Shown here: positions 1-64,000 of the stretch, piece by piece
Layout of the letters: the number at the start of each line of letters is the position of its first letter
Position numbering within the stretch: the stretch's first letter is position 1
From: Mycolicibacterium porcinum
Lineage (GTDB): Bacteria > Actinomycetota > Actinomycetes > Mycobacteriales > Mycobacteriaceae
Assembly (NCBI GenBank): GCA_002086835.1
Contig: MVIG01000023.1
Span: 22,076 to 86,075, forward strand
DNA length: 64,000 nt
Reading direction: 5' to 3'
Program-made: the position numbers and the translations under genes
The notes under the pieces: generated by a model
Seen by the model: the letters and a program-made list of their open reading frames with translations, nothing else
What the model was told of the DNA's origin: nothing
The model's database searches: none

Positions 1-1226
1 TGGTCCCAAGCGGGGTAATGGACGCCGCGCCGGCCGCCGTGGATGTCCCTTTTCCTGCCTCGGCAGAAACGGGCACCTTCGCTAATTGGCGCGAGTCTGC
101 GAAGAAGATCCACAACGGCGACGGTACGTCGGCGCTACAGGATTTTTTGGATGAGTGGTCAACCTGTAAAACCTGGATCACCGAACACCACGTGAAGGAT
201 TTCGAAGCGCCGAAGGGTGACGGCACCGCTGCCGAGGCATACACGAACGCGATAACACGCCTGCGTGGATGGTGGGAGGACATGATCCCGGAGTGCGGTC
301 GAATGATCGAACAGGCGCAAAACTTCATCGACGCGCACAGGGATCTTGTCAGTGAGCATCCCACAATGGATGACGTCGCAACCTATGAGAAAATGGATCC
401 GGGCGGTGTAGTCAGTATCGTCATAGGTCTCTCACCCGCGGGCACCCTGGGAAAAGGCGCGCTGAATGCGTATTTTCAGAACCGGTCGGAGGCGGCGCTG
501 AAGAAATACGCAGATCGCGTTGCTTTCAAGGAAATTAGGCCCGGCATGCCGCCGTCAATCCGCGGGTTGCCGTCGGCAAATCCCGGCGGCCCAACACCCG
601 GAGGCAACCCACCGCAGGGAGGCGGCATGACATCGGGAGGCGGTGGCGGCGGTGGCACTCCCGAGATCCCGGAGATGCCGTCGGTGGATACGCCGTCGAT
701 GTCGCCGGCCAGCGCCGATCCGTCGGCCGGTCAGGGGTCGGGTGGTTCTCCCAGCGGCGGTTCGCCGAGCGGTGGCTCCCCTTCGTCCGGGGGTGGGGCG
801 CCTTCTGGAGGCATGCCGAGCGGTGGCCTGCCCAAGGGAACCGAAGCCATGCCGGAGGTGCCCGGTCTTGGGGAGCCCAGCCTCAAGCCGGCCAGCGCAG
901 GCGGAGGTGGCGGCGGCATGGGCGGCGGAGGCGGCGGTATGCCCGCCGGTCCTTTGGGCCCTGCTGTCGGAGCGGATTCGGTGGCGGCCTCGCCTGCAGC
1001 TGCGCGCGGCGGCGGTGCGCCGGCAGGTGCCCCCGGTGGTGCCGGTGCCGGCGGCATGGGCGGCGGTATGGGTGGTATGGGCGGCGGCCATGGTCAGGGC
1101 CAGGGCAAGGAGAAGCGTCGCAACCCGAATCTCTCGGAGGACGAGGACCTGTACGTCGAGGACCGCGCCTACACCGAGGCGGTCATCGGTCGCCGTGCTC
1201 GTAAGGATGCCAAGGACGGCAAGTAG
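1..1226 (+). CDS. espB: ESX-1 secreted protein EspB, N-terminus cut by window edge
   Basis: EspB is a secreted ESX-1 substrate with a PE-PPE-like helical N-terminal part and a Gly/Pro-rich C-terminal part that is processed by MycP1. The frame is open from base 3; the first in-frame ATG is at 18, but alignment from memory to M. tuberculosis EspB suggests about 100 residues lie upstream of the window. After ATG 18 there are about 190 helical residues, then a long low-complexity stretch of Gly, Ser, Pro and Met repeats. The acidic/basic tail contains LYVEDRAYTEAVIGRR, close to the EspB tail. Where M. tuberculosis EspB has a WEG turn I see PKG, so the Trp of the WxG motif seems absent; this is an eye alignment. 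The gene converges on espL, unlike the co-directional order remembered for M. tuberculosis. Family call is firm, N-terminus unknown. Confidence 0.85.
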   Translation, partial: VPSGVMDAAPAAVDVPFPASAETGTFANWRESAKKIHNGDGTSALQDFLDEWSTCKTWITEHHVKDFEAPKGDGTAAEAYTNAITRLRGWWEDMIPECGRMIEQAQNFIDAHRDLVSEHPTMDDVATYEKMDPGGVVSIVIGLSPAGTLGKGALNAYFQNRSEAALKKYADRVAFKEIRPGMPPSIRGLPSANPGGPTPGGNPPQGGGMTSGGGGGGGTPEIPEMPSVDTPSMSPASADPSAGQGSGGSPSGGSPSGGSPSSGGGAPSGGMPSGGLPKGTEAMPEVPGLGEPSLKPASAGGGGGGMGGGGGGMPAGPLGPAVGADSVAASPAAARGGGAPAGAPGGAGAGGMGGGMGGMGGGHGQGQGKEKRRNPNLSEDEDLYVEDRAYTEAVIGRRARKDAKDGK

Positions 1227-1247
1227 ACAGGCCTGAGGAGACAACGA

Positions 1248-1280
1248 CTCGCCGACGACATGCAGTGTGTCGTCGGCGAG
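1248..1280 (+). terminator. Intrinsic-type terminator hairpin after espB
   Basis: Two perfectly complementary 13-base arms (1248-1260 and 1268-1280) flank a 7-base loop and are followed by tttcgtta. It starts 22 bases after the espB stop codon. The long perfect GC-rich stem with a short T-rich tail fits a factor-independent terminator for espB. Confidence 0.8.
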
Positions 1281-1329
1281 TTTCGTTATGTACCAACCAG
1301 TTTCCGTAGGGCATGGAGCCAGACAAACC

Positions 1330-1362
1330 AGCCCGCCTCGCCGCTAGGGGCGAGACGGGCTG
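1330..1362 (-). terminator. Terminator hairpin of the espL-eccE1-mycP1 unit
   Basis: The arms AGCCCGYCTCGCC (one G-T type mismatch) pair around a short loop. Read on the minus strand the stem is followed by GGTTTGTCT, so it suits transcription leaving espL. Together with the hairpin at 1248-1280 it insulates the two convergent transcripts. Confidence 0.65.
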
Positions 1363-1382
1363 ACTACTGAGGTGCAGTGACC

Positions 1383-1721
1383 TCAGCCTGGCTGTTGGCC
1401 TTCCGCGGTCAACTCCGCAACCATCGCATCGAGGCGTTCGCGGTCGGCTTCGATGGACGCAGTCGCTGCGGCAGTAGCCTTCTGGATGGCTTCGTTGAGC
1501 CGCTGCTCGACGGCTTGGGCGCCAAGTCGCAGCAATCCGTCCTTGATGTACACGTCGATCAGATGGTGGTGCCCGTTGAGCGTGACCTCAACGCTCTTGG
1601 CTTCATCTGCGGCCGTGAATGTTTCGCTGTTCATCTTGTGCAGCTGATCGTCCATCAGTGACTGCAGCTGTTGGGCTTGGCGCAAGACCGCAGCGACCTG
1701 CGGATGCATCTCGTCTGTCAT
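1383..1721 (-). CDS. espL: EspL, YbaB/EbfC-like ESX-1 associated protein
   Basis: This 112-residue protein belongs to the EspL/YbaB family, small dimeric proteins related to nucleoid-associated YbaB; in ESX-1 loci EspL is a cytosolic accessory factor needed for stability or secretion of Esp substrates. The sequence shows an N-terminal helix (MHPQVAAVLRQAQQLQSL), a central beta-hairpin (SVEVTLNGHHHLIDVYI) and a C-terminal helix, the YbaB layout. The start at 1721 is chosen because GGAGG sits five bases upstream of the ATG; a longer reading to 1805 would run into eccE1. It is last in the mycP1-eccE1-espL transcription order. Confidence 0.8.
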   Translation of the reverse strand: MTDEMHPQVAAVLRQAQQLQSLMDDQLHKMNSETFTAADEAKSVEVTLNGHHHLIDVYIKDGLLRLGAQAVEQRLNEAIQKATAAATASIEADRERLDAMVAELTAEGQQPG

Positions 1722-1767
1722 CGTTCCTCCCGACCCTTCTGGGACCCCTCTCCCAGGAAGCTTGATG

Positions 1768-3165
1768 TCACTGCTCGAGCGCCATCTGGTAGCGGCTCTC
1801 TTCACGCGGATTGATCAACGTGATCGGCAGCTGACGGTGCCGTGGTGTGTCAATGAAGTTGGGCCGCAGGATCACTCGGCCAACGCCCTGATGCGGGCCC
1901 AGGTAGGTCGTGGCGTTCGGCCACGCGACGCGCGGGACTCGCCCGACGCGCCCGTTGATCATCGTCGCGAACTCGCGAAATTGGGGACTGAGGGTCACCA
2001 CCGCACCGGAGGCCGCCGAACGGATGACGAACTGGGTGAACAACCGGGCGTCGCCGAGGTTGATGCTGACATCGACGTTGTCGAACGGCATGTACACCGG
2101 GTAGCGATCGGACGTCTCACCGACCAGCACCCCGGCCGAGCCGATCGGCAGGTCGTAGTGCTTGTCGGTGACGGGAGTCAGGCCCTGCAGCGCTGCTCGC
2201 TGACCACCGTACAGGCAGGAAAACCCGCGCGGCGTCGTCGGATTGGACAGCGTCGTCAACAACACCGTCGACGTCGGCGCGGCTCCCGGACGGATCCGCA
2301 CGCACGTCGTGGTGTGATCGGCACGAGCCGACCACCACACGTCGGGGCCGCCGGGCGCGTTGTAGGCCGCGGTGAAGGTACTGCGGCCCTTGATCACCGA
2401 CCAGGTTTCCTTCTCGAAACTGATCTCGGTGGCCTTGTCGTAATCGTCGAAGCTGCGTGAGCACCGCGCGTCGATTCCATTGCTGGCCAACTGATCTGCG
2501 ATGCGGGTGGCCGATGCCACCAGGTAGCGGGCCAACCCGGACACCCCGCTGTCGCGGCGCTGGGCCGAGCGCCGGGTCTTCTCCGGGTCGGCGCGCAGCA
2601 CGATCCAGGTGCGCCGGTTCGCCGGTGCCGGGTACGGGCCCACCACCTGTTCGTAGAGCGCCACCAGGCTGGCCGGAGCGGTCTTGCCGACGCGATAGCC
2701 GGCCGACACGACATCCGCCTCCAGGTCGGGGCAGTGTGCGCGGAGCAGCTTCTCGACCAGCTTGGTGCTGACGGTGTCGTCGGTGACGGCGTCGCCGTTG
2801 ACGATCACGGTCGGCGTGAAAGGCCTTGGCATCAGCTCGATTACCGCGACCAGGTAGTCACCCTGCCAGCGCACGGCGACGTGGTCGCCCGGCATGACCG
2901 TGGCGCCGACCGCAGGCTCCGACGGCACATCAGGGGTGCTGCGGTGGCGCCGCCGCCAGGAGAAGACCGCCCGGACCCAGCCGGTCAGCCGGTAGCCGCG
3001 AATGGTCAGCACCGAGAAGAGCGCGATCAGTACCGAAAGCGTGATGCCCAGCCACAGCAGCTTGAAGTGCATGCACACCGCGATGCACGCCGGGATCAGC
3101 GTGGCCGCCCAGATGGCGTGCCCCGTGGTGAAGCGGAAGCCGAAGTGCCGGCGCAGGAAGTTCAT
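1768..3165 (-). CDS. eccE1: ESX-1 membrane channel component EccE1
   Basis: EccE is the peripheral subunit of the EccBCDE core complex of type VII secretion systems in the inner membrane. The 465-residue length fits the family. Two transmembrane helices lie at about residues 15-55, followed by a long soluble domain facing the periplasm or membrane surface. It overlaps mycP1 upstream by four bases (ATGA), so translation is likely coupled, and is followed by espL after 46 bases. The neighbouring mycP1 and espB assign it to the ESX-1 type. Confidence 0.85.
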   Translation of the reverse strand: MNFLRRHFGFRFTTGHAIWAATLIPACIAVCMHFKLLWLGITLSVLIALFSVLTIRGYRLTGWVRAVFSWRRRHRSTPDVPSEPAVGATVMPGDHVAVRWQGDYLVAVIELMPRPFTPTVIVNGDAVTDDTVSTKLVEKLLRAHCPDLEADVVSAGYRVGKTAPASLVALYEQVVGPYPAPANRRTWIVLRADPEKTRRSAQRRDSGVSGLARYLVASATRIADQLASNGIDARCSRSFDDYDKATEISFEKETWSVIKGRSTFTAAYNAPGGPDVWWSARADHTTTCVRIRPGAAPTSTVLLTTLSNPTTPRGFSCLYGGQRAALQGLTPVTDKHYDLPIGSAGVLVGETSDRYPVYMPFDNVDVSINLGDARLFTQFVIRSAASGAVVTLSPQFREFATMINGRVGRVPRVAWPNATTYLGPHQGVGRVILRPNFIDTPRHRQLPITLINPREESRYQMALEQ

Positions 3166-4511
3166 CGGCGCCGCCGCAACGCACGTCGGGTCATGGCTGC
3201 GATTCCGAGGATCAGAGCCAGTGAGACCCCGGCGACCACCACACCGGTGATCGGGCCACGGTCTGGCGGCGGGATGTACACCGGCGGCGGAACCTCCTTG
3301 ACCCGGAAAGGTGCCTTGGCCGGACCTTCAGGAACCTCCCACGTGAGTGCGGCCACGGGATCGACCACTCCGGCACCGACATAGTTGTCGACGCCACCGC
3401 CGGGATGCCGTGCGGTGGAGGTGATCCGGTTGATCACCTGGGCCGGGGTCAGTTCGGGGTAGCGCTGCCTGACGAGCGCGGCCAGGCCGGAGACGAACGC
3501 GGCCGAGAACGACGTGCCGTTGAGCGGCACCGGGCCGTCCTCACCGGGGGTGGCGTTGACCGGCTGGCCCTCGTAGCCCAGCGCGGTGAGGTTCTCACCC
3601 GGCGCGGCCGCGCCCAACCACGGACCCGACATCGAGAAGTTGCTCGGCTGGCCGTTCTGGCCCACGCTGCCGACGGTGAGCACCAGGGGGTCGTACCAGG
3701 CCGGGCTGACGATCGTCTGCACGCCCTTCCAACCGCGGGCATCGGCGGGGACCGATGGATCCGGCGCCGGGTTCTGGTTGCAGTCCTGGCCGGTGTTGCC
3801 GGCGGCGACGACGATCACCGCGCCCTTGACGTTCACCGCGTAGTTGATGGCTGCGCCCAGGCTGGTCTCGTCGATCCGGCGGGTCACCTTGTAGCAGGCG
3901 GCCTCGCTGATGTTGATCACCTGCGCGCCGAGGTTGGCCGCGTGGACCACCGAACGGGCCAGGCTGCGGATCGAGCCCGCGGTCTGGGTGGAGTTCGGGT
4001 CGTTGGGATCCTGGCGCGAACCCTTGGGCTGGAACGCCACCGACGTCTGACGCAGCGAAATCAGTCGTGCATCGGGGGCCACACCGACGAATCCGTCAGT
4101 GGGGGATGGGCGGCCGGCGATGAGCGATGCGGTCAGGGTGCCGTGGGCGTCACAGTCGGACATGCCGTTGCCTGCGGCGTCGACGAAGTCGCCGCCCGGC
4201 TCGGCCGGGACCCGGGGGGAACCGTTGACCCCGGTGTCGATCACCGCGACAGTTACGCCGGCGCCGGTTGCGAACTTCTGCGCCTCGGCCAACTTGAGGT
4301 AGTCGGCCGCCCAGGGTTTGTCGGCGAAGTTCGAGTTCGGCATGACCGTCGGCGCCGCGCAGATCTTGCGCTGCTCGGTCGGCTGGTCGGGACCTGTTTC
4401 GTCAGGTGGAACGGCTGCAGCGTCGATCGCGGGCGGATCGATCGCGAACGCCGGAGGCGCACTGAATAACGCCAACAAAACTGCCAGCAGCATCACGGCT
4501 AAGCGCTGCAC
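3162..4511 (-). CDS. mycP1: Mycosin-1, ESX-1 subtilisin-like protease MycP1
   Basis: MycP1 is a membrane-anchored serine protease needed for ESX-1 function and for cleavage of EspB. The 449-residue protein starts with a signal peptide (about residues 1-23, ending PAFA), then an N-terminal extension and the subtilisin fold. The catalytic triad is visible as Asp92 (VIDTGV), His123 (DAHGT) and Ser334 (NGTSFS), with the oxyanion Asn239 in AAGNTG. A Pro-rich linker and one C-terminal membrane helix (about 420-440) end in a basic tail. The start is a GTG with a GGGGGAG ribosome site about ten bases upstream. It heads the mycP1-eccE1-espL unit. Confidence 0.93.
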   Translation of the reverse strand: MQRLAVMLLAVLLALFSAPPAFAIDPPAIDAAAVPPDETGPDQPTEQRKICAAPTVMPNSNFADKPWAADYLKLAEAQKFATGAGVTVAVIDTGVNGSPRVPAEPGGDFVDAAGNGMSDCDAHGTLTASLIAGRPSPTDGFVGVAPDARLISLRQTSVAFQPKGSRQDPNDPNSTQTAGSIRSLARSVVHAANLGAQVINISEAACYKVTRRIDETSLGAAINYAVNVKGAVIVVAAGNTGQDCNQNPAPDPSVPADARGWKGVQTIVSPAWYDPLVLTVGSVGQNGQPSNFSMSGPWLGAAAPGENLTALGYEGQPVNATPGEDGPVPLNGTSFSAAFVSGLAALVRQRYPELTPAQVINRITSTARHPGGGVDNYVGAGVVDPVAALTWEVPEGPAKAPFRVKEVPPPVYIPPPDRGPITGVVVAGVSLALILGIAAMTRRALRRRR

Positions 4512-5113
4512 GCTTCACACTCCCCCAATGACATCGGACACGTCTGCAGTGTGCTGATGCACTTTCAGCAAACAATGTCCGGCCTGTTCAGAAACGCATC
4601 GTCTCACGTCAAGCCGTCCGGCTAGTTGCACGCAGGCAATCATAAGGGTGCCCAGGTGAGGCTGATAACGCTTTGTTTCCCGCGGTGAGTGTTGCACGTG
4701 GCAAGGCGGGGCTATGAGGGGGTTCGCCGGCCGTACGTTTCGTGCAGGCCCGTCCTCGCGTCGGTCGACCACGTCGAAGCGCTGTCAGCAGCGCTGCTAT
4801 CCGCTCTCGGTATCGCTGCGACCCGCCGTTGCAAGCCGTCCTGGACGCTGTGCGCCGTTTGGCGCACCTGTCTGGTAATCGGCCCCAGAACGTACAACCA
4901 CGTTGGTATTCCGCTGACGGTCGGCACGGGAATGCCTGCCAGACAGGAGCTTTGCACGGCGATCGACGGGCATCTTCTACCGATGACGGCATGGACCGTT
5001 CAGACCCCATGGACGTGATCGTCCACGGCGAACCACATCACTCTGTGGACCTCCGCTCGCGTTGGAACTGCGATGCACGGGCGCGTCTAGCGACTCCGGT
5101 ATCGCTCCGACGG
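4512..5113. other. About 600 bases without a convincing gene
   Basis: This stretch between mycP1 and the espD/espH-like gene must hold the mycP1 promoter (minus strand). Both strands carry open frames of 80-130 codons, but their translations are rich in Arg, Ser and Cys without family resemblance, and none has a good ribosome site. A short inverted repeat AGCGCTG/CAGCGCT lies at 4778-4795. It may be a decayed gene or a long regulatory region. Confidence 0.5.
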
Positions 5114-5707
5114 TCAGCCGGCCTGACCGGAGTGCCGTGCGATGAGCGCGAGTTCGGCGTCTCCCGCCTGCTCCGGGGTCGCGTACGGCAAATTCGTCCC
5201 GACGAAGTCTCGAGCCTCCCGAAAGTCCATGCCCTGCTCGACCAGCATGTTCACCACGCTGATGTGCATTACCGCTGTCGCGCGCTTGGCCGCCACGCCG
5301 GCTACAAACCGGATCTCGTCGGCTAGCTGGGCTTCGGTCAGCGTGGTCACCTTCGGATCCAGCTCCACCTGGGCGACCGAGCCGTTCAGGTAGGCGGTGA
5401 CAGTGACGGTGGCCGGCGGGTTGATGGCCTGGACCACCGGAATCCGCTCTTGATCGTCGGACTCGGCGCCGCCATCGATGGCCCCGAATCCGTCGTCTTC
5501 AGCCGCTGCGGTTTCATGGTCGGCGTAGTAGTCATGGACCGCGTCGAGGCCACCGCTGCCAGCGTTGTCTGGAACCACGTAGTCAGGTAGCGCATCGAGT
5601 CCGGACGTAACGTCCTCGAACGAGGGAGTGCCAAAGTCGAGCGCGTCGAGGGAGTCGTCGCGGGCATTGTCGGTGTCGTCCCAGTCGTCCCAACCACGTG
5701 GCGTCAT
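5114..5707 (-). CDS. EspD/EspH-family ESX-1 associated protein
   Basis: The 197-residue protein has an acidic low-complexity N-terminus (about residues 1-85, DDWDDTDNARDD and similar) and then the conserved core VVQAINPPATVTVTAYLNG, VAQVEL and TEAQLADEIRFVA. This matches the EspD/EspH pattern (VTNPxxxVSVSTLMDGRIxHVEL then SEAQLADEI) remembered from M. tuberculosis. EspD stabilises EspA and EspC and EspH does so for EspE and EspF; I cannot tell which it is closer to. It follows the espC/espF-like gene after 46 bases on the same strand, last in an espA-espC-espD-like triad. Confidence 0.75.
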   Translation of the reverse strand: MTPRGWDDWDDTDNARDDSLDALDFGTPSFEDVTSGLDALPDYVVPDNAGSGGLDAVHDYYADHETAAAEDDGFGAIDGGAESDDQERIPVVQAINPPATVTVTAYLNGSVAQVELDPKVTTLTEAQLADEIRFVAGVAAKRATAVMHISVVNMLVEQGMDFREARDFVGTNLPYATPEQAGDAELALIARHSGQAG

Positions 5708-5753
5708 GTGTCAGTCATAGCCCATCGCAGCCCACCGAACGAGCGTCGGTCAG

Positions 5754-6074
5754 TCATCGCGGATGCATCGCCTTGCCCAGCTGGCCCGCGCCGTGACTGT
5801 CTGTCTGGTCGTACTGCGATGAAGCGCTGTCCAGTTTTTCTGACAGATCGTGTGACATGGATGCCATTGCCGCGCAGGCAGCCTCGCGCGCGGTGTTGGC
5901 CAGACCCAAGGCGGCGATACTGTCTGAACAGATCACCCCATGGTTGACGAGCATCGAAGCGCCGACCCCGTCGGTGATCGTCGCTCCAACCTTAATGTAG
6001 CCCTCCGCCTGGCGCTGGCGGCTGGAAAGTTCCCGGACGTAAGGCGCGGTAACGCCGAGTATGCCGTCAGACAT
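5754..6074 (-). CDS. EspC/EspF-family small ESX-1 substrate
   Basis: This 106-residue protein resembles EspC/EspF: a helical N-terminal half (LGVTAPYVRELSSRQRQAEGYIKVG), a central turn with HGVICSDS comparable to HGPYCSQ of EspC, and a second helix. EspC-type proteins are co-secreted with EspA and have been proposed to form a filament in ESX-1. The start at 6074 has GAGAGGG about ten bases upstream and overlaps the end of the espA/espE-like gene by eight bases, so the two are likely coupled. A longer reading to 6110 lies wholly inside the upstream gene. Confidence 0.72.
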   Translation of the reverse strand: MSDGILGVTAPYVRELSSRQRQAEGYIKVGATITDGVGASMLVNHGVICSDSIAALGLANTAREAACAAMASMSHDLSEKLDSASSQYDQTDSHGAGQLGKAMHPR

Positions 6075-6939
6075 CGATGGATCCCTCTCCAGTACCCGTT
6101 GATGTGCCACCCGACGGACTCCATGGCGCTGAAGTTGTATTTCCGTCCGGCGGTGACATAAAGGATGGTGGCGCTCCGGTGGGTTTTGCCCCTGCCGCGA
6201 TCTCTTGGTACGCGTTCGCGGCTCGCATGAATTGCTGCGTATTGCTTGAGGACTGATACCGCATTCGTGTCATCGTCCCCATGGCGATTGGCATCGCCCC
6301 CGCCACGACACCCAACTCGAACGCCATCTGTTGTGCCGGGCCTGCCGGTGGGCATTTTCCGATGACGATTGCTATCGGGATGCAGATAGTCATGGACGTC
6401 GCAACGACGTCCAGCATGTCGCGTGTGGCTTCAACCTGCTTCGCCTGATTGGCGACGATCCCCTGGACAGTTGCATCGATCTTGCTCACTGCCGCCGCAC
6501 GGTCCTGCTGCTGCTCATTTTGGTCGGCGTAGGAATGCGATCCAGTCCCGTGCCACAAATCGGAAGGCGTTGCACTTCTCAATGTGTCTGAGACGGTATT
6601 GAAATGATCCGCACCCTCGCCAAAGCGGTCACCGGTTTCTGGATCGCCGAAGCCGCACGTCAGCTGCATTGTATTGACGGCGAGCAGGGCTGCACCGATG
6701 ATGGGCGTCCCGAAACCTTGAATCCTCTTCGCCGGCGACGAGTACGAGCTGAAACTCGTGGGAGTGAAATTCTTACTGAGTTTGCCTGCGGCCCACTCGC
6801 CGCCCATTTGCAGGGCACCAAGTGCGTCCGCCCCGAGGCCGATTCGGGAAAGCGGTTTATCAAGGCTGGTTGCGTGCTCTGCAGTGCCTTTGACCGCAAA
6901 GCCAACCTCAATGACCTCAACGGCTTGCTCCAGACCCAC
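6067..6939 (-). CDS. EspA/EspE-family ESX-1 substrate
   Basis: The 290-residue protein carries the signature of the EspA/EspE family near its middle: LWHGTGSHSYADQN (the WxG-type turn) followed by a helix ending in QAKQVEATRDMLD, matching WLGSAADKY and QANAVQTTRDILE of EspA. Upstream is about 110 residues with a Gly-rich start; downstream come a hydrophobic segment and a Pro/Ser/Gly/Thr-rich tail. The start is a GTG with a GGGGGG stretch just upstream. First gene of a three-gene unit with the EspC- and EspD-like genes. Base composition is lower in GC than the flanking genes. Paralogue assignment (EspA versus EspE) is open. Confidence 0.72.
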   Translation of the reverse strand: MGLEQAVEVIEVGFAVKGTAEHATSLDKPLSRIGLGADALGALQMGGEWAAGKLSKNFTPTSFSSYSSPAKRIQGFGTPIIGAALLAVNTMQLTCGFGDPETGDRFGEGADHFNTVSDTLRSATPSDLWHGTGSHSYADQNEQQQDRAAAVSKIDATVQGIVANQAKQVEATRDMLDVVATSMTICIPIAIVIGKCPPAGPAQQMAFELGVVAGAMPIAMGTMTRMRYQSSSNTQQFMRAANAYQEIAAGAKPTGAPPSFMSPPDGNTTSAPWSPSGGTSTGTGEGSIDV

Positions 6940-7052
6940 CGGGCCCCCCTTCAGTGATGTGCCGCTTAGCCTAACAACGCCCGCCTGGGTGCCTGAGCGT
7001 CAAATATTCTCCATTACCAGCGGCGATGGCCATTGATTCACCACAACTGCCC

Positions 7053-7058
7053 TACACT
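7053..7058 (+). promoter_or_regulatory. -10 box of a leaderless promoter
   Basis: TACACT lies six bases before ATG 7065, the mycobacterial TAnnnT spacing at which transcription begins on the start codon. No ribosome site precedes that ATG. Confidence 0.5.
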
Positions 7059-7064
7059 GCGCCC

Positions 7065-7478
7065 ATGATCAGTGTCTCGGTGCGGGAGGCCGTGCTCGCC
7101 GCACGAAGTTGGCCGAACACACCTGAGGAGTACTTGTCATCAGCGATCGCAGTGCTTTGCCTGATTGGTTTCGGGGCTCTGGCCATGTTCTGCTTCTCTC
7201 GGTTCATGACTGCGTGGCGGAAATCCTATGAGTCTCGTTTGGTCAGGGAATCCGAGCAGTTTCGCACTCGGTGGCCGGCTGACCGGTTAAGGGACGCACC
7301 GTATTCGGAATTAGAGGCGGAGGCCAAACGCTGTTGGCAGTTGGCTCTCCTCATAGAGGAACGGGCGGGCTCCGGCGCCCGCGGTAACGAAGCCCTTGGG
7401 CGATCTATCGCAATGCGGATGCAGGCCAGTTCGTTGGCCGACGCGTTGAACATCGCCGCGGGTAGCGGGCCACGATGA
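7065..7478 (+). CDS. Unrecognised single-helix membrane protein, first of a paralogous pair
   Basis: I do not recognise this 137-residue protein. It has one strong transmembrane helix at about residues 24-45 and then a soluble, charged and helical part. That part holds RWPADRLRDAPY, SELEAEAKRC, shared almost position by position with the next gene (RWPHDRIWSAPY, GELAAEADRC), so the two are paralogues. It is divergent from the espA/espE-like gene and overlaps the following gene by four bases (ATGA). The start at 7065 is preferred because of the -10 box six bases upstream; an ATG at 7026 would add 13 residues. Location beside the Esp triad suggests, but does not show, a role with ESX-1. Confidence 0.75.
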   Translation: MISVSVREAVLAARSWPNTPEEYLSSAIAVLCLIGFGALAMFCFSRFMTAWRKSYESRLVRESEQFRTRWPADRLRDAPYSELEAEAKRCWQLALLIEERAGSGARGNEALGRSIAMRMQASSLADALNIAAGSGPR

Positions 7479-7939
7479 CGTCTGATCGCGTACTGGGGGT
7501 TATGCAGAACAACGCCTTGGACATGGCACAAGTCGGCGGATCGGTGCTACCGGCGATTCTCATCATCGCGTGTGTGGCAACAGCATTCTGCGTGTTTATC
7601 TGCTCGATCGACTACTGGAGCAGCAAGGGGTCATACAAGGATATGGCCCAGTTGATGACGCACTCTTCGATGTTCTGGGTGCGTTGGCCTCACGATCGGA
7701 TCTGGTCGGCACCTTACGGGGAATTGGCGGCTGAGGCCGACCGGTGCGAGGTCATCGTCGATTACATCAAGAGGAAAAAGAAGTCACAGCGGAAGCGGGT
7801 CGATGACGCTCACGCCGCGTTCAATCAGCACATCGACCACGAAATCGCCGCCTACCAAGGCATGCTTGCCGCGGTGCGCAACGCAATGAACTACGCCCAC
7901 TCTCGTGGGCGAGGTCCCCAGCAGCCTTACGGAGCGTGA
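7475..7939 (+). CDS. Unrecognised single-helix membrane protein, second of a paralogous pair
   Basis: The 154-residue protein has one transmembrane helix at about residues 23-45 and a cytosolic or periplasmic tail with RWPHDRIWSAPY and GELAAEADRC, the motifs shared with its upstream neighbour. A basic patch (KRKKKSQRKR, about residues 98-107) and a final helix follow. It is translationally coupled to the preceding gene (ATGA overlap) and converges on ptsH with 35 bases between stops. GC content is low: 31 of 60 bases in 7561-7620. No function is inferred beyond a likely membrane-bound pair or heteromer. Confidence 0.75.
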   Translation: MTSDRVLGVMQNNALDMAQVGGSVLPAILIIACVATAFCVFICSIDYWSSKGSYKDMAQLMTHSSMFWVRWPHDRIWSAPYGELAAEADRCEVIVDYIKRKKKSQRKRVDDAHAAFNQHIDHEIAAYQGMLAAVRNAMNYAHSRGRGPQQPYGA

Positions 7940-7974
7940 ATTCGAGGGTGTGCTCGAGTCGGCGTTCGCCCCGC

Positions 7975-8232
7975 TTACGCGTCCAAATCCTGCTCAACCA
8001 ATCCCGCCACAGTGGCCAACGCATCGGCGTCGTCGGATTCCACGGTCACCTGGGCTCCGTTGCCGGCCCCCAGCGTCATGATCATCAGGGCCGAACCGGC
8101 GTCCACGGGCTCGCCGCCATCCATGGACAGGGTGACCGGAACTCCGGCGTTGACCACGGCTTCGGCGATGATCGCTGCAGGGCGGGCATGCAGGCCGATG
8201 GAGGAGCCGACGGTGACAGTCTTGCTGGGCAT
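7975..8232 (-). CDS. ptsH: Phosphocarrier protein HPr
   Basis: HPr passes the phosphoryl group from Enzyme I to the sugar-specific EIIA domain in the cytosol. The 85-residue protein has the active-site His15 in SIGLHARPA and the second conserved patch DAGSALMIMTLGAG around Ser47, where Gram-positive HPr carries its regulatory serine. It follows fruA after 21 bases on the same strand, so it is last in a fruR-fruK-fruA-ptsH unit, while Enzyme I is divergent from fruR. I saw no HPr kinase gene in the window. Confidence 0.95.
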   Translation of the reverse strand: MPSKTVTVGSSIGLHARPAAIIAEAVVNAGVPVTLSMDGGEPVDAGSALMIMTLGAGNGAQVTVESDDADALATVAGLVEQDLDA

Positions 8233-8253
8233 TGTTTCTCCTTTGGGTTGTGA

Positions 8254-10284
8254 CTAGGTGGTGGCCAGCGCCGGTGTTTCCGGCGTGGTGACAGCTGGTT
8301 TGGCGAATTGTTTGGCCACGATGACGGCCAGGGCCGCAACGACGGTGCCGGCCGCCAGCGCGACCAGGAACCACAGCAGGTTGCCGATCGCGAAGAACAC
8401 GAAGATGCCGCCGTGCGGTGCTTTCAGCGTCACATCGAACGCCATGACCAGACCGCCGGTCACGGCGCCGCCGAGCATCATCGACGGGATCACCCGCAGC
8501 GGATCGGCGGCGGCGAACGGGATCGCACCCTCGGAGATGAAGGACGCCCCGAGAAGCCATGCGGCGCGGCCATTCTCACGCTCAGGTTCGGTGAACAGCC
8601 CGGGACGCAGCGTCGATGCCAGTGCCATGGCGAGCGGTGGCACCATCCCGGCTGCCATCACCGCGGCCATGATCCGCAGGGTCGCGGGGTCGGCGACGTT
8701 GAGGCCCGCGGTGGCAAATGCGTACGCGGCCTTGTTGACCGGACCGCCGAGGTCGAAGCACATCATCAACCCGAGTATCACGCCGAGGACCACGACGGAG
8801 GTTCCGGTCATGCCGCTGAGCCAGTTGGTCAGGCCGGTGGTCAGCGCAGCCAGCGGGCGTCCGAGCAGCAGGAACATCAGCAGGCCGACGATCAATGACG
8901 CACCGAGCGGGATCACCACCACGGGCATCAGCCCCCGGAACCATTGCGGCACCTTGAAGGAACTGATCCACTGTGCGGCGAATCCGGCGATGAGGCCGCC
9001 GACGATGCCTCCGATGAACCCTCCGCCGACGAAGACGGCCACGGCGCCGGCGGTGAAACCCGGTGCGATGCCGGGCCGGTCGGCGATCGCGAAGGAGATG
9101 TAGCCGGCCAGGGCAGGCACCAGGAACATGAAGGCCAGCCCGCCGAGGGTGAACAGGACCGCTCCGAGATACTGCGTCAGTCCACCGGGCGGCAGGTCGG
9201 TCAGCGTGTTGGTGACGGCGATGTGGTGGCCCAGCGAGTTCATCCCGTAGGACAGTGGTTCTGCGCCGTCGGGGGTATTGCCGATGTCGTACCCGGCGAA
9301 CAGGAAGCCGAGCGCGATGAGCAGGCCGCCTGCGGCGACGAACGGAATCATGTAGCTCACGCCGGTGAGCAGGATCTGCCGGATCCGCGTGCCCCAGCCG
9401 ACATCGCCCGATGCGGCGGGAGCAGCCTCGACCGCAGAGCCGGTCACCCGCGGGGCGTTGGGATCACTTGCGGCACTGACGGCTTCGGAGATCATGGTGT
9501 CGGGTTCGTTGATGGCGCGTTTGACGCCGGAGGCGATGACGGGCTTGCCGGCGAAGCGTTGCTTGTCCTTGACCCCGACGTCGGTGGCGAAGATGACCGC
9601 GTCCGCCGCGGCGATGGTGGCCGCCGGCAGTGGGGTGCTGCCGGATGAGCCCTGAGTCTCGACGGTCAACTCGACCCCAGCGGTCTCGGCCGCCTGCTTG
9701 AGCGCGTCGGCCGCCATGTAGGTGTGGGCGATGCCGGTGGGGCAGGCGGTGATCGCGACGATGGACACCGCCTTGGCGGGCTCAGCGGCGGGCTCAGGCT
9801 CAGCGGCGGTCTCGACAACCGGAGCAGGCGCCGGGTTCACCACACCGTCGACGAGCGTCACCACCTCGTCGACGCTGCCCGCGTCACGCAGGGACGCGAC
9901 GAAGTCCTTGCGCACGAGCGCCCGGGCCAGGCTGGACAGCAGCTTCATATGTTCGGCCCCGCCGGATTCCGGCGCGGCGATCAGGAACACCAGATCGGCT
10001 GGGCCGTCGGGGGCGCCGAAGTCGACCTTCGGGGACAGCCGGGCGAAGCCGATCGTCGGCGTATCGACATAGGGGGAGCGGCAGTGCGGAATCGCGATAC
10101 CGCCGGGCAGGCCGGTGGCGGACTGGGCCTCTCGGGCCATCGCAGCACCGACCAGGCCTTCGGTGCCGTTGGTGCGCCCCTCGTCGGCGAGCGCGCCGAC
10201 CAGGCGCGTGATCACGGCTTCCTTGTCGGCGCCCGCATCGACGTCGAGCAGGACCAGACCGGGGGTGATGATCGGTTGAGTCAT
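8254..10284 (-). CDS. fruA: Fructose-specific PTS enzyme EIIABC
   Basis: This 676-residue membrane protein imports fructose and phosphorylates it to fructose 1-phosphate. The domains are in A-B-C order. EIIA (about 1-150) has active His67 in AIPHCRSPY; an Ala/Pro/Glu linker follows; EIIB (about 172-270) has Cys181 in ITACPTGIAHTYMAA; EIIC (about 295-660) has many membrane helices. The ITACPTGIAHT motif is typical of fructose EIIB. It overlaps fruK by four bases upstream and is followed by ptsH. Confidence 0.95.
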   Translation of the reverse strand: MTQPIITPGLVLLDVDAGADKEAVITRLVGALADEGRTNGTEGLVGAAMAREAQSATGLPGGIAIPHCRSPYVDTPTIGFARLSPKVDFGAPDGPADLVFLIAAPESGGAEHMKLLSSLARALVRKDFVASLRDAGSVDEVVTLVDGVVNPAPAPVVETAAEPEPAAEPAKAVSIVAITACPTGIAHTYMAADALKQAAETAGVELTVETQGSSGSTPLPAATIAAADAVIFATDVGVKDKQRFAGKPVIASGVKRAINEPDTMISEAVSAASDPNAPRVTGSAVEAAPAASGDVGWGTRIRQILLTGVSYMIPFVAAGGLLIALGFLFAGYDIGNTPDGAEPLSYGMNSLGHHIAVTNTLTDLPPGGLTQYLGAVLFTLGGLAFMFLVPALAGYISFAIADRPGIAPGFTAGAVAVFVGGGFIGGIVGGLIAGFAAQWISSFKVPQWFRGLMPVVVIPLGASLIVGLLMFLLLGRPLAALTTGLTNWLSGMTGTSVVVLGVILGLMMCFDLGGPVNKAAYAFATAGLNVADPATLRIMAAVMAAGMVPPLAMALASTLRPGLFTEPERENGRAAWLLGASFISEGAIPFAAADPLRVIPSMMLGGAVTGGLVMAFDVTLKAPHGGIFVFFAIGNLLWFLVALAAGTVVAALAVIVAKQFAKPAVTTPETPALATT

Positions 10285-11249
10285 AGCGGCACCTTCACGG
10301 AGTGGGTACGGACAGCGTCGAGGTCGAGTTGGGCGGGGCCGGGCAGTGCGGATCCGGGCAGGGCCGCAGCAGCACTGCCGTAGGCGACGGCCATCTGCAG
10401 TCGTTGTGGGGAGTCGGCACCGGCGACGGCGGCGCGCAGGTAGCCGGCCAAGGAGGAGTCGCCCGCGCCGACGGTGCTGCGGGGCACGATCGGCGGGGGT
10501 GTCGCGAGCCAGGCACCCGAACCATCGACCAGCACGGCACCGGCCGCACCGAGGGTGGCCAGCACGGCGCCGACGCCGCGTGCGACGAGCGCCTGCGAGG
10601 CGGCTACCACTGGCGACATATCACCCTGGGCGGCAGCGTCTTCCAGATCGGCGGCAGGCACCCCCGCGAGGTCGGCGAGTTCCTCGGCGTTGGGCTTGAT
10701 CAGGTCGGGCGCGGCCACCTCGAACGCGGCGGCCAGCGCTGCCAAGGGTGCCTCGGAGGTGTCGACGGCCACCCGGCAGTCGAGTGGTGCCAGCAGCGAG
10801 ACCACCTGCGCGTACCAGTCGAGCGGTATCCCGGGTGGCAGCGATCCGGACAACACCACCCACGACGCGTCCTGCGCCTTGGCCAGCACGCAGCGGGTCA
10901 GTGCCTCCAGCGCGCCGGCGTCCACCACAGCCCCACGCTCGTTGAGTTTGGTTGTGGTGCCGTCGGATTCGGTGATGGCAAGGTTGGTGCGGACGGGGTC
11001 GGCGATGGGTACGCCGGTGAACCGAACATCAAGGGCCCGCAGCCCGCTGAGCAGGGGATCGGAGTCTGCGGCAGGCAGCACCGCCTCGGCGGCGACGTTG
11101 GCCAGGGTCAGCGCGCGGGCGACGTTGATGCCCTTGCCGCCGGGTTCGACGGTGACGGAGTCGACGCGTTGCACGGCTCCGCGCGTCAGCGGCGTGCTCA
11201 AGGTGACGGTGCGGTCGAGGCTGGGATTGGGGGTGACGGTGATGATCAT
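10281..11249 (-). CDS. fruK: 1-Phosphofructokinase
   Basis: FruK phosphorylates fructose 1-phosphate to fructose 1,6-bisphosphate. The 322-residue length and motifs fit the PfkB/ribokinase family: the N-terminal TVTPNPSLDRTV typical of FruK/LacC, the glycine pair in VEPGGKGINVARAL, and the C-terminal anion-hole motif VGAGDSSLAGYL with the catalytic Asp. Four-base overlaps on both sides (with fruR and fruA) show one translationally coupled operon. Confidence 0.93.
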   Translation of the reverse strand: MIITVTPNPSLDRTVTLSTPLTRGAVQRVDSVTVEPGGKGINVARALTLANVAAEAVLPAADSDPLLSGLRALDVRFTGVPIADPVRTNLAITESDGTTTKLNERGAVVDAGALEALTRCVLAKAQDASWVVLSGSLPPGIPLDWYAQVVSLLAPLDCRVAVDTSEAPLAALAAAFEVAAPDLIKPNAEELADLAGVPAADLEDAAAQGDMSPVVAASQALVARGVGAVLATLGAAGAVLVDGSGAWLATPPPIVPRSTVGAGDSSLAGYLRAAVAGADSPQRLQMAVAYGSAAAALPGSALPGPAQLDLDAVRTHSVKVPL

Positions 11250-12013
11250 GCGGTCACCACCTCGACGCCGTGCCCCGTGAGCAGTGCGCGGTCGGCATCG
11301 GAGATCTCGCTGTCGGTGATCAGGGTGTCCACGCTGTCGATGGGGGCGAAGCTGACGAAGTCCTCTTCACCGACCTTCGATGAATCTGCAACCACTACAA
11401 CGTAATTGGCGGCCTGCACCATGGCCCGTTTGACGGCTGCTTCTTCGGTGTCCGGGGTGGAGAGTCCGTGCCGCACGCTGATGGCGTTGGTGCCGATGAA
11501 CGCGATATCGACGCGCAGGGTTTCGAGGACGCGAAGCACCTGCTCGCCGACGGCGGCCTGGGTGAGGCCGCGGACCCGGCCGCCGAGCAACTGCAGGGTG
11601 ACGGTCGGCATGGTGGCGAGCAGCCCGGCGATGGGCACGGAGTTGGTCACCACGGTGAGGTCCCGGTCCGTCGGTGTCTGGGCGGCGACGCGGGCGGTGG
11701 TCGTCCCGGCGTCCATCAGCACGCTGGCGCCGGTGAGGGGGAAGAAGTCGACGGCGGCTGCGGCGATGGCGTCTTTCTGCGCGGCGCGGGTGGTGTCGCG
11801 TTCGCCGACGCCGGCCTCCACAAGGTGCAGCGTCCGGGCCGGTACGGCGCCACCGTGTACACGGCGCACGACTCCGGCCTTGTCGAGCACCGCCAGATCC
11901 CGGCGGACGGTCTCGGTGGTGACGTCGTACGTCTGCGCCAGCTCGGCGACCGAGGCCCGGCCCCTGCTCATGACCAGCGCGGCGATGGCCTGCTGGCGCT
12001 CCTCGGCGTACAT
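11246..12013 (-). CDS. fruR: DeoR-family regulator of the fructose PTS genes
   Basis: The 255-residue protein has the DeoR layout: an N-terminal winged helix (about 1-58, with VSELAQ-type helix SVAELAQTYDVTTETVRRDL) and a C-terminal sugar-phosphate sensing domain with MDAGTTTARVA, VVTNS and the Lys/Asp-rich DSSKVGEEDFV region. Relatives are repressors released by fructose 1-phosphate or a similar sugar phosphate. It leads the fruR-fruK-fruA-ptsH unit and is divergent from ptsI, 102 bases away, so both promoters can be controlled from one site. GGAGG precedes the ATG by four bases. Confidence 0.88.
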   Translation of the reverse strand: MYAEERQQAIAALVMSRGRASVAELAQTYDVTTETVRRDLAVLDKAGVVRRVHGGAVPARTLHLVEAGVGERDTTRAAQKDAIAAAAVDFFPLTGASVLMDAGTTTARVAAQTPTDRDLTVVTNSVPIAGLLATMPTVTLQLLGGRVRGLTQAAVGEQVLRVLETLRVDIAFIGTNAISVRHGLSTPDTEEAAVKRAMVQAANYVVVVADSSKVGEEDFVSFAPIDSVDTLITDSEISDADRALLTGHGVEVVTA

Positions 12014-12042
12014 GAGCCTCCGTTTGTGTGGGTTAGAGCCGG

Positions 12043-12063
12043 AACAAATGTTGATATATGTTG
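12043..12063. promoter_or_regulatory. Candidate FruR operator, ATGTTG repeats
   Basis: AACAAATGTT is a small inverted repeat at 12043-12052, and ATGTTG is repeated ten bases apart (12048-12053 and 12058-12063), that is on the same helix face. The position between fruR and ptsI suits a DeoR-family site. This is inference from position and symmetry only. Confidence 0.4.
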
Positions 12064-12079
12064 TTTTACGCTTGCCTGT

Positions 12080-12108
12080 GTTGACTTGTCAACGCATTCT
12101 TGTAATCT
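12080..12108 (+). promoter_or_regulatory. Leaderless ptsI promoter overlapped by an inverted repeat
   Basis: TTGACT (12081-12086) and TAATCT (12103-12108) are spaced by 16 bases, and ATG 12116 follows after seven bases, so the ptsI transcript probably begins at its start codon. GTTGAC-tt-GTCAAC (12080-12093) covers the -35 box and could be an operator. Confidence 0.65.
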
Positions 12109-12115
12109 GTCTCAC

Positions 12116-13825
12116 ATGGGCACTACATCGTCGGTCGCATCACCTGCAGTTCTGCGTGGGGTTCCGGTGGTTCCTGGAGTGCAGTACGCACCTGTGATCC
12201 GGGTCAGCAGGCTGCCGGAGATCGAGGTACCTACCGGTGACATCGCTGAGGCGGACCGGTCGGCGGAGGCGGCGCGGTTCGGGGCAGCGGCGACGGCAGT
12301 CGCCACCCGGCTTCGGGATCGGGCCGCACACGCCACCGGCGCGGCCTCAGAAGTTCTGGCCGCCACCGCGACGCTGGCCCAGGATCGGGCCTGGCTGGGG
12401 GCCGCGGACAAACGGATCGCCGCCGGAGCCCCGGCGGTCCGCGCCGTGACCGAGGCCGTCGACCAGTTCGTGGAGTTGTTCACGCAGCTCGGCGGTCTGA
12501 TGGCCGAACGCGTCACCGATCTGCGGGATATCCGTGACCGCGTCATCGCCGAGCTGTCCGGCCTGCCGGAACCCGGTGTGCCGGTGCCGGATGTCCCGTC
12601 GATCCTGTGCGCCGAGGATCTGGCTCCCGCCGACACCGCGGGCCTGGACCCGCAGCTGGTGGTCGGGTTGGTCACCACGCTCGGCGGGCCGACCAGTCAC
12701 ACCGCGATCATCGCGCGCCAGCTCGGCATTCCCTGCGTCGTCGCCGTGAGCGGGCTCGGCTCCGTCCTCGCCGGTGCCATGGTCCTGCTCGACGGCACCG
12801 CGGGCACGGTCACCACCGACCCGGACCCGTCGGTCGCCGCGGCAGCCGTCGCCGCTGCTCAGCGCGATGCACTGGCAGTCCGGCAGTGGACCGGCCCGGG
12901 TGCGACGGCGGACGGTCACGCCGTCGCAATCCTGGCCAACGTGCAGGACGGCGCGGCCGCCAGGACGGCGCGGGAAACCCCGGCCGAAGGTGTCGGGCTG
13001 TTCCGTACCGAGCTGTGCTTCCTCAACCGGGACACCGAGCCGACGGTGGAAGAGCAGGCCGCGATCTACGGGGAGGTGCTGGAGGCCTTCGCCGGCGCCG
13101 CCGCGGACGCGAGGAGCAAGAAGGCGAAGGTGGTGGTCCGCACCCTCGACGCGGGCTCGGACAAGCCGCTGAAGTTTGCGGGCCACCCCGAGGAGGCCAA
13201 CCCGGCTCTCGGCGTGCGCGGTATCCGGATCGCCGAGGGCAACCCCGGCCTGCTGGAGCACCAGCTCGCGGCGGTCGCCGCCGCGGCCAAGGCCACCGGA
13301 ACCGAACCGTGGGTGATGGCGCCCATGATCGCCACCGCGGCCGAGGCGAAAAGCTTTGCCGCCAAGGTGCGCTCGCATGGTCTTACCCCGGGCGTGATGA
13401 TCGAGGTGCCCGCAGCGGCGCTGTTGGCCGACAAGATTCTGGAGCATGTCGACTTTCTGTCGATCGGCACCAACGACCTCGCGCAGTACACGATGGCCGC
13501 CGACCGGATGTCGGCAGACCTGGCCGCTCTCACCGATCCGTGGCAGCCCGCTGTGCTGGCCCTGGTGGGCTTGGCCGCGCGGGCCGGCGCGGCGGCGGGC
13601 AAGCCCGTCGGCGTGTGCGGTGAGGCCGCGGCCGATCCGCTGCTGGCCGCCGTGTTGGTGGGCTTGGGGGTGACGTCGTTGTCGATGGCGCCCGCGGCGA
13701 TCGGTGCGGTGGGCGCGCGGGTCGCGCAGGTGACGCTGCAGCAGTGTCGCGCCGCCGCCGAGGCGGTCCTGGACACGGCGTCGGCGGCCGAGGCCCGCGG
13801 GGCCGCGCAGGCGGCGCTGACCTGA
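12116..13825 (+). CDS. ptsI: PTS Enzyme I (phosphoenolpyruvate-protein phosphotransferase)
   Basis: Enzyme I takes the phosphoryl group from phosphoenolpyruvate and gives it to HPr. The 569-residue protein shows the swivelling His domain with His195 in GGPTSHTAIIARQLGIP and, in the C-terminal barrel, GVGLFRTE, the VMAPMI segment, FLSIGTNDLAQYTMAADR and VGVCGEAAADP with the catalytic Cys. The start at 12116 is the ATG behind a well-formed leaderless promoter; the frame is open further upstream but runs antisense through fruR. It is divergent from the rest of the fructose PTS genes. Confidence 0.95.
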   Translation: MGTTSSVASPAVLRGVPVVPGVQYAPVIRVSRLPEIEVPTGDIAEADRSAEAARFGAAATAVATRLRDRAAHATGAASEVLAATATLAQDRAWLGAADKRIAAGAPAVRAVTEAVDQFVELFTQLGGLMAERVTDLRDIRDRVIAELSGLPEPGVPVPDVPSILCAEDLAPADTAGLDPQLVVGLVTTLGGPTSHTAIIARQLGIPCVVAVSGLGSVLAGAMVLLDGTAGTVTTDPDPSVAAAAVAAAQRDALAVRQWTGPGATADGHAVAILANVQDGAAARTARETPAEGVGLFRTELCFLNRDTEPTVEEQAAIYGEVLEAFAGAAADARSKKAKVVVRTLDAGSDKPLKFAGHPEEANPALGVRGIRIAEGNPGLLEHQLAAVAAAAKATGTEPWVMAPMIATAAEAKSFAAKVRSHGLTPGVMIEVPAAALLADKILEHVDFLSIGTNDLAQYTMAADRMSADLAALTDPWQPAVLALVGLAARAGAAAGKPVGVCGEAAADPLLAAVLVGLGVTSLSMAPAAIGAVGARVAQVTLQQCRAAAEAVLDTASAAEARGAAQAALT

Positions 13826-13901
13826 CCGGCGAGCGCCATGGGAATAATCGGACCGCAGTCCGGTTATAGCTGTCATCAGACTACGAATTTGGAGGTAGGA
13901 G

Positions 13902-14876
13902 ATGCCAGCCATCACCGCAGACACCTTGACCCTGCCCCGTATCGCGGCAGCTCAGGCGTCGGATACCGAACGCCCGGTCCGCTCCATCACGACCGGCCCG
14001 CGTGGATACGAAGGCGAGGGATTCCCCGTCGTGCGCGCGTTCGGCGGAGTCAGCGCCGCAGACCTCGACCCGTTCGTCCACATGGATCAGATGGGTGAGG
14101 TGGAGTACCAGCCCGGCGAACCGCGGGGCACCGATTGGCACCCGCACCGCGGGTTCGAGACCGTCACTTACATGATCGACGGCCGTTTCGCGCACCAGGA
14201 TTCCCATGGTGGCGGCGGTCTCATCACCGACGGTGCCACCCAGTGGATGACCGCCGGGTCCGGCATCCTGCACATCGAGACCCCGCCGGCCGAACTGGTC
14301 GAGAGCGGCGGCACCTTCCACGGCATCCAGCTGTGGGTGAACCTGCCCAAGAAGGACAAGTTCGCGACGCCGCGCTACCAGGCCATCGAGGGTCCCGACG
14401 CCAAGCTGCTGTCCTCTCAGGACGGTGGCGCTCTGGTCCGGATCATCGCCGGCGAGATCGACGGTGCGCAGGGCCCGGGCGCGACGCACACCCCGATCAC
14501 CATGGCGCACGCCACGATCGAACCGGGCGCGCAGCTCAACCTGCCGTGGAACCGGGACTTCAACGCACTGGTGTACGTCCTGAGCGGACGCGGCAGTGTC
14601 GGCCCGGTCGGCCACCCGATCCACCAGGGCCAGCTCGCAGTGCTGGGCCCCGGTGACCGGATCACGGTCTCAGCCGAGGGAACTCAGGACTCGAACCGGC
14701 CCGCGATGGAGGTTCTGCTGCTGGGCGGCAAGCCGATCCGGGAACCGGTGTTCCACTACGGCCCCTTCGTGATGAACTCGAAGTCCGAGCTCATCCAGGC
14801 GCTGGAGGACTACCAGGCGGGCAAGTTCGGCCAGATCCCGCCGAATGCGCTGATGCCGCACCGGCCCCTGAGCTGA
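13902..14876 (+). CDS. Pirin-family protein
   Basis: The 324-residue protein is a bicupin of the pirin family. Its N-terminal cupin has the metal-ligand set His80, His82 (DWHPHRGFETVTY), His124 and Glu126 (GILHIETPP), matching the His/His/His/Glu centre of pirins; the C-terminal cupin includes ALVYVLSGRGSVG. Some bacterial pirins show quercetinase activity and others regulate metabolic enzymes, so the role here is unknown. The start has an excellent ribosome site (GGAGGTAGGAG). It stands alone, converging on the FUSC gene with five bases between stops. Confidence 0.88.
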   Translation: MPAITADTLTLPRIAAAQASDTERPVRSITTGPRGYEGEGFPVVRAFGGVSAADLDPFVHMDQMGEVEYQPGEPRGTDWHPHRGFETVTYMIDGRFAHQDSHGGGGLITDGATQWMTAGSGILHIETPPAELVESGGTFHGIQLWVNLPKKDKFATPRYQAIEGPDAKLLSSQDGGALVRIIAGEIDGAQGPGATHTPITMAHATIEPGAQLNLPWNRDFNALVYVLSGRGSVGPVGHPIHQGQLAVLGPGDRITVSAEGTQDSNRPAMEVLLLGGKPIREPVFHYGPFVMNSKSELIQALEDYQAGKFGQIPPNALMPHRPLS

Positions 14877-14881
14877 CCGGC

Positions 14882-17038
14882 CTAACCCACCGACTCGGCG
14901 GGCTGCGGGTACAACAACTCCAGCTCGCCGAGATGCGCTGCAGCCGTCACCAACGGCAGTGCCGCCGAAACGGCAAGTTCCGTTCCGGCGGCTTCGGCGC
15001 GCAACGACACCACGAAACTCTCGCCGATCGGCACCAGTACCGCCGTCGCGTCGGATCCGGTGAGCCGCGCGCATATGGCCGCGGCGTGTTCCTCGATCAC
15101 TTCCCGGGTGCTGGGATATACGCCGAGCGGCGGGGGCACGACATCGGCGATCAGCTCCGCCGCGGCGCGCACCCGGTTGGCCCGGTTGGCCGCGCGCACC
15201 ACCGGGGCGCGTTGGTCGGATGGTCCGCCGTTCTCCGAAAGATATTGGCGGACAGCATCGTCGAGAGTGCGAGAGGCCGAAAGTGCGTCGTGGCTCAGTG
15301 CGATGACGCGATCGGTGGCCTGTTCGGAGGCGCCGCGGGTGACGCGCAGTACGGCCGACTTGAGGAACTCGGCTCCCATCAGCCGGGCCTGATCGATCGC
15401 CTTCGACACCGACGCCGTCGCACCCCGCGGCCACAACAGCAGCGACACCACGATCCCGACCACCGCGCCGACCACGACGTCCTCGACCCGGACCAGTCCC
15501 ACCCGCCAGCCGGTCGGCACGATCAGGTTGAAGTTGATCAGCACCATCATGGTGAAGGCGGCCTGCCCGGCGATGAACGAGCCGACTTCCGGCACATAGG
15601 CGGATCCGAATGCCACGAGCGGCAACAGAATCCACAACACGACGGGGTCGACCCCGACGAACTCGATGAGCACCGCACCCAGTACGAATCCGATCGCGGT
15701 GCCTGCCACCGCCCGCAGCACTCGCGTCCCGGTGGTGAGCGCGCTGCTGCGCAGTACCGACATGGCACCGAGCACCACCCAGAATCCGTGCTGGACCGGG
15801 AACACGTGCGTGACGGCCACCGCCACGGCTAATCCCAGTCCGGTGCGCAGGCTGTTGCGCAATACCACCGCCCGAGTAGCCACCAGACCTTTGGCGATGG
15901 CCGCGACCGCGACGGCCTCGGGCATCACCCAGTCGGCGGCGCCGGTCTCGGGCAGCCGCCTGCCCAGCACCCGGGCCCATACCGGGCGGGCGTCGGCCAG
16001 CGCGGCATTACCGATCACCCGTCCGGTGACCGCGATGGTGGCCGAGATGGTGCGCCGAACCAGCAGGCCGCGGCCGAGCTCGACGGCGTCCGCGTCGTCG
16101 GCGGTACCCAGGATCCGGGTGATGTCGTCGCGGTAGCTGCCCTGGGCCACGGTGCGCTGCTCGGCCAGTGCCGCACGCAGATCGGCTCCGCGCGCGGCCC
16201 GTTCGGCCCGATCGTGGATGCGCAGCAGCGCGGCGCTGTCGCGCAGCACCCGCACCGCGGGATCGCGCATCGCGCCGAGCAGTTCCCCGGTGTCGTCGGT
16301 GACCTGGTCGCAGATCCAGCCGAGGTCGTCGACGACCCGCACCAACGCCCGGCTGCCGGCACTGAGTGCGACGGGACGGTAGTCGGCACCCAGGAAGCTC
16401 TCGTACAACTTGTTCATCGCGCGGGTGACGTCGCGGGCCGACGCCTGGCCCTCGAGCCGGTCGGCCAGCAGCCGGCACACCCGCGCCGAGTAGCGGCGCA
16501 GCTCGTCGTGGTGTTTGGGTCGGAACAGGAAAAGCGCGGCAGGCACGCAGATCACGAGCGCGATCAGCCAGCCCAGCAGACGGTCGGGGATCGGGCCGAC
16601 CGGCGTGCACAGCGGCAGCACGAACAGCAGCAGCGTGGCCCGTTGCCCGGCGGCGACGACCTCGCTGAGCACCCCGGAGAACGACACCACCACGCCGACA
16701 ACGAACATTGCCGCGACGCTCCACCACAGATACGGGGCCAGCAGCGTGCCCAGCACGATCAATATGGCGCCGTTGACGGCCAGGCCGCCGTACGCGACGG
16801 CCCGGGCCGGCCGGTTGCCGGGGAAATCCGCGGTGATGAGCAGGGAGACCGCACCAAAGATCGCGAACAGCGGGGTCTGGGAGTCGCCGCCGACGGCGAA
16901 GCCGATGGCAGCGGCGATCGGTAGGACGATGCCGGCCCGCAAGGCGCGACGCAGCGCGTCGTATTCGGGGTCCCTGGCGCGCAACGAGTCACGCAGGCGG
17001 TCAGCTGCCCGGCGCCACATCTCAGCCGGGGTCAGCAT
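14882..17038 (-). CDS. FUSC-family membrane protein
   Basis: The 718-residue protein has two blocks of transmembrane helices (about residues 30-175 and 375-500), each followed by a soluble helical region. This is the duplicated layout of the FUSC/aromatic acid exporter (AaeB, YccS) family. The second block contains the family-like run ending in VPEVGSFIAGQAAFTMMV. It probably exports an aromatic or amphipathic compound. The start at 17038 is chosen because longer readings overlap the upstream tetR gene, from which it is separated by 11 bases, so the two form an operon and the TetR likely controls it. The ribosome site is weak. Confidence 0.8.
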   Translation of the reverse strand: MLTPAEMWRRAADRLRDSLRARDPEYDALRRALRAGIVLPIAAAIGFAVGGDSQTPLFAIFGAVSLLITADFPGNRPARAVAYGGLAVNGAILIVLGTLLAPYLWWSVAAMFVVGVVVSFSGVLSEVVAAGQRATLLLFVLPLCTPVGPIPDRLLGWLIALVICVPAALFLFRPKHHDELRRYSARVCRLLADRLEGQASARDVTRAMNKLYESFLGADYRPVALSAGSRALVRVVDDLGWICDQVTDDTGELLGAMRDPAVRVLRDSAALLRIHDRAERAARGADLRAALAEQRTVAQGSYRDDITRILGTADDADAVELGRGLLVRRTISATIAVTGRVIGNAALADARPVWARVLGRRLPETGAADWVMPEAVAVAAIAKGLVATRAVVLRNSLRTGLGLAVAVAVTHVFPVQHGFWVVLGAMSVLRSSALTTGTRVLRAVAGTAIGFVLGAVLIEFVGVDPVVLWILLPLVAFGSAYVPEVGSFIAGQAAFTMMVLINFNLIVPTGWRVGLVRVEDVVVGAVVGIVVSLLLWPRGATASVSKAIDQARLMGAEFLKSAVLRVTRGASEQATDRVIALSHDALSASRTLDDAVRQYLSENGGPSDQRAPVVRAANRANRVRAAAELIADVVPPPLGVYPSTREVIEEHAAAICARLTGSDATAVLVPIGESFVVSLRAEAAGTELAVSAALPLVTAAAHLGELELLYPQPAESVG

Positions 17039-17049
17039 GATCGCCGATG

Positions 17050-17625
17050 TTAGACCGGTTGATCCGTTCCGGCGGCCGGAGTGAAGCTGCCCGATTCCAG
17101 CGCGTCGCGCATCTGGGTGGTGATCCACCGCAGGGTGTCGACGTCGCGCGGCAGTGTGCTCTGTTCGAAACCGACGATCAGGTACACGCCCCAGGCCGCG
17201 AAGTACCTGGCATTGCGGTCGTCGCCGATGAGCTCGAGCGCGGACTCGTAGAGGATGTCGAAGCGCAGCTGATCGACGACGGCCTGCACTTCGTACACGT
17301 CGGTATCGAGCGAGCTCCACACCCGGATCGCCGCCTCGGCGCCGTAGGGCAGGTCCAGGGTCTCGCCGATCAGGGTCTCGATGCGGTGGTGCGGGTCGTG
17401 ATCGGCGCGGACCGCCTCGACCACCCGCAAGGTGCGTGCTTCACGCCAGTGCGCGATCAGCTCCCTTGTGTAAGACGCCCAGTTGGGGAAGTAGTGGTAG
17501 AACGACCCGGTCGTCACGCCGAGCCGGTTGCATACCTCCGCAAGTTTGAGCCCGCCGTACCCGCGATCGGACAACACGTCCAGACCGGTTTCGAAGTACG
17601 CCTCCCGCGAAACACCCCCCGCCAT
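17050..17625 (-). CDS. TetR-family regulator upstream of the FUSC gene
   Basis: The 191-residue protein has an N-terminal TetR helix-turn-helix (about residues 8-55, LAEVCNRLGVTTGSFYHYFPNW) and a helical ligand domain. It is transcribed with the FUSC transporter gene and divergently from another tetR at 17704. The ATG at 17625 is preferred to one at 17697 because TACCGT lies eight bases before it (leaderless spacing) and the extra 24 residues would be poorly TetR-like. Ligand unknown. Confidence 0.8.
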   Translation of the reverse strand: MAGGVSREAYFETGLDVLSDRGYGGLKLAEVCNRLGVTTGSFYHYFPNWASYTRELIAHWREARTLRVVEAVRADHDPHHRIETLIGETLDLPYGAEAAIRVWSSLDTDVYEVQAVVDQLRFDILYESALELIGDDRNARYFAAWGVYLIVGFEQSTLPRDVDTLRWITTQMRDALESGSFTPAAGTDQPV

Positions 17626-17703
17626 GAGGCACCACGGTAGTCGTCGCCGAATTTTGGGCGTGGTGGGGCTTTGCTGGTCAGGCTGTATATAACGCACACA
17701 AAC

Positions 17704-18384
17704 ATGACGGAATCAGGGCTCTCAGGTGACGTGTGGCACAATTTGACTGTGGCCCACACAGCGAGCCGAGGTCCGGGACGGCCTCCTGCAGCAAAGGCAG
17801 CGGAGACTCGTGAACGCATCGTGCGTGCTGCCCGTGAAGTTTTTAGCGAACTTGGCTACGACGCAGCTACGTTTCAAGCGATCGCTATCCGCGCCGATCT
17901 CACGCGCCCGGCAATCAACCATTATTTCAGCAGCAAACGGGTTTTATATCGCGATGTGGTCGAGCAGACCAATGCGAAGGTGATCGCCGCGGGCATTTCG
18001 AAAGCGCGGGAAGCCACGACCCTGCTGAATCGGATATCGGCGTTCTTCGCCGCGGCGATGGATGCTGAATCCACCGACCGGTCTGCGGCGGCGTTCCTGG
18101 TGACTTCAGTGCTTGAAGCGCAACGACATCCCGAACTGATCTCCGAGGAGCACGACGCCCTGCGGAGCTCGCGGGAGTTCGTCAAGTGGGCGGTCGACGA
18201 GGCCATCCAGCGCGGCGAGCTCAGCACCGACACCGACATCCCGGCCATCGTGGAGATGCTGGTCGCGGTGATGTGGGGGATGGGCTTTTACGCCGGTTAC
18301 GTGGGGCATCGTGACGATGTGGCTGTCATCGTGGACAAGTTCGAACTCTTGATGGCGAACAAGCTCTGGCAGCTGCGCGACTGA
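17704..18384 (+). CDS. TetR-family regulator (Rv0144-like by context)
   Basis: The 226-residue protein has a typical HTH (about residues 36-82, FQAIAIRADLTRPAINHYFSSKRVLYRDVV) preceded by a basic RGPGRPPAAKAAETRERIV stretch. It is followed by two SAM-dependent methyltransferases, the arrangement of Rv0144-Rv0145-Rv0146 in M. tuberculosis as I remember it. The start could be ATG 17704 or GTG 17749; I chose the ATG, which lies behind a TATATAAC stretch in the divergent intergenic region. It probably controls itself or the methyltransferases. Confidence 0.8.
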   Translation: MTESGLSGDVWHNLTVAHTASRGPGRPPAAKAAETRERIVRAAREVFSELGYDAATFQAIAIRADLTRPAINHYFSSKRVLYRDVVEQTNAKVIAAGISKAREATTLLNRISAFFAAAMDAESTDRSAAAFLVTSVLEAQRHPELISEEHDALRSSREFVKWAVDEAIQRGELSTDTDIPAIVEMLVAVMWGMGFYAGYVGHRDDVAVIVDKFELLMANKLWQLRD

Positions 18385-18456
18385 CGCGTCGGCGCCGTGA
18401 GGTGCCCCACATCACCGTATAGCTTGGCTAACTTCTTCGGTAGCATTGCTTGGCAA

Positions 18457-20348
<1,892 letters not shown>

Positions 20349-20364
20349 GCCCTACCCGGACATA

Positions 20365-20406
20365 AACGTAAGGGGCGCCCCGATTGCGGGGCGCCCCTTA
20401 CGTTTT
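20365..20406. terminator. Bidirectional terminator between methyltransferase pair and small secreted gene
   Basis: Two perfect 19-base arms (20365-20383 and 20388-20406) enclose a four-base loop. T-runs are available on both sides (AAACGT at one end, ACGTTTTCT at the other), so it can stop transcripts from both directions. Confidence 0.9.
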
Positions 20407-20416
20407 CTCTCGCCGG

Positions 20417-20614
20417 TCAGCGGTTCGACATCGCGTTGGTGCGATTTACGTTGGTGTGCTTGACGGTGGTGTCGACCTGGGGAACGGTCGCCTTCTGATG
20501 CATCTGGTGCACCCAGAGGTGGTGGTCGACTCCGGCCGATGCGGGCGCGGACAGGCCCACGAGGGCGGTGGCCACTCCGCTGACGAGCAATGCGGGAACT
20601 CCGAACTTCTTCAT
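20417..20614 (-). CDS. Small secreted histidine-rich protein 1
   Basis: The 65-residue product starts with a signal peptide (MKKFGVPALLVSGVATALVG, cleavage probably after PASA, about residue 27). The mature part is about 38 residues with His at a high frequency (VDHHLWVHQMHQ and PQVDTTVKH). It shares DHH/SHH-W, VPxVDTTV and the signal type with the gene at 20762, so they are paralogues. Function unknown; the His content would allow metal binding, but nothing proves it. AGAAGGATAG precedes the ATG. Upstream lie a dyad and a CRP-like site. Confidence 0.8.
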   Translation of the reverse strand: MKKFGVPALLVSGVATALVGLSAPASAGVDHHLWVHQMHQKATVPQVDTTVKHTNVNRTNAMSNR

Positions 20615-20648
20615 TGATTATCTATCCTTCTAACGAAACACTCCGTCT

Positions 20649-20666
20649 AGGTCAACCGATTGACCT
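20649..20666 (-). promoter_or_regulatory. Inverted repeat AGGTCAA-ccga-TTGACCT
   Basis: A perfect seven-base inverted repeat with a four-base spacer lies 35-52 bases upstream of the first histidine-rich gene, in the expected promoter or leader region. It may be an operator or leader hairpin. Confidence 0.4.
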
Positions 20667-20700
20667 GGATGTTTAGTCCCATAAAACGACCCTGGGTGCG

Positions 20701-20714
20701 GTGATGGTGGTCAC
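20701..20714. promoter_or_regulatory. Candidate CRP site upstream of secreted protein 1
   Basis: GTGATGGTGGTCAC fits the GTGA-N6-TCAC core of mycobacterial CRP sites. It starts 87 bases upstream of the start codon at 20614; a near copy sits at 86 bases from the paralogous gene. Confidence 0.5.
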
Positions 20715-20761
20715 TGCACCCGTTCCGGGGTATCCGCGCTTGCCTGCCGGTGGCCGGCGTT

Positions 20762-20929
20762 TCAGTGGCTCTGGTGCACAGTGGTGTCGACGTGCGGCAC
20801 GGTCACGTGCGGGCCGATCTGATTCAGCCAATCGTGATGGGACACATCGGCCGAAGCCGGCCCGGCCAACCCGAGGACTGCAGTAGCGAGCGCGCTGGCG
20901 ATGACGGCGGTGAAACCTAACTTCTTCAT
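20762..20929 (-). CDS. Small secreted histidine-rich protein 2
   Basis: The 55-residue product has a signal peptide (MKKLGFTAVIASALATAVLG, cleavage probably after PASA, about residue 29). The mature part of about 26 residues contains DVSHHDWLNQ, HVTVPHVDTTVHQSH, six His in all. It is a shorter paralogue of the protein at 20417. The start at 20929 is the Met-Lys-Lys of the signal peptide, with AGAGGGAT upstream; a reading from 21028 would add a non-signal extension. Function unknown. Confidence 0.78.
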   Translation of the reverse strand: MKKLGFTAVIASALATAVLGLAGPASADVSHHDWLNQIGPHVTVPHVDTTVHQSH

Positions 20930-20944
20930 TCTTCTATCCCTCTT

Positions 20945-20995
20945 CAGTATCGCTTTCTTGATTGGTTCAACTAAAGCGATACTGGAATGATTCCA
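20945..20995 (-). promoter_or_regulatory. Two dyads upstream of secreted protein 2
   Basis: A perfect 12-base inverted repeat (20945-20956 with 20973-20984, CAGTATCGCTTT and its complement) is adjacent to the 13-base palindrome TGGAATGATTCCA (20983-20995). Both lie between the CRP-like site and the start codon and could be operators or leader structures. Confidence 0.45.
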
Positions 20996-21014
20996 AATTA
21001 AACGCCCGGAAGCC

Positions 21015-21028
21015 GTGATGGTGCTCAC
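21015..21028. promoter_or_regulatory. Candidate CRP site upstream of secreted protein 2
   Basis: GTGATGGTGCTCAC differs in one base from the copy at 20701-20714 and lies 86 bases upstream of start codon 20929. It fits GTGA-N6-TCAC. Confidence 0.5.
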
Positions 21029-21119
21029 TCGCCGACCCGGTGCGCCGACCCCGAGGCAGCCGCCGTATACAGGAGGGGAGCTGAGCCGTTTCGCGGCCCG
21101 TTATCGAGGAGGAATCCCC

Positions 21120-21983
21120 ATGCCAGGAGTGCAGGATCGCGTTGTCGTCGTCACCGGAGCCGGTGGAGGTCTGGGCCGGGAATACGCCCTGACGCTGGCC
21201 CGTGAGGGCGCCAGCGTCGTCGTCAACGACCTGGGCGGCGCCCGTGACGGCACCGGCGCCGGCCACAACATGGCCGATGAGGTCGTCAACGAGATCAAGG
21301 CCGCAGGCGGGCGCGCGGTTGCCAACTACGACAGCGTCGCCGAGCCCGAGGGTGCCGAGAACATCATCAAGACCGCGATCGACGAGTTCGGCAAGGTCGA
21401 CGGCGTGGTGTCGAACGCGGGCATCCTGCGTGACGGCACCTTCCACAAGATGACGTTCGAGCAGTGGGATGCGGTGCTCAAGGTGCACCTCTACGGCGGC
21501 TACAACGTCATCCGCGCCGCCTGGCCGCACTTCCGCGAGCAGAGCTTCGGCCGCGTCGTCGTCGCCACCTCCACCAGCGGCCTGTTCGGCAACTTCGGTC
21601 AGGCCAACTACGGTGCCGCCAAGCTCGGCCTGGTCGGTCTGATCAACACGCTGGCCCAGGAAGGCGCCAAGTACAACATCAAGACCAACGCGGTCGCCCC
21701 GATCGCGGCAACCCGCATGACCCAGGACATCCTGCCGCCCGAGGTGTTCGAGAAGCTCACCCCCGAGTACGTCGCCCCGGTCGTGGCCTACCTGATGACC
21801 GAGGAACTGCCCGACACCGACTCGGTGTTCATCGTCGGCGGCGGCAAGGTGCAGCGCACCGCGCTGTTCCAGAACGACGGCATCACCTTCAGCGAAGTGC
21901 CCTCCGTCGACGACATCGCCGCCAAGTGGGGCGAGATCACCGATCTGTCCGCTGCCCAGCAGGCCAGCTTCAAGCTGGGCTAG
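21120..21983 (+). CDS. Short-chain dehydrogenase, multifunctional-enzyme type (Rv0148-like)
   Basis: The 287-residue protein is a classical short-chain dehydrogenase: cofactor loop VTGAGGGLGREYAL, NDLGGA, NAG (VSNAGILRDG), catalytic Ser in VVATSTSGLFGNFGQANYGAAK with the YxxxK pair. The RDGTF/NDLGGARDGTG features resemble the (3R)-hydroxyacyl-CoA dehydrogenase domain of peroxisomal multifunctional enzyme 2, so a role in lipid oxidation or synthesis is likely. GAGGAGGAATCCCC precedes the ATG. It is followed after five bases by the quinone oxidoreductase, as Rv0148-Rv0149 in M. tuberculosis from memory. Confidence 0.88.
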   Translation: MPGVQDRVVVVTGAGGGLGREYALTLAREGASVVVNDLGGARDGTGAGHNMADEVVNEIKAAGGRAVANYDSVAEPEGAENIIKTAIDEFGKVDGVVSNAGILRDGTFHKMTFEQWDAVLKVHLYGGYNVIRAAWPHFREQSFGRVVVATSTSGLFGNFGQANYGAAKLGLVGLINTLAQEGAKYNIKTNAVAPIAATRMTQDILPPEVFEKLTPEYVAPVVAYLMTEELPDTDSVFIVGGGKVQRTALFQNDGITFSEVPSVDDIAAKWGEITDLSAAQQASFKLG

Positions 21984-21988
21984 AACTG

Positions 21989-22954
21989 GTGAAAGCGCTT
22001 GTAGCGCAGGCACTTACCGGTACAGCCGGGCTGGCGTACGTCGACGTCGACGACCCCGTGTCCTCCGACATGGTGGTCATCGACGTCGGCGCCGCCGGCG
22101 TCTGCTTCCCCGATCTGCTGTTGCTGCGCGGCGAATACCAGCTGCGGCTGGAACCGCCGTTCACGCCCGGCATGGAGGTGGCCGGAACGGTGCGTTCGGC
22201 ACCCGAGGGATCGGGATTCACGCCGGGCCAGCGGGTGTCCGCGATGACCATGCTGGGCGGGTACGCCGAGCAGGTGATGGCCCTGCCTGCCAACGTGATT
22301 CCCACCGCGGACGGTCTCGACGACGGCCAGGCGGCGTCACTGCTCGGCAATTACTACACGATGCAGTTCGCGCTGGCCCGCCGCGGTGGACTGGTGGCCG
22401 GGGAGACCGTCCTGGTTCTCGGTTCGGCCGGTGGCATCGGCGTCGCGTCGATCCAGTTGGCCAAAGCCATGGGCGCCAAGGTGATTGCCATGGTGCACCG
22501 GTCCGGCGCCGAGGAGTTCGTCTCGTCAGTCGGGGCCGACGTGGTGCTGCCGCTGGCCGACGGCTGGCGCGAGGCGGTCATGGACGCCACGGGCGGTCAG
22601 GGCGTCGATCTGGTTGTGGACCCGATCGGCGGCGAAGCCTTCGATGACGCGATCCGGGTGATGGCTCCCGAAGGCCGGCTGCTGGTCATCGGATTCGCCG
22701 CGGGCGCCGGGATCCCGACGGTCAAGGTGAACCGGCTGCTGCTGCGCAACGTCAGCGTGGTCGGCGTCGGTTGGGGCGAGTTCGTGCGGCGTCACCCGGC
22801 GGCCCAGGCACAGGTCGGGGCTGAACTGAACAAGTTGGTGGCCGGTGGGCTGCGCCCGCCGGCGCCGGTGCGGTTCCCGCTGTCGGATGGGGCGGCCGCA
22901 CTCGACGCACTGGCCAGTGGGCAGGTGCGGGGAAAGCTCGTCCTGGAGCCGTGA
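21989..22954 (+). CDS. NADPH:quinone oxidoreductase, zinc-free MDR family (Rv0149-like)
   Basis: The 321-residue protein is a medium-chain dehydrogenase/reductase of the quinone oxidoreductase type: GMEVAGTV, the nucleotide-binding LVLGSAGGIGVASIQLAKAMG, VDPIGGEAFD, and a C-terminal SDGAAALDALASGQVRGKLVLEP. No zinc-ligand cysteines of alcohol dehydrogenases are present. It begins with GTG at 21989, five bases after the preceding stop, so the two are co-transcribed. Confidence 0.88.
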   Translation: MKALVAQALTGTAGLAYVDVDDPVSSDMVVIDVGAAGVCFPDLLLLRGEYQLRLEPPFTPGMEVAGTVRSAPEGSGFTPGQRVSAMTMLGGYAEQVMALPANVIPTADGLDDGQAASLLGNYYTMQFALARRGGLVAGETVLVLGSAGGIGVASIQLAKAMGAKVIAMVHRSGAEEFVSSVGADVVLPLADGWREAVMDATGGQGVDLVVDPIGGEAFDDAIRVMAPEGRLLVIGFAAGAGIPTVKVNRLLLRNVSVVGVGWGEFVRRHPAAQAQVGAELNKLVAGGLRPPAPVRFPLSDGAAALDALASGQVRGKLVLEP

Positions 22955-22988
22955 TGAGCGCTTGCGCGAAGAACATCGAGGGGTAGCG

Positions 22989-23684
22989 ATGAAAGCCCTG
23001 GCCTTCGATGTGTTCGGGACCGTCGTCGACTGGCGGTCCAGCATCATCGGTGAGCTGCAAGCCTTCGGCAAAAGCCGCGGGCTGCAACGGGATTGGCCAG
23101 CCTTCGCCGACAATTGGCGGGCCGGCTATGCCCCGGCGATGGACCGGGTGCGCCGCGGTGAGCTGCCGTGGACCAGGATCGACGATCTGCATCGCGCGAT
23201 CCTGGTCGACCTGCTCGACGCCGCGGACATCCGGGCCGGGGACTCCGACATCGACCACCTCAACCGAGCGTGGCACCGGCTGGATCCGTGGCCGGACTCG
23301 GTGGTCGGACTGACCAGGCTCAAGCAGCGCTATGTCATCACGACATTGTCGAACGGCAATGTCTCGCTGCTGACCAACATGGCCAAACATGCGGGGCTGC
23401 CATGGGACTGCGTGATCTCAGCCGAATTGTTCCGGCACTACAAGCCCGACCCGGAGGCATATCTGGGTTGCGCCGAGCTGCTCGACATCGCTCCCGCGCA
23501 GCTGACACTGGTAGCGGCCCATCCCTCGGACCTGCGGGCCGCCCGCGCGGCCGGACTGGGCACGGCGTACGTGGCCCGGCCCTTGGAGTACGGGCCGGAT
23601 CGCGCCCCGCATAACGTCGCGTCCGACGACTTCGACATCGTCGCGACCGATTTTGTCGACCTCGCCGACCAGCTCGGTGCGTAG
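22989..23684 (+). CDS. HAD hydrolase, haloacid dehalogenase type II family
   Basis: The 231-residue protein has the HAD motifs in order: nucleophile Asp7 in FDVFGTVVDWR, the Ser/Asn motif TLSNGN, the Lys in HYKPDPEAY, and a late region (VAAHPSDLRAARAAGLGTAYV) where the usual acidic motif is replaced by HPSD. The layout matches L-2-haloacid dehalogenases, which hydrolyse 2-haloalkanoic acids with the Asp nucleophile. Substrate is not certain. GAGGGGTAGCG precedes the ATG, 34 bases after the previous stop. Confidence 0.85.
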   Translation: MKALAFDVFGTVVDWRSSIIGELQAFGKSRGLQRDWPAFADNWRAGYAPAMDRVRRGELPWTRIDDLHRAILVDLLDAADIRAGDSDIDHLNRAWHRLDPWPDSVVGLTRLKQRYVITTLSNGNVSLLTNMAKHAGLPWDCVISAELFRHYKPDPEAYLGCAELLDIAPAQLTLVAAHPSDLRAARAAGLGTAYVARPLEYGPDRAPHNVASDDFDIVATDFVDLADQLGA

Positions 23685-23693
23685 CGTAGAGGT

Positions 23694-24416
23694 GTGGACA
23701 CCGCATCGAGTGGAGCACTGCGCAAGGCACTTGATCTCCTGATCGATCCGCCGGCCGAGCCGGATGTCGGCAAGGGATATCTCGATCTCTTGGGCGAAGG
23801 CAGTGACGCCCCCAAGAACGCGGGATTCATCCAGAAGGTGTGGGCGTCACCGGTGGGGTCGATGCTCTACGACAACGCCCAGGCCCTGGGCCGCAAGCTG
23901 ATGACGGCATGGCAGGAGCCCACCGAATGGCTGAACGTCCCGCCGGGCGGCCTCGCGCTCGACGTCGGCAGTGGGCCGGGCAACGTGACTGCGGCGCTGG
24001 CCCGGTCGGCGGGCCTGGACGGATTCGCGTTCGGCGTGGACATCTCCGAGCCGATGCTGGCCCGCGCGGTCGAGGCCGAAGCGAGCCGGCAGGTCGGATT
24101 CGTGCGCGCCGACGCCCAGAAACTCCCGTTCCGAGACGGCGTCTTCGACGCGGTGGTATCGATTGCGGCGGTGCAGTTGATTCCCGATGCCGAGGCCGCG
24201 TTGGCGGAGATGGTGCGGGTGCTGCGGCCCGGCGGCCGGATCGCGATCATGGTGCCCACCGCGACGACCCGCGGACCGGCGAAGCTGTTGTCGAAGGGCG
24301 GCGCGCGGTTCTTCTCCGAAGATGAGCTCGGCGACCGCTTCGAAGGGCTGGGGTTGCAGCGGGTGCGGTCCAAGACCATGGGCACCATGCAGTGGGTGCG
24401 TGGGCAGAAACCGTGA
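23694..24416 (+). CDS. Class I SAM-dependent methyltransferase
   Basis: The 240-residue protein has the UbiE/methyltransferase-11 type SAM fold: LALDVGSGPGNVTAAL (motif I), GVDISEPMLARA, VRADAQKLPFRDGVFDAVVS and MVRVLRPGGRIAIM. The substrate is unknown. The start is GTG 23694 with TAGCGT six bases upstream, a leaderless spacing that uses the stop codon of the preceding gene. It overlaps the DUF456 gene by four bases (GTGA). Confidence 0.85.
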   Translation: MDTASSGALRKALDLLIDPPAEPDVGKGYLDLLGEGSDAPKNAGFIQKVWASPVGSMLYDNAQALGRKLMTAWQEPTEWLNVPPGGLALDVGSGPGNVTAALARSAGLDGFAFGVDISEPMLARAVEAEASRQVGFVRADAQKLPFRDGVFDAVVSIAAVQLIPDAEAALAEMVRVLRPGGRIAIMVPTATTRGPAKLLSKGGARFFSEDELGDRFEGLGLQRVRSKTMGTMQWVRGQKP

Positions 24417-24901
24417 GCACACTTGGGGTAGTTCTCGTCGCATTGGTGATCGCGCTGGGGTTGGTCGGCATCGTGCTGCCCGTCCTGCCCGGCGGCGGTT
24501 TTCTGGTCTTCGCCGCGATCGCGGTGTGGGCGATCGTCGAGCACACCACCGTCGCGTGGGTCACGCTCGGTGTCGCGGCGGTGTTCTTCGTGACCGCTGA
24601 GGTGATCAAGTACGTGTGGCCGGTCCGGCGCATGCGGGCGGCCGAAGTGGGGATCTGGAGCCTGGTCGCCGGCGGTGCGCTCGGCCTCATCGGCTTCTTC
24701 GTCATCCCGGTGATCGGCTTGGTGATCGGTTTCGTGGCCGGTGTGTACCTGGCGGAGTTGGCCGTGCGTCGCGATTACCGGCGGGCCTGGACGTCAACAG
24801 TGCACGCGCTCAAGGGCGTTGCGCTGTCGGTCGGTGTCGAACTGACGGGTGCGCTGCTGGCGACCGTCGCCTGGGTGACCGGCCTGGTGATCTCATCGTG
24901 A
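24413..24901 (+). CDS. DUF456-family integral membrane protein
   Basis: The 162-residue protein has about four to five transmembrane helices and the glycine-rich early segment LVGIVLPVLPGGGFLVF with GFFVIPVIGLVIGFVAGVYLAEL, the pattern of DUF456 proteins. Function unknown. It starts with GTG inside the stop of the methyltransferase and overlaps the YceI gene by four bases, so the three are translationally coupled. Confidence 0.8.
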   Translation: MSTLGVVLVALVIALGLVGIVLPVLPGGGFLVFAAIAVWAIVEHTTVAWVTLGVAAVFFVTAEVIKYVWPVRRMRAAEVGIWSLVAGGALGLIGFFVIPVIGLVIGFVAGVYLAELAVRRDYRRAWTSTVHALKGVALSVGVELTGALLATVAWVTGLVISS

Positions 24902-25425
24902 CGGCATGGACCCTGGGCCCCGATTCGGGTGAGCTGCTGCTGCGCACCGGTGTGACGGGTAGTGCGTCGCGGATGGGGCATCGGTTGACCATCGCGATGC
25001 GCTCGTGGCAGGCGACGGTCGAATGGGATGGTGACACACCGTCTGCGGTGGAAGTGACGGTCGTCCTCGACTCGCTGGACGTGCTGCGCGGCGAGGGCGG
25101 CATGACGCCGTTAACGGGTGCCGAGAAGGGCCTGATTCGATCCAACGCACTGAAGACCTTGCGCGCGAAGAAGTTTCCGCAGGCACGATTCCGGTCCACC
25201 TCGATCGAGCGCTCTGGCTCCGTAGTGCGGCTCGCCGGCGTCCTCGACCTCGCCGGCCACTCCGGTGAGCAGAACGTCGAGGTCGAGGTGTCCGATGACT
25301 CTGTGCTCGGCACGGCATCGGTGCGGCACAGCGAGTTCGGCCTCAAGCCGTACTCGATGCTGATGGGGGCGATGAAGGTGGCCGATGAGGTCGAGGTGAA
25401 TCTGACCGCCACCCGGCCGTCTTGA
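24898..25425 (+). CDS. YceI-like lipid-binding domain protein
   Basis: The 175-residue protein resembles the YceI family of small beta-barrel proteins that bind polyisoprenoid or amphiphilic ligands: SASRMGHRLTIAMRSWQATVEWDGD, LIRSNALKTLRAKKFPQARFRS and GVLDLAGHSGEQNVEVEV. No signal peptide is seen, so it may be cytosolic. It starts with GTG overlapping the preceding stop and closes the operon; an inverted repeat follows before the convergent ptbB. Confidence 0.8.
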   Translation: MTAWTLGPDSGELLLRTGVTGSASRMGHRLTIAMRSWQATVEWDGDTPSAVEVTVVLDSLDVLRGEGGMTPLTGAEKGLIRSNALKTLRAKKFPQARFRSTSIERSGSVVRLAGVLDLAGHSGEQNVEVEVSDDSVLGTASVRHSEFGLKPYSMLMGAMKVADEVEVNLTATRPS

Positions 25426-25442
25426 CCGCGCGTCGCGGTGCG

Positions 25443-25505
25443 CGTTGACTTCGACACCACGCACACCACTACCCGCGAAATCGCAGCGTCAGCTCAAAGT
25501 CAACG
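25443..25505. repeat. Inverted repeat element between yceI-like gene and ptbB
   Basis: Perfect nine-base arms CGTTGACTT (25443-25451) and AAGTCAACG (25497-25505) flank 45 bases that include the inner dyad GCGAAATCGC. It fills the gap between two convergent genes. It may be a transcription end structure or a dispersed intergenic repeat; copy number cannot be judged here. Confidence 0.45.
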
Positions 25506-25520
25506 GGAGCTGAGCGGCGA

Positions 25521-26318
25521 CTAACCGACCAGGCCGGCTCGCAGCGCCGCGAGTTCCTCCGCCGACACCCCGGCCGCCTCGAGAAACCCGCCCACCGAGC
25601 CGTACGCCTCGTCGAGCTTCTTCCACGCGGCGGCGAGGTATTCCTCCCGCACACCGAGCACTTCGTCGGTCAACCGCGCCTCGGCATAGGTGATCATCTC
25701 CGGAGCTTCCTGGGCCCGCGCCCGCACCGATTCCATGATCCGATTCCGCAGGGACGGGATGGCGCCGTTGCTGGCCAGGAAATCCTCGAAGATGCGGTCG
25801 CGGTCGACGCCCACCGCCTCCAGCACCGTGGCCACGGTGAAACCGGTCCGGTCCTTGCCGGCGAAGCAGTGGGCGAGCACCGGACGTTCCTGTCCCAGAA
25901 GAGAAATCACCTCGCGCACCGCGCTGTGCGCACCCGGCAGCGTCGGGAACTCCTCGTATACCTCGGTCATGTACCGGCGGGCCGCGATGGCCGGGTCCTC
26001 GCCCTCGGCGGATTCCGACATCACCCGCTGGAAGGTGCTTTCGTGCGGCGCGTCATTCGAGGGGTCGTCGGGATGGAAGGGCAGCAGATGGACCGCCACT
26101 CCGTCGGGCACCTGTCCGGTGCCTTGCCGCTGCACCTCCTGGTGCGACCGCAGGTCGGCGACGTCGGTGATGCGGAGCCGACGGAACACCGCCCGGCCGT
26201 CATCCGAGAGCTGGCTGAGCTGGCTGGAGCGGTAGAGCAGCCCCGGCCGGATCGCCGTGATCTCGGCGACGTCCCGGAAGTTCCACGCCCCCGACAGTTC
26301 TCCCAATCCGGTGGTCAC
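25521..26318 (-). CDS. ptbB: Tyrosine/lipid phosphatase PtbB (MptpB-like)
   Basis: The 265-residue protein closely follows M. tuberculosis PtbB as remembered: GAWNFRDVAEI near the start, ITDVADLRS, the P-loop HCFAGKDRTGF with Cys151, Lys155 and Arg157, and the C-terminal EEYLAAAWKKLDEAYGSVGGFLEAAG. The Lys in the P-loop is typical of this triple-specificity group, which acts on phosphotyrosine, phosphoserine/threonine and phosphoinositides. No signal peptide is visible. It starts with GTG overlapping the fadE2 stop by four bases, the same pairing as Rv0154c-Rv0153c. Confidence 0.9.
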   Translation of the reverse strand: MTTGLGELSGAWNFRDVAEITAIRPGLLYRSSQLSQLSDDGRAVFRRLRITDVADLRSHQEVQRQGTGQVPDGVAVHLLPFHPDDPSNDAPHESTFQRVMSESAEGEDPAIAARRYMTEVYEEFPTLPGAHSAVREVISLLGQERPVLAHCFAGKDRTGFTVATVLEAVGVDRDRIFEDFLASNGAIPSLRNRIMESVRARAQEAPEMITYAEARLTDEVLGVREEYLAAAWKKLDEAYGSVGGFLEAAGVSAEELAALRAGLVG

Positions 26319-27568
26319 TGCGCGACCACCGCGGTATGTGACTGACGGCTCGCCGCTGCCGCCAGAGGCGATTTCTCGCGACCCAGTTCGGCCCGGGCGA
26401 TCGTGCGCATGTGGACCTCGTCGGGTCCGTCGAACAACCGCATCGCGCGGTGCCAGCTGTAGAGCCGGGCCAGGGGGAAGTCGTCGCTGACGCCCGCTGC
26501 GCCATGCACCTGGATGGCCCGGTCGATCACGTCGCAGGCGACCTGCGGCGCCACCGACTTGATCTGGGAGACCAGCACGTGTGCGGCCTTGTTGCCTTCC
26601 TGGTCGATCATCCACGCGGCCTTCTCACACAACAGCCGGGCCTGATCGATTTCGTTGCGGGACTTGGCAATCGACTCGCGCACCACACCCTGCTCGGCCA
26701 GCGGCTTGCCGAACGCGACGCGCGTCTGCACGCGGTCGACCATCAACGCCAGCGCCCGCTCGGCCGCACCGAGCGCACGCATGCAGTGGTGGATGCGGCC
26801 CGGACCCAACCGGGCCTGGGCGATCGCGAAGCCGCTGCCCTCTTCGTGCAGCAGGTTCTCGGCCGGCACCCGCACGTTGTCGAACACGATCTCGCAGTGC
26901 CCGTGCTGGTCCTGCCAGCCGAACACCGGCAGAGAACGCTGGATGTCCACGCCGGGGGTGTCGACGGGCACCAGGATCATCGACTGCTGGGCGTGGCTGG
27001 CCGCGTCGGGATTGGTGCGGCCCATCACGATCAGGATCTTGCAGCGCGGGTCGGCGGCGCCGGTGATCCACCACTTGCGGCCGTTGATCACGTAGTCCGC
27101 ACCGTCGCGCAGCATCGTGGTCTCGATGTTGCGGGCATCCGAGGAGGCCACGGCGGGCTCGGTCATGGCGAAGGCGCTGCGGATCTCACCGTTGAGCAGG
27201 GGTTCGAGCCACTGCTTGCGCTGTGCCTCGTTGGCGAACAGGTGCAGGGTCTCCATGTTCCCGGTGTCCGGCGCCGCACAGTTGAGCGCCTCGGGAGCGA
27301 TCTCCAGGCTCCACCCGGACAGCTCGGCCAGCGGCGCGTACTCCAGGTTGGTCAGGCCGGACTCCGACGGCAGAAACAGGTTCCACAGGCCCTGCTCACG
27401 CGCCTTGACCTTGAGCTCCTCGACCACCGGCGGCACCGTGTGGTCCTTGGGGCCCTTCTCTTCGCGATAGGCGTGATACGAGGCCTCAGCCGGCAGCACG
27501 TGCTCGGTCATGAAGTCGGTCAACCGGGAGTGGTAATCAGCCGCTTTGGCCGACATCGCGAAGTCCAT
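26315..27568 (-). CDS. fadE2: Acyl-CoA dehydrogenase FadE2 (ACAD10/11-like)
   Basis: The 417-residue flavoprotein has the acyl-CoA dehydrogenase order: helical N-domain, FAD/substrate beta domain (AFAMTEPAVASSDARNIETT, WWITGAADPRCKILIVMG), and C-terminal helices with QVHGAAGVSDDFPLARLYSWHRAMRLFDGPDEVHMRTIA. The DGPDEVH segment carries the catalytic acid seen in the ACAD10/11 subgroup, some of which act on 4-hydroxyacyl-CoAs. The ATG at 27568 has TATCGT seven bases upstream, so it looks leaderless. It is coupled to ptbB. Confidence 0.88.
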   Translation of the reverse strand: MDFAMSAKAADYHSRLTDFMTEHVLPAEASYHAYREEKGPKDHTVPPVVEELKVKAREQGLWNLFLPSESGLTNLEYAPLAELSGWSLEIAPEALNCAAPDTGNMETLHLFANEAQRKQWLEPLLNGEIRSAFAMTEPAVASSDARNIETTMLRDGADYVINGRKWWITGAADPRCKILIVMGRTNPDAASHAQQSMILVPVDTPGVDIQRSLPVFGWQDQHGHCEIVFDNVRVPAENLLHEEGSGFAIAQARLGPGRIHHCMRALGAAERALALMVDRVQTRVAFGKPLAEQGVVRESIAKSRNEIDQARLLCEKAAWMIDQEGNKAAHVLVSQIKSVAPQVACDVIDRAIQVHGAAGVSDDFPLARLYSWHRAMRLFDGPDEVHMRTIARAELGREKSPLAAAASRQSHTAVVAQ

Positions 27569-27611
27569 GCCAGCCACGATAGCCACATGGTTAGACAGGT
27601 AGAAAGGTGGC

Positions 27612-28097
27612 ATGACCGGAACGCCGCCCGCCATCCCACCCGAGAGCCGCCCGCCTTTCCCGCCCTTCACCCTGGAAACAGCCCTCCAGAAGGTTCAGGC
27701 GGCCGAGGATGCCTGGAACACCCGCGACCCGGAGCGGGTCAGCCTGGCCTACACGCCGGACTCGCAGTGGCGCAATCGCGACCTGCACATCGTCGGACGG
27801 GAACAGATCGTGGAGTTCCTGACTGCCAAATGGGAGCGCGAGCTGGATTACGTGCTGCGCAAGAGCCTGTGGGGGTTTCGGGAAAACCGGATGGCGGTGC
27901 GATTCCAGTACGAATGGCACGACGCGCAAGGACAGTGGTACCGCAGCTACGGAAACGAGTTGTGGCAGTTCACGCCTGAGGGTCTGATGGCGCGGCGTGA
28001 GGCCAGCATCAACGACGTCCTCATCGAGGAGTCGCAGCGGCGCTACTTCGGTCCGCGCCCGGAATCGGAGTACGGCCGCGACATCGAGCTCTGGTAG
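27612..28097 (+). CDS. DUF1348 SnoaL/NTF2-like protein
   Basis: The 161-residue protein is a single NTF2-like fold of the DUF1348 group: [71 protein letters not shown] and a C-terminal [14 protein letters not shown]. Function of the group is unknown. It is divergent from fadE2 and its last 55 bases overlap the end of the convergent MFS gene, yet both C-termini look genuine. Confidence 0.85.
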
Positions 28098-29302
28098 CCG
28101 CGCCGCTGGGTGGCGCTGAGCGTGCAGGCCAGCACTCCGGCGAGGACGGCCAGACCGATCACGGTCCCGGCCACAGCGGGCCAGCCCGAGGCGTCGAACG
28201 CCAGCCCGCCGGCCCAGCCGATCACGCTGGAACCCGCGTAGTAGAAGAGGTTGTACAGCGAGGACGCCTGCGCCTTGCCGTCACCGGCGGCGGCCCCGAC
28301 CCAGCCCGAGGCGATCGCATGCGCACCGAAGAACCCGGCGGTGGCGATCACCAGCCCGACCAGCACCACGATGACGTTGCCGGCCAGCGTGATCGCGACG
28401 CCGGCGATCATGGTGGCGATCGAGCCGAGCAGCACGGGTTTGCGGCCGAACCGGGTGGCCTCGGCGCCGGCGCGGGCCGAGGCCCAGGTGCCCGACAGGT
28501 AGGCCAGGAACACCAGGCTGACGACGGTCTGCGGCAGGCCGAACGGCGCGGCCATCAGCCGGAATCCGAGGAAGTTGTACATCGCCACGAACCCGCCCAT
28601 CAGCAGGAAGCCCTGGCTGTAGAGCACGAGTTGACGCGGTGAGCGCAGGTTCTCGGCCAGGCGCCGGGCCAGGTTATGGGTGCGGGTCGGGGTGAAACCG
28701 CGCGCGGGTGGGGCGAGTTTGACGAACGCGAATGCCGACAGTCCGCAGAGCACCGCGACCACCAGGACGCCGACGCGCCATCCGGCGAACTCGGCGACGG
28801 GCCCGGTGACCAGGCGGCCCGCCAGTCCGCCGATCGTGGTGCCCGCGACGTAGGTGCCTGCCGCGCGGGCGGCATGTCCGGCCTCGATCTCCTCGGTGAG
28901 GTAGGCGATGGCCACCGCGGGCACTCCGCCCAGCATCAGCCCTTCGACCAGCCGGCCGGACAACAGTAGTGGGGCGGTCGGGGCCAGCGGCACGATCAAC
29001 CCGAGAACTGTTGCGGCAGTGATGGATATCGTCATCGCCTGGACACGACCGATCCGGTCGGCCAGGGCCGACCACGGGATGACACCCAGCGCGAGGCCAA
29101 CGGTGGCGGCCGAAATCGTCAGTGCGGCATGGGCGGCGCCGGTGCCCATATCCCGGGCGATCAGCGGGAGGACGGCCTGGGGTGAGTACAGCTGTGCGAA
29201 CGTCGCGACGCCGGCACAGAACAAGGCGGCGAGCAGGCGGCGGTATTCACTGGACCCACGTGAATGCCCCTGCCAGTCGACGGAGGTCATGGAAGTGGAC
29301 AC
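28043..29302 (-). CDS. MFS transporter (YnfM-like)
   Basis: The 419-residue protein has twelve predicted membrane helices and the major facilitator loop motif after helix 2 ([13 protein letters not shown]) with a second copy in the C-terminal half ([18 protein letters not shown]). It resembles the YnfM/inner-membrane efflux group. The GTG at 29302 is chosen because TACCGT lies seven bases upstream (leaderless); an ATG at 29290 is possible. The LysR gene 46 bases upstream on the same strand is the likely regulator. It overlaps the DUF1348 gene by 55 bases at the 3' end. Confidence 0.88.
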
Positions 29303-29348
29303 TCAGACGACGGTAGGACGTCAGCAAAGATGTGTCCAATGCATGGGT

Positions 29349-30230
29349 TTAGTCAATGTCATGCACATTGCGCATGACGAATTCGGCGAAGCGCGCCGCG
29401 GCCGGCGGCAGCTCACGGTCCGTGTGCCAGGTCAGGCCGATCTGGCGCCTGGCCGAACTCTCCGACAACGGGATGTACGCGGCCCCCGGCTCGGCCCGTT
29501 CGGGCCGCGGGACCGGCACGACGGCAACCCCGAAACCCGCGGCCACCAGCCCCTCCATGGTCGGGATCTCCATGGCCTCGAACACCACCGGCGGTGAGAT
29601 GCCGGCCTCGGCCCACAGTTCGTCGGTGAGTTGACGCAGCCCGAAATCGGGCGCCAGTGCGACGAAGGACTCGGCGCCGGCGTCGGCCAGCCGGATCCGG
29701 GACCGCCGCGCGAACCGATGCTCACGCGGCACCGCCAGGCACAACCGCTCCATGTACAGCCCGCGCCAGCGAAAGCCGTCCGGACGTGGCGAGGTGATCG
29801 CGAGGTCGGCCTCACCGTGGGCCAGTCGTTCGACGATGTGGTGAGCGGCGCCCTGGAACAGCTCGAACCGCACCAACGGCGCGCCGGCACGGAACCGCCG
29901 CAACAGATCCGGCACGAACCAGCCGGCCTGCGAATGCAGGAACGCCAACCGCACCGTCCCGGTATCCGGATCGCGTAGCTCGGCGATTCTCTCGGTGGCC
30001 GAACGGATTTCAGCGATACTGCGGCGGGCATGCTCCAGCAGAATGTGGCCGTACGCATTGAGCCGCAGACGCCGGTTGACCCGGTCGAACAGCGGCACCC
30101 CCACCTGTTCCTCCAGCCGGGCCAGGGCGCGCGACAGGGTGGGCTGGCTGATGCCGAGTTCGGCTGCGGCGTCGGTGACATGCTCGGTCTCGGCGAGCAC
30201 CACGAACCACTGCAGCTCGTCCAGATGCAT
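29349..30230 (-). CDS. LysR-family regulator upstream of the MFS gene
   Basis: The 293-residue protein has the LysR winged HTH at residues 1-60 (FVVLAETEHVTDAAAELGISQPTLSRALARLEEQVGVPLFDR) and a periplasmic-binding-like effector domain. The ATG at 30230 opens with the canonical MHLDELQWF start and has TAGAGT seven bases upstream, so the transcript is probably leaderless. It likely controls the MFS transporter that follows. Effector unknown. It is divergent from the response regulator at 30286. Confidence 0.88.
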   Translation of the reverse strand: MHLDELQWFVVLAETEHVTDAAAELGISQPTLSRALARLEEQVGVPLFDRVNRRLRLNAYGHILLEHARRSIAEIRSATERIAELRDPDTGTVRLAFLHSQAGWFVPDLLRRFRAGAPLVRFELFQGAAHHIVERLAHGEADLAITSPRPDGFRWRGLYMERLCLAVPREHRFARRSRIRLADAGAESFVALAPDFGLRQLTDELWAEAGISPPVVFEAMEIPTMEGLVAAGFGVAVVPVPRPERAEPGAAYIPLSESSARRQIGLTWHTDRELPPAAARFAEFVMRNVHDID

Positions 30231-30285
30231 ACTGCCGACTCTAAACGCGCTGATCACCGACCCGCGCTGTGCCATGCTGAGGCCC

Positions 30286-30924
30286 ATGGCCGAAAAGGTG
30301 CGGGTGGTGGTGGGCGATGACCACCCGATGTTCCGCGAAGGTGTGGTGCGCGCCTTGACCTCGAGCGGCGAGATCGACGTGGTGGCCGAGGCCGACAACG
30401 GCGCCGACGCACTGGAATTGATCCGGACCCACCGGCCGCAGGTGGCCCTGCTGGACTACCGGATGCCGCAGCTCGACGGCGCCGAGGTGGCCGCAGCGGT
30501 GAGCCGCGACGAGCTGCCCACGCGGGTGCTGCTGGTTTCCGCGCACGACGAGTCGGCGATCGTCTACACCGCGCTGCAGCAGGGGGCGGCCGGCTTCCTG
30601 TCCAAGGAGTCCACCCGCAGTGAGCTGGTGAACGCCGTGCTGTCGTGTGCCAAGGGCCGCGACGTGCTCGACCCGAACTTGGCAGCCGGACTGGCCGGAG
30701 AGATCCGTCGCCGCAACGAACCCGACGTCCCGGTACTCAGCCCGCGCGAACGTGAGGTGCTCGACCTGATCGCCAAGGGCCGTTCCATCCCGGCGATGGC
30801 CAAGGAGCTGTTCCTGGCCCCGTCCACAGTGAAGACCCACGTGCAACGCCTGTACGAGAAGTTGGGTGTGAGTGACCGGGGTGCGGCGGTCGCCGAGGCG
30901 ATGCGCCGCCGGCTGCTGGACTGA
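30286..30924 (+). CDS. NarL/LuxR-family response regulator
   Basis: The 212-residue protein has an N-terminal receiver (about 1-120) with the acidic pair in VVGDDHPMFREG, the phospho-acceptor Asp in VALLDYRMPQLDG, a Ser (LLVSAHD) and the Lys of GFLSKEST, and a C-terminal LuxR HTH (LSPREREVLDLIAKGRSIPAMAKELFLAPSTVKTHVQRLYEKLGV). The histidine kinase gene follows after one base, so the pair forms a two-component system. An alternative ATG at 30274 would add four residues. Confidence 0.92.
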   Translation: MAEKVRVVVGDDHPMFREGVVRALTSSGEIDVVAEADNGADALELIRTHRPQVALLDYRMPQLDGAEVAAAVSRDELPTRVLLVSAHDESAIVYTALQQGAAGFLSKESTRSELVNAVLSCAKGRDVLDPNLAAGLAGEIRRRNEPDVPVLSPREREVLDLIAKGRSIPAMAKELFLAPSTVKTHVQRLYEKLGVSDRGAAVAEAMRRRLLD

Positions 30925-30925
30925 C

Positions 30926-32092
30926 ATGTCGGGCGGGCGCGTCGTCGAGTTCTTCACCACCCAGCCCGTGCGGGTCTCGGCGGTGCTGCGGCTACCGCTG
31001 ATCGGCCTGATCGTGCTGCTGGTCTCGGTGTGGGATGTCGACCACTGGTTGCCTGTGCTGTACGCGGTGATCCTGAGTGTGTATGCCGCTGTAGCAGTGC
31101 TGTGGCTGGTGGTCGTGTTCCGCGGGCCCATGCCGCCGTGGGCCGAATGGGCCTCCACCGCAGTCGATGTGCTGGTGCTGGTCGCCCTGTGCGCGGTGTC
31201 GGGCGGAGCCACCGCGGCGCTGCTGCCGGTGTTCTTCCTGTTGCCGATATCCGTTGCGTTCCAGGACCGCCCGTGGTTGACGGCGCTGCTCGGGGCCAGT
31301 ACCGCCGTGGGTTACCTGGCGGTGTGGATCCTGTACTCCGAGCGTGACGACAACGTCGGCCTGCCCGACATCGTGTACATGCACGTGGGATTCCTGGCCT
31401 GGCTCGCGGTCGCGTCGGCCGCGTTGTCGTTCGTGCTGGCGCGGCGTTCGGCCAGGGTGCGGACCCTGATGGAGGTTCGGCGCCAGCTGGTGTCGGAGTC
31501 GACCCGGGCCGACCATCTGCGCAATGCCGAACTGGCCGAACATCTGCACGACGGGCCGCTGCAGACCCTGCTGGCCGCGCGTCTGGACCTCGACGAGATC
31601 CGCGAACGCATCTCGGATCCAGGGCTGGACCGGGTACATGCGGCCCTGCAGGACACCGCGGTCGAGTTGCGCTCGACGGTGACGGCATTGCATCCGCAGG
31701 TGCTGGCCCAGCTGGGGCTGACCCCGGCGGTGCGGGAACTGTTGCGCCAGTATGAGACCCGGCCCGACATCACGGTGCGGGCGGATCTGGAAGACGTCGG
31801 GCATCCCGAAGGCCAAGCCCTGCTGTACCGCGCGGCCCGTGAGCTGCTGACGAACGTCAACAAACATGCCGGCGCGAGCACGATCTCGGTCGGGCTGCAC
31901 CGGTCGGGCGAGCGCGTGGTGCTGACCGTGGCAGATGACGGCCGGGGATTCGACCCGTCGACGGTGGCGCAGTCGGTCGCCGAGGGGCACATCGGGCTGG
32001 CCTCGCTGCAGGTCCGGATCGAGGCCATGGGCGGCTCGATGGCGATCTCGTCGGAGGCAGGGTTCGGCACCCAGGTCCGGGTCACGCTGTAG
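30926..32092 (+). CDS. NarL-type sensor histidine kinase
   Basis: The 388-residue kinase has an N-terminal membrane part with about five to six helices (residues 20-175), a HisKA_3 dimerisation segment with the phospho-acceptor His in LAEHLHDGPLQTLLAARLDLDEI, and an ATPase domain with ELLTNVNKHAGAS (N box), VADDGRGFDPS (G1) and GHIGLASLQVRI (G2). No large extracytoplasmic loop is visible, so the signal may be membrane-borne. It partners the response regulator just upstream. Confidence 0.92.
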   Translation: MSGGRVVEFFTTQPVRVSAVLRLPLIGLIVLLVSVWDVDHWLPVLYAVILSVYAAVAVLWLVVVFRGPMPPWAEWASTAVDVLVLVALCAVSGGATAALLPVFFLLPISVAFQDRPWLTALLGASTAVGYLAVWILYSERDDNVGLPDIVYMHVGFLAWLAVASAALSFVLARRSARVRTLMEVRRQLVSESTRADHLRNAELAEHLHDGPLQTLLAARLDLDEIRERISDPGLDRVHAALQDTAVELRSTVTALHPQVLAQLGLTPAVRELLRQYETRPDITVRADLEDVGHPEGQALLYRAARELLTNVNKHAGASTISVGLHRSGERVVLTVADDGRGFDPSTVAQSVAEGHIGLASLQVRIEAMGGSMAISSEAGFGTQVRVTL

Positions 32093-32098
32093 CGGCGG

Positions 32099-33712
32099 CT
32101 ATTTCACGCAGGGGACGCCGGACACCTTCATCTGGCTCAGGTCGGTCGGTGCCGCGGACTTGGTGCCGGTCGCGGTGGCGGCCACGGTGGTCACCGGTGT
32201 GCTGGCCGTGGTCTCCCCCGTCGTCTCGCTGCTGGAGTCCCAGGTCGAATCCGAGGAGGCGTCCGACGAACTCTCCGAGGACGACTCGGTCAGGTACTCG
32301 TCGCCGGGGAAGTCGGTGCCGAGCGTCAACTGCACGGTTCCGGCGGCCACCTCCGACGACGGCGTGGCGATCACGCCCAACTTGTCGGCAAGTGATTGGG
32401 CTGCGGCCTCGGCGCCGGTCCCGTAGTCGATGGTGCTGACGGCGGCCAGAGATTCCGCGTCACCGATCTGTCCCGGGGTGAATCCGTTTGCGGAGAAGGT
32501 GGTTTCGAGCTGCGCGGCCAGTCCGGAGTAGGTGGAGGCATTGACCACGTCGAGCACCGCGCCGTGGCCTTCGAGGACGTGCGCAGGCCCTGTCGGGGCA
32601 TTGGTGTTGCTGCCCGGCTCGGCGACCAGGTCGTGCACGATGGCCCGGATGGTCGGAATGTCGACGATGTTGATGTCCTCGCCCAGCGAGTTCTGCCCGA
32701 ATTCCTTGATGGGCAACGTGTACAGGGTCGGCGGAGCGCCGGTCAGTGCGGAGGCGCGGCTGGCGAAGCTGGCCAGGTCGAAACCGGAATCCAGCGCGAC
32801 GTTCTGCTTGGTGACATTGAGCAGATCGCGCAGCATGGTGGGGCTGGACAGGGCACCACTCTTACCGAGCGCCGAGACCAGTGCGGCGATGAACGCCTGC
32901 TGGCGGCGTGTGCGGTCGAGGTCGGTGAAGTTCTCGTCGTTGATGTCGCGGCGCTGGCGGACGAAGGCCATCGCCTGCGCGGCGTCGATCTGCTGGACGC
33001 CCTGATGGAAGTCGGCACCGGAGAACGGGTCGGCGGTGTCGGCGTTGAGGCACACCGTGATCGGCGCCACAGCTTTGGCGATCTGGAAGAACGCGCCGAG
33101 GGTGACTTCCACGAAGTGGTCGATCGGAATGCCGAGCAGGTTGCGCACCGTGGCGATCTGGGCCCGCCGGCCGGCCTCACGGGCCTGCTGTTCGTTAAGT
33201 GCGGTGTTCTCGGAGCTGGCCTCCAGCGATTCCATTTCGCGCTGATAGGCCCAACCGTAGGCCTGCTTGACCTTGCCCTTGCATGGCTTGACGTCGCAGC
33301 CGGCCAGTTCGACGTAGTCGTCGCGCGGGATCGAGAACGCGGTCGCCGGGCCGCCGTTGCCGGGCAGGTGCACCACGATCAGCACGTTGGCGTTGTAGCC
33401 GCCCACGGTCTCGTCACCGGCGTGCAGCGCTTCATAGACATCCTGGGGCAGCGGGTTGCCGTGCTGGTCCAGCCTGCTGTCCAGCCCCATGATCAAGATG
33501 TTCTCGGTGTCCCCGGACGAGACGGGGCCGCCTTCCAGCGCGTTCGACGTGGTGATGCCGTCCAGCGCGCCGTGGTAGGACACCCAGCCGGCGCCCGTTC
33601 CGGCCAGCACCGTCGCCGCCACCAGGCCGACCGATACCCGGCGGGCCACCCGGACGCTGCGGCGCGGCATGCGGTGCCGGGCGGTGCTCGCGGCGTGGGT
33701 GGGTGCGTTCAT
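32099..33712 (-). CDS. LytR-CpsA-Psr (LCP) family cell wall ligase with LytR_C domain
   Basis: The 537-residue protein has a short basic N-terminus, one membrane anchor (about residues 25-45), the LCP domain (about 70-270: ILIMGLDSRLD, FSIPRDDYVEL, the RR/RQ pair FVRQRRDINDE with FTDLDRTRRQQAF) and a C-terminal LytR_C domain (about 385-470). A Ser/Thr-rich tail (SSSESSSDASSDST) leads to the final residues. In mycobacteria LCP proteins attach arabinogalactan to peptidoglycan. The ATG at 33712 was chosen for its AGG upstream; 33724 is an alternative. Converges on the kinase with six bases between stops. Confidence 0.88.
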   Translation of the reverse strand: MNAPTHAASTARHRMPRRSVRVARRVSVGLVAATVLAGTGAGWVSYHGALDGITTSNALEGGPVSSGDTENILIMGLDSRLDQHGNPLPQDVYEALHAGDETVGGYNANVLIVVHLPGNGGPATAFSIPRDDYVELAGCDVKPCKGKVKQAYGWAYQREMESLEASSENTALNEQQAREAGRRAQIATVRNLLGIPIDHFVEVTLGAFFQIAKAVAPITVCLNADTADPFSGADFHQGVQQIDAAQAMAFVRQRRDINDENFTDLDRTRRQQAFIAALVSALGKSGALSSPTMLRDLLNVTKQNVALDSGFDLASFASRASALTGAPPTLYTLPIKEFGQNSLGEDINIVDIPTIRAIVHDLVAEPGSNTNAPTGPAHVLEGHGAVLDVVNASTYSGLAAQLETTFSANGFTPGQIGDAESLAAVSTIDYGTGAEAAAQSLADKLGVIATPSSEVAAGTVQLTLGTDFPGDEYLTESSSESSSDASSDSTWDSSSETTGETTASTPVTTVAATATGTKSAAPTDLSQMKVSGVPCVK

Positions 33713-33804
33713 GGCACCTGCCATTATGGGGCTGTTCGCTGAGACTCCGCCCACCGGGGAAAACGGCTGGTCACCGCAGCCGTCCCGGCGTTAGCGTGCA
33801 CAAC

Positions 33805-34716
33805 GTGAAATTGCGCATCGTCGTGAGCGTGCTTCTGCTGGCCGTCGTGGCGTTGCTGCTGAACGAACTGGTGGTCAACAAGGAGGTGCGAAAGGCCGAG
33901 CCTTTCGCGGGTGGACACGTGCTGGAGCTGGACGGCCCCGATCTCAACGTCCGCGAGTACGGGCCGCCGGGAGAGCGCGCCGTGGTGTTGCTGCACGGGT
34001 ATTCGTCATCGATCGAATGGTGGGAGCGGGTCGCCCCGCAGCTGGCCCGCGATCGGCGCGTGATCGCGATCGATCTGGTCGGCCACGGCGGCTCGGAAGC
34101 GCCCAGCGATGCCAGTGCGTATCAATCGGCCGAGCAGGCCAAGGCGGTGCACAACGCGCTCGTTGCGCTGGGTGTGCGTCACGCGGTGCTGATCGGTCAT
34201 TCGATGGGCGGCGCGGTCTCGGCCGAGGTGGCCCGGCAGTATCCGGAAGCGGTCGAGCGCGTGGTGGTGTCCGATACGCCGGCCGCCGACGATCTGGTCA
34301 GCATGCCGTTGCTCGGAAAGATGGTGTGCTGGCCGGTGATCGGTCCGGCGATGGATCTTTTCCGCGGAGTCGATGCCATCAGCGAGGGTTCACTCCAGAC
34401 TGGTTTTGCCGCGGATTTCCCGGTGCCCGACTACGCGCACCGCTCGTTGGAACGTCTCACCTATGCCGGATTGTGCGACTCCGTCGAAGGGCCGCATCCC
34501 ACGGTGGAAACGCTTGTCGCACTGCACAAACCGGTGTTGGTGCTGTGGGGTGACCAGGACGTGCTGACCCCGACGGCGCCCAACGTCGCTCGGTACGCGG
34601 CGGCCGGGCTGACCCGGGTGGTGATCACGGGCTCGGGGCACACTCCGATGGTCGAGCAGCCCGATCAGTTCCTGGCGGCGGTGACGCCGTTCGTCAGCCC
34701 AGCCCCCGCGAGATGA
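33805..34716 (+). CDS. Alpha/beta hydrolase with N-terminal membrane anchor
   Basis: The 303-residue protein opens with a hydrophobic anchor (about residues 3-24) and then an alpha/beta hydrolase fold: oxyanion segment VVLLHGYSSSIEWW, nucleophile elbow GHSMGG, acid in LWGDQDVLTP and the His of GSGHTPMVEQP. It is probably an envelope-facing esterase or lipase-like enzyme; the substrate is unknown. The GTG at 33805 lies seven bases after TAGCGT, a leaderless spacing; GTG 33796 is an alternative. Its last 23 bases overlap the convergent fadE gene. Confidence 0.82.
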   Translation: MKLRIVVSVLLLAVVALLLNELVVNKEVRKAEPFAGGHVLELDGPDLNVREYGPPGERAVVLLHGYSSSIEWWERVAPQLARDRRVIAIDLVGHGGSEAPSDASAYQSAEQAKAVHNALVALGVRHAVLIGHSMGGAVSAEVARQYPEAVERVVVSDTPAADDLVSMPLLGKMVCWPVIGPAMDLFRGVDAISEGSLQTGFAADFPVPDYAHRSLERLTYAGLCDSVEGPHPTVETLVALHKPVLVLWGDQDVLTPTAPNVARYAAAGLTRVVITGSGHTPMVEQPDQFLAAVTPFVSPAPAR

Positions 34717-35830
34717 CCAGCCGCTGAATCTGGTTGGTGCCCTCGAAGATCTGGGTGATCTTGGCTTCGCGCATGTAGCGCTCGACGCGGAAGTCGCGGG
34801 TGTAGCCGACGCCGCCGAACACCTGTACGGCGTCGGTGGTGACCTTCATCGCGGCGTCGGTGGCGATCAGCTTGGCGACGCTGGCCTGGGTCGAGTACGG
34901 CAGCCCGAGATCGCGGCGGCGCGCGGCGTCGAGATAGGTGGCCCGCGCGCTCACCACGGCGGCGGCCATGTCGGCCAGCAGGAACCCGAGCCCCTGGTGG
35001 TCGGCGATCTTGCGGCCGAACGTGGTTCGTTCGTTGGCATAGCGAACGGCCTCGTCAAGGGCGGCCTGGGCGATACCGACCGCGACGGCGGCGATGCCGA
35101 GCCGGCCGGAGTCCAGCGCCGAGAACGCGATCGAAAGTCCTTGTCCCTCTTGCCCGATCAGCCGATCGGCGTCGAGGCGGGCGTTGTCGTAGAACGCCGA
35201 GGTGGTCGGCACCGCGTGCAGGCCCATCTTCTCCTCGGGCTTGCCGAAGCTCAGCCCGTCGAGACCGGCGGGGACCAGGAAGCAGGAGATGCCCTTCGAC
35301 CCTTCCCCGGTCCGGGCGAACAACGTGTAGAAATCAGCCTTGCCGCCGTGGGTGATCCACGCTTTGGAGCCGTTGAGTACGTAGGCGTCGCCGTCGCGGG
35401 TGGCCTTGCAGCTCAGTGCGGCGGCATCGGATCCGGCCTGCGGCTCGGACAGGCTGTAGGCGCCGATCTGCTCCCCGGAGAGCATGCCTGGCAGCCAGCG
35501 CTGCTTCTGCTCCTCGCTGCCGTAGGCCAGCAGGGGGTGCGAGGACAGGCTGTGCACGCTGACCGCGACCCCGACCGCGGCCCACCGCGCCGCGATCTCT
35601 TCGAGGACCTGCAGGTAGACCTCATAGGGCTGGCCGCCGCCACCCCACTCCTCAGGCTGCGGCAGGCTCAGCAGCCCCGCGGCGCCGAGCTGGGCGAAGA
35701 CGCCCTCGGGGTAGGTCTCGGCCTTCTCGTGCTCATCAACGATCGGATCGAGCACCTTGTCGGCGATATCGCGGGTGAGCTCGATGAGTTCGCGCGCCTC
35801 ATCGGAGGGGAGCAGGCGGTCCACCGACAT
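34694..35830 (-). CDS. Acyl-CoA dehydrogenase (FadE)
   Basis: The 378-residue enzyme fits short/medium-chain acyl-CoA dehydrogenases: ayslSEPQAGSDAAAL (substrate/FAD), the WITHGGKADFYTLFA segment, FGRKIADHQGLGFLLADMA, and the C-terminal QVFGGVGYTRDFRVERYMREAKITQIFEGTNQIQR, where the Glu of FEGT is the catalytic base of the SCAD/MCAD type. AGGAG lies ten bases before ATG 35830. It stands alone; a TACAGT box at the expected distance upstream is a plausible promoter. Confidence 0.9.
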   Translation of the reverse strand: MSVDRLLPSDEARELIELTRDIADKVLDPIVDEHEKAETYPEGVFAQLGAAGLLSLPQPEEWGGGGQPYEVYLQVLEEIAARWAAVGVAVSVHSLSSHPLLAYGSEEQKQRWLPGMLSGEQIGAYSLSEPQAGSDAAALSCKATRDGDAYVLNGSKAWITHGGKADFYTLFARTGEGSKGISCFLVPAGLDGLSFGKPEEKMGLHAVPTTSAFYDNARLDADRLIGQEGQGLSIAFSALDSGRLGIAAVAVGIAQAALDEAVRYANERTTFGRKIADHQGLGFLLADMAAAVVSARATYLDAARRRDLGLPYSTQASVAKLIATDAAMKVTTDAVQVFGGVGYTRDFRVERYMREAKITQIFEGTNQIQRLVISRGLG

Positions 35831-35942
35831 AGTTGCATCTCCTAGTTTCTGGTCTCCTAGGACTGTACCCACCCGCCAGATCAACGGAATGGTCGCTGCC
35901 AGTGTGCGAGCGCCACCATTGCGTTGATCTCGGCGGGAACGT

Positions 35943-36326
35943 TCAACGCATCCGAGCGATGATCTGGATCTCGACCAGCGCGCCCGGGACGGCCAGCTCG
36001 GTGACGCCGACGGCGGTCCAGGCCGGGTACGGCGCGGGGACGAACTCGTCCTTGACCTCGCTGAACACCTGCACGTGCTGCTGCAGGCCGACGTGGTAGC
36101 TGGTGATATCGGTGACGTCGGCGAAGGTCAGGCCCGCCTCGGCGAGCAGCCCGCGCAGGTTCTCGAAGGCCCGCGTGAACTGTTCCCGTGGGTCCTCTGC
36201 CACGCTCATGTCGGGGCGGATACCGATCATCCCCGAACAGCGCAGGTGGTCGCCGTCGATCACCGCGGGCGCGAAGTGGTGGGTGTCGTACATCGGCTGC
36301 ATCCACTGTGGGACAACCATTTTCAT
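35943..36326 (-). CDS. RidA/YjgF-family protein
   Basis: The 127-residue protein belongs to the Rid family, which hydrolyses reactive enamines/imines from amino acid metabolism; other subgroups assist catabolic enzymes. Family traits are the trimer-type core GMIGIRPDMS, EQFTRAFENLRGLLAEAGLTFADVTDITSYHV and the C-terminal LVEIQIIARMR, but the substrate-binding Arg is in the divergent form IIARM. GGAG lies six bases before ATG 36326. It follows the dioxygenase gene after 14 bases, so it is its operon partner. Confidence 0.82.
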   Translation of the reverse strand: MKMVVPQWMQPMYDTHHFAPAVIDGDHLRCSGMIGIRPDMSVAEDPREQFTRAFENLRGLLAEAGLTFADVTDITSYHVGLQQHVQVFSEVKDEFVPAPYPAWTAVGVTELAVPGALVEIQIIARMR

Positions 36327-36340
36327 ACCTGGCTCCTGGA

Positions 36341-37171
36341 TCAGCGCAGCTGCGCGAAGTACTCGGGATGGTAGGGCTCGCCCGGCGTCAGCGTGGGGTC
36401 GTTCAGTGCACTGACGTCGTGGGCGAAATCCGGCCTCGCGTCGGGCACCGGCCGGTAGAACAGCTGATCGCCGAAGAACCGGAACACCAGGGTATGGCGG
36501 TCGGGGCAGTCGGGTGTGACCGGGGCGCCACCGTGCAGGGAACCGGAGTGGAACACGAGGGCATCGCCGGGTTCCAGATCCCAGGAGATGACGTCCCAGG
36601 ACGCCGGATCCTTCGCGCGGTCGCCTTCGATGTCGGGCAGTCGGGGCCAATCCGAGTCAGGCCACAGGGGTTTGGTGGGGTCGGTCGGATCGGTGTAGGT
36701 GGTGCCGTCGTACTGGATCCCGGCGTGCGATCCCCGGACGAACTCCAGCGCGTTGTATCGGGGCAGCTTCTCGAAGCTGACCCAGATGTTGAGCAGGTGC
36801 GGTCCGTTGGCCGGCATGTAAGCGGTGTCCTGGTGCCAGGGTGAGCGGCCGGCCTTGCCACCCTTTTTGATGAACAGTTCCTCGCCCAAGAACCACACGT
36901 GCTCCGAATCCCACAGCGAGGCGGCGAAGTCCGCGAGTTCGAGCTCGTTGATCACGTCGAGGTACTGCTCGATGTTCTCCGGGTTGCCGTATTCGTTGAA
37001 GTGTTCGTCGGGGGTGCCCGGGTATACCCGCTTGGCGCCCGGGCTCGGATGCTCGATGCCGTAGTCGAAGGCTGCGCGGACCCGGGCGAGCTGTTCGGGG
37101 TTGAAGAGACCGCGGACGACGATGGCGCCGTCGGCGGCCAGGTCCCGCTTCATCTGGTCGGTTACCTGCAT
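36341..37171 (-). CDS. Phytanoyl-CoA dioxygenase (PhyH) family protein
   Basis: The 276-residue protein is a 2-oxoglutarate/Fe(II)-type oxygenase of the PhyH family. The iron ligands are probably His and Asp of SPWHQDTAY and a distal His in HSGSLHGGAPV, and RHTLVFRF provides the 2-oxoglutarate-binding Arg. The substrate is unknown. GAGGT is seven bases before ATG 37171. It is divergent from a TetR gene across two inverted repeats and precedes ridA, suggesting a small inducible catabolic operon. Confidence 0.85.
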   Translation of the reverse strand: MQVTDQMKRDLAADGAIVVRGLFNPEQLARVRAAFDYGIEHPSPGAKRVYPGTPDEHFNEYGNPENIEQYLDVINELELADFAASLWDSEHVWFLGEELFIKKGGKAGRSPWHQDTAYMPANGPHLLNIWVSFEKLPRYNALEFVRGSHAGIQYDGTTYTDPTDPTKPLWPDSDWPRLPDIEGDRAKDPASWDVISWDLEPGDALVFHSGSLHGGAPVTPDCPDRHTLVFRFFGDQLFYRPVPDARPDFAHDVSALNDPTLTPGEPYHPEYFAQLR

Positions 37172-37182
37172 GATCGCTACCT

Positions 37183-37216
37183 CATAACAGTTGTGATGTA
37201 CATAACGAGTGTTATG
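37183..37216. promoter_or_regulatory. Two TetR-type operators between dioxygenase and tetR
   Basis: CATAAC-gagt-GTTATG (37201-37216) is a perfect dyad; CATAAC-agtt-GTGATG (37183-37198) is the same with one mismatch. Both are 16 bases, 18 bases apart centre to centre, in the divergent promoter region. They fit autoregulation plus control of the PhyH-RidA operon. Confidence 0.65.
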
Positions 37217-37258
37217 CTGCTCACGTTCGGAGCGGCTGTCAAGACCTGGAGCGTGGAT

Positions 37259-37843
37259 ATGTCCGTCAGCACTACCGCGTCGACCCGGCAAGGCGAGGTG
37301 GTCGATGCGGCGATCCGCGTGATCGCCAGGGACGGCCTGTCTGCGGCGTCGTTGCGGTCGATCGCGCGCGAAATCGGTTACACCACAGGCGTCGTCATGC
37401 ACTACTTCAAGGACAAGCAGGAGCTGCTGGTGGCCGCGGCCCAGGCGGTGTTCGACCCGTTCGACGCCCTGCTTGCCGGGGTGACGCCCGATGGATTCGA
37501 CGGTCTGCGTCGGCTGTGTGTCGTTCCGCTGCCCACCACCCCGGCCAACGAGGCGCTGTGGCGCATCTACGCCCAGGCGCTGGCCAGCGCCGAGACCGAG
37601 CCGGCCTTCGCCGCGACCGTTCGCAGCCGCTACGGCGCGATCCGCGCCCGGGTGCAGGCACTGCTGGCCGAAGGGCAGCGCGAGGGGTACCTGCGCAACG
37701 ATTTCGATCCGGCCGCGCAGTGCGACATCCTCTGCGCCCTGATCGACGGCCTCGCTCTGCACGCCATCAGCGAGCCGGGCAGATTCCCGCCCGGTCGGAT
37801 GGAGGCACTGGTGACCCAGGAGCTCGAGAAGCTGCGGACCTGA
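37259..37843 (+). CDS. TetR-family regulator of the dioxygenase/RidA operon
   Basis: The 194-residue protein has a BetI-like HTH (about residues 10-55, LRSIAREIGYTTGVVMHYFKDKQELL) and a TetR_C_6-like ligand domain. The ATG at 37259 has GGAG eight bases upstream. An in-frame ATG at 37214 falls inside the operator dyad and is less likely. It is divergent from the PhyH gene and ends at a strong hairpin. Confidence 0.85.
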   Translation: MSVSTTASTRQGEVVDAAIRVIARDGLSAASLRSIAREIGYTTGVVMHYFKDKQELLVAAAQAVFDPFDALLAGVTPDGFDGLRRLCVVPLPTTPANEALWRIYAQALASAETEPAFAATVRSRYGAIRARVQALLAEGQREGYLRNDFDPAAQCDILCALIDGLALHAISEPGRFPPGRMEALVTQELEKLRT

Positions 37844-37853
37844 CCAGACGCGA

Positions 37854-37885
37854 AAACCCCCTATTTCCGGGGAAATAGGGGGTTT
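37854..37885. terminator. Bidirectional terminator between tetR and pntB
   Basis: Arms of 15 bases (37854-37868 and 37871-37885) are perfectly complementary, starting AAACCCCC and ending GGGGGTTT, so each direction ends in a short T run. It separates two convergent genes. Confidence 0.88.
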
Positions 37886-37906
37886 GACGCCTGCTGGGCA
37901 GGTGAA

Positions 37907-39355
<1,449 letters not shown>

Positions 39356-39382
39356 TCCAAAGTCTCTGTGGGCACGCAGGTT

Positions 39383-40909
39383 CTAGCTGCGGGAGAACAT
39401 CGCGAGCATGCGACGCGTCACCGCGAAGCCGCCGAATACGTTGATGCTGGCCAGCAGGATGGCTACGAAGGCCAGCGAGGTGATGGCGATGTCGCCGTGG
39501 CCAATCTGCAGCAGAGCGCCCACCACGATGATTCCGGAGATCGCGTTGGTCACCGACATCAGCGGGGTGTGCAGCGCGTGGTGCACATTGCCGATCACGT
39601 AGTAGCCGATCACGATCGCCAGCGCGAACACCGTGAGGTGGACCTGCAGCGCGGCCGGGGACATCGCGATCAGGGCGAAGATCGCGGCAGCCGCGGCGAA
39701 CGTGACGCCGAGACGGCGTCCGGTCGACATCGGCTTCTTCTCTTCCTTGACCACCGGCGTAGCCGCGGCGGGCTGAGCGGCCGGGGCAGCCGAGACCTGT
39801 ACCGGCGGCGGGGGCCAGGTGGTCTCGCCGTCGCGCACCACGGTCATCGAGCGCTGCACCACGTCGTCCCAGTCGAGGACGACCTTGCCGTCCTTGTCCG
39901 GGGTCAGCAGCTTGAGCAGGTTGACCAGGTTGGTGCCGTACAGCTGGGAGGCCTGGGCGGGCAGGCGACCGGCCAGGTCGGTGTAGCCGATGATCGTCAC
40001 ACCGTTGTCGGTGACGATGGCCTGGTCCTTGACGGTGCCCTCGACGTTGCCGCCGTTGGCCGCGGCCATGTCGACGATCACCGAACCGGGCTTCATCGAG
40101 GCGACCATGTCGGCGGTGATGATCCGCGGTGCCGGGCGGCCCGGGATCAGCGCGGTGGTGATGATGATGTCGACGTCTTTGGCCAACTCGGCGTACAACT
40201 CGGCCTCGCGGGCCTTGTAGTCGTCGCCCATTTCCTTGGCGTAGCCGGTGGCCGACACTTCGCCGGCATTGGGGTCGACCGACACGTACTCACCGCCGAG
40301 GGAGGCGACCTGATCGGCGACTTCGGGGCGGGGGTCGGTGGCCTTGACGACGGCACCGAGCGAGCCGGCAGCACCGATCGCGGCCAGACCGGCAACGCCG
40401 GCACCGACGACCAGGACCTTGGCCGGCGGGACCTTGCCGGCGGCGGTGACCTGACCGGTGAAGAACCGGCCGAAGCTGTGGGCGGCCTCGACCACGGCGC
40501 GGTAGCCGGCGATGTTGGCCATTGACGACAAGACGTCCAGCGACTGGGCGCGCGAGATACGCGGCACCGCGTCCATGGCCAGCACCGTGATGGGCCGGGT
40601 GGACAGCTTCTCCACGAGTTCGGGCTTGAGTGCGGGTGAGATCAAGCTCACTAGCGTCGTTCCGTCGCGCAGCTTGCCGATCTCGGCATCATCAGGCGCG
40701 TTGACCTTCAAGACGACGTCGGCGTCCCACGGAGAGCCGACCTCGGCACCAGCCTCTACGTAGGCGGCGTCGGAGAAGCTCGAGGCAGCACCGGCGCCGC
40801 CTTCTACGACTACCTCGTACCCGAGCTTGATAATCTGTCCGACAGTCTGCGGCGTGGCGGCAACGCGCGTTTCCCCAGGTAGGGACTCGCGCGGGATCCC
40901 GATGAGCAT
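39383..40909 (-). CDS. pntA: NAD(P) transhydrogenase alpha subunit PntA, full-length fused form
   Basis: The 508-residue protein holds the NAD(H)-binding domain I (about 1-375: [50 protein letters not shown]) and, after an Ala/Pro/Lys linker (about 385-415), a membrane domain of about four helices with the conserved [32 protein letters not shown]. In M. tuberculosis these parts are separate genes (pntAa, pntAb) as I recall; here they are fused. GGAGCAGAGTCG precedes the ATG. It heads the pntA-pntB operon. Confidence 0.95.
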
Positions 40910-41027
40910 CGACTCTGCTCCGTTTCTTTCTGGTAGGCCTCTTCGTTCAGCCTGGAAGAGTGTCGCATTTGTGTTCAGATAACGCCCATGCCCCTTTTGG
41001 GGGATGTGTTCAACGGCCCAGCTCGGG

Positions 41028-42041
41028 TTACAGCCAGTCCCGGCGTTTGAACATCACATACAACAGGATCACGAGCACAACAATCAAAATGCTGCTGGCG
41101 ATGAAGCCCACGACGGTGTTGATCCCGGGATACATGACGTTCTGGCCGTAGAAGCCCGTGACGGCGGTCGGCACCGCGATGATGGCGGCCCAGCCGCTGA
41201 GTTTCTTCATCACGGTGTTGAGCCGGGCGTCCTGCAGGGACAGGTTGGTCTCGAACACGGTGGTGACCATGTCGCGCAGGGACTCGGTCCACTCCGAGGC
41301 CCGCAGCACATGGTCGTACAGATCGGCGTAGAGCGGATCGAGGGCCGGTGAGGTGGACGAGTCGAGCCTGCGGTGCTGGATGGTGCTGACCACCTCACGC
41401 ATCGGCAGCACCACCCGGCGCAGCTCGACCAGGTCCTTGCGCAGCTGAAAGGTGCGCCGCTGGAGGCCGCGGCGCGGCCCACCGTCGGCGAACAACTCGT
41501 CTTCGAGCGATTCGATGGCGTCGTCGAGTGCCTCGACGGCCTCGAAGTGCCCGTCCACCACGACGTCGAGCAGGCCGTGCACCAGGGCGCCGACACCGTA
41601 GTTCTGACCGCCGAGGTCGTCGAAGCGTCGTGACACCTCGTCGATGTCGAATTCGGTGGGCGCACCGTTGATGCTGGGCAGCCGGACGGTGATCAGGCCG
41701 CGGGGCAGGACGAATGCCGAGATGCGGTGTTTCACCAGCAGCGAGGTGTCCGGTGGGGCTTCCTCGCCGGGCGTGCGGGTGTCGACCGCGTACACCGTGA
41801 AGAACGTATGCGATTGGTACACCGAGGTTTTGGTGCGTTCCTTGGGCGCGACGGCATCTTCGACGGCCCACATGTTGAGCCCGAGTTCTCCTGCCAGCTC
41901 GCGGAGGGCCTCGTGGTCGGGGTCGTAGATGTCGGCCCAGACCAGGGTGTCCTCGTCTGTCAGACAGTCCGATATGTCCGTGAACGTGAAACCGTCGACA
42001 GGTTTTCCGGAGCGCCAGATGCGGCCCCGCACCTGCTTCAC
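41028..42041 (-). CDS. CorA-family divalent metal channel with GQN selectivity motif
   Basis: The 337-residue protein has the CorA form: a long cytosolic funnel domain (about 1-270) and two C-terminal helices. The loop after the first helix reads [10 protein letters not shown], where most CorA channels have YGMN; so the Met of the GMN selectivity signature is Gln. The C-terminus ends with the basic KRRDWL. It may carry Mg2+, Co2+ or another ion. Its GTG start overlaps the stop of the upstream tetR gene (GTGA), so both are one operon. Confidence 0.85.
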
Positions 42042-42700
42042 GAGGCGGTCACCATCGGTAGCAGGTAGGTGCGCACATAGTCGCGGGTGTCCTCCAGGCT
42101 GGTCAGCTTGATGCCGGTGTGCGGAGTGACGATGAACGACAAGGTAAGTCGGGTGTGCAGCTCGGCGACGGTGCGGATGTGGCGTTCCTGTGCCGGGGTG
42201 GTTTCGGTGGTTCCGTAGAGATCGGTGCGCAGCTGGGCGGCCGAGTGCTCCGTGGCGAAATCGATGATGGCCCCGGCATCGACGGTGAGGCTGGGCAGGA
42301 TCGCCTCGGGTTCGGTGCGCAGGAGCTTCTTGAGCAGGGCGTGGTCCCGCAGGAAGGTCACGGTGAAGACGGTGCCATAGACGAGGCGGTCTTCGAGGGA
42401 TTCGGCGTGGGCCCGGGCCTGCGCGCTGCCCTCGAGGTAGCGACGCGCCTCGGAGAGCACCAGGGCATCGATGAGCGCATCTTTGGTGGGGAACCGCCGG
42501 TAGAGCGTGGCGCGGCCGACTCCGCTGCGACGGGCCACGTCTTCCATCGTCGTGCGCCGGATTCCGACGAGTTCGGCCTGCTGGAGCGTCGCGGCCAAGA
42601 TCCGGGTGCTGATCGGGTCGGGCTCGCGCACGCGGGCCAGCACCGCGGGATCCGGCTCGGCAAGGCGCCGCACGAAGTCCGCTGTTCGCGTCGAAGTCAC
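42038..42700 (-). CDS. TetR-family regulator facing a P450 gene
   Basis: The 220-residue protein has a central HTH (about residues 30-80, RRTTMEDVARRSGVGRATLYRRFPTKDALIDALV) after a longer N-terminal arm, and a helical ligand domain. It starts with GTG behind the strong ribosome site AAGGAGGG. It is transcribed with the CorA-like gene and divergently from the cytochrome P450; an inverted repeat lies between. By position it resembles Rv0158 following the pnt genes, but I cannot confirm orthology. Confidence 0.85.
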   Translation of the reverse strand: MTSTRTADFVRRLAEPDPAVLARVREPDPISTRILAATLQQAELVGIRRTTMEDVARRSGVGRATLYRRFPTKDALIDALVLSEARRYLEGSAQARAHAESLEDRLVYGTVFTVTFLRDHALLKKLLRTEPEAILPSLTVDAGAIIDFATEHSAAQLRTDLYGTTETTPAQERHIRTVAELHTRLTLSFIVTPHTGIKLTSLEDTRDYVRTYLLPMVTAS

Positions 42701-42756
42701 CGATTCCCTCCTTGCCCGCGCGTCCTGTTGGCCGTAGCCTAGCGATCGAGACGAGC

Positions 42757-42789
42757 GAGACGGTGATTGTATCTATGTCTCACCGTCTC
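42757..42789. promoter_or_regulatory. Inverted repeat operator between tetR and P450
   Basis: GAGACGGTGA (42757-42766) and TCACCGTCTC (42780-42789) are perfect complements around a 13-base spacer. They lie 57 bases from the tetR start and 34 bases from the P450 start, consistent with one repressor acting on both. Confidence 0.6.
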
Positions 42790-42823
42790 ACTCTAGTGGT
42801 CCGGGCCTACGAGGGAGGGCGTG

Positions 42824-44137
42824 ATGAGCATCGGATTGTGGACCCGTTGGCTGGCGCTGCACGCGGTACCGAAGGCGTTCATGTCGGTGCAAGGCCGGGC
42901 GGGCAACCCGATGGGCGCGCTGATCTCCAGCCACGGCAAGGGCATCGACCCTTATCCGCTGATGGAGGAGATCCGCGGCCGCGGACCACTGGTGAAGACC
43001 CCGTTCGTCTGGGTTACCGCCGACCACGGGGTCGCTCGGGAAGTACTGCGGGACAAGCGGTTCGGCGTCACCCCGCCCACCGGGATGGGAATGCCGAAGC
43101 CCGTCCAGCGGCTGTTGGACCGGACCGATCCGAAAGTGGCCAATCCGGTGGAGCCGCCTGCGATGGTCATCGTCGACCCACCCGCGCACACGCAGTACCG
43201 GCAGCTCGTCGCGCAGAGCTTCACCCCGCGCGCGATCGACAAGCTCGACACCAGGGTCGCCGAGGTGACCGCGGACCTCATCGACCGACTCGCAGGCACG
43301 CCTCGACCCGATCTGATCGCGGACTTCGCCGCGGTGCTTCCGGTCGCCATGATCGCCGAGATCCTCGGCCTGTCGGGCGAATCCCATGAGCAACTGCTCG
43401 AGTGGGGCCACGATGGGGCACCGCTGCTCGATGTCGGGATCCCGTGGCGGACCTACCGGCGTGGCATCGACGGGATGCGTGGTCTCGACGGATTCCTCTC
43501 CGACCTGTTCGACAAGGTCCGGGCCGGAGCCGCCGAGGACAACCCGTTCACCAAGATGGCCGCCGACCACTCACTGACCGACCACGAACTCGCCGCCAAC
43601 GCAGCACTTCTCATCGGCGCGGGCTTCGAGACCACCGTGAACCTCATCGGCAACGGGATCGTGCTGTTGCAGCAGCACCCCGATCAACTCGACGTGTTGC
43701 GCGCCAATCCGGATCTGTGGCCGGCCGCGGTGGAAGAGATCCTTCGCATCGAAAGCCCGGTGCAGATGACGGCGCGAACAGCACAGTGCGACGTCGAGAT
43801 CGCCGGGCAGCGGCTGCGGGCCGGAACCCTCGTGGCGGTGCTACTGGGCGGTGCCAACCGGGATCCGGGGGTGTTCGACGACCCGACGCGTTTCGATGTC
43901 ACCCGCTCCAACGCCCGCGACCATCTGGCCTTCGCGTCGGGCATCCATGTCTGCCTGGGTGCGGCGCTGGCTCGCATCGAAGGCGCCACCGCACTGCGTG
44001 CGCTGTTCGAGGCCTACCCCGACCTGCGGCTGACCGAGACCCCGCGTCCGCGCGGGCTGGTGAATCTGCACGGGTACGTGAAGCTGCCGGCCCTGCTGGG
44101 CACCCGGCGCACGGAGCCGGCCGGTCTGGTCTGCTGA
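42824..44137 (+). CDS. Cytochrome P450
   Basis: The 437-residue enzyme shows the P450 landmarks: I-helix LLIGAGFETTVNLIGNG, the ExxR pair in VEEILRIESPVQ, and the haem loop HLAFASGIHVCLGAALARIEG with the axial Cys. The FASGIHVCLG loop departs from the usual FGxGxHxC. Bacterial class I P450s of this kind take electrons from a ferredoxin; no ferredoxin gene is adjacent. GGAGG precedes ATG 42824. Likely repressed by the divergent TetR. Substrate unknown. Confidence 0.9.
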   Translation: MSIGLWTRWLALHAVPKAFMSVQGRAGNPMGALISSHGKGIDPYPLMEEIRGRGPLVKTPFVWVTADHGVAREVLRDKRFGVTPPTGMGMPKPVQRLLDRTDPKVANPVEPPAMVIVDPPAHTQYRQLVAQSFTPRAIDKLDTRVAEVTADLIDRLAGTPRPDLIADFAAVLPVAMIAEILGLSGESHEQLLEWGHDGAPLLDVGIPWRTYRRGIDGMRGLDGFLSDLFDKVRAGAAEDNPFTKMAADHSLTDHELAANAALLIGAGFETTVNLIGNGIVLLQQHPDQLDVLRANPDLWPAAVEEILRIESPVQMTARTAQCDVEIAGQRLRAGTLVAVLLGGANRDPGVFDDPTRFDVTRSNARDHLAFASGIHVCLGAALARIEGATALRALFEAYPDLRLTETPRPRGLVNLHGYVKLPALLGTRRTEPAGLVC

Positions 44138-44192
44138 GCTGGGTACTCTCGGTGGGGACCTGCCAGATCTTGAACGCGAGGCCCACACTCCT

Positions 44193-44807
44193 ATGACGGA
44201 TTCCCCACTCGACGGACTGATGGCGCGTGTCGGCGGTGTCAGCGGCATGATCTATTCGGCGCTGCCGGTGACCATGTACGCGACAGTCTCCGCACTGTCG
44301 GGACGGGTCCCCGCCATCATCGCCGCGCTGGTGACAGCCGCTGCCGTGTTCGGCTGGCAGCTGTTGCGCCGCGAATCGGTCCGGCCCGCGGTGTGGGGTT
44401 TCGTCGGCGTGGCGGGCTGCGCGCTGCTGGCCCTGTTCACTGGGCAGGCCAAGGACTTCTATCTGCCGGGCATCTGGATGTCGCTGGCCTCGGCCATCGT
44501 GATGACCGGCTCGATCCTCGTCAGGCGTCCGCTGGTCGGCGTCATCTGGGCTTGGGCCACCGGTCGCGACAGCACCTGGCGTCAGGTCCCCGGGGTGCGG
44601 CTGGTCTTCAACATCGTCACCGCGGTCCTGGCGACCGTGTCGTGGTCACGGTTCCTGGTGCAGAACTACCTCTACGACACGGGCCAGGATGGACTGCTCG
44701 CGGTGGCGCGGCTGGCGATGGGCTGGCCGTTGTTCGTCGTCACCACCACGCTGGTCCTGCTCAGTGCCCGGTATGCGATCCGGGCACTGCCACGCTCGGT
44801 GACCTGA
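44193..44807 (+). CDS. DUF3159-family membrane protein
   Basis: The 204-residue protein has about five to six membrane helices, with AVFGWQLLRRESVRPAVWGF, LFTGQAKDFYLPG and VIWAWATGRDSTWRQVPGVR in the loops, matching DUF3159 actinobacterial membrane proteins. Function unknown. It follows the P450 after 55 bases on the same strand, possibly with its own promoter, and converges on ohyA with 13 bases between stops. Confidence 0.8.
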   Translation: MTDSPLDGLMARVGGVSGMIYSALPVTMYATVSALSGRVPAIIAALVTAAAVFGWQLLRRESVRPAVWGFVGVAGCALLALFTGQAKDFYLPGIWMSLASAIVMTGSILVRRPLVGVIWAWATGRDSTWRQVPGVRLVFNIVTAVLATVSWSRFLVQNYLYDTGQDGLLAVARLAMGWPLFVVTTTLVLLSARYAIRALPRSVT

Positions 44808-44820
44808 GCAGAGCCGATCC

Positions 44821-46590
44821 TCAGCCGTTGCCGGGGATCAGCCCGTATTCGGCCAGCAGCTCACCGATCTCGTTGTCGGTGATCTTGCCGATCACGCGCT
44901 TGCGGATGATCTCCGGGACCGGCAGGTCGACCTCCTTGCCGTCGCGCAGATGCACGGTTCCGGAGATCAGCTTGCGGACGTCGTAGGTCGAGTTGAACAC
45001 CTCCGGCACCCCGCGATCGATCCCCAGCAGCTGATACGCCGCCTCCATCCCGGTGCGCACCGAGTACTCGGTGGTGAAGATGCAGTCGCGGGTGGTCTCG
45101 GCGAACTGGCCGATGAACGCGAAGTTCACCGCGCCTTCCGGGACGACGGCGGGACGGTCGCCGGCCTGCCGCGGCATGAAGAACGATGTCACGTACGGCA
45201 TCATCACCGGCACGGTCTTGGCGCCGTTGGCGGCCAGTTCAGGGATGTCGGCTTCGGGCACGCCCAGGTGGTACAGCCACTCCTGGGTGATCTCCTCGCC
45301 GGTGCATTCGCTCAGCGGCTTCTTGACGTAGTCGCCCGGGGTGTCGACGAACAGCCCGTACACCCACACCACGATCTGGTCTTTGGGCTGCTGCTTGAAG
45401 TGCGGCTGCCGGTTGACGGTCCAGCTCATCAGCCACTTCGAGTCGCGCGCCGTCACGATGCCGCCGGTGACGACCTTGCCGGAGAACGGATCCCGCTTAC
45501 AGATCTTCTGGATGTATTCGGGGATGCGGTGGTCCAGGGTGGTGACGGTGGCCGATTCCCACTTGGTCTCGGGGATGTGGCCGCCGAAGACGTCGGGGCG
45601 CCCGAACGACGGATCCTTGGCCGCGATGCGCCGCCACAGGTCCCAGGCCGGCGCGGGCCCGGTGTTGAGCTTGGCCGGTGTGTGGTGGTCCCCGTCGTCG
45701 GAGTTCTCGGTCAGTGAGCCGATGGTGGTGAGCACCAGGTCGTTCGGGCCCAGGTCGACCCCGCCCGGCTCGCCGTCCTTGATCCAGTGAATCCTGGTGG
45801 CCTGCTTGCGGTCCGGGGAGATGTCGAAGTCGATGTCGGTGACCTCGGTGTCGAAGTGGAACGTTACGCCCTGCTCCAGCAGCCACTTGTACATCGGCAG
45901 CACGAGCGACTCGTACTGGTTGTACTTGGTGAACTTCAGCGCCGACAGATCCGGCAGGCCTTTGATGTGGTGGATGAAGCGATGGATGTACAGCTTCATC
46001 TCCAGCGCGCTGTGCCATTCCTCGAAGGCGAACATGGTGCGCCAGTACAGCCAGAAGTTGCTCTCCAGGAAGTCTTTACCGAAGACCTCGTCGATGCGCT
46101 TGTTCTCCAGTTCCTCGCGGGTCGCGAGGAACACCTTGACGATGTCCTTCTGCGCCTTGGCGTTGAGCGCGAACTTGTTGTCGGTGTGGGCATCCTGGCC
46201 GCGGTTCTCGGTGGCCCGGCACAGGCTGTAGTTCGGATCGTCCTTGTTGAGCCAGTAGAACTCGTCGAGCACGCTGGCGCCCTCGATCTCGAGTGAGGGG
46301 ATGGTCCGGAACAGGTCCCACAGGCATTCCATGTGGTCTTCCATCTCGCGGCCACCGCGGATCACGAAGCCCTTCTTCGGCTCCTTGATGCCGTCGAGAG
46401 CGCCACCGGGCAGCTTCAGCCGCTCCAGGATGGTGATCTTGTTGCCGGGGAGCTGCCCGTCGCGGATCATGAACACCGCCGACGACATCGAGGCCAGGCC
46501 GGCACCGACGAACCACGCGGTCTTGTCTTCTACGCCCTGTGGCTTGCGAGGGCGTGCGAATGCTTCGTAATTACCACTGCTGTAATACAT
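44821..46590 (-). CDS. ohyA: Oleate hydratase (fatty acid 10-hydratase)
   Basis: OhyA (formerly myosin-cross-reactive antigen) adds water to the cis-9 double bond of oleate to give 10-hydroxystearate, using FAD as a structural cofactor. The 589-residue protein has the N-terminal WFVGAGLASMSSAVFMIRDG Rossmann loop, RGGREMEDHMECLWDLF with the catalytic Glu region, NFWLYWRTMFAFEEWHSALEMKLY and IGQFAETTRDCIFTTEYSVRTGMEAAYQL, all typical. It is third in a TetR / hydroxyacyl-CoA dehydrogenase / ohyA operon, 16 bases after the dehydrogenase. Confidence 0.95.
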   Translation of the reverse strand: MYYSSGNYEAFARPRKPQGVEDKTAWFVGAGLASMSSAVFMIRDGQLPGNKITILERLKLPGGALDGIKEPKKGFVIRGGREMEDHMECLWDLFRTIPSLEIEGASVLDEFYWLNKDDPNYSLCRATENRGQDAHTDNKFALNAKAQKDIVKVFLATREELENKRIDEVFGKDFLESNFWLYWRTMFAFEEWHSALEMKLYIHRFIHHIKGLPDLSALKFTKYNQYESLVLPMYKWLLEQGVTFHFDTEVTDIDFDISPDRKQATRIHWIKDGEPGGVDLGPNDLVLTTIGSLTENSDDGDHHTPAKLNTGPAPAWDLWRRIAAKDPSFGRPDVFGGHIPETKWESATVTTLDHRIPEYIQKICKRDPFSGKVVTGGIVTARDSKWLMSWTVNRQPHFKQQPKDQIVVWVYGLFVDTPGDYVKKPLSECTGEEITQEWLYHLGVPEADIPELAANGAKTVPVMMPYVTSFFMPRQAGDRPAVVPEGAVNFAFIGQFAETTRDCIFTTEYSVRTGMEAAYQLLGIDRGVPEVFNSTYDVRKLISGTVHLRDGKEVDLPVPEIIRKRVIGKITDNEIGELLAEYGLIPGNG

Positions 46591-46606
46591 TTCGCCTACT
46601 TTCTGC

Positions 46607-47464
46607 TCAGTTGTACTTGTAGAAGCCCTCGCCGGTGGCCAGGCCCAACTTGCCCTTGTCGATGTAGTTCTCCTTGAGCCACGCAGCGAGCTTCTGAGCT
46701 TCGGCGTCTCCGTTGGCCATGATGTTGTACGGCGTGGTCAGGCCGATGATGTCGTAGATCTGGAACGGGCCGACCGGTGCGCCGGTGGCGATCCGCCAGG
46801 TGTCGTCGACGGCGCTGGGGTCGGCGTAGCCGCCGGCCGCGAGCTCGGCCGCCGCGTTGAGGAATGGCACCAGCAGTGAGTTGAGGACGTAGCCGGCCTT
46901 CTCCTTGTGCAGTTCGATCGGCACCATCCCGATGGCCTTGGCGAACTCGACCACTGCGGCGAACACGGCCGGGTCGGTGTCGCTGGTGCCCATGATCTCG
47001 GCGGTGTTGAACTGCCACACGCGGTTCGCGAAGTGCAGTGCCAAGAACTTGTCGGGCCTGCCGGTGGAATCCTTGAGATCACTGGGCAGCAGCGTCGAGG
47101 AGTTGGTGGCGAAGATGGTCTCGGCCGGCGCGAGCGTGGCCAGCTTCTGGTAGGTCTCCCGCTTGAGATCGAGAATCTCGGGGATCGCCTCGATGACCAG
47201 GTCGGCATCGGCCACGGCCGCGGCGAGATCGGAGGTCAGCGTGAGCCGGCTCAACGCGTCCTTGGCCTTGCCGTCGCTGGCGTCGGGCACCTCGTTGGCA
47301 TAGGTGTCGGCCAGCTTGCCGAATCGATCCTTGGCCACTTCGAGGACCTTGTCGTTGATGTCGTAGGCCGTGACGGTGAAGCCTTTGAACGCCGATTGGA
47401 ACGCGATCTGGGAACCGAGCACGCCGGTTCCGAGCACGGTCACCTTCTTGATGGAGTGGGTCAT
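46607..47464 (-). CDS. 3-Hydroxyacyl-CoA dehydrogenase, FadB2-like
   Basis: The 285-residue single-domain enzyme has the NAD fold VTVLGTGVLGSQIAFQSAFKGFTVTAYDIN, VIEAIPEILDLKRETYQKL, FATNSSTLLPSDL, the catalytic His of ALHFANRVWQF and the C-terminal dimer domain. It oxidises 3-hydroxyacyl-CoA (butyryl type). Overlap with tetR by four bases and proximity to ohyA suggest joint use in turning hydrated or unsaturated fatty acids over, though 10-hydroxystearate needs chain shortening first. Confidence 0.9.
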   Translation of the reverse strand: MTHSIKKVTVLGTGVLGSQIAFQSAFKGFTVTAYDINDKVLEVAKDRFGKLADTYANEVPDASDGKAKDALSRLTLTSDLAAAVADADLVIEAIPEILDLKRETYQKLATLAPAETIFATNSSTLLPSDLKDSTGRPDKFLALHFANRVWQFNTAEIMGTSDTDPAVFAAVVEFAKAIGMVPIELHKEKAGYVLNSLLVPFLNAAAELAAGGYADPSAVDDTWRIATGAPVGPFQIYDIIGLTTPYNIMANGDAEAQKLAAWLKENYIDKGKLGLATGEGFYKYN

Positions 47465-48105
47465 GATGTTTCTCCTTCTCGTGGTGTTGTGGCTGCCAGG
47501 AACCCCAGCACGATCTGGTTGATCTGCTGGAGCAGTTCATGAGCGCCGTCGGCGCCCCACTTCACGCCGGTGGAGGGTTGGGCCACCAACAGGTGCAGGG
47601 CCGCGAAGACGCTTCTGGCGGCGCGGTCCGCGTTGGCCTGCAACTCGGGGTCGGTGGTCGGATCGGCTGAGCGGCAGCGCATCAGGCGCGCGGCGATGGC
47701 ATCTTCGAGCCGTTTGACGTGGTCGAGGCCTTCGGCGCGGAAGCGTTCGGTGGGAGCGCCGAACAGCAGCTCGCGCTGGTAGGCCGTCGCGTTGTCCGGC
47801 TGACGTGCGGCTTCGGTGATGACGGGCGCAACCATCGCGAACACCGCCGCGCTCGGGTCATCGATATCAGCCGCGTTGCGCATGCCGGTCTCGATCGCCT
47901 GCCGGAACTGGTCGTTGTAGACCATCAGCAGCAGTTCGGCCTTCGAAGACGCGTAGCGGAACAGGGTGCCGGCGGCGACGTCGGCAGCCTCGGCGATCTG
48001 GGCCACGGTCACGGGCTCGAATCCGTGCGCGTCGAACAGTGAACTCGCCGCGGCGAAGATCCGTTGCTGCTTGTCCTGCATGTTGCGCGTCCGACGGCCG
48101 GTCAT
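47461..48105 (-). CDS. TetR-family regulator of the oleate hydratase operon
   Basis: The 214-residue protein has an N-terminal HTH (about residues 12-58, VTVAQIAEAADVAAGTLFRYASSKAELL) and a helical ligand domain; the family pattern fits a fatty acid or acyl-CoA sensor. The ATG at 48105 has GCGAGGTGA just upstream. It is first in the operon and lies immediately downstream of two palindromic sites, so it is probably autoregulated. Confidence 0.86.
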   Translation of the reverse strand: MTGRRTRNMQDKQQRIFAAASSLFDAHGFEPVTVAQIAEAADVAAGTLFRYASSKAELLLMVYNDQFRQAIETGMRNAADIDDPSAAVFAMVAPVITEAARQPDNATAYQRELLFGAPTERFRAEGLDHVKRLEDAIAARLMRCRSADPTTDPELQANADRAARSVFAALHLLVAQPSTGVKWGADGAHELLQQINQIVLGFLAATTPREGETS

Positions 48106-48116
48106 GTTCACCTCGC

Positions 48117-48150
48117 TAATGAATGCGCTCATTAATGAACGTACTCATTA
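48117..48150 (-). promoter_or_regulatory. Tandem TetR operators, TAATGA-N6-TCATTA twice
   Basis: Two 18-base sites with the same arms (48117-48134 and 48133-48150) overlap by two bases and begin 12 bases upstream of tetR. Identical arms with different spacers argue for a selected binding sequence. Confidence 0.72.
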
Positions 48151-48240
48151 ACCGCGGACGGTGTCAACCGGGGGCGGCAAATAAACTCATCTCGATTTCA
48201 GACCTTCACCCCGCCCCCGGGCACCGGTAGCAATACCCGG

Positions 48241-48276
48241 GTGAACGGAACGCTGCCCGGTTGCTGTCGTCGCTGA
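48241..48276 (+). CDS. Candidate 11-residue Cys-Cys leader peptide
   Basis: A short frame GTG-to-TGA encodes VNGTLPGCCRR and ends 45 bases before the ABC permease start. A weak TAGCAA box lies seven bases before the GTG, so it could be translated leaderless. Leaderless short ORFs with cysteine runs that act as cysteine-responsive attenuators upstream of sulfur genes are known in mycobacteria. The two adjacent Cys codons (48262-48267) and the downstream sulfonate-type importer fit that role. This is an inference; translation is not shown. Confidence 0.55.
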   Translation: MNGTLPGCCRR

Positions 48277-48306
48277 AGCCAATCGACACCCCCTGCCTTC
48301 AGCAAC
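48260..48306 (+). promoter_or_regulatory. Mutually exclusive stems in the leader of the sulfonate operon
   Basis: GTTGCTG (48260-48266, over the Cys codons) can pair with CAGCAAC (48300-48306). GCTGAAG (48272-48278, over the leader stop) can pair with CTTCAGC (48297-48303). Both use the same 3' segment, so only one can form at a time; a ribosome stalled at the Cys codons would block the first. A further ACAGA/TCTGT pair (48305-48309 with 48325-48329) encloses the permease GTG. Confidence 0.5.
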
Positions 48307-48321
48307 AGAAAGCTGCCCACA

Positions 48322-49185
48322 GTGTCTGTGTTCGTCGACATCGTTCCCTCCGAGGCTGAAGCCGGCCCGCCGCGTCCTGCCGCACCGGCCAACCGATGGC
48401 GTGCGCTGCTCACCCGCTCGGCATTGCCGTTGCTGTCGGTCGTGGTGTTCTTCGCGGTGTGGCAGGCCGTGGCCTGGGCCGGCATCTGGAATCAGACGTT
48501 CGTGCCCTACCCGTCGACTGTCTGGCGCGCGTTCATCGATGTCTCCACCACCCATGACGGGGCCCGCGGATACGCGGGATACCTGCTCTACGAGCACCTC
48601 TACATGACGTTGCGCCGGGTGCTGGCCGGTGTCGTCATCGGCGTGGTGGTCGGCGTCGGACTCGGCCTGCTGATGGGGTCGGTCGGCTGGCTGCGCAGCG
48701 TGCTCGAGCCGTGGCTGACGTTCCTGCGCGCCCTGCCGCCGTTAGCCTACTTCTTCCTGCTGGTGATCTGGCTCGGCATCGACGAAGCGCCCAAGATCAC
48801 GCTGCTCGCCCTGGCCGCACTGCCGCCGGCGGCAGTGGCCACCACCGCAGCCGTCGTCGCCGCACCGGTCGGGCTGCAGGAAGCGGCCCGGGCTCTGGGA
48901 GCCACCCGCGCCCAGGTGATCCGAGACGTCGTGGTGCCGTCGGCGCTGCCGGAGACCTTCACCGGTATCCGGCTCGCGGTGGGCATGGCGTACTCGTCGG
49001 TGGTGGCTGCCGAACTGTTCAACGGCATCCCCGGGATCGGCGGATTGGTCAAGGACGCAAGCAATTACAACAACACACCGGTCGTGCTGGTCGGGATCTT
49101 CGCCATCGGGATCTCGGGTCTGGTGATCGACGGAGGTTTGCGGGCCGTCGAGCGACGGGCCGTTCCATGGAGAGGGAAGATATGA
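48322..49185 (+). CDS. ABC transporter permease, sulfonate/taurine type (SsuC/TauC-like)
   Basis: The 287-residue protein has six membrane helices and the binding-protein-dependent permease motif around EAARALGATRAQVIRDVVVPSALPETFTGIRLAVGMAY, which contacts the ATPase. The family (SsuC, TauC) imports alkanesulfonates, taurine or nitrate-like anions. It starts with GTG and a weak ribosome site, 45 bases after a candidate Cys leader peptide, and overlaps the binding-protein gene by four bases (ATGA). Confidence 0.88.
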   Translation: MSVFVDIVPSEAEAGPPRPAAPANRWRALLTRSALPLLSVVVFFAVWQAVAWAGIWNQTFVPYPSTVWRAFIDVSTTHDGARGYAGYLLYEHLYMTLRRVLAGVVIGVVVGVGLGLLMGSVGWLRSVLEPWLTFLRALPPLAYFFLLVIWLGIDEAPKITLLALAALPPAAVATTAAVVAAPVGLQEAARALGATRAQVIRDVVVPSALPETFTGIRLAVGMAYSSVVAAELFNGIPGIGGLVKDASNYNNTPVVLVGIFAIGISGLVIDGGLRAVERRAVPWRGKI

Positions 49186-50213
49186 GAGTCAAGAAGCTGC
49201 TCGCCGTGCTGGCTGCCGCGACGGTGGCACTGGCCGGGTGCGCGGTGGACCACTCCGGACAGAGCTCCGAGAAGCCCACCATTCGCATTGGCTACCAGTC
49301 TTTCCCGAGCGGGGATCTGATCGTCAAGAACAACAAGTGGCTCGAAGAGGCACTGCCCGACTACAACATCAAGTGGACCAAGTTCGACTCCGGGGCCGAC
49401 GTGAACACCGCGTTCATCGCCAAGGAGCTGGACTTCGGCGCCCTGGGTTCGAGCCCGGTGGCCCGCGGTTTGTCGGCCCCGCTGAACATTCCGTACCAGG
49501 TGGCGTTCGTGCTCGACGTCGCCGGTGACAACGAGGCCCTGGTGGCCCGGGACGGCGCCGGGGTCAACTCGATCGCCGACCTGCGCGGCAAGCGCGTCGC
49601 CACGCCGTTCGCCTCCACCGCGCACTACAGCCTGCTGGCCGCACTGGCGCAGAACGGCTTGTCGCCCAGCGACGTTCAGCTGATCGACCTGCAGCCGCAA
49701 GCCATCCTGGCGGCCTGGGAGCGCGGCGACATCGCGGCGGCCTACAGCTGGCTGCCCACCCTGGACCAGTTGCGCAAGACCGGCAAGGATCTGATCACCA
49801 GCAGGCAGCTGGCCAAGGACGGAAAGCCGACGCTGGATCTGGCCGCCGTGTCCGACGACTTCTCCACCGCTCACCCCGAGGTCGTCGACATCTGGCGCCA
49901 GCAGCAGGCCCGTGCGCTGAACGTGATCAAGAACGACCCGCAGGCCGCAGCCAAGGCGATCGCCGCCGAGGTCGGGCTGAGCCCCGAAGATGTTGCGGGA
50001 CAGTTGAAGCAGGGGGTCTACCTGACACCGGCCGAGGTGGCCTCGCCCGAGTGGCTGGGCACCGACGGCGCGCCGGGCAACATCGCGGCCAATCTGCAGA
50101 GTGCGTCGCAGTTCCTGGCTGATCAGAAGCAGATCCCCGAGGCAGCACCGCTGCAGGTCTTCAAGGACGCCATCTACACGAAGGGATTGCCGGATGTCAT
50201 CGCCAAGCAGTGA
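49182..50213 (+). CDS. ABC transporter substrate-binding lipoprotein (SsuA/TauA-like)
   Basis: The 343-residue lipoprotein has a signal sequence with lipobox LAGC (Cys about residue 20) and a periplasmic-binding fold of the SsuA/TauA/NMT1 type: IRIGYQSFPSGDLIV, NTAFIAKELDFGALGSSPVARGL, LRGKRVATPFASTAHYSLLAAL and ERGDIAAAYSWLP. It captures the substrate outside the membrane. GGAGAGGGAAGAT precedes ATG 49182. It overlaps the ATPase gene by 20 bases. Confidence 0.9.
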   Translation: MRVKKLLAVLAAATVALAGCAVDHSGQSSEKPTIRIGYQSFPSGDLIVKNNKWLEEALPDYNIKWTKFDSGADVNTAFIAKELDFGALGSSPVARGLSAPLNIPYQVAFVLDVAGDNEALVARDGAGVNSIADLRGKRVATPFASTAHYSLLAALAQNGLSPSDVQLIDLQPQAILAAWERGDIAAAYSWLPTLDQLRKTGKDLITSRQLAKDGKPTLDLAAVSDDFSTAHPEVVDIWRQQQARALNVIKNDPQAAAKAIAAEVGLSPEDVAGQLKQGVYLTPAEVASPEWLGTDGAPGNIAANLQSASQFLADQKQIPEAAPLQVFKDAIYTKGLPDVIAKQ

Positions 50214-50982
50214 CGCGCCCGGCGGGCTGAAGATCAAGAACGTCGCACACCGTTACGGGCGCGGTTCGGATGAGGTGACCGCGCTCGGACCACTGGATCT
50301 ACAGGTCGAGCCCGGCTCGTTCCTGGTCTTGGTGGGGGCGTCCGGGTGCGGCAAGAGCACCCTGCTGCGTCTGATCGCCGGGTTCGAAACCCCTTCCGAG
50401 GGTGAGGTTCACGTGGCAGGGACGCCGCCGACGCCCGGGGTGACCTCGGGCGTGGTGTTCCAGCAGCCGCGACTGTTCCCGTGGCGCACCGTCGGCGGCA
50501 ACGTGGATCTGGCGCTCAAGTACGCCAAGGTGCCGCGCGAGCGCAGAGCTGAGCGGCGTGAGGAACTGCTGGAGCGCGTCGGGCTGGAAGGTACGGCCAA
50601 GCGCAAGATCTGGGAGATCAGCGGCGGGCAACAGCAGCGCGTGGCGATCGCGCGGGCGCTGGCTGCCGAGACTCCGCTGTTCCTGTTGGATGAGCCGTTC
50701 GCGGCGCTGGATGCGTTGACCCGTGAGCGGTTGCAGGAGGATGTCCGGCAGGTGAGTGCGGAGTCCGGTCGCACAACGGTTTTCGTGACGCACAGTGCCG
50801 ATGAGGCCGCGTTCCTCGGTTCACGGATCGTGGTGCTGACCCGCCGCCCGGGCAAGATCGCGCTGGATCTGCCGGTGGAACTACCACGCACCGGAGTCGA
50901 CGCGCACGAGCTGCGCCGTTCGCCGGAGTACCTCAAGTTGCGCACGGATGTCAGCGAGGCCGTGAAACTTGCCGCCGCATAA
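50194..50982 (+). CDS. ABC transporter ATPase (SsuB/TauB-like)
   Basis: The 262-residue protein has Walker A GASGCGKST, Q-loop VVFQQPRLFPWRTV, signature ISGGQQQRV, Walker B LFLLDEPFAALD and the switch His in VFVTHSADEAAFL. The FPWRTVxxNV segment is typical of the nitrate/sulfonate/taurine group. It starts inside the end of the binding-protein gene and closes the importer operon. Confidence 0.93.
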   Translation: MSSPSSDAPGGLKIKNVAHRYGRGSDEVTALGPLDLQVEPGSFLVLVGASGCGKSTLLRLIAGFETPSEGEVHVAGTPPTPGVTSGVVFQQPRLFPWRTVGGNVDLALKYAKVPRERRAERREELLERVGLEGTAKRKIWEISGGQQQRVAIARALAAETPLFLLDEPFAALDALTRERLQEDVRQVSAESGRTTVFVTHSADEAAFLGSRIVVLTRRPGKIALDLPVELPRTGVDAHELRRSPEYLKLRTDVSEAVKLAAA

Positions 50983-51000
50983 CGGGTTCGCCGAAAGTGA

Positions 51001-51039
51001 CGCCATGGCCGTGAGCCCTCGCGGGTGACGACCATGGCG
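51001..51039. terminator. Possible hairpin between ABC operon and convergent hydrolase
   Basis: CGCCATGG (51001-51008) and CCATGGCG (51032-51039) are perfect eight-base arms with a 23-base loop, but no T run follows. It sits between two convergent genes, so it may aid termination. Confidence 0.3.
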
Positions 51040-51052
51040 CCTCGCTCTCGCG

Positions 51053-51913
51053 TCAGGCCCGGCGCTGCAGGAAGTCGTCGATCAATGCGGCGACCTCGTC
51101 GACGTGCGTCTCCAGCAGGAAGTGCCCGCCGTCGAGCAGGTGGATCTCGGCGTCGACGGCGTCCTTGGCGAAGCCGCGCGCGCCGTCGGGCCCGAAGATC
51201 GGATCGCCCTCTCCCCACACCGCGAGCACGGGAACCGCACTGCTGCGCAGGTATTCGTGCAGGGTCGGGTACAGCGGGGCATTGGTGGCGTAGTCACGGA
51301 ACAGCTTGAGCTGTACCAGATCATTGCCCGGCCGGGACACCATCGCCGCGTCGTGCACCCAGGTGTCGGGGTTGACCAGGCTCTCGTCGGAAACCCCGGT
51401 CAGGTACTGCCACTTGATGCCGTCGACGCTCAATGCGGTCCGCACCCCCGCCTCGGTCTCGGGGTTCTGCTCACGCTGGTAGGCCCACACGCCGCTCCAG
51501 AAGCTCTCGACGAAGCCTTCGTCGTAGCCGTTGCCGTTCTGGCTGACGATCGCCGTGATGGCCTCGGGATGCCGCAGTGCCAGTCGCCAGCCGATCGGGG
51601 CGCCGTAGTCCTGGACGTAGATCGCGTAGCGGGACACTCCCAGCTGACTCAGCAGGCCGTCGGTGAGATCGGCCAGCGCGTCGAAGGTGTAGTCGAATTC
51701 GGTGACCGACGGTGCGTCGGAGTGCCCGTAGCCAAGGTGGTCGGGCGCGATGACGTGGTAGCGCTCTGCCAGCCGGGGGATCAGGTCCCGGAACATGTAC
51801 GAGCTCGTCGGGAAGCCGTGCAGCAGCACGATCGCCGGGGCGTCCGGTGCGCCGGCCTCGCGGTAGAACAGCCGCTGGCCGTCGACGGTGGCGTAGCGAT
51901 GGTGAACGGTCAT
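51053..51913 (-). CDS. Haloalkane dehalogenase / epoxide hydrolase-like alpha/beta hydrolase
   Basis: The 286-residue enzyme has HGFPTSSYMFRDLIP (oxyanion and HGxP), a nucleophile elbow VQDYGAPIGW with Asp in place of Ser, an acid in AVWGEGDPIFGPDG and the His of DGGHFLLETH. The QD(Y/W)GxPIG elbow is seen in haloalkane dehalogenases and some epoxide hydrolases; the halide-binding Trp next to the Asp is Tyr here, so dehalogenase activity is uncertain. It is divergent from the CGNR gene across TAAC/GTTA-rich sequence. Confidence 0.82.
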   Translation of the reverse strand: MTVHHRYATVDGQRLFYREAGAPDAPAIVLLHGFPTSSYMFRDLIPRLAERYHVIAPDHLGYGHSDAPSVTEFDYTFDALADLTDGLLSQLGVSRYAIYVQDYGAPIGWRLALRHPEAITAIVSQNGNGYDEGFVESFWSGVWAYQREQNPETEAGVRTALSVDGIKWQYLTGVSDESLVNPDTWVHDAAMVSRPGNDLVQLKLFRDYATNAPLYPTLHEYLRSSAVPVLAVWGEGDPIFGPDGARGFAKDAVDAEIHLLDGGHFLLETHVDEVAALIDDFLQRRA

Positions 51914-51914
51914 G

Positions 51915-51959
51915 ACTAACTCCTATAACTAGTTTTAGTGGTTAGTGACATCTAACGTC
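51915..51959. promoter_or_regulatory. Cluster of TAAC/GTTA half-sites between hydrolase and CGNR gene
   Basis: ACTAAC (51915-51920) is matched by GTTAGT (51941-51946), with AACTAGTT (51927-51934) between them and another CTAAC just after. Such clustering in an 85-base divergent gap suggests an operator for the CGNR protein or another regulator. Confidence 0.4.
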
Positions 51960-51998
51960 GGGTCGCTTAACCTGTCAATAGTTATTTGGAGGTTAGAT

Positions 51999-52607
51999 AT
52001 GAACCTGATGGAGGTGAGTCGACGCGACGAGGCCTTGCTGCTCGACCTGCTCAACACCACACCGGTGGTGGCCGGCAGGTCGCACGACGTGCTCACGGAA
52101 CAGCCGCAGACCTGGCTGCGCGAGCACGACGCGACCGAAGCCGAACTGGGAGACCTGGTGGCCGCGCGAGGTGTGCTTCAGGCGGTGGTGCGCGGAACCG
52201 AGACGGCGGTCGCGGTGCAGCCGTTTCTCGACGAGGTGGCGGTGCGGGCGCGCGCGACGGAAGAAGGCGTGAGCTGGGAGCTTGAATACGGCGACGCGCG
52301 GCGCGGCGCACTGCGGGCGATTCTGGCGTGGGACGCGTTGCGGGCCGAGGGTTCGGGGCGGCTACGCGCGTGTGCGAACCCGGAGTGCCGGCTGTTTCTG
52401 ATCGATCGGAGCAAGCCGAACACCGCACGCTGGTGTTCGATGGCTACCTGCGGAAACCGCATGAAGGCGCGCCGACATCACCAGCGCGCGAGGACTGCGA
52501 AGACTGAAGAACAGTCCCTGATTACACCGGGGGATAGGCGGGCGGCGGGTAGACGCCACGCAGACCCCAGGCCAGCCACGGAAAGAAGAAGTCGCTCTCG
52601 TCGCTGA
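51999..52607 (+). CDS. CGNR zinc-finger / ABATE domain putative regulator
   Basis: The 202-residue protein has an N-terminal ABATE domain (about 1-110: LLLDLLNTTPVV, LTEQPQTWLREHD) and a C-terminal CGNR zinc finger CANPECRLFLID, ARWCSMATCGNRMKARRHHQR, with four Cys ligands. Such proteins are thought to be stress-linked transcription regulators. GGAGG lies just before ATG 51999. After the finger the protein runs 30 residues of Arg-rich sequence that lies antisense to a hidden small gene (52522-52632), so its true stop may once have been earlier. It likely controls the divergent hydrolase. Confidence 0.82.
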   Translation: MNLMEVSRRDEALLLDLLNTTPVVAGRSHDVLTEQPQTWLREHDATEAELGDLVAARGVLQAVVRGTETAVAVQPFLDEVAVRARATEEGVSWELEYGDARRGALRAILAWDALRAEGSGRLRACANPECRLFLIDRSKPNTARWCSMATCGNRMKARRHHQRARTAKTEEQSLITPGDRRAAGRRHADPRPATERRSRSRR

Positions 52608-52632
52608 GGTCGTAGTCAGGATTCGGATCCAT
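52522..52632 (-). CDS. Hidden 36-residue acidic/aromatic small protein
   Basis: On the minus strand an ATG at 52632 opens a 36-codon frame starting MDPNPDYDLSDE, with a central FFFPWLAWGL and ending VYPPPAYPPV. TAGACT lies six bases before the ATG, a clear leaderless promoter spacing. 28 of 35 codons after Met end in G or C, like real genes here. The mixture of acidic, aromatic and Pro-rich segments looks designed rather than random. It overlaps the 3' end of the CGNR gene in antisense. Function unknown. Confidence 0.6.
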   Translation of the reverse strand: MDPNPDYDLSDESDFFFPWLAWGLRGVYPPPAYPPV

Positions 52633-52696
52633 GCCCGGAGTCTAGACGCAGTAGGCAAGGCCGGAACAGGGTCGCGCACGGAATTGCCTACACTCT

Positions 52697-52712
52697 TCAA
52701 CCATCTAGTTGA
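52697..52712. promoter_or_regulatory. Candidate TetR operator TCAAC-catcta-GTTGA
   Basis: A perfect five-base inverted repeat with a six-base spacer, 46 bases before the tetR start at 52759. Position suits autoregulation. Confidence 0.4.
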
Positions 52713-52758
52713 TTGATTTCCTGGGCAAGGTCCGGGCGATGCTGATAGTGAGTGTGCT

Positions 52759-53436
52759 ATGTCATCAGACGCAGAGGGCGGCCGGGGCCGCGGCGGTGCG
52801 GCCGCCAACGGGACATCCCGCCGCGATGAGCTGCTGACTGTCGCGGCCAAACTGTTCGCCGCCCGCGGCTATCACGGCACCCGGATGGACGACGTCGCCG
52901 AGGCTGTCGGCCTGAACAAGGCCACCGTCTATCACTACTACTCGAGCAAGTCGCTGATCCTCTACGACATCTACAAGAGCACGGCGGACTTCACCGTCGA
53001 GGCCCTGCACGACGACCCCACCGCGTCGGCCCGGGAGACCATCTACAACTTCACCCGGCGGTTGCTGGTCGGTATCGCCGGCGACCTCGAGCGTGCCGCG
53101 GTCTACTTCCAGGAAGGCCCCTACATCGCGGAGTGGTTCACCGAGGAGCAGGTGGCCTACATCCGGCACGCCGAGACCCAGGTCTACGAGCATGTCCGCG
53201 ACGTGATCGACCGGGGCATCGCCAGCGGCGAGTTCTACGACTGCGATTCGCATGTCCTGGCGCTGGGCTACATCGGGATGACGCTGGGCTCCTACCGCTG
53301 GCTGCGCCCGCACGGCAGGCGGACCGCCAAGGAGATCGCCGTCGAGTTCAGCACGGCGCTGTTGCGCGGACTCATCCGCGACGAGACGGTCCGCAACGAA
53401 TCCCCGCTCGGGGTCGAGGTTGACGAGAAGGCTTAG
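52759..53436 (+). CDS. TetR-family regulator (KstR2-like C-terminal domain)
   Basis: The 225-residue protein has an HTH (about residues 20-65, RDELLTVAAKLFAARGYHGTRMDDVAEAVGLNKATVYHYYSSKSLILYDIY) and a C-terminal domain with RRAAVYFQEGPYIAEWF and LGYIGMTLGSYRWLRPHGRRTAKEIAVEFSTALLRGL, like lipid-metabolism TetR proteins of the KstR2/FadR kind. It is followed after three bases by a short-chain dehydrogenase, so the two are co-transcribed. Confidence 0.87.
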   Translation: MSSDAEGGRGRGGAAANGTSRRDELLTVAAKLFAARGYHGTRMDDVAEAVGLNKATVYHYYSSKSLILYDIYKSTADFTVEALHDDPTASARETIYNFTRRLLVGIAGDLERAAVYFQEGPYIAEWFTEEQVAYIRHAETQVYEHVRDVIDRGIASGEFYDCDSHVLALGYIGMTLGSYRWLRPHGRRTAKEIAVEFSTALLRGLIRDETVRNESPLGVEVDEKA

Positions 53437-53439
53437 GAC

Positions 53440-54213
53440 ATGACTGATCTGTTCCGATTGGACGGCAAGGTCGCCGTCGTCACCGGCGGCGGCCGCGGCA
53501 TCGGCCTGATGATGGCCCGAGGTCTGCTGCAGGCCGGGGCATCCGTGTACATCTCCAGCCGCAAGGAAGCCGAGTTGTCCGCGGCAGTGGAGGCGCTGTC
53601 GCCGCTCGGCCGGATCTCCGCGGTGCCCGCGGACCTGGGTACCGCGGACGGCGTCGCCGCACTCACCGCCGCGGTGACCGGACGCGAGGACGCCATCCAC
53701 GCACTGTTCAACAACGCGGGCGCGGCCTGGGGTGCGCCGTACGACAAGTTCCCCGAATCCGGGTTCGACAAGGTCTACGACGTCAACGTCAAAGGCGTGT
53801 TCCTGTTGACCCGGGCCCTCACCCCGTTGCTGAATGCCGCTGCCACCGAGGATGATCCGGCGCGGGTGATCAACACCGGCAGCATCGACGGCATCGTCGC
53901 CCCCGGCAAGGGACGCGACAACTTCTCCTACAGCGCCAGCAAGGCGGCGGTGCACATGCTGACCCGCCACCTTGCCGGCGAACTCGCTCCCAAGATCCTG
54001 GTCAATGCGATCGCCCCGGGCCTGTTCGAATCCCGGATGACCAAGGAGATGCTGCGCGCCGGTTCGGAAGAGGTGGGCGCCGTTCTTCCCTTGGGCCGGA
54101 TCGGGCAGCCCGACGACATCGCCGGCATCTCGGTGTTCCTGGCCAGCCGCGCCAGCGCGTACATCACCGGCGCGGTCATCCCGGTCGACGGCGGCGTCAG
54201 CACCATCAGGTGA
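53440..54213 (+). CDS. Short-chain dehydrogenase/reductase (RhlG-like)
   Basis: The 257-residue protein has VTGGGRGIGLMMARGL, the NNAGAAWG motif, catalytic INTGSIDGI and YSASKAAVHMLTRHLAGEL, and the APGLFESRMT segment. The order and the IDGIVAPG loop resemble beta-ketoacyl reductases of the RhlG/FabG type. Substrate unknown. It is the second gene of the TetR-SDR unit and overlaps the convergent DoxX-like gene by eight bases. Confidence 0.88.
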   Translation: MTDLFRLDGKVAVVTGGGRGIGLMMARGLLQAGASVYISSRKEAELSAAVEALSPLGRISAVPADLGTADGVAALTAAVTGREDAIHALFNNAGAAWGAPYDKFPESGFDKVYDVNVKGVFLLTRALTPLLNAAATEDDPARVINTGSIDGIVAPGKGRDNFSYSASKAAVHMLTRHLAGELAPKILVNAIAPGLFESRMTKEMLRAGSEEVGAVLPLGRIGQPDDIAGISVFLASRASAYITGAVIPVDGGVSTIR

Positions 54214-54586
54214 CGGGCAGGGTGAACCAACCCCAGGCCAAGAAGGCGAACACGCCGAGATAGACGATGTCGCCGGCCATGTAGAGCCACTCGCTGCGGC
54301 GGAATCTGGTCGTGGCCGCACCGGCCATGAACAGGGCCAGGCCGCAGGCGGCCACCGGGGTCAGCACCGGTGCGATACCCAGCGCGACGGGCAGCACCAG
54401 GCCGAGCGCGCCGACCAGCTTGATGGCTCCGATCGCCTTGAGATGACCGTCGCCGAACTCGTCGACCCAGTGCTGGGTGCTGCCCATCGACCGGTACCGC
54501 TCCCGCGACAGCAACAGCAGGCTGGTCCCGCCTGCGGCGTAGGCCGCGGCCGCGATGATGGTGATGATCCAGAGGGCGGTGTGCAT
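54206..54586 (-). CDS. DoxX-like membrane protein
   Basis: The 126-residue protein has four membrane helices (about residues 5-22, 48-66, 72-90, 100-120) and the FGDGHLKAIGAIKLVGALGLVLP signature of the DoxX-like family. GGAGCGAGAA precedes ATG 54586. It is divergent from an ECF sigma factor gene, 80 bases away. DoxX-like and related small proteins are common partners of ECF41-type sigma genes, so it may be the sigma factor target. Function otherwise unknown. Confidence 0.82.
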   Translation of the reverse strand: MHTALWIITIIAAAAYAAGGTSLLLLSRERYRSMGSTQHWVDEFGDGHLKAIGAIKLVGALGLVLPVALGIAPVLTPVAACGLALFMAGAATTRFRRSEWLYMAGDIVYLGVFAFLAWGWFTLPVT

Positions 54587-54666
54587 TTCTCGCTCCGTTT
54601 CGTGGTTACGTCGAGCCCTGCCGGCTCGTCACTCTTATGACGGATCCACGCGAGGAGAGGTAACTG

Positions 54667-55563
54667 ATGACGACCGAGGCATCACTGGCGGAGACATTCG
54701 ACCGACAGCGCCCGCGGCTGCTCGCGGTTGCCGACCGCGTCCTTGGCTCCCGGGCAGACGCCGAGGACGCCGTGCAGGAAGCGTGGCTACGGCTGTCTCG
54801 TCAGGACGCGGACTCGATCGAGAACGTCGCAGGCTGGCTGACGACGGTGGTGGGCCGCATCTGTGTCGACATGTTGCGGTCGCGCACCAGCCGGGCCGAG
54901 GTGGCGGCCACCGCGGAGATTCCCGAGTTCGTCGTCACCGAGGACTTGGACACCGGGGAGGACTCACCGGAGGATGCCGCGGTGCTCGCGGACTCGGTCG
55001 GGCTGGCGATGCTCGTGGTGCTGGGATCGCTGCGCCCGGACGAACGCCTCGCGTTCGTCCTGCACGACATGTTCGCCGTGCCGTTCGCCGAAATCGGGCA
55101 GATCCTGGACAGGTCCGGCCACGCGGCCAAGATGCTGGCCAGCCGTGCCCGGCGGAAGGTGCAGGGCGTGCCGGCGCCCACCGGAGGCCGCCGGCGGAAG
55201 CAGGAGCAGCGTGAGGTCGTCGACGCCTTCCTGGCCGCCGCGCGCGACGGCGACTTCGACGCCCTGCTGCGCGTGCTGGATCCCGACGTCACCTGGCAGC
55301 GGTACACGGCCACCGGTGTGACCGTCGGGACCGGATCGGACGCCATCGTCGCCGCGGTCCGGCGCGGCCAGGGGACCCGCGTGCTGGCCCGGCGCGTGGC
55401 GGTGAACGGCGAGCCGGGGATCCTGGCGTGGGGACCGACCGGCCGTCCGCTCGGCGTGATGGCCTGCGTCGTCGACGGGGGCCGACTGGTGGGGATCGTG
55501 TCGATCATCGACCCCGGCCGGCTGGCCCGGATGTCACTGCCCGAGCCGCCTGCCGGCGATTAA
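54667..55563 (+). CDS. ECF sigma factor with SnoaL-like C-terminal domain (ECF41/SigJ type)
   Basis: The 298-residue protein has sigma region 2 (about 8-75: LADRVLGSRADAEDAVQEAWLRL), region 4 (about 110-165: FVLHDMFAVPFAEIGQILDRSGHAAKMLASRARRKV) and then an NTF2/SnoaL-like domain (about 178-298) with GPTGRPLGVMACVVDGGRLVGIVSIIDPGRL. The extra domain is typical of ECF41 and SigJ-like sigma factors, in which it replaces a separate anti-sigma factor. GAGGAGAGG precedes the ATG. Confidence 0.9.
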   Translation: MTTEASLAETFDRQRPRLLAVADRVLGSRADAEDAVQEAWLRLSRQDADSIENVAGWLTTVVGRICVDMLRSRTSRAEVAATAEIPEFVVTEDLDTGEDSPEDAAVLADSVGLAMLVVLGSLRPDERLAFVLHDMFAVPFAEIGQILDRSGHAAKMLASRARRKVQGVPAPTGGRRRKQEQREVVDAFLAAARDGDFDALLRVLDPDVTWQRYTATGVTVGTGSDAIVAAVRRGQGTRVLARRVAVNGEPGILAWGPTGRPLGVMACVVDGGRLVGIVSIIDPGRLARMSLPEPPAGD

Positions 55564-55572
55564 CCTGGCCGC

Positions 55573-57291
55573 ATGAAGTCGACCATCCTCTCGCGGCGCG
55601 ACCTGGACTTCCTGCTCTACGAGTGGTTGGACGTCGAAAAGCTCACGACGCTGGGGCGATTCACCGAGCACTCCCGCGAAACCTTCGACGGCGTGCTGGA
55701 CCTGTGTGAGCAACTCGCGACCCGCTACTTCGCGCCGCACAACAAGCTCAGTGACGCCAACGAGCCGACGTTCGACGGGCAGACCGTCACCCTGATCCCC
55801 GACGTGAAAGAGGCGTGGGACGCGTTCGCGGCGGCCGACCTGATCGCGATGGGGATGGATGCCGAGATCGGTGGCGCGCAATTGCCTGCCACCGTCGCGC
55901 AGGCCGCGTTCGCCTGGATCTCCGCGGCGAACGTGTCGACGTCGGGCTATCTGATGCTGACCATCGCCAACGCAAACCTGCTGGCCCGGTTCGGCTCCCC
56001 CGAGCAGATCGAGACGTTCGTCAAACCCATGCTGGCGGGCCGGTTCTCGGGCACCATGGCGCTGTCGGAGACCCAGGCCGGATCGTCACTGGCCGACATC
56101 ACCACCCGGGCCGAACCGCAGCCCGACGGCAGCTACCGGCTGTTCGGCTCGAAGATGTGGATATCGGGCGCCGAGCATGAAATGACCGAGAACATCGTCA
56201 ACCTGGTGCTGGCCAAGATTCCCGGCGGCCCGGCGGGCACCAAGGGCATCTCGCTGTTCATCGTTCCGAAGTTCCTGGCCGACGGCACCCGCAACGGCGT
56301 GGCCATCTCCGGGCTGAATCACAAGATGGGGCAACGGGGTATCACCAACACCGTGCTCAACTTCGACGGCGCGGTCGGCTATCTGGTCGGCGAGCCGCAC
56401 CGCGGCATCGTCTACATGTTCCACATGATGAACGAGGCCCGGCTGGGCGTCGGGATGGGCGCCGTCGCGCTGGGCTACACCGGTTACCTCAAGTCGCTGG
56501 AGTACGCGCGCGAGCGGCCGCAGGGCCGGCCGCTGGGCGTCAAGGACCCGTCGACCCCGCAGGTGCCGATCATCGAACATGCCGACGTCAAGCGAATGCT
56601 GTTGGCGCAGAAGGCTTATGTCGAAGGCGGGCTGGCGCTCGCGCTGTACTGCGCCAAGTTGGTCGACACCGGATCTGCCGACGACACCGCCGCGCTCGAC
56701 ATCCTCACCCCGGTCGCCAAGAGCTGGCCGTCGCAATGGTGCGTCGAGGCCAACAGCCTGGCGATTCAGGTGCACGGCGGCTACGGCTACACCCGCGAGT
56801 ACGACGTCGAGCAGCATTACCGCGACAACCGGCTCAATCCCATCCACGAGGGCACGCACGGTATCCAGAGTCTGGACCTGCTGGGCCGCAAGGTGACCCA
56901 GAACGGCGGGGCCAGCCTGGCGGCGTTGGGGGAGCGGGTCGCGCATACGGTCTCGGCGGCTTCCGGCGCGGCACCTGATCTGGCCGCTCAGCTCGATGCC
57001 TCCTGGCAGCGGCTGGTCGCGGTCACCGGCGCGATGTTCGCCTCCGGTGACATCGAGGCCGCGATGGCCAACAGCGCGGTGTATCTCGAAGCCTTCGGGC
57101 ATATCGTGGTGGCCTGGATCTGGCTGGAGCAGTTGCTCGCCGCCGAAGGCTGTACCGGCGACTTCTATGACGGCAAGCGACAGGCCGCCCGGTACTTCTT
57201 CCGCTACGAACTACCCAAGACCACACCGCAATTGGACCTGCTGGAAAGTCTCGACCGCACCACGCTGGAGATGCGGGACGGCTGGTTCTAG
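55573..57291 (+). CDS. Acyl-CoA dehydrogenase of the FadE5-like long subfamily
   Basis: The 572-residue enzyme is longer than usual FadE proteins, with an N-terminal extension, the substrate/FAD segment MALSETQAGSSLADITTRA, WISGAEHEMTENIV, and the C-terminal HGGYGYTREYDVEQHYRDNRLNPIHEGTHGIQSLDLLGRK, in which the Glu of HEGT is the likely base. An extra helical C-terminal domain (about 430-572) is typical of the FadE5-like group acting on broad chain lengths. TAACCT six bases before the ATG suggests a leaderless transcript that begins at the sigma gene stop. Confidence 0.9.
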   Translation: MKSTILSRRDLDFLLYEWLDVEKLTTLGRFTEHSRETFDGVLDLCEQLATRYFAPHNKLSDANEPTFDGQTVTLIPDVKEAWDAFAAADLIAMGMDAEIGGAQLPATVAQAAFAWISAANVSTSGYLMLTIANANLLARFGSPEQIETFVKPMLAGRFSGTMALSETQAGSSLADITTRAEPQPDGSYRLFGSKMWISGAEHEMTENIVNLVLAKIPGGPAGTKGISLFIVPKFLADGTRNGVAISGLNHKMGQRGITNTVLNFDGAVGYLVGEPHRGIVYMFHMMNEARLGVGMGAVALGYTGYLKSLEYARERPQGRPLGVKDPSTPQVPIIEHADVKRMLLAQKAYVEGGLALALYCAKLVDTGSADDTAALDILTPVAKSWPSQWCVEANSLAIQVHGGYGYTREYDVEQHYRDNRLNPIHEGTHGIQSLDLLGRKVTQNGGASLAALGERVAHTVSAASGAAPDLAAQLDASWQRLVAVTGAMFASGDIEAAMANSAVYLEAFGHIVVAWIWLEQLLAAEGCTGDFYDGKRQAARYFFRYELPKTTPQLDLLESLDRTTLEMRDGWF

Positions 57292-58376
57292 AACTCGATG
57301 ATCTGACGCACGGCCCGTCCGTCGGCCAGCTCGTCCATGCCGGTGTTGATCTGGTCGAGGGTGATGGTGCCGGACACCAGGGATTCCACCGGCAGCTTTC
57401 CGCTCCGCCACAGTTCGACGAACCGCGGGATGTCGCGGGCCGGCACCGCCGAGCCCAGGTAACTGCCGATCAGGGACCGGCCTTCGGCCACAAAGCCCAG
57501 GGGAGACACCGTAATTCGGGCATCCGGCCGGGGCAGGCCGACGGTGATGGTGCGTCCACCGGGCCCGGTGAGCGCGATGGAGGTTTCCAGCGCGGCAGGG
57601 TGGCCTGCGGCTTCGATCACCACGTCGGCCTTGAGGCCGGCGGCCTGTTCGGGGGTGTACGTCTCATGCACACCGAGCCCCCGGGCTTTGGCCAGTTTGT
57701 CCGGTAGCTGGTCCACGCCGATGACGCGCACGTCGTCGTGGGCCAGCGCGGTCAGGGCCGCTGCCATCCCCACGCCGCCCAGGCCGACCACTGCCACGGT
57801 CTGGCCGGGCCGCGGTGTGCCCACGTTGAGCACGGCGCCGCCGCCGGTGAGCACGGCACAGCCCAATAAGGACGCAACAACTGGGCCGACTTCTCGGGGG
57901 ACGGGCACCACCGAGCGCCGGTCCACGACGGCGTAGGTGGCGAAGCCGGACACCCCGAGATGGTGGAACACCGGCCGGCCGTCGCGGGTCAGCCGGATGT
58001 CGCCGTTCATCAACGTGCCGGCGCCGTTGGCGGCAGATCCCGGGCCGCACGGTGTCAGGCCGTCGGTCGCGCACGCGGGGCACTCCCCGCAGCGCGGGAG
58101 GAACGTCATCACCACCCGCTGGCCCACCGGCAGATCTGAATCACCGGCCTCGACGATCCCGGCGGCCTCGTGGCCCAGGAGCATCGGGACGGGTCGCACC
58201 CGGTTGCCGTCCACCACAGACAGGTCGGAGTGACACAAGCCCGCGGCCTCGATGCGCACCAGGAGCTCGCCCGGGCCCGGTTCGGCGAGCTCAAGGTCGC
58301 TCACCCGGATCGGTCGGGACTCGGCGTACGGACGGTTGAGGCCGATGTGCTCGAGGACGGCGCCGCGGATCTTCAT
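57288..58376 (-). CDS. Zinc-dependent alcohol dehydrogenase (AdhE1-like)
   Basis: The 362-residue protein has the class III/mycothiol-type zinc alcohol dehydrogenase layout: catalytic zinc ligands in AAGLCHSDLS and LLGHEAAGIV, structural zinc cysteines in RCGECPACATDGLTPC, cofactor loop VAVVGLGGVGMAAALTA. Substrate unknown. GGAGG precedes ATG 58376. By synteny (followed on the other strand by a thioesterase and a TB18.5-like gene, then mce1R) it matches adhE1 (Rv0162c) from memory. It overlaps the convergent fadE gene by four bases. Confidence 0.88.
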   Translation of the reverse strand: MKIRGAVLEHIGLNRPYAESRPIRVSDLELAEPGPGELLVRIEAAGLCHSDLSVVDGNRVRPVPMLLGHEAAGIVEAGDSDLPVGQRVVMTFLPRCGECPACATDGLTPCGPGSAANGAGTLMNGDIRLTRDGRPVFHHLGVSGFATYAVVDRRSVVPVPREVGPVVASLLGCAVLTGGGAVLNVGTPRPGQTVAVVGLGGVGMAAALTALAHDDVRVIGVDQLPDKLAKARGLGVHETYTPEQAAGLKADVVIEAAGHPAALETSIALTGPGGRTITVGLPRPDARITVSPLGFVAEGRSLIGSYLGSAVPARDIPRFVELWRSGKLPVESLVSGTITLDQINTGMDELADGRAVRQIIEF

Positions 58377-58402
58377 GACCTCCAGCCTGTCAGACTGCCG
58401 GA

Positions 58403-58867
58403 ATGACCGACGGAGCTGAATTGACCCCCGAGGACTTCCCGCTGCACTGGCCGGTGCTGACCCGATGGACCGACAACGACATGTTCGGTCACCTCAACAA
58501 CGCGGTGTACTACGAGCTGTTCGACACGGCGATCAACGCCTGGATCAACACCAACTGCGACGTCGATCCGGTCAACGCTCCCTGGCTCGGTGTGGTCGCC
58601 GAGTCCGGCTGCCGCTACTTCGCCGAGCTGAAGTTCCCCGATCCGTTGGTCGTCGGGCTGGCGGTGGCCCGGTTGGGGAACAGCAGTGTCACCTACCGGC
58701 TCGGACTGTTCGAGCCGAATGGCCCGGTCGCGGCGGTCGGTCATTGGGTGCACGTCTACGTGGACCGGACCACGCGGCGACCGGTACCGATTCCCGACGT
58801 GATCCGCGATCTACTGCAGTCGATATGCTCGCCGGATGCCACTCGTGAGCAAGACCGTCGAGGTTGA
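58403..58867 (+). CDS. Hotdog-fold acyl-CoA thioesterase
   Basis: The 154-residue protein has the 4-hydroxybenzoyl-CoA thioesterase pattern: TRWTDNDMFGHLNNAVYYELFDTAIN, with the Asp/Asn active-site region DMFGHLNN, and GNSSVTYRLGLFE with VHVYVDRTTRRPVPIP. It hydrolyses an acyl-CoA; context suggests fatty acid metabolism. CAGACT lies six bases before the ATG (leaderless-like). It overlaps the following gene by 32 bases. Confidence 0.88.
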   Translation: MTDGAELTPEDFPLHWPVLTRWTDNDMFGHLNNAVYYELFDTAINAWINTNCDVDPVNAPWLGVVAESGCRYFAELKFPDPLVVGLAVARLGNSSVTYRLGLFEPNGPVAAVGHWVHVYVDRTTRRPVPIPDVIRDLLQSICSPDATREQDRRG

Positions 58868-59276
58868 TGCCCCTGCCGAGAAGATCATGGCGATCGTCGG
58901 TGATTTCGAGGCCTATCCGCAGTGGAACCCCGAGATCAAGGGCTGCTGGATTCTGGCCCGCTACGACGACGGCCGGCCCAGCCAGCTGCGGCTCGACGTC
59001 GAGATCCAGGGTCAGTCCGGTGTCTTCATCAACGCGGTCTACTACCCCGCCGAGAACCAGATCTTCACGGTGATGCAGCAGGGCGACCACTTCACCAAGC
59101 AGGAGCAGAGGTTCTCGGTCGTGCCGCTCGGGCCGGACAACACCCTGCTCCAGGTCGACCTCGACGTCGAGGTCAAGCTGCCGGTCCCGGCCATGATGGT
59201 GAAGAAGTTGGCCGGCGACACGCTCGAGCACCTGGCCAACGCCCTCGTCGGCAGGGTGCAGCAGCTCTCCGCCTAG
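58836..59276 (+). CDS. SRPBCC-fold protein (TB18.5-like)
   Basis: The 146-residue protein has the START/cyclase-dehydrase fold: VDAPAEKIMAIVGDFEAYPQWNPEIKG, FINAVYYPAENQIFTVMQQGDHFTKQEQRFSVVPLG and a long C-terminal helix AMMVKKLAGDTLEHLANALVGRVQQL. It likely binds a hydrophobic ligand. Position downstream of an overlapping thioesterase gene and next to mce1R matches Rv0164 (TB18.5) from memory. Confidence 0.87.
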   Translation: MPLVSKTVEVDAPAEKIMAIVGDFEAYPQWNPEIKGCWILARYDDGRPSQLRLDVEIQGQSGVFINAVYYPAENQIFTVMQQGDHFTKQEQRFSVVPLGPDNTLLQVDLDVEVKLPVPAMMVKKLAGDTLEHLANALVGRVQQLSA

Positions 59277-59359
59277 ACCGCCGCGAGGTCGGCCGCGGCC
59301 GCCCGCAGCTCCAGCACGCGGTTGCGGATGCGGTACGCGGGGATTCTGCGCTGCGACAC
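59273..59359 (-). other. Possible 28-codon frame or gene remnant
   Basis: A minus-strand GTG frame ends at 59273 and reads as a basic amphipathic helix (RRIPAYRIRNRVLELRAAAADLAAV). Codon third positions are mostly G or C. No promoter or ribosome site is convincing. It could be a gene fragment or chance. Confidence 0.2.
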
Positions 59360-59464
59360 GCCGGCAACGCCCCCGCTGGGGTGGGCACTTCGATGCCCGT
59401 ACCGAGTTGGGCGCGCTCGATACCCCGCGCCGAGACTCCTCGCCCCGAGATCATCGCTGACGGG

Positions 59465-60208
59465 TCAGTCCCACATCCCGATGTCCTCCAGCCGCGCGAT
59501 GAGCCGCTCGGCGGCGTCGGTGAACTGGTTCGCATTGAGCTCCACCGCGGCCGCCGCATCGCGTCGGCGCAGTGCGTCGATCAGCAACCGGTGATTCTCG
59601 ACGGCCTCGGTACCCCACTTCGGATCGGTCGAATAGATCAGAGCCGGCAGGTACCGCGCGACGTGCAGCAGGAACCAGGCCAGCTTGATCCGGCCGCTGG
59701 CGTGATTGAAGGCCCGATGGAAGGCGAATTCGGCTGACGAGATCGCCACGGGGTCGTGCTCGGAGACCGCAGCCGCGAGCTCGGCGTTGAGCTGCTCCAG
59801 CTCGTCGATCTGGGCGCCGGTGATGCGAGTGGTGGCGGTGGCGGCCAGCTTGCGCGCGATGGTGGCCTGCAGCCAGAAGATGTCCTCGACGTCGGCGCGG
59901 GTCAGCGGAACCACGACGTGTCCGCGGTTGGGCTCGAGCTGCACCATGCCCTCACCGCGGAGCGTGCGCAGCGCCTCCCGCACCGGGGTGATGCTGACTC
60001 CGAGCGCCGCCGCGGTCTCGTCGAGCCGGATGAAGGTCCCGGGCCGCAGTACCCCGGTCATGATCTCGGCCCGCAGCTGGGCGGCAACCTCGTCCGACAG
60101 TTGCTCGCGCCGTCCCCCGCGACGACGCTGCACGGCCGCTCTGGCAGGTGCATTCACGCGAATCCGGTCGCCTTTCTGGTGGGCTTGTCGCCGAGGCGCC
60201 GAGGCCAT
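59465..60208 (-). CDS. mce1R: GntR-family regulator of the mce1 region (Mce1R-like)
   Basis: The 247-residue protein has a basic N-terminal arm, a GntR winged HTH (about residues 38-105: LRAEIMTGVLRPGTFIRLDETAAALGVSITPVREALRTLRGEGMVQLEPNRGHVVVP) and a C-terminal FCD-type domain with FHRAFNHASG and ENHRLLIDALRRRD. In M. tuberculosis Mce1R represses the mce1 operon and responds to fatty acids. Divergent position to fadD5 is the same. ATG 60208 or GTG 60157 could be the start. Confidence 0.87.
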   Translation of the reverse strand: MASAPRRQAHQKGDRIRVNAPARAAVQRRRGGRREQLSDEVAAQLRAEIMTGVLRPGTFIRLDETAAALGVSITPVREALRTLRGEGMVQLEPNRGHVVVPLTRADVEDIFWLQATIARKLAATATTRITGAQIDELEQLNAELAAAVSEHDPVAISSAEFAFHRAFNHASGRIKLAWFLLHVARYLPALIYSTDPKWGTEAVENHRLLIDALRRRDAAAAVELNANQFTDAAERLIARLEDIGMWD

Positions 60209-60231
60209 AGTGTGACCGGGGCAACCCAATG

Positions 60232-60241
60232 TTTGATCAAA
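60232..60241. promoter_or_regulatory. Palindrome TTTGATCAAA, candidate Mce1R operator
   Basis: A perfect ten-base palindrome lies in the divergent gap between mce1R and fadD5, beside an AT-rich TATATT -10-like stretch on the minus strand. It would allow one dimer to act on both promoters. Confidence 0.5.
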
Positions 60242-60283
60242 TATAAAATTCGTGCAACTCAATACCCATGGAGTACAGATCCG

Positions 60284-61876
60284 TTGACTGCCGAGCCGTT
60301 CCCCACTGAGCAGCCCTACCTGGCCCGCCGTCAGAACTGGTCCAACCAACTCACGCGGCACGCGCTGATGCAGCCCGAGAAAACCGCCCTGAGGTTTTTG
60401 GGTCACACCACCACGTGGCGCGAGCTCGATCATCGCGTGACCAAGCTGGCGGGCGCGCTGAGCCGGCGGGGCATCGGATTCGGCGACCGCGTACTGATCC
60501 TGATGCTCAACCGCCCTGAGTTCATCGAGGCGATGCTGGCGGCCAACAGGCTCGGCGCCATCGCGGTCCCGGTCAACTTCCGGATGACTCCGCCGGAGAT
60601 CGCCTTCTTGGTCAGTGACTGCGCGGCCCGCGTCGTCGTCACCGAGCCGGTCCTGGCCGGCGTCGCCACGGCCGTGCGCGATCTCGACGCCACCCTGTCG
60701 ACGGTCATCGTGGCCGACGCCCCGACGGAAGAAGGCGTCCTCGGCTACGAGGACCTGATCGCCGAAGACAGCGAGCCCGCGGCCCCGGTCGACATCCCCA
60801 GCGATGCCCCCGCGCTGATCATGTACACCTCCGGCACCACCGGCCGGCCCAAGGGCGCGGTACTGACCCACAACAACTTGGTCGGGCAGGGCATGACCAA
60901 CTTGTTCACCACCGGCGTCGACATCAACAACGACGTCGGCTTCATCGGCGTCCCGCTGTTCCACATCGCCGGCGTCGCCGGAAACGTGAACACGGGGCTC
61001 ACGCTCGGCCTGCCCACGGTGATCTACCCGCTCGGCGCGTTCGACCCGGGTGCGTTGCTCGACGTCCTCGCCGCCGAGAAGGTCACCGCGATCTTCCTGG
61101 TGCCCGCACAGTGGCAAGCGGTATGCGCTGAGCAGAAAGCCAATCCGCGTGATCTTTGCCTGCGGGCGTTGTCATGGGGTGCCGCGCCGGCGTCGGACAC
61201 GTTGCTCCGTGCAATGGCCGAGACGTTCCCGGGCAGTCAGATCCTCGCCGCGTTCGGGCAGACCGAGATGTCCCCGGTCACCTGCATGTTGTTGGCGGAC
61301 GACGCAATTCGCAAGCTCGGTTCGGTCGGACAGGTTATCCCCACCGTCTCGGCCCGCATCGTGGACGAGAACATGAACGACGTCCCGGTCGGCGAGGTCG
61401 GCGAGATCGTTTACCGTGCCCCAACTTTGATGGCGGGCTACTGGAACAACCCCAAGGCCACCGCCGAGGCGTTCGCAGGCGGCTGGTTCCACTCCGGGGA
61501 TCTCGTGCGTCAGGACGAGGAGGGCTACATCTGGGTGGTGGACCGCAAGAAGGACATGATCATCTCCGGCGGGGAGAACATCTACTGCGCCGAGGTGGAG
61601 AACGTGCTGGCCGGGCATCCCTCGATCACCGAGGTCGCAGTTATCGGTCGCCACGACGAGAAATGGGGCGAGGTCCCGGTTGCGATTGTTGCTTTAGCGG
61701 CGCTCACCGATTCGTTGAGTCTCGCGGAGCTCGACGGCTTTCTCACCGAACGCCTGGCGCGCTACAAGCATCCGAAGGCCCTCGAAATCGTCGACGCCCT
61801 GCCTCGTAACCCCTCTGGCAAGGTGCTCAAGACCGAACTCAGGGAGCGCTTCGGTTCGCCCATCAACGCCCAGTAG
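60284..61876 (+). CDS. fadD5: Fatty-acyl-CoA ligase FadD5
   Basis: The 530-residue enzyme activates fatty acids: ATP motif LIMYTSGTTGRPKGAVLTHNN, adenylate motifs FGQTEMSPVTCMLL and YWNNPKATAEAF, GWFHSGDLVRQDEEGYIWVVDRKKDMIISGGENI and the C-terminal NPSGKVLKTELRERF with the catalytic Lys. Its place between the GntR gene and yrbE1A identifies it as fadD5, which in M. tuberculosis helps recycle mycolic acids. The only start I can support is TTG 60284, with GGAG ten bases upstream. Confidence 0.93.
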   Translation: MTAEPFPTEQPYLARRQNWSNQLTRHALMQPEKTALRFLGHTTTWRELDHRVTKLAGALSRRGIGFGDRVLILMLNRPEFIEAMLAANRLGAIAVPVNFRMTPPEIAFLVSDCAARVVVTEPVLAGVATAVRDLDATLSTVIVADAPTEEGVLGYEDLIAEDSEPAAPVDIPSDAPALIMYTSGTTGRPKGAVLTHNNLVGQGMTNLFTTGVDINNDVGFIGVPLFHIAGVAGNVNTGLTLGLPTVIYPLGAFDPGALLDVLAAEKVTAIFLVPAQWQAVCAEQKANPRDLCLRALSWGAAPASDTLLRAMAETFPGSQILAAFGQTEMSPVTCMLLADDAIRKLGSVGQVIPTVSARIVDENMNDVPVGEVGEIVYRAPTLMAGYWNNPKATAEAFAGGWFHSGDLVRQDEEGYIWVVDRKKDMIISGGENIYCAEVENVLAGHPSITEVAVIGRHDEKWGEVPVAIVALAALTDSLSLAELDGFLTERLARYKHPKALEIVDALPRNPSGKVLKTELRERFGSPINAQ

Positions 61877-62012
61877 TGTTGACGGTTGCGAAAGTAACTC
61901 AGCGTCAACGGTTTCTGCAGGTCGCCACAAAAGTTTGCTGTCTTTGCATGCCCTTGTTAACGGTTGATGGCACAATCCACCCGATGCGGTGCACGGCCCG
62001 GTTTCGATCGGG

Positions 62013-62048
62013 TACAGTCCGGTGGTCTCAATTACTACTCACGAGTAG
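62013..62048 (+). promoter_or_regulatory. Candidate internal promoter and dyad upstream of yrbE1A
   Basis: GGGTACAGT has an extended -10 box TACAGT (62013-62018), and CTACTC-ac-GAGTAG (62035-62048) is a perfect dyad just downstream. An intergenic promoter between fadD5 and yrbE1A is known in M. tuberculosis. A transcript from here would carry an untranslated leader of about 90 bases before GTG 62118. Confidence 0.45.
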
Positions 62049-62117
62049 GGAGAGACGGATCACACAAGCTGACAGGCGACGAGGAGGGGGCGTGCGACAC
62101 GTCCAGGGGGCGCACCG

Positions 62118-62918
62118 GTGACGGCGCCTGCCGACGGGCTCGTCGGCTACGTACGTGGTCAATTGGAGAAGCCGCTGGCTATGGTCGGTGGCTTCTTCAA
62201 GATGACCGTGCTCACTGGAAAGGCCTTTCTCACACGGCCATTCCAGTGGAAAGAGTTCGTGCTGCAGAGCTGGTTCCTGATCCGGGTGGCATTCCTGCCC
62301 ACTCTCGCGGTGTCGATCCCTCTGACCGTGCTCATCATCTTCACCCTCAACATCCTGTTGGCGGAGTTCGGTGCGGCCGATGTGTCAGGCGCGGGCGCGG
62401 CCCTCGGCGCGGTCACGCAGCTGGGTCCTCTGGTCACGGTGCTCGTCGTAGCCGGCGCCGGGTCGACCGCGATTTGCGCGGACCTCGGCGCCCGCACGGT
62501 GCGTGAAGAGATCGACGCTCTCGAGGTGCTCGGTATCGATCCCATCGAGCGGCTGGTCGTTCCGCGCGTGGTGGCGTCCACCTTCGTAGCCTTCATGCTC
62601 AATGGCGCGGTGATCACCATCGGTTTGATCGGTGGCTTCTTCTTCGGCGTCTATGTCCAGAACGTGTCCGCCGGTGCCTATGTGTCCACGCTGACCCTGT
62701 TGACCGGTTTTCCCGAGGTGATGATCTCGGTCATCAAGGCGACCCTGTTCGGTTTGATCGCCGGACTCGTCGGCTGCTACCGCGGCCTCACGGTGGCCGG
62801 TGGCTCCAAGGGCGTCGGCACTGCGGTGAACGAGACCCTGGTGCTGTGCGTGGTCGCATTGTTCGCAGTCAACGTCGTGCTCACCACCATCGGTGTGCGG
62901 TTCGGAACAGGGCACTGA
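62118..62918 (+). CDS. yrbE1A: Mce1 permease subunit YrbE1A
   Basis: YrbE1A is one of two MlaE-type permeases of the mce1 lipid (fatty/mycolic acid) importer. The 266-residue protein has five to six membrane helices and the MlaE signature with the acidic coupling helix ADLGARTVREEIDALEVLGIDPIERLVVPRVVA. It starts with GTG and is followed by yrbE1B after one base. It follows fadD5 after 241 bases. Confidence 0.93.
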   Translation: MTAPADGLVGYVRGQLEKPLAMVGGFFKMTVLTGKAFLTRPFQWKEFVLQSWFLIRVAFLPTLAVSIPLTVLIIFTLNILLAEFGAADVSGAGAALGAVTQLGPLVTVLVVAGAGSTAICADLGARTVREEIDALEVLGIDPIERLVVPRVVASTFVAFMLNGAVITIGLIGGFFFGVYVQNVSAGAYVSTLTLLTGFPEVMISVIKATLFGLIAGLVGCYRGLTVAGGSKGVGTAVNETLVLCVVALFAVNVVLTTIGVRFGTGH

Positions 62919-62919
62919 C

Positions 62920-63789
62920 ATGAGTACCGCAACAGTCCTTCGGTCCCGGTTTCCCCGGGCGTTCTCGCGCACTTCGGATATCGCGGGCACGCCGGGCCGG
63001 TTCCTCGACAGCATGGGCCACGTCGCGTGGTTCGTCGTCCAGGCCATCGGCTCCATCCCGCATGCGTTCCGGCACTACCGCCGTGAGGCGCTGCGCCTGG
63101 TCGCCGAGATCGGCATGGGTACCGGCGCCATGGCCGTCATCGGCGGCACCGTGGCGATCATCGGTTTCGTCACGCTGTCGGCCGGCTCCCTGATCGCCAT
63201 CCAGGGCTTCGCATCCCTGGGCAACATCGGTGTCGAGGCCTTCACCGGCTTCTTCGCCGCCCTGGCAAACATCCGCGTCGTTGCCCCGGTCGTCACGGGC
63301 CAGGCCCTGGCCTCCACGGTCGGCGCCGGTGCCACCGCCGAACTCGGCGCCATGCGCATCAGCGAAGAGGTCGACGCGCTGGAAGTCATGGGCATCCGGT
63401 CGATCTCGTACCTGGTGTCCACCCGCATCATCGCCGGCTCGATCGTCATCATCCCGCTGTACGCGATGGCGATCCTGCTGTCCTTCCTGTCGGCGCAGTT
63501 CGTCACGACGGTCTTCTACTCGCAGTCGGTGGGTACGTATGAGCACTACTTCCATACGTTCCTGCGCGTCGACGACGTGATGTGGTCCTTCCTTCAGGTC
63601 ATCATCATGTCGGTCGTGGTCATGTTGAACCACTGCTACTTCGGCTACTACGCCAGTGGCGGTGCTGTCGGTGTGGGTGAGGCAGTAGGGAGGTCGATGC
63701 GAACCTCGTTGATCGCAATCGTGCTGGTGGTCCTGTTGGCATCGTTGGCGCTCTACGGCACCGACCCCAACTTCAACCTCACGGTGTAG
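62920..63789 (+). CDS. yrbE1B: Mce1 permease subunit YrbE1B
   Basis: The 289-residue second permease of the mce1 importer has the MlaE core: TAELGAMRISEEVDALEVMGIRSISYLVSTRIIAG in the coupling region, and helices at about 65-100, 160-195 and 200-280. It begins one base after the yrbE1A stop and is followed by mce1A after four bases. The length equals that of Rv0168 as remembered. Confidence 0.93.
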   Translation: MSTATVLRSRFPRAFSRTSDIAGTPGRFLDSMGHVAWFVVQAIGSIPHAFRHYRREALRLVAEIGMGTGAMAVIGGTVAIIGFVTLSAGSLIAIQGFASLGNIGVEAFTGFFAALANIRVVAPVVTGQALASTVGAGATAELGAMRISEEVDALEVMGIRSISYLVSTRIIAGSIVIIPLYAMAILLSFLSAQFVTTVFYSQSVGTYEHYFHTFLRVDDVMWSFLQVIIMSVVVMLNHCYFGYYASGGAVGVGEAVGRSMRTSLIAIVLVVLLASLALYGTDPNFNLTV

Positions 63790-63793
63790 CGGC

Positions 63794-64000
63794 ATGACGG
63801 CACCTCAAGCTTCTCTGAACAAGCCGAAGATCCCGCCGTACAAGCTGGCCGGACTGGTGCTCGCACTCGTCACCGCGGTGGTCTTCGGGCTCACCTGGAT
63901 GCAGTTCCGCGGGTCCTTCGAAAAGAAGACCCAGCTGACTGTGCTGTCGGGGCGGGCGGGTCTGTCGATGGATCCGGGGTCGAAGGTGACGTTCAACGGT
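63794..64000 (+). CDS. mce1A: Mce1A, N-terminal part cut by window end
   Basis: Sixty-nine codons are present. They show a membrane anchor (about residues 17-37, KLAGLVLALVTAVVFGLTW), the FRGSFEKKTQLTVLSGRAGLSMDPGSKVTFNG start of the MCE domain, which forms the beta-barrel channel module. Mce1A is the first of six Mce1 substrate-binding proteins spanning the envelope. Distance of four bases to yrbE1B shows the same operon. Confidence 0.92.
   Translation, partial: MTAPQASLNKPKIPPYKLAGLVLALVTAVVFGLTWMQFRGSFEKKTQLTVLSGRAGLSMDPGSKVTFNG

Follow-up and report, generated by a model that had tools for sequence, protein, structure and literature searches.

The stretch of 64,000 nucleotides analysed here (the window) carries, 5' of a gene for a TauC/SsuC-like permease starting at 48322, a frame of 11 codons that reads VNGTLPGCCRR. 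The question raised by this locus is whether so small a frame, with two adjacent Cys codons close to its end, could make the synthesis of an importer depend on the supply of cysteine. A preliminary description had noted the frame ending in GCCRR and likened it to the polycysteine leaderless short ORFs of mycobacteria. The frame is base-exact at 48241-48276 (Table 1), and the likeness holds in that a conserved Cys leader peptide is found. The leader very probably adds one more case to a type of switch described before in mycobacteria, that of the polycysteine leaderless attenuators. We consider it probable that the leader acts as a cysteine-responsive translational attenuator of a taurine/sulfonate-type importer.

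The leader precedes three genes that encode the permease, the substrate-binding protein and the ATPase of an ABC importer. For all three proteins the best NCBIfam models are those of taurine importer components, at scores below cut-off, and none of the three reaches the cut-off of its own TauABC equivalog. The importer had been described as sulfonate-type; it is indeed of the sulfonate/taurine type, but by model score it is closer to TauABC than to SsuABC, under the curated cut-offs. A gene for a TetR-type regulator lies upstream of the leader in divergent orientation. At the start of that gene, two imperfect inverted repeats, AATGAATGCGCTCATT and AATGAACGTACTCATT, are found at 48118-48151, and they are present at L011 as well; these repeats are perhaps the operator of the TetR-type gene. 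In Rhodococcus qingshengii IGTS8, TauA and TauB were more abundant on dibenzothiophene than on sulfate, as stated in an excerpt of PMC8557817. This abundance fits sulfur control of such operons, the two proteins possibly being those of the operon at our locus L150.

Table 1. Features of the leader region and of the importer operon in the window.
Feature	Position	Strand	Description
Upstream promoter element TAAA.TC....GAtt.cAg.CCTT	48180..48210	+	61 to 31 nt before leader start
-10-like box GGTAGCAAT (consensus GGTANNAAT)	48226..48234	+	6 nt before leader start codon
Leader ORF VNGTLPGCCRR	48241..48276	+	GTG start 48241-48243, TGA stop 48274-48276
Predicted hairpin 5' strand	48259..48267	+	Cys-Cys codons and last two bases of Gly codon region; from folds and pair probabilities
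Adjacent Cys codons, proposed stall site	48262..48267	+	TGC 48262-48264, TGT 48265-48267
Inner stem 5' arm GCTGAAG	48272..48278	+	Over leader stop codon
Inner stem 3' arm CTTCAGC	48297..48303	+	
AACAGAAAGC	48304..48313	+	Presumed Shine-Dalgarno AGAAAG (48307-48312) of permease, and flank complementary to Cys codons
TauC/SsuC-like ABC permease	48322..49185	+	PF00528; NCBIfam PRK10160 TauC 179.9 bits, cut-off 342
TauA/SsuA-like substrate-binding protein	49182..50213	+	TIGR01729 taurine 221.8 bits, cut-off 304.25
TauB/SsuB-like ATPase	50194..50982	+	PRK11248 taurine 217.2 bits, cut-off 357

Relatives of the permease were collected in order to follow the leader across species. A search of 401 genomes of the family gave matches at E 1e-70 or better in 75 of them, at 76 places. 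The locus set was made up of 70 of these places (30 including the window's own, plus 40) and of 80 of the 152 relatives from a scan of named genomes, 150 in all. L122 was dropped for having too little upstream DNA, and the remaining 149 loci were reduced to 135 distinct ones by merging exact copies and keeping near copies. Among these 135 permease loci, the window's included, 62 have a short Cys leader, with L055 doubtful among them, 15 have a long leader of the RRLAVDLCR...CC type, and 58 have no leader by the detector used, with L024, L100 and L109 resembling decayed or altered leaders. For the analysis of the peptides, 69 leader-bearing loci were thinned to 52 at less than 95% identity, with the leader start assigned manually in 11 cases. 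Adjacent Cys codons occur in 47 of these 52 non-redundant leaders, under a rule that required a Cys, and TGC is used 61 times and TGT 54 times.

A second count was blind to cysteine. In the 133 distinct loci with at least 200 nt of upstream DNA, the box GGTANNAAT was searched for with at most one mismatch and a start codon 5-7 nt later, and frames of up to 40 codons ending before the permease were kept, some long leaders being included. All 55 frames found contain Cys, and 51 contain adjacent Cys. The 137 Cys among the 727 codons of these frames lie mostly 2-4 codons from the stop. Two extra frames that overrun the permease start (L024, L056) are without Cys, and in seven of the 133 loci the box directly precedes the permease start. 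When box, start and a short frame with adjacent Cys near its end were combined into one detector, 44 (at most one mismatch) or 50 (at most two) of the 133 permease upstream regions were recognized, against 0 or 3 matches, respectively, in 1,162,660 nt of flanking DNA with both strands counted. Judged by these sequence comparisons, the Cys leader is conserved and far from chance. A chance short frame combined with chance complementarity might account for stems that, in the window alone, are marginal relative to shuffles, but given that 44 to 50 of 133 loci are recognized and the 1.16 Mb of background yield 0 to 3 matches, its probability is close to nil.

Some loci depart from the common arrangement. 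The decayed leader of L024, which starts 43 nt before the permease, has kept its start and first codons (VNATLPAD...), while the Cys codons and the spacer are gone and the frame overruns the permease start. At L118, L124, L135 and L143, which belong to Mycobacteroides and a related strain, the leader frame (e.g., VPSTPSADSCCRLTPSRSA) continues past the Cys codons and is closed by a TAG located 21 nt upstream of the permease start. A ribosome at that stop would be close to the permease start, and the coupling is perhaps different there.

The position of the leader relative to its promoter is also conserved. The distance from the -10-like box to the start codon is 5-7 nt in relatives, and no match to the sigma-70 consensus was found in 48130-48480. 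It follows from the promoter spacing that the leader is probably leaderless, with a transcript that begins at or beside GTG 48241. Farther upstream, a position matrix built from 48 leader-bearing loci has information peaks at -59..-54, -46 and -36/-35, and the corresponding element at 48180-48210 is perhaps an activator site for sulfur control. In other species the element reads CTCGCGCTGAGCGCAG..TTC. It is present with or without a leader, at the same distance before the start codon. Its occurrence at loci without a leader could mean that control is transcriptional only, through this conserved upstream element, and that the leader is a remnant. A remnant would decay, however, as seemingly happened in L024, whereas the leader codons and the potential to form a hairpin have been kept in many species, which makes this explanation very improbable.

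In the attenuator that we favor, the RNA of the leader would mask the permease start region. The hexamer AGAAAG is taken by us to be the Shine-Dalgarno sequence of the permease, being complementary to 16S rRNA, and AACAGAAAGC, of which it is a part, is conserved in three alignments of relatives (A1-A3). The leader of the window is predicted to fold by pairing of the segment 48259-48267, and thus of the Cys codons, with the Shine-Dalgarno region, and of GCTGAAG with CTTCAGC. The pair probabilities amount to 0.46 pairs per nt between the Shine-Dalgarno sequence and the Gly-Cys-Cys codons and to 0.94 between the permease start codon and the leader's own beginning; the fold has z values of -1.98 (105 nt), -0.85 (78 nt), and -2.09 (69 nt). 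The two seven-base stems described earlier both exist, each with 7 of 7 pairs. Stem A, over the Cys codons, joins GTTGCTG (48260-48266) with CAGCAAC (48300-48306), and stem B, over the leader stop, corresponds to the inner stem of Table 1. The third stem that had been drawn around the permease start is present as well, with CACAG at 48318-48322 and CTGTG at 48326-48330 surrounding the GTG at 48322, but it is not conserved, being absent from relatives such as L013 and L020. Among 200 shuffles of the window's spacer, an equally good stop-codon stem appeared in 4% and an equally good Cys-codon stem in 7%. The stems of one species are thus unconvincing alone, and conservation carries the case.

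The helix is often clearer in relatives than in the window. Among eight of the 52 leaders that were folded, L099 pairs its Asp-Phe-Cys-Cys codons with the Shine-Dalgarno region (z -3.9), and z values of -4.1 and -3.5 were obtained for L146 and L087, respectively. A search for the best stem gave variants of stem B: GCTGAGG/CCTCAGC in L104, GCTGACC/GGTCAGC in L099, GCTGACG/CGTCAGC in L102, and GCTGAAC/GTTCAGC in L097 and L087. A level of 5% or less against shuffled spacers was reached by stem B in 16 of 48 loci, and by stem A in 5. When 43 sequences were aligned with plain MAFFT, 76.1% of the cells of stem B were paired (72.4% after shuffling, with 0 of 500 shuffles as high), and slid partners pair in at most 41%. 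Of the 41-42 sequences, 36 to 40 form each pair of its core GCTG/CAGC, whereas 13 to 23 of 42 do not form its outer pairs, and RNAalifold, applied to a subset of 23 sequences, returned the 4-bp core only. Stem A pairs in 61.5% of cells (shuffled 59.7%, with 47 of 500 as high), and each of its four outer pairs is found in 11 to 20 of 40-41 sequences. In L014, L087, L099, and L104 the 3' arm seems to have been misaligned by MAFFT, which would lead to an undercount of pairing.

Compensatory changes in both stems had been proposed as a check, and formal covariation is modest. The covariation score of stem B was reached by 3 of 500 shuffles, yet its two-sided changes, in 2 of 7 pairs, are no more than in shuffles (mean 2.4), and stem A is barely above the shuffled level. 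A different kind of association was found in 46 of the 52 leaders. Where an Asp codon stands at most two codons before the first Cys, GTC follows two purines somewhere within the 16 nt before the permease start, next to the Shine-Dalgarno sequence, in 24 of 28 leaders, vs. 5 of 18 without Asp. Such an association is what would be expected if these codons form the masking strand, in counts of a kind that relatedness inflates. When the 3' regions were swapped among loci, the duplex was weakened (own -10.31, swapped -9.13; 1 and 5 of 5000 in the permuted tests). Of the two control windows of this test, one passed too (4 of 5000) and the other gave 365 of 5000, so that shared ancestry inflates the duplex test and probably the Asp count too.

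These folds do not support a switch in which the two stems compete for one 3' segment and a stalled ribosome decides which of them forms, as the preliminary description had it. In L014, L087, L099, and L104 each stem has a 3' segment of its own, so that both can form at once, and stem A is far from universal; the competing-stem switch was therefore rejected as a general mechanism. What survives of the folding proposal is a predicted occlusion of the permease start region by the leader RNA. If the footprint of a ribosome is assumed to reach 12 nt beyond the first base of the A-site codon, a ribosome at the Cys codons would cover the 5' arm of stem A wholly, and of the 7 bases of stem B it would cover 3 to 6. 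The expected effect is thus a weakening of the hairpin as a whole, not an exchange of one stem for the other.

The effect of such a ribosome was modelled as the cost of opening the region -17 to +5 around the permease start, for 48 of the 52 loci (the spacer being too short in four). The mean cost decreases from 14.4 to 8.3 kcal/mol with a ribosome at the first Cys. This relief is larger than the mean for shuffled spacers in 43 of the 48 loci and not above it in 5, and in 20 loci at most 5% of 60 shuffles are as good. In the window the relief is a modest 2.4 kcal/mol (13.3 to 10.9), and a fraction of 0.08 (about 5) of 60 shuffled spacers are as good. The opening cost there is 8.4 with the ribosome at the stop, 7.8 one codon before the first Cys, and 10.9 at the Cys codons. 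With the ribosome placed at the stop codon, the relief across loci is similar, at 7.9 kcal/mol, and it already sets in several codons before the Cys. Since it is not sharply dependent on the position of the ribosome, specificity must come from dwell time. According to the model, the permease site is thus opened when a ribosome dwells in the late part of the leader, and the conserved codons suggest that the dwelling would take place at Cys.

The predicted exposure of the permease site by ribosomes at the stop codon, which in the window exceeds that by ribosomes at Cys, is also what one would expect if the leader only delivered ribosomes to the permease, by a leaderless start followed by reinitiation or coupling, the Cys codons being incidental. 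The promoter spacing, which supports a leaderless start, is compatible with this idea. Nevertheless, it leaves aside the occurrence of Cys in 55 of 55 box-anchored leaders, and in 42 of the 52 non-redundant leaders the end lies 39-55 nt before the permease start, so that stop and start do not overlap. We hold simple delivery of ribosomes to be quite improbable.

For cysteine-responsive attenuation, the following course of events may be envisaged. Transcription would start at or beside the leader GTG. When cysteine is plentiful, ribosomes would finish the leader fast and depart, and the leader RNA would fold into a hairpin composed of the inner stem over the leader stop (GCTGAAG/CTTCAGC) and of an outer, imperfect helix between the Cys codons and the permease Shine-Dalgarno region. 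The importer is predicted to be poorly translated once the hairpin has formed. When cysteine is scarce, a ribosome would wait at TGC TGT and hide the 5' strand of the hairpin, the Shine-Dalgarno sequence would be freed, and the importer would be made.

Control at the level of transcript elongation has to be weighed against this translational model. A scan with a simple consensus for intrinsic terminators (hairpin and U run) gave no terminator-like site in 48130-48480, and a classical transcription attenuator was rejected for that reason. Similarly, a riboswitch or other Rfam RNA was discarded, as there is no Rfam match at the gathering score in the window and none up to E 1 in 48130-48480. Attenuation by Rho is another option: a leader finished early would free the C-rich stretch before the permease for Rho, and a stalled ribosome would mask that stretch. 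In the fold, most of the C-rich loop at 48279-48296 is left unpaired, the lack of a detected intrinsic terminator goes in the same direction, and Rho has been suggested for mycobacterial cys leaders from polyY motifs, a prediction called rather weak in the consulted part of its source (PMC1262725). However, the feature that rises above shuffled controls is the masking of the permease start region, which Rho does not need, and the spacer of 45 nt from leader stop to permease start is short; a role of Rho is thus unlikely.

The loci without a leader bear on the history of translational attenuation in this family. A 75-nt matrix derived from 48 leader-bearing loci, with the leader start as its anchor, was moved across 45 of the 58 leader-free loci, and its best position was the permease start in 42 of these 45 tests. 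In Mycobacterium-type loci the best position was 0 or +1 of the permease start in 20 of 22, the exceptions being L024 (-43) and L109 (-75), and in those of one other genus it was within 1 nt of the permease start in 22 of 23, with L039 as the exception. The scores are mostly low, from 1.3 to 20.7 in the 20 Mycobacterium-type loci except for L132 (43.9), compared with a mean of 33.1 for the training loci; L132 has the box GGTACCAAT 5 nt before the permease GTG. An 18-nt core matrix alone anchors at the permease start in only 2 of the 22 Mycobacterium-type and 9 of the 23 other-genus loci, indicating that the result depends on the upstream element and its spacing.

On a quick tree of 134 permeases, the short-leader label changes at least eight times, and three of these changes are forced by well-supported branches. 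The alignment of the promoter element on the permease start in leader-free loci suggests, as the simplest reading of these sequences, that the leader was lost repeatedly and that the permease was left with a leaderless mRNA, gain being a less simple possibility. A broader proposition, for which we would put the chances at about even, is that the leader is a detachable cysteine gauge. One promoter would serve the start codon of the leader or, where the leader has been lost, that of the permease, and lineages would have switched repeatedly between a cysteine-gated Shine-Dalgarno sequence and ungated leaderless translation, with the Asp-x-Cys-Cys (or similar) codons as the masking strand.

The same genome also has a classic leader of the Ms5788A type, VSARLELVLTKRRAVDLCRVAGCCCCCCC, which scores 51.7 bits with NF042933 (cut-off 45). 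It is located at L188 1480-1690 (contig C26 of G000), ends with seven Cys, and precedes an apparent small membrane protein gene and one more gene. Its Cys run pairs with ACAACAACAG at the next Shine-Dalgarno sequence in a predicted fold with z -4.4. By analogy, the window's leader would follow the same logic with fewer codons. In a search of the genome with model R1, the window's locus scored 67.1 bits (E 5e-18), and the next of 37 places 17.2 bits (E 0.018); among six weaker R1 places and L195, none was judged to be a further short leader. A frame of 29-30 codons ending in ACCR at L203 was rejected, as on our reading it overlaps an acyl-CoA synthetase-like gene in a different frame. The filter found no Cys leader at L002-L008, seven of the 17 paralogous permease places in the genome. 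The pattern TGYTGYCGNTGA has 120 matches in the genome vs. 22 for a reversed control; in 30 of these 120 loci that were scanned, the sole frame to pass, VCSRRCTGCRPEC at L180, was judged unconvincing.

Polycysteine leaders reportedly act, according to the work of Canestrari in 2020, by masking of the ribosome-binding site that a stalled ribosome relieves, at six loci. Like these attenuators, the window's leader is a short frame that presumably opens an operon mRNA, with a C-terminal Cys cluster and a putatively sulfur-related operon downstream. It differs from them in its 11 codons and two Cys, in having no RRxAVDLCR core, and perhaps in preceding a sulfonate/taurine-type importer. Conserved Cys-rich small ORFs on leaderless mRNAs have been proposed as attenuators at cysA2, Rv0485, and nirA, the loci named in the excerpted text (Shell 2015, PMC4633059). 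Polycysteine ORFs were reported to be cysteine-responsive attenuators (Canestrari 2020, as cited in passages of PMC13236596 and PMC9094748), and their mode of control is termed translation attenuation in a passage of PMC13236596.

The long leaders of relatives provide a link to these families. One of them, before an orthologous permease (L034/L035), matches the Ms5788A family NF042933 with 30.3 bits (E 2.4e-7), and two match the putative leader peptide NF042934 with 16.8 and 17.8 bits, the cut-offs of the two models (45 and 27 bits, respectively) not being reached by the long leaders of relatives. The window's leader is absent among the matches listed in the genome searches with both models, and its 11 residues are too short for the scan. 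Cys leader peptides have also been predicted upstream of cbs in B. longum and of cys operons in Mycobacterium and P. acnes, as described in the portion of PMC1262725 consulted. According to this portion they likewise are short frames in which consecutive Cys codons stand close to the stop, but they are found at other operons, no conserved terminator hairpin was found, and Rho was suggested. A leader before metNIQ of S. lividans, annotated as a methionine leader, has three Cys in its last ten residues (Table 4 in the excerpt of PMC8079986), and it may read cysteine. A Cys leader at a sulfonate or taurine importer was not found among the papers listed in our literature searches, and absence from print is not claimed.

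If the proposed mechanism is correct, the uptake of organic sulfur, as taurine or other sulfonates, would come under the same ribosome-read cysteine signal as other mycobacterial sulfur genes. This signal would be read through a very small leader, of 11 codons with two Cys. The relatives with and without the leader would then represent a natural experiment, both on the benefit of the leader and on the change of a gene from leadered to leaderless translation.
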